In this document: positions 1-64,000 of the stretch, in pieces
Numbering within the stretch: position 1 is the first letter of the stretch
Layout: each line of letters opens with the position of its first letter
From: Albula goreensis
Taxonomy: Eukaryota > Chordata > Actinopteri > Albuliformes > Albulidae
Assembly: GCA_022829145.1 (NCBI GenBank)
Contig: CM040746.1
Coordinates: forward strand, 6,973,184-7,037,183
Length of the DNA stretch: 64,000 bases
Reading direction: 5' to 3'
The notes under the pieces: model-generated
Database searches by the model: none
Told to the model about the DNA's origin: nothing
What the model saw: the letters and a program-made list of their open reading frames with translations, nothing else
Made by a program: the position numbers and the translations under genes

Positions 1-3000
1 AAATCTGTGCTTCATACTGTACCTGCTGCCCTGCACTCTGTGTTCCTGTGTTATACTGCCCCCATGTGGACAAAGAGATAACTTTTTAGTCTGAATCTGG
101 TAACAGATGGTCCTTTGTCTTGGATCCAGAGAGTACTGCAAACCCAATAGTTTCATAATGCATTAACAAAAAATAAGAATATTTAAGCATGCTATCACGA
201 GGCATGTACACAAGTATAGTTTCTCCTTATGAATACATATACATATAGCTATATACATGAATATATAGCATGGGCCTCCATATAATGCATGATTTATTTT
301 ATGGAAATGTTACATTATTACCATAGAAACACAGAGAATTCACAGTACATATATGTCCAACTTAATGAGCGACCCCCAGGGTGGTTAGTCTTAATTGTAT
401 GTACATAAAAGTCTCCCTGCTCGATGTGGTCTTGAGCCTGCTAATTGAAAAATGATAATTGCATCGTCCTCATCTCAGGTCAAAGGTCATTCTTTGGTAC
501 CCTGTAGATCAATTCTGAATGTTGTCCATATGATTAAATGGCTATGGATAGGGGACATGGAAGTAAATGAGGCGTAGTTTGTAATCCCAAAAGAGGAATA
601 CTTCCTCAAAAATGAGCTGCTTGACCCCCATCTCAGTTAATCTTTGTTTGCATATGTATTTGATTTTAAAATCACTCTCTGGACAAGATAATCTTCTCAT
701 GCAAATTCATAAAACACCAAGATACTGTGGTGTTTTCTTTCCCCCTAATCTCTCTATATCTTCCAATTTGCTGAAAGCAAAAGCCTTTCTGAAGACATAA
801 ACTTGATCAAAGGGTACGTTTTCATTGCTAGATTGTAGATTGAATGGAGAAAAGTGGCCATGTTCAGCACTTTCCCTATTACCTATTCTGATTCTCTGTG
901 CTCTCATTTTTGGTTTTGCTCAAATATCTGACAGCCTTACAAGAATATCATCAGTGTGTTTTACCAGAAATTTCTCAATGGATCCCCGCATGACATCTGA
1001 CCGACGTTCTGGGAAACACAAAGATGCGGCCGCTGAGGAAGACGCACAAAGCAGAACAATGTGGCAGTATCTATAGGGTATGATGCAAGCGGCTCTGTCC
1101 TACGCATATCCTTCCTGATCGAAGGCCGCTTGATGAAGATCTTTTAAGCGTGGCCGAGCTTCACGTGCAATCCAGGGCTGCCGCCTTTCATCAGTGCTGA
1201 CCCTGTCAGAAGCCACTTTCTGAAAGCTGCTGCGCGCCGCAGTCAGTGGGTGAGTGGCGTGGGCGGACATGAATGCTGCGGGAACCTTTAGAAAATGCCT
1301 TCAGCTGAAAACACAGAGGGGACTTGCGTAACTCCGTTCTTGACGGATTACCTTGAGAGCTGCGCGGACAAAGTTGGTGCGTGTCAGAGGGACACGTGGG
1401 TGGGAATGACAATGGCGCCGCTCCCGAGCTCTTCGCCTTGACAGATCAGGTAGCTTTCATACGACAACGGGAGCGAGCGCGGAAACTTTCAGCGACGGTT
1501 AAGTGTTCGTCGTCACATCATCCTCGGGCCAAGGACAGGCAGCGTTCCCTCCTACATACTACCTTTTTTATCTGATAAAGCCTTTTCATACAGTGCGAAC
1601 ATTTTCACTTCCTCTGACTGCGTGATGAGAGACTCATTCAAGTCTGGAGATCTGAAAGCTCCAAAGAATTCTGGGAGATACGGTGCACTACCAGTTTATT
1701 AAACCTGCTGGGATTTAAGAGCAGTCATTATGAGCAATCTGCTTAAATACACTTTGTAGCCAACTAGTCCTATAATTAAAGCTTTCGGTTTCTTTTTCTA
1801 CCGAACAGATGTACACGTCCTCTGGGAATGTTGAAGTGTTTACAGTGTTTCGTTTACAGGTTCCATAACTCATCGATACAGCTAAAAAAGAGAGAACGTC
1901 ACTCCATAAACAGCAGCTGTGTGTCGGCCGGGAATCGAATCTCCTTCCCGCAGGTCCAGACCCGTAGTCTGTACCGCTGTTTCTCACAGCTGCCTAATCG
2001 CTGCCTTATGATTTGCAGACATACGGCGTGCATAAAACAAACAGTAAACACAAACAGCAATAACAAAAACTCCAAATGCTCACTGCTGCCAGAAACGTTC
2101 CAGGCTTTCCAGTGCCTAAAACTCATGTCAGTACCATTTAAAAAAACTGAATAAACCAAAGTTAGAATTCCAGGGAGGGCCCTAGGAAGAGAAAAGCGGT
2201 GTTAAATAATAAACCATTCTAAATCCCAAAGGGAAACAAGCTGCTAAAGACTTACTTACAGACCAGGATGTCATATACATATTAATTTTTCAAGCACTTA
2301 GTCATAAAATATCTTTGGCCAACTTTTATTAAAACTAACAAAAAGCAGCTGTGCTAGCTTTTATTGCTGTTGAGTTAAACAAGGATACTGCATCACCTTG
2401 CTATATGGGCCTCTTTCAGGGCTCAAAGTAGGGATCATCAGAACAATTTCCAAAATGGGGCTTCCACTACCTGAATGTTACAACAGTCTTTGTAAACTAG
2501 TTATCAAAGGTACATCACAGGCTCAGCACCAACTAAGACATGTGTTATACCCCAAAGTGACTAAGGTACTCACTCTTGAGTACTGGCTTGGGCATTTTAC
2601 CTTACTAATTTGAATATGAGCTATGCTAACTGCTAACACTCCCTCAAAAGCAGAACAGGCTTCAAGGTCTCTCGGTCACAGCGTAAGTGCCTCCTAGCTA
2701 CAATTGAGAAGCATTAGGTATAAAATCTCTATTTTGTGTGGTCTTAATGTATTTTGTTTGATGGTAAGAGCATTGGAGGAGTGAATAGGCCGTTTGCAGA
2801 TGACTGTATCAGAGGAGCACACACACTCGCCGGCAGTCTCCTTGTGTCATGGGCATAGTGTTGACAAATGAGCACGGGCCAGCTGGTGACTCCAAAAACA
2901 GAAAAAGGAAGCAATAAAGTATCATTATCCATGTATTTGTTAAAAAGCTGAAGCACTCAAACTTGAAAATTCAAGAAATGTTTTTCATTATAGAATGCTT

Positions 3001-5093
3001 TTTGTTTATTTATGACCAGCCCAGAAAGTCAAAACTGCTGTCTGTTAATGATAGGCCATGACCATGGATAGTACATGTTTTTGGCTTGATTAAGGAATGT
3101 TTGGACTTAACAATTATTTGCACACCGTCAATGCTGTTGCACTGAAAGCAGCAGACTGCAGATGACACATCACACTTTTGAAGTAGAAGCAACACAATCA
3201 CTGCCGACTAGTAGAGGCTGCAAGAGAGTAGCAAGACTGATTAGTTGACCAGCTTACCCTCTTGTTTTTCCCAGCAAATGTTTGATGAGCCATGTTGAAT
3301 AGAAGTTATGCTGCCATGAAGCAGCAATTAAAAGTGGAAGTGCACACACCGTTTTTAGCATTATTTCCTTAACTGATAGTCAACAGAGAAGGACTCATTT
3401 TAACGCTCTACGCGGCAAGTAACTTATTTAGCCCACCTTCTAACATACAGAGGGATTACAAAGGGACTCTGAAGTAAATGTAATTGGCACGTTTTCTGTT
3501 TTTGCTTATTTATTCAGCCCAAAGCTTTGGTGAAACAAACTGTTACCAAACAAGTCGTAACTAATGAGGGGATGAAGTTCCTGTGAAGCAGTCAGTAATT
3601 TTAGCACAGGACACAGTCAATAACAGTATTTTTGGTGTAACAATAAGAATGGTAAGTGATCAAATGATCCCAGATTATTGAGATACCAAAAATGCACTCT
3701 GTGTATGACAAGGATGCATATACTGTACATATAGGTCTTTTATTTTGGAATGGGTTACAGAAGCATACTGGACGAATTCACTTCCATGATAGATTCCAAA
3801 ACACAGACCAGTGAATTTTTAAAAACATGACTGCAAAGGCAAACAGAAAGTGTCCCCTAGCCTACTTTCCCACTTTCCCAGTGCAAACATAAGAGTCTTC
3901 AGATATACGGCCCAAAATTAAATCACTGACACTTTCCTTGGATACAGTCTTTGCAAGGCAATAAAGATATGTTAGCTATTGACATATAGTACTGCTAAAA
4001 GATATATAATCATAATACATTCTCAAAATGTGCAAAGCCTGAAAAACTTTATAAAAGGTTATCAGGTGTAATATTGTGGAATATTGTCATGCATTTATCT
4101 GTTTTTGCAATCGTAGGAATTACAAAAGTAATGAAGGCTAAATTAGATACGTTCATAAGAAAACACAAAGGTATGCAGTCTATTAGGATAATATGAGTAT
4201 TTTTTGAGGTGATGGTGTTTGTTGTTGTCATTTTTAAGGTATGCTGGAAAATGTAATATTATATACTGACAAAAAATGGAAGTTATGCAGCAACAAAGTG
4301 GGCAAGTGTAGCTCCGTAATAACTAAATTGAACTCACCCAATGAAGTTGTGTTTCTGCAACAGTCCATTGAGTCTTGAAGCCACAGAAAAGCCCGGCTGA
4401 GTTTCTGGAGTTGCCTCCTCTCTGATGGGAGACCAAGAGGAACGTAGGCCGGAAAACCTTGAGAGTTACAAAGCTGCAACTGTAAAAGTTAGTGTCTCCA
4501 GATGAGAATGGCAAACAGTGTATGAATTTCACTCCTGTGAGTGGTTTTATTTTCAACAGTGGTCTAGTATATTTAGCCATAGCTGTTCATTCAATGACAA
4601 AGAATTTAAGTGTGAGAATTTATTCCTCAGTGTCTGGACCCGAATTTTAGCCAGTCAAAAAACCCAAACTCCACAATAACGTGTAAGTGACCAAATATTA
4701 AACATGCATTTCCCAGAAACAGACCAAAATTGTGTGACTTTTGCGCGGAAGTACCTCTGCCAGCATAGTGAAACTACAGTGCCATGCTACGGAATCAAAA
4801 AGGTGTGCAATGGAAGTCCTGTGGTATGCTTTCCAAACGGACAGATAGGAGTGGTAGCTCTCTCACCAAGTTTTTAACACCAGGTTTAATTCTCCATGCC
4901 ATCATAAGAACAGGACAATGAGAAGAGGTCATTTAGCTCATCACGGCTTGTCATTTATCATGGGAAACCATACACTACAACTACACAGGAAATAATCGGA
5001 GACTGAAGAATCTGTTTGCCTTAACCATCGAGTTGCCAGCAAGAAACTACATAACAAAAAAATACTCTTGGCCATTTTAATTTTATCAAGTCA
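1..5093. other. Intergenic region downstream of agps
   Basis: I see no supported exon. Contents are A/T-rich unique sequence, a tRNA-like SINE scrap near 1915-1995, and a GC-richer stretch at 1010-1550. Short open frames at 4234-4580 have no recognised family. Confidence 0.5.
1915..1995 (-). repeat. tRNA-derived SINE head, degenerate
   Basis: The minus strand reads a B-box-like GATTCGATTCCCGGCC preceded by an A-box-like region, in the layout of fish tRNA-derived SINE heads. The body is not recognisable. Confidence 0.35.
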
Positions 5094-5099
5094 TTTATT
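5094..5099 (-). terminator. Candidate agps polyadenylation signal (AATAAA)
   Basis: TTTATT on the plus strand is AATAAA on the minus strand, the first canonical signal I found downstream of the agps stop codon. Cleavage would fall some 10-30 bases lower in coordinate. Confidence 0.35.
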
Positions 5100-5883
5100 G
5101 CACCAATGTTATTGACAAAATGTACTGCAATGTTAATACATTATCACAACAATTGGAACATAAAAAACAAACCCAAAAAACATTGATAACATTCTGATTT
5201 CAAGCTCTCAAATAATTAGGTATTTCATTTCAAACTGGCTGGCTTTAGAAGCAAAAAGTAGGAAACTTGAGAAAATGGCTTTTAGGTTGGCTTCAGGCCG
5301 AACACTTCCTTCACTGAACCTTCACTGGGATCACTTTCAAATATTCAAAGGACTGACGGACACATGTGGCCAGATGGATTGATGGACGCAAGAAGAGGGT
5401 TGGCAGGTAATGGGGGAGACTATTCACTGTACACGACAGTAAGGCAACCTAGTAAAGCACATCACAGGAGGAGTGCAGAAAAACTATTGACATCGGCACA
5501 ACGCAAAACTGCTCATTCTAGCACCTTCCATCAGAGTCACTGATTATGGAATTTGGGGGTTGACTATAAAACATTTCAAACTAAAGGTGAAAATTCAACT
5601 GCATATATATTCACTGGTCTGTACAGACAAAGATAACCCTTCTATGATTTAAGACAATGATAAAATGGCTGACTTTTCCATAAAAATTCACACAAGCAGT
5701 TTCAGTCAGGCTGGTTCATCAAAACATACTTGGGGCAAGTAGTAACTTCAAAGCTGTAGAAATGTACATACTGGACTTTAGGAATGGTTTCGTCCAATAC
5801 GAAAATAATGAATAGTTATGTGTATTAATTACAATAACAGTCAACTTCATATATGTATGTATATATAGAGTTTGTGTGTTACT

Positions 5884-6092
5884 GCAGTGTTCCACTGTCC
5901 AGGTCCTGGAGAAGCGCAGTGTGTGCTGGTTTTTGTTTTCACCTACAATTCCATGCCCATACCCAAGAAACCAGGCAAGGTAAATTAGCTGTGTAATCAG
6001 TTGTTTTAATTGGTCAATAACTGCTGATTAACTACAACAACCAGCATGCATTGTGGCTCTCCAGGACCAGGAGTGAGGACCAGCGTGTTTTA
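5884..6092. mobile_element. Dispersed fold-back (MITE-like) element with about 50-bp inverted ends
   Basis: The left end holds CCAGGTCCTGGAGAAGCGCA and the right end TCTCCAGGACCAGGAGTGAG. The right end reversed reads CCTGGTCCTGGAGAGCCACA, so the two ends pair imperfectly over about 50 bp. I know closely similar text as a common dispersed repeat of teleosts but cannot name the family. It sits inside the presumed agps 3'UTR. Confidence 0.6.
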
Positions 6093-7450
6093 ATGTAATC
6101 ACGATGCGTGTACAACACACAAACACATATGAGATATTAAAACACATACATACCATAAATAAGTGAGATAATGTTACATCTGTATGTCTTTGGTACAAAT
6201 ATGAGTATTATGACACTGAGCCTTCTGAAAACATGTTTACACTCAAGTAAAAATGCGAGACGACACCAAGCTTCATTTCGAAACGATGTGCTGTATGACA
6301 GGTGAGGACCATGTACTTAGCAGCCATCGATGAACGAACAAAACAAACAAATTAAAAAAAAAGTTGGATATGGCAGATGCTTACCCTTTGCGGAAAAAAA
6401 GTTACAGTGCAGTTGTTTTTTTCCCCCCCCCGACAGAACTCAAGAGAACTCCCACATTAATACGCGCATACAGGAAACCGCTTAAAAACTCAAATCAGAA
6501 GATGCCTCTTGGATAAGATAAAAACTCCTTAGGTGAAATCCTTCAGAGACTTTGAAGAAGTCAAAACAAAACACTCAGCTAGATGAGCAGTGGAATCTGG
6601 GGGGCGGTAGCTGCACGAAGCACCATGTTGGCTTGCCTAAGGGTTCAGACTGTTTTCGGCTTTCCAGCCCGAAACGCTGTTCCGGGCTGGTTTTGGGAAG
6701 AGCTAGGGCACGACAAACAAACGGTGAGTAAACATTTTACATGGAGTGTGGCAGAAACAGGAAAGGCAAAGATATCTTAAAGGCACGGTACTTTAGAAAA
6801 ATATTTTTCGTAGTTACTTAATGCTAAAGTAATGCCAAATCAGAAATGATTCTACAACATTAATTAAAAAAAGTACAAAACAAATGACAGGTAGTATGCA
6901 AAAATGATCACCGTGGAGACGTATAAATATTATTCATCGAGCGTAAGCATAATGAATTATTGACCACTTGAATCATGTGTTCCGTATCATTTGGTTAGCA
7001 CAGTGCAGCTCTGAGGTGCTGTTGAAATGATGCAGAATTAAAAATACTTCATGTTTCACTGTATAATTCTATATCAGGCAACCGGTAAAAGCAAAGTGTG
7101 GACTGTGTGCACTGATACAGTTTCGGAACAGACGGTTCATGTCTATTTCAGCTACACTTGTGTCCTGGTTGCACATAAGCCAGCAGACACAGCTTGTGTA
7201 TTTTGGGTATTTGTGAAGCATGGTGAAATAGCAGAGTTAGGGCGGATTTTTAGACAAAATATTGTGGCGTGGTTTGACAGCTGCACCGCACAGTACAAAC
7301 ACGGTTTCCGTTTAAACGGCAAACCCAGCTGTAAGCTCGAGGAAACCTCATACCATTTCAACGTATTAACCACTCATCATTGTGTTATTTCCAAAGCAAC
7401 CCGATATCGTTAGGAATGAGGGTAGGATCGTGGCGGGAACTGCAGGAGAA

Positions 7451-52853
<45,403 letters not shown>

Positions 52854-52990
52854 GCTGCTTCCGTGTTTCGCAGGGGGAAAGCTGAGCTGTCAGAGGTCAG
52901 CGCGCTGATGGTAGGATATGAGGTAGCGCTACACCTCGTCCCAGCATGCATTGTACCAAACATATTTGGAATATTCCCCCACCGGGGATG
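52854..52990 (-). promoter_or_regulatory. agps: agps promoter and 5'UTR region
   Basis: The GC-richer sequence just upstream of the agps ATG is the expected promoter. It holds TCCCAGCATGCATTGT at 52939-52954, which resembles the ZNF143/THAP11 site found in many housekeeping promoters. No TATA box is evident at a sensible spacing. The start of transcription cannot be placed. Confidence 0.5.
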
Positions 52991-55871
52991 TTAAAGGCGT
53001 CTTACCTGGAAAGGATTTTTGTGTCAGGTTTCAAACAATGAAACGTTAATGTGTGTCTTATCAGGGTAGCTTTTATTTTCATAACTGTGTTTCTAAAGAC
53101 TGTTGTTGACATAAATGTTAGTTGTTGGCCCCCATCATGATCTCAAGGACAGTATGTGTCAATAGACTGTGGGATGACCTCAAATATACCCCTGAATTGC
53201 AGCATTTGCTCCAGTTATACACTTTGCTTAAGTGTGTCACAACATATTATGCTTTCTTTTACATACTTAGCATCGATAAAATTACAAAACAATTGCTGTT
53301 ATACTTGGAATTTGCACAATTGTTCCTACTTAGGTATATAATTTAATTATTTGTTTATATGTGAATTGCATCAGCTAAATGACTGGAATGGAATGGAACA
53401 ACGTGGTATGAGAACGAAATGTTAACGTTTGTTGTGAATACTTACGAGTCCTGAATAATGCAGAACTATGAGTATGCATAAAACAACATATAACAACAGC
53501 AACAAAATCCGCCTGGTTCTTCAGGCCTCATGTGTATAACAGAGAGCGGCAGGGACCACAGTCATAGCTGATGTAGTATTAGTCCTACCTGGTTAGGGCA
53601 TCAGTTTCCTGTGAGATTATCATGCATACTTTTTGTAGCAGTAGTAGAAGAGGTAAAACTGCTATAACTTACATTATAGTCTTCATTACCACTGCCTCCT
53701 ATAGTGTACAGAGTCCAAAGTTATGCAGTCTACTTCATATTTCAGAGACCACAGTCATTCATGACCTACCAATGCACAGGCGTTTATATGCTAATTATTT
53801 ATGGTATGTGCAAAGATTTCACTTAGAAGGAAAGTGTTTGGCACTTGGTTTCCTTGGTGAAGGATAAATCAGTGCTTCTTGTGCAACACGGTTGCTGTCA
53901 GGCACTGGTATTCGCTGTGTTTTTTAAGTCTTCAATACATTAATGGTAAATGCTTTTAGTTGGAAAAACATTTAAGTCCAAGTCAGATTTAAGTGATTTG
54001 CTTTCCTCAGTGATTTACTGATTAAGGAATGAAATCAACTCTGATATAGCACTGTTAATCAAAAATGTAACACTGGATGAAGTAACGCGCCAGTTTAAGG
54101 AAGATATTTAATTTTAGCTTATCGAATGTAATTAGCTAATGCTTTTTAGTTCATCTGTTTAATTGCATCTGTATCATGTTATCTTCACTCTGATGTGGTG
54201 TGACTCTGCCTAACTTCCAGGGTTGTATTTTTATAATAACCAATGACAGTTATAACTTCTTATGAACAACAACCTCTCATGGGCTTGTTCATCGAGTCCT
54301 GGGGGTGGTTTTACAAAATTCTAAACAACTCTATAAAAAAAATCCACTCATAGAAATATGCTGGCACCTGACACATTTCAGGAGCATGAGCAATGCTCGA
54401 TCAGTAGCTAACACTAGTAAGTACAGTACAAAACTGCATTTACCATGTATTGTTATTATATCATCATTGTTATCATACATCAGAGTTATCTAACATTAGT
54501 TTGATGTCATAAACTATACAAATATATAGTTTATGACTTCAATATCACTCTATATTTATAGACAGGTAATAAAAACCTGCTCAAAGAAACATATTGGTTT
54601 TCTTAAGACTTACAATGTAGGAATTCTGTTTTACAACTGTCAAGACCTAGTAGCAATCTGATCTATTCTATCTATACCCCTGATGCTACACATTTTAAAT
54701 ATATATTTATTTACTTATTTAACTTGTTTGTGAAAATGTGTATCCTCATTCAAGAAAGTACTGCATCTCTCTTCAACAATTTTATTAGATGTGGTCCACA
54801 TCCTTTAAGAAAAAGTATTAAAGTCCCCATTTAACATAGCCAGAAAACCTTTTTTTTTTTTAAAAACTTCATAACATTTACTGCTTTAAATAATCATGGT
54901 TTCATTTAATTATAATTTTAATATAATTGTGGTATCAGTCATTATTAATAGCATTAGCATTTAGTCATCAGAAATAGCATTAATGCTCTTTCACAAGAGC
55001 CAACATTTTAATTTCACTAACTTTCAATAATTTTCGATCTCTGCATTTCTCATTTATTCTCAGGTTTAGAATACCGAATTGGCTTTCTTCCAAATTTCCA
55101 TCTGCCCACACACATGCAGTGTGACAAGTTGTGTCATTTCTATTTATATGATTGTTTCAAAGGAAACAATCTGATTGCTCCAATCAGTGACTCATGCACA
55201 CATTTATTATGGGTGCCATTTTGATACTTAGACACGGCTGTGAGGGCTTCAACGTATGATACCTTGGCTGTATAATTAAGGCAGCTGATGGTGTCTGTGG
55301 GAAAACTGACCTATATAAATTCTTCAGTAAACAGAGGCAGGCAGACCTGAAAATTCCAAGTCGAGACCAACTGTTCCGGTTTACCTCTGCCCCACCTCTC
55401 CTGTGTCATGTGACAAAGGCCTAGGCGAGGCCTGTACAGCCGTGCACAGGTTTCCATGTGTTGCTCTCCTTGCAGCTGGGAAATGCTGTAACCCGCTACC
55501 GCTATACATATGAGCACTCCCTGTTCCCACACAACGCTGTACCGGTGTTTTATTCACGTACAATAGACTTTTTCCACACAGAATGACGGCTGAAATAAAA
55601 GCTTTGAAACAGCTCTGGTCTGGATATATACATTTAACCCTTAGTCATTTTCCGTCAGCCAGGATGTTATAAGATTTTTGGTATCGCAGACAATTGAATA
55701 AATCATATTAACCGATACAGAAATTCTGTCTTTATTTGTTTATTTTAATGCAGTCTTTCCTTTCCTCTGGCAGGAGAACTGGATGAAAAATCATGGTAGC
55801 ACTGGCTCGTTTTGGCATTGTCACCCTTTCCTCCAGAGGTGCTGGAAGTTTCCATGTGCCTGGAGCATTAA
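52991..55871. other. Intergenic, agps to mir-148
   Basis: A/T-rich sequence with no recognisable exon on either strand. A short perfect inverted repeat with 13-bp arms lies at 54506-54537, and a tail-like SINE scrap is near 53370-53400. Confidence 0.5.
54506..54537. repeat. Perfect 13-bp inverted repeat (hairpin)
   Basis: GTCATAAACTATA and its reverse complement are separated by six bases. It is too short for a microRNA precursor and of unknown meaning. Confidence 0.7.
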
Positions 55872-55947
55872 CTCCCAAAGCAAAGTTCTGTAATGCACTG
55901 ACTGCAAACAATTAGAGTCTAAGTGTATTACAGAACTTTACTTGGAA
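55872..55947 (-). ncRNA. mir148: miR-148/152-family microRNA precursor
   Basis: On the minus strand a hairpin forms with a 5p arm at 55918-55939 (AAAGTTCTGTAATACACTTA...) and a 3p arm at 55880-55901 (UCAGUGCAUUACAGAACUUU...). The loop is about 16 nt, and the stem extends past the arms (CCAAG paired with CTTTGG). The 3p arm carries the family seed CAGUGCA and, from memory, equals zebrafish miR-148 apart perhaps from the last base. The 5p arm resembles human miR-148b-5p. It lies about 3 kb upstream of agps and 4.4 kb from nfe2l2 on the opposite strand to nfe2l2. It is not inside a COPZ intron, unlike miR-148b and miR-152. The family represses, among others, DNMT genes in mammals. Confidence 0.93.
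55880..55901 (-). ncRNA. Predicted mature miR-148-3p
   Basis: This 22-nt segment starts UCAGUGCAUUACAGAACUUU on the minus strand. The start is set by the strongly conserved 5' end of the miR-148/152 family, which fixes the seed at CAGUGCA. Confidence 0.9.
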
Positions 55948-57540
55948 AGCCACGGCAGGGCCATGTGTTCTTCCGCGGTGACCCTTCTTGTTGTCCTACC
56001 AGCAGTTGCCTTGAAGAGAAAACACAATACGAGTAAGTGAGCTGTGAACACTATAGACGGTCGAAGAACACTGTTCACGCAACCTCCTGAGCAAACCATA
56101 CTCATTTAAGGGGCATTTCAGCTGGGGGATAGCGGGTGCCTTCGAAGTTAACTGTCATCTCTCAGCCCAAAATCCAGGCCTTGTGTAAAATTCCATTTGC
56201 CAGACCACTTAGATTAACTTTACAGGATATTAAATAAATGTGGAAAATTCATATAAACCACCAAATATCACTGCAATGATAAAATATTAACCCTATGTAT
56301 TATTGGCATGTACCAACAACTCCGGGGCCTGCAACAAAATGGCAGTTTTTGACTGAAAGCAGTTAGGATGCAGACAGCTAGAAAGTTGTATTTAAAACAA
56401 ACAAATAAACAAAAGCCTGTGTGAACACAAAGAAAAGGAAAAAGTAAAGGAATATAGACAAAGAGACATGGGACAAATTCCTTCTCTCAGTGTAAATACT
56501 AACAGTTCAACCTTGCCTGTCTTCAAGGTTGTTTAGTTAACAATTGGGGGGAGTCGATATGTAGAACAGCTGACGTGTCTAAACTTTCCAAATTTGGAGT
56601 CGTATATTCATTCATGCAGTCACAAAACTACAATCTGTAATAGTCATTTCAGCAAAATCAGAGTAAACGAAATAGGTTTCATTAGTTACGCAACTTTTCT
56701 GACTCAGTGTGTCAAACTAAGCACATAGTTAACATTTGCATTAAGTCTACATTTCAAAGGGAGCGATTAGCAAAGCATTCACAAAAAACAAACTAAACAA
56801 AATAAGACGAGGTACATGAATACGGCTTTGATGCAGTATTACAAAATACATTTTCCACATGTCGTTGAATATAAGTTGAGCTTTCGATAAAGTTGCCCCA
56901 ATTGCAGTTTCCATATGGTGGACAATCATTCAATGCTGAATGCTCGAGTTAAAAATATATTCACTCTGCATGGGTGAATAATCAAATGTTGAAGTGTTAA
57001 CCAACAGACACTTAAAATTAATAAATAAGCTTACTGTACATACCTGGTTGAAGTGAGACAGCAGTTAAAGGGGCCAGCAGCAGTCCAGCACGAGAGGAAA
57101 AAGACCATAAAAAATGCAACAAAAATGCTTTCTGAAGACACTTCAGTTTTAACTACCGAAACACACGGCGCGCACTTTATCTGTTAATTCTGCGGTCATC
57201 GGCCTTCTTTGGACGTTCCATGAAATGTTCGTGAGGTGCTTTTTACACCACTGAACCTTCGCTTCTCCTAGCTCTCTGCACAGCACTCTGCAGCTGGAAG
57301 AATGTCGACGTGGAGCTGCCAATCGTGAACGCGTACCCGTGGACGCGCTTTGCAAAAAAGTCCAGTTTTAGTGTAATTTCAGATAGTGGGCTACACTGAA
57401 GGTATATGTAGAGGTGGAGTGCCGTTCTTAACAGGTAGGTGTCGGAGGGCGTGGTAAAAAGGTTCGCCTCGTTTGGGAGACGCATTAGCAAACGCCGCCT
57501 AATTGTAGCACCGTTCAAGCTTTTCCCCACCACTCAGGTG

Positions 57541-59990
57541 TCAGAATGTATAGGGTAGTGGGATATGGCAACGAGGTCTTTATAGTTCGTGTAGATTTTA
57601 AGGTTTAGCATATATTGCTGTTTTTACAAGTAAGATTGGGAAGTGTATCATTTATTTTTGGGCATACAAACATGTTTTAATTAAATCATTAAAAATCAAC
57701 AATGATCATAAATGTACAATCTGTTATAATAATAATGATTGCAAGACACAATCATATTTAATTTATTAATGATCCCTAATGCTCTAGAAAATTTGTAAAT
57801 AAATGGTCACTTCATAAATGAAACCATGAACGGCCCCATTTATCAAATGTATATTGCTACAGTTATTACTAGAATCTGATCTGTTTCACAGAAGAAAAAA
57901 ATGGACAAATGTGTTTCCAAATTAGCCTCGGGATTGTCAATGAATCAAAGCTCATTGCACCTTGCAATACACTTGTTATCATAAGTGACACTGCTACAAC
58001 AACTGTTTAGAGATCACTTAAGCTGCTAATGTAATGAAGTAATAACTAATCTTCAAATTTTTAAGTGTATAACGTATCTGTGTTTCAAGAGTTTAAACAA
58101 GCCATTTCAAAAATGTACATCACAGCGTATTCATAATGATTTTCTTAAAATTGTAAATGTATCCTCACAAAAAATGGGGCATGAAATCACCTCAAATATA
58201 TGTTGAAGCTTGGTCTCAATTTTTGAAGATTTTAGAGTAAAGTGAATCACTAGATAGTGATTGTAAATATTCTAATGTCAGCCACTAAGTGTCGCTAGGT
58301 AACAAGCAGACGCACACTTCCCTGTTTGAGTGCCAGATTAACTTGTTGTTCATACCTGTATTCATGTGAATATGCTTCCTGTGCCTTGATGAGCACAGAG
58401 CTTGGAATAAAGGACCGTGCACTATCTAAAAGAATCATTCACTGGGGAGGAGTACATATTTATGCATTAGGCCATTTATAAATGACTGGGAACTGCCCCT
58501 GCTTGCTTGATCCTTATCTATGTGGTGAAGTGTTGCTGTAACCCCCCTCATTAGGGTGATAAATGGTGAAGGTCTCCTACAGTCATAAAAGTGCTCATCT
58601 CTGCACAGCAGGTGGACAGAAAGGAGCACCATTTTGCTAACATGGTCAGTGGGAGTGAACCAGGCCAGTGAGCTGCTGACTTCTTGTGAGATTCTTGCTC
58701 TCTACTTTCTTCAAGTGAAATTCAACCAGGTCTCTGGTGACTGTGGTTAGAAGTTAATGACCATGATCCTCCTTACATCCTTCTGTTGCATGGTATACGT
58801 CTGAGGGATGGACACAGACAAATGACCTCGTGATCCTGGCTGATCTTTGCCACCATCAGTGTCTGGGAGTGAGAGGGATTTTTGCCTGGAACTGCAGCTG
58901 TTACAGTGCCATGGATTTGTTTACGAACGGTTCTTTCTTCTGACAAACTCAAATCACCGTTACCAAAGTGACCATAAAGCTATGACATCGTCATATGTTG
59001 GTCACTGTTGTCCCCTGTGGGAAGCCTATGGCCCTGTCCTGGGTTTCTCACAACTTGAGTCACCTGAACTAGAATCTCTAATGGACTAACAGCAAACACA
59101 CACTCTTGTTATAACCCAACCCACACTACTTCATCCCACCCTAACCTCCTCCAATCCATGCTACGGCTCACCCTTTTTGAGTGCCGTCAGTCTGCAGCTA
59201 ACCACAAAAGGCCCTCCTATTCCCAACTCTGGACTTCAAGGTGCTATTTCTGAGAGGGTGGTTGTCTGGTTTCCTTTCCCTCATTTGCTTAAAGGTTTCT
59301 TGCTTAGGGAGTATCTGGGTTTCCCCTGCAAGATCAATATGAAGACGTTTTACACTGTTGACAAAGATTCTCCTAGCTAACAGTACCTCTGTAACCTCCT
59401 CACAACATTGCACCAGAGAAATCTATCGACTGCTTTCCTGTCTGATTTAAACAGAGACCTATAATGTTGTAGAAGTATGCATGCAGCTTAGCAACACTGT
59501 TAATCTTGGATGCCAGTGGTTCCTTACCCTGAAATATCATTTAGCTTCTCTAATCACGTCTGAAAGACCTAGAATGGGACTGATGACTTTATCCACTTTC
59601 GTGTTGTGTTTGCTTTCTGTATTTATGTATAATAAGGAGATGCTGATAATGAAGAATTATAGGCTAATTTTCCTAATTACATAACGACTTTTAAATTAGT
59701 GAGAAAACCAGTGGGGGATAATGGCAACGGCTGTGCCTGCCTGACATCGTAAAGTCACACCAGAGAGGAAAATAATCATAATTTTGCTGTTATGCTCATA
59801 TTACGAGTTTTATTTTAAATGTTTTAGTGCAATATCTGAAGCTAAAATAAAAAAATAAGAAATTCCTTATGAAATGTATACTCTGCTTTTAAAAACTTCT
59901 GCTTCTTAAAACGTTTTAACAGTCATGCAATCAAACGCAAAATGCTCGAGATGTTGTCGAGCACACAACCCAAAGTTTAGAGAAAATGTG
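57541..59990. other. Intergenic, mir-148 host to nfe2l2
   Basis: No exon with support was found. Short open frames near 58850-59410 on both strands have no recognisable family or splice pattern. The base mix is A/T-rich until the GC rise before nfe2l2. Confidence 0.5.
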
Positions 59991-60330
59991 ACGAATTTGA
60001 TAAGCTACACGCCCTCCGCTGCGCTTATCGCTGATCCGAACTGTACCGGCAGGAGGCAAGTACAGAAAAAGGGGGACGAGCCCTCCGCAGTCGTGTGAAC
60101 GCCCTTGACTGGCTGCCGCAGTTAGTGGGCAGGGCCACAGAGCTACTGGGGTTTTCCGTAAATTTCACAAGACTACAGGCAGTATTTGGTCACAACTGAG
60201 ATACTTCCTCATTGGATTGCAGTGCCTTGTTGTTGGCCAACCATTTCATACTGTATTGAGGGAGAAATAGCTGCCGATATTGTGGATATTTGGTGTTTCA
60301 TCACCAACGGAGGGATTCAGACTCATCACA
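59991..60330 (+). promoter_or_regulatory. nfe2l2: nfe2l2 promoter and 5'UTR
   Basis: A sharp rise in GC and CpG (about 60005-60150) precedes the nfe2l2 ATG and is the likely promoter, followed by 5'UTR. I looked for an antioxidant response element (TGACnnnGC) and saw no clean match close to the start. Confidence 0.5.
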
Positions 60331-60372
60331 ATGATGGAGATCGAGTTGCCAAAAATGCACCAGAGTCAACAG
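60331..60372 (+). CDS. nfe2l2: nfe2l2 (Nrf2) coding exon 1, partial gene
   Basis: Reads MMEIELPKMHQSQQ followed by the donor CAG|GTAAAT. Human Nrf2 starts MMDLELPPPGLPSQQ and its first coding exon also ends right after QQ; zebrafish Nfe2l2a starts MMEIEM. Nrf2 is the CNC-bZIP factor that turns on antioxidant and detoxification genes and is held by Keap1 through the Neh2 DLG and ETGE motifs, which are coded by exon 2, outside this window. The first of two ATGs is used. The head-to-head placement with agps supports the call. Confidence 0.88.
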
Positions 60373-63300
60373 GTAAATACCTACACATGTTTCTATCCTT
60401 AACGATAAACGCACTTGCATGACATTGACTGGAAATGGACTGCACAGTCTGAATCAATAGCCAAATTTAGTGACTGTGTCCTAAATAAATTGAATTATAG
60501 CTTATTTTACTACCTGATTTAATGTCATTGTATTAACTTGACAGGTAACAACGTTATGTTTGATTTACACGATAATCCAGATTTCTTGTCTGCTGTTGCT
60601 AACAAGACACCTAACGTCAGCTACAAGTCTAACTGTAATCTAACAAGCTATGTTTATGGCTCGGTAAGTTTACTGTACTGACGCCAGCCAACTAGCTTGC
60701 TAGCACACTAGCTAGTAAGCGGCAACATTAGATAACTGCATAACATTATCTCAGGTGACTTTAAAACTATGTTGCCATGTTTTTAACAGTGATTTTAAAG
60801 TTGTTTGGTTAACATATATATGCGTTGATCATACTAGATAAACACCCACTTAATTTATTGATTGAGGTAACCTAGAAAGCCAGTTTTAAACAACTGCATA
60901 TGTTTAGCAGAGCTAGTAGGCGTTCCGAGCACAATTTCCGATTCTGCGCCACTCACGCTTTCACAGAAAAATCTGCAAAGTCATTGAAGTCTGCCTCGTG
61001 GGTCACGGACCACTATTATAACGGAATACATTTTAGATGAAAAACGCCATGAAATTAAAATCCAGATGTTCTTTGTTCGATCTTAGAAAGAATAAGAAAA
61101 ATTAAAGATAAATGAAAACTTAATCCTGTCAGTTCCTCTTTTAATGCTAGCGATGTGGTTGTTGTGGCCGTCGGGAGCCCCCCTGGCGCCGTCTGGCCTC
61201 CCCATAGCGTGTGATCTCTGTAAAGATGGCATCAGCGAGACTACCTTTGCTCCGTTCAGCTCGTTGCACAACCGGCGTAGGTGGCCCCACATAGGAATTC
61301 GTCTGTTTGCTTTACCCATTATATATTGACGCAAAGAAGTTATCCATAGAATAAAACGATTAGCCCCAACTGAACAACTAATCATTGTTCCAGTTTTCAT
61401 TGCACTGGGGTCGGCTGCTTAAGTTGAATATGTTAATCTTTAGGTTCTCTTTCATAAGAACTACTTAAGATTGCCCTGGGAAAAAACAAATTGAGGTCAA
61501 GTGAAAAATATGCACTTGAATGACAAGCTTAAAAAATTAACGAGTTTCTGTCGGCGATACTTTCAAAAAAGCAGTGCTGTTGGTGAAATCATTCCTGCAG
61601 ACAGTCCTGGAAACTGGTTTAACGATGGACTCCAGGTCATGCGAGTTTAGTCTGAAGTTTACCTTTTGCACAGGACTGTACATCTGTTGCCAGCTGGTGT
61701 GGTAGAAAGGTTGAAGTGTGTTCACCTGTTCGCTCTGTCTCCCTTCTCGGTGCTGAGAATTTGCACGTTTATGTTGTGGCTGAGTGGAAGAAGAACCATC
61801 CACAGATGAAGCAGAAACCTACAAAAAAGCTTTTTTTTACGCTTTTATTTTTATTTTAAAGAATAGGCTTATATAGGGTTATAAGTAATACAACCTGCCC
61901 TATGTCATGTACAATAAGCAAGGCCTACGACCATGGGCCTGTGCTAGCAGCTTTGTAAATTCTCTTTTACAGTCACTAGATGTTTCTGATTGGTAAAATA
62001 ATTTGTCCAAGGTGTTTTATTGGTCTGACAGTAAAGAAAAAGAAAAGCGAACAATGGCTTCTCAGTTTGCAATGTAAAAGGAAGTGTATATGTTTTACCC
62101 AGAAGGAAGAGTTGTAGAGACTTGTTATCTAATAGCAGTTGCTTCCTTACCAAAATCAGACATGGCCTGCAATACATTTGGAAAAATATGAAACCTATGG
62201 GGGCATTTATTTAGGGAAATATAAACCATAATTGGCCCTGTTTTATGGGAAAAATTCTTGTGTTTGCAATTTAGAAGCAGGGATGGACTGGCTAACCATG
62301 GCCTTTGGTTTACTGCCATGATCCACCTTTCTACACACATGGCTATCTTAAGTTAGCCACTATATCAGAGTTTTATCAGAGCAATTATCAAAACAATCAA
62401 GCTATAAATCACCCCTGTAAGTTAATACTGTATATGTTAAACAGTGTTAGCCAGGAAACCCTTACATGTCTAGCTGCAATGTATCAAAGCCATAAATAGT
62501 AAAATTCGGTTTAAGTGGGTTTAGGATGTAAACCAATACATAAATCATTACAAACACCAGTACAGGCATTTTTAATCCTGATGGCAATTTAAGAAAATCT
62601 AACTAAAGCAAATTGACACAAGTATGAATTTCAAGCACAAGGAGACAAAATTCAGTGACCCTTGTGTGGTTTTGAGTTTGTAATTTATGTTAATTTTAAA
62701 AAAAGTCAGTTAGGGCCTGTATAAATTAAGATTACACATTCCATAAACACTAGCAGTGAAAAGAGATAAAAACAAGAAAGTTTACATTTAGAGTTTATAC
62801 CCTCTTACATCATCCAATGCTGTAATACAAGCGCAAGATGGGGGTAATTTAGGGAGGCTCCATGGCAGAGCACACAACCTGGTTTTAAAATGTATGCATA
62901 TACAGTGGGAAAAAATATTGTACTGTTTTAAACTAAAATGCATCTTCAAACATAACATTCCATTTTTTGAAAACTATGTGTTCCTGTATTGCATAACTTG
63001 TATGAATTTACTCTCTGTTATTTTACTTAAGTTTCTGAGACAGATCAGATTGGAATCTTAAGGATCAGAGAGTAAGCTGGGTACCAAAGGAGTTTATTCT
63101 CAGGCTCAGGAAATAACATTACAGTAGGTTTATTGTTTGTTATAGCATATTCTTGTTCCCAAAGTATTTTGTAGCTAAATATCACTCAAAATAATCATTC
63201 AGAATTGTAGTTTCATTACTGCAGGACCATTTTGTTAAGTGTGGAAATTAATTTATTATTCAGTTACAGTTAAATTATTTACATGCACACACACACACAA

Positions 63301-63430
63301 CCTTTATATGCAGGGAGACAAAATGGTGGAAACACAAAACAATACACAGAATTTTTTTATCTGATAAGGGGGCTGCCCTTCATAATAGCTAAAATCATAT
63401 TTTGAATGGTGTTGTACAAGCTTTATACTG
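60373..63430 (+). other. nfe2l2: nfe2l2 intron 1, first part
   Basis: No second exon (expected to start DMDLIDILW) is visible up to the window end. A small GC-rich patch is at 61150-61290. Otherwise A/T-rich with a (CA)n tract at 63285-63300. Confidence 0.6.
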
Positions 63431-63439
63431 TTCACATTA

Positions 63440-64000
63440 AGAATGAAAGCATGCGATACTTTGAGACATTGAGGTTGAAATCTACTCCACGCTATGTACC
63501 CGAACCTCCCATGATTTTGGACTGGATCGTGTTGCTCATGAAACAGATTTTAAACCTCTTCATCTGTGTGAATAGGAGCTATATCGTCTTGGAATATGGG
63601 AACATTTTGAGTTTGTTCCATAGCGTGCTCCTTAGGGTGTTCCTTCATTATAATTCTGCAAAGCAAAGTCAAAAAACCCAAATGGCTCCCACAAGATGGC
63701 TGTCCATACCATCGCAGATCCACCACTCTGTTTAACATTCAGATCAATGTGGGTGAAAGCGTGTTTGGGCTTTCTCCAAAAAAAACCCATCCTGATATAG
63801 GAAAAAGACTAAAATGTGACTCAGAAAATCATGTTACATTTTTCCACTGCTCAGAAGTCCAGGTTTTTTTGCTCATTACTGCAGGTTATGGGTTATTCAT
63901 TGTTCACTTTAGCCTCGGTTACAAAATGGTTCCAGATGGCAGCCGTACTGTAAATGTCCGCATTGTGAAGCTCACAGTGAAGAGTTTTTGTTGAGACTGG
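63440..64000 (-). mobile_element. Decayed Tc1-like transposase, running off the window end
   Basis: Minus-strand frames give, in order, PVSTKTLHCELHNADIYSTA at the window edge, then KKTWTSEQWKN, FSESHFSLFP, KQSGGSAMVW and IFQDDIAPIHT. These match the Tc1 DDE domain, including SDES-like and QDDNAPIHT-like blocks. Stops and frame changes break it, so it is dead. The remaining N-terminal part lies beyond 64000. It lies within nfe2l2 intron 1. Confidence 0.85.

Follow-up and report, generated by a model that had tools for sequence, protein, structure and literature searches.

The question raised by this locus is whether a microRNA hairpin lying upstream of nfe2l2 is the fourth ohnolog of the miR-148/152 family. 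Human retains the HOXA-, HOXB- and HOXC-side members. MIR148A lies by NFE2L3 on the HOXA side, MIR152 lies in an intron of COPZ2 on the HOXB side, and MIR148B lies in an intron of COPZ1 on the HOXC side, head-to-head with an NFE2 gene; we know of no human family member beside NFE2L2. We analysed a 64-kb stretch of contig C6 (the window) together with the genome it comes from (932 Mb, 208 contigs). The hairpin very probably descends from the early vertebrate doublings as the family's ohnolog on the HoxD side, linked to nfe2l2 and kept on C6 and on a second contig, C5; it is probably intronic, transcribed from its own minus-strand promoter, and processed into a repressing 3p arm.

The hairpin is located at 55874–55946 on the minus strand. 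It matches RF00248 over positions 1–74 of 74, scoring 79.7 bits (E 9.1e-16) where the gathering score is 53, and is the single match at gathering score within the 64-kb window. The 101-nt minus-strand region folds at −40.5 kcal/mol and its shuffles at −20.7 on average (z −6.7), with 0 of 200 shuffles folding equally well. The first-pass annotation had described a minus-strand hairpin with a full 3p arm and proposed folding it; the end-to-end match, the two intact arms and the fold all agree with that description. The predicted mature 3p arm spans 55880–55901 (minus), reads UCAGUGCAUUACAGAACUUUGC and carries the family seed CAGUGCA, its ends being set by analogy with known members. The predicted 5p arm, AAGUUCUGUAAUACACUUAGAC, spans 55917–55938 (minus) and possibly ends one base earlier. 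By the usual placement rules for microRNA-processing motifs, there are a basal UG 14 nt ahead of the 5p start (55951–55952, minus) and a CNNC 15 nt past the 3p end (55862–55865, minus). C6 and C5 both carry the UG, and the copies on C3, C19, and C22 do not have it at the same place, while the CNNC of the C6 copy is missing from the C5 and C3 copies. Judged from its letters, the C6 locus is a genuine-looking miR-148/152-family microRNA gene.

The hairpin sits between two head-to-head genes, agps on the minus strand and nfe2l2 on the plus strand. It is on the agps strand and directed away from nfe2l2, whose start codon is 4,385 bp away. Inside the window, nfe2l2 is represented by its first coding exon only (60331–60372, plus), which reads MMEIELPKMHQSQQ and is followed by a GT donor; a search of the 64 kb for the bZIP and the ETGE motif found neither. 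Past the window there is an exon with DIDLG and DEETGE, followed by an NRF2-like CNC-bZIP that matches NRF2 best in the PDB. The adjacency to nfe2l2 claimed from the window is thus confirmed by the first exon and by what follows it. The other neighbour, identified as agps by tblastn with human AGPS as query, has its start codon at 52853 on the minus strand and extends down to 7454. Its coding region, from first to last coding exon (7454–52853), is covered by 20 collinear pieces among the 22 tblastn rows over 22 bits, and one of the exons in the window was matched to solved AGPS structures. The remaining two rows, at 27849 (minus) and 10543 (plus), were set aside as chance. Exon 1 is weak in tblastn (E 2.7) and was accepted because C5 conserves it (E 9.8e-13). 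Two minisatellites with 27- and 25-base units lie within the agps gene, at 16198–16493 and 19724–20366 of the window.

Across the genome, RF00248 gave eight rows. Five loci are over the cut-off, one each on C6, C22, C5, C19, and C3, and the other three rows are weaker, reverse-strand matches at the C6, C22, and C5 hairpins. Of 130,291 first-look candidates this search scored 64, which leaves room for a further, weak copy. PF03131 gave 31 rows, with all 57 of its candidates scored. An NFE2-type (CNC-bZIP) gene lies 9.4–22.2 kb from every one of the five hairpins, on the opposite strand and divergent, with the PF03131 matches at C6 7047369, C5 23645065, C3 49329391, C19 24176514, and C22 10590538. 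No hairpin was found near a sixth NFE2-type gene at C12 5261115. Naming by PDB is limited, as the NRF2 chain 7x5e ranks first for each of the four bZIPs searched (C6, C5, C22, and C12). Over a shared 70-residue bZIP stretch, NRF2 scores above NF-E2 for C6 and C5, and NF-E2 above NRF2 for C22 and C12. Among 140 bZIP residues compared, 100 are identical between C6 and C5, 120 between C19 and C22, and 73–90 in the other eight pairs; the comparison is without C3, whose exon match is short. Using also neighbours, Hox type, and known family sequences, we take the genes on C19 and C22 to be nfe2l1, that on C3 to be nfe2l3, and that on C12 to be nfe2.

The Hox clusters place these loci on their paralogous chromosomes. 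PF04617 locates hox9 genes at eight places on eight chromosomes, and seven of the eight are 0.13–0.35 Mb from an NFE2-type or copz gene on the same chromosome; on hox9-bearing C20, the genome searches found neither. The hox9 homeodomain exons pair as C6/C5, C12/C14, C20/C3, and C22/C19, which by comparison with human sequences we take to be HoxD, HoxC, HoxA, and HoxB, respectively. The paired Hox chromosomes suggest that the fish is a teleost and that C6 and C5 are teleost-duplication partners. With eight hox9 loci in four pairs, all eight post-duplication Hox clusters seem to be kept in this fish, as in few teleosts, e.g. eels. By Hox side, mir-148 loci were found on two of two D, two of two B, one of two A, and none of two C chromosomes. 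The copy on C3 is of the mir-148a type, and those on C19 and C22 are of the mir-152 type. Five loci, each paired with its own NFE2-type gene and spread over chromosomes of the HoxA, HoxB, and HoxD types, support the first-pass proposal of a fourth ohnolog, the C6 locus supplying the HoxD member of the four-fold microRNA set. The survivors differ, being A, B, and D here versus A, B, and C in human; with no human D-side member known, the nfe2l2-linked copy may have been lost in mammals.

We inspected the copz genes as well, which were found on three chromosomes, C14, C19, and C22. The C14 gene is copz1-like by its sequence, with pieces 72–94% identical to human COPZ1 and one 56% piece that enters an intron. 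The genes on C19 and C22 are less like human COPZ1 and presumably copz2-like; the hairpins there lie about 240 and 350 bp, respectively, ahead of a copz exon starting EPSLYTVKAVFILDNDGNR. The HoxC side appears split, as nfe2 was found only on C12 (5261115) and copz1 only on C14 (32691964). No mir-148 was found near either gene in stretches of 40 kb at E up to 5, nor in stretches of 20 kb at E up to 0.5. UnaL2 LINE 3′ ends are located near the C14 copz1, in stretches L026:2244-2297 and L027:3138-3191.

The order agps–hairpin–nfe2l2 and all orientations are the same on C5 as on C6. On C5, agps exon 1 starts at 23632343 (minus), the RF00248 hairpin lies at 23635573–23635646 (minus), and the nfe2l2-type first exon, MIDLPKCQQSLQ followed by GT, lies at 23640029 (plus); hairpin and start codon are 4,383 bp apart. 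The C5 gene continues with a DLG/ETGE exon and a bZIP that scores NRF2 above NF-E2. An nfe2l2 copy in the same arrangement on both teleost duplicates bears out the HoxD-side placement made from the window. Within this one genome, the C6 and C5 hairpin blocks are 95.8% identical over 95 columns, compared with 71–76% for nfe2l2 coding sequence, which indicates that the hairpin has been under selection after the two copies arose by duplication. The identity is 74.8% in agps exon 1 and 77–78% in two short non-coding blocks. The C5 hairpin folds at −30.3 kcal/mol versus −42.5 for C6, and the two are possibly processed differently. The C5 copy has a stem mismatch and one additional loop base, besides having no CNNC.

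The five copies differ by type at positions 9–10 of the 3p arm, which are UU in C6 and C5, CU in C3, and UA in C19 and C22; in human they are CU in 148a, UC in 148b, and UG in 152. A tree of eight precursors over 66 columns, three of them human, joins C6 with C5 (83/87) and C19 and C22 with human 152 (89/94), while all five inner branches stay below the tool's starred support level. In this tree, of the kind that the first-pass annotation had suggested, the copies from the HoxD side group together, at no more than moderate support. The C6 copy has the same seed as MIR148B and a 5p arm close to the AAGUUCUGUUAUACAC of MIR148B; the 3p arms differ at positions 9–10, with UC in MIR148B and UU in C6. 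The C3 copy, like MIR148A, shares with the C6 copy the seed, a non-COPZ place, and divergence from an NFE2-type gene, but it has CU at 3p positions 9–10, a shorter 5p arm, and 55.7 bits against 79.7. MIR152 and the C19 and C22 copies share with it the seed and the divergent place by an NFE2-type gene; C19 and C22 are unlike C6 in lying 240–350 bp ahead of a copz exon and in their UA. MIR148B is on the human HOXC side, whereas no hairpin was found on this fish's HoxC side, and it is described as hosted by COPZ1 (PMC12688097), whereas no COPZ was found at C6. The same source describes MIR152–COPZ2 and MIR148B–COPZ1 as an ohno-miRNA pair in human (PMC12688097).

These comparisons bear on whether transposition or segmental duplication, in an ancestor of teleosts, could have brought a copy of another mir-148 locus next to nfe2l2. 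The weakness of a tree built from short precursors and the restriction of the comparison to this one genome leave room for such an event. However, such a copy would have had to reach the only NFE2 paralog still lacking a hairpin, divergent like the other loci and before the teleost duplication, and the C6 3p arm is unlike the other types at positions 9–10. We consider this origin very improbable. A recent transposition, which the first-pass annotation had named as a possible refutation of its proposal, is made less likely by two HoxD copies that are both in place and form their own, moderately supported group. Synteny in this single genome points to a pre-teleost origin. It is hardly credible that the hairpin is a decaying relic that still folds and yields no microRNA: the C5 partner does lack one stem pair and the CNNC, but the hairpin identity between C6 and C5 is well over that of the coding neighbours, both arms are intact, and the C5 3p arm equals the printed salmon and grass carp miR-148 letter for letter.

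For a true ohnolog, the host transcript is to be considered. A block at 57034–57560 (minus), 1.1 kb upstream of the hairpin, is conserved between C6 and C5 (73.5%, 535 columns, E 4.9e-79). Its CpG observed/expected ratio is 0.88, compared with 0.27–0.52 in neighbouring intergenic sequence, 0.89 at the agps start, and 0.73 at the nfe2l2 start. A splice donor between 57044 and 57043 (minus), CCAG/GTATGTACAG, is identical on C6 and C5, and with looser scoring the alignment spans from the block through the hairpin to 55818 (62%, 1806 columns). The block is probably the promoter and first exon of a host transcript with the hairpin in the next intron, a placement read by parallel with the COPZ-hosted family members. 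The upstream exon could also be an alternative first exon of agps, which would make agps the host and put the hairpin in its 5′ intron. The hairpin is on the agps strand, 3 kb upstream of the agps start codon, and the conserved donor is directed towards agps; against this, a separate conserved, CpG-rich region (52665–52975) marks the start of agps itself. We hold agps to be an unlikely host, yet a live rival. The comparison of C6 with C5 revealed no conserved block from the hairpin down to the start of agps that would be a downstream exon.

Under the reading we prefer, the genome doublings of early vertebrates left this ohnolog, which is retained on C6 and its teleost-duplication partner C5 and would be transcribed from a minus-strand promoter of its own, located near 57.1–57.5 kb. 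The hairpin would lie in the first intron of the host transcript, from which Drosha and Dicer would excise it, and the seed-bearing 3p arm would then repress the usual miR-148/152 targets. As the seed is unchanged, no new targeting is expected. No miR-148 seed sites were found in the first 3 kb beyond the nfe2l2 stop; the corresponding 3 kb beyond agps contain two TGCACTG 7-mers, which may be chance occurrences. No COPZ gene was found around the C6 hairpin, and the microRNA is retained though the usual host gene is absent. Searching the C6 and C5 stretches for a COPZ remnant by tblastn with human COPZ1 gave nothing better than E 2.6; the rows near the hairpins were rejected as chance level (25–39% identity, E 2.6 or worse). 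Comparison of the upstream block with the C3, C19, C22, C14, and C12 stretches gave only 11–12-base matches (E 0.5 or worse). A tentative conjecture, which we think somewhat doubtful, is that the host transcript is what remains of a fourth COPZ gene, its coding exons gone and its promoter, first exon, donor, and microRNA kept. The fish would have lost the C member and human the D member, so that fish miR-148 and mammalian miR-148b would be ohnologs, not orthologs. If true, a vesicle-coat gene became a non-coding microRNA host.

The locus may already be listed in MirGeneDB or FishmiRNA. Among the literature matches listed, no title or abstract start places mir-148 beside nfe2l2 or agps. In the elephant shark, up to four paralogs per microRNA have been assigned by synteny (Peterson 2021, PMC8789304), in a paper whose text does not contain the string mir-148. 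The C6-specific 3p ending UUUGC is absent among the fish miR-148 literature matches listed, which include a sardine paper (PMC7320087). The 22-nt C5 3p arm is identical to ssa-miR-148a-3p, printed from small-RNA data of Atlantic salmon vesicles (PMC7686242), and to grass carp miR-148, given as a primer (PMC4698583), and the C6 3p arm is the same over its first 21 nt. By these sequences, what is now called "miR-148" in fish may be the nfe2l2-linked branch; if this is true in other fish, the fish names miR-148, 148a, and 148b need correction before findings from fish are transferred to mammalian miR-148a or miR-148b.
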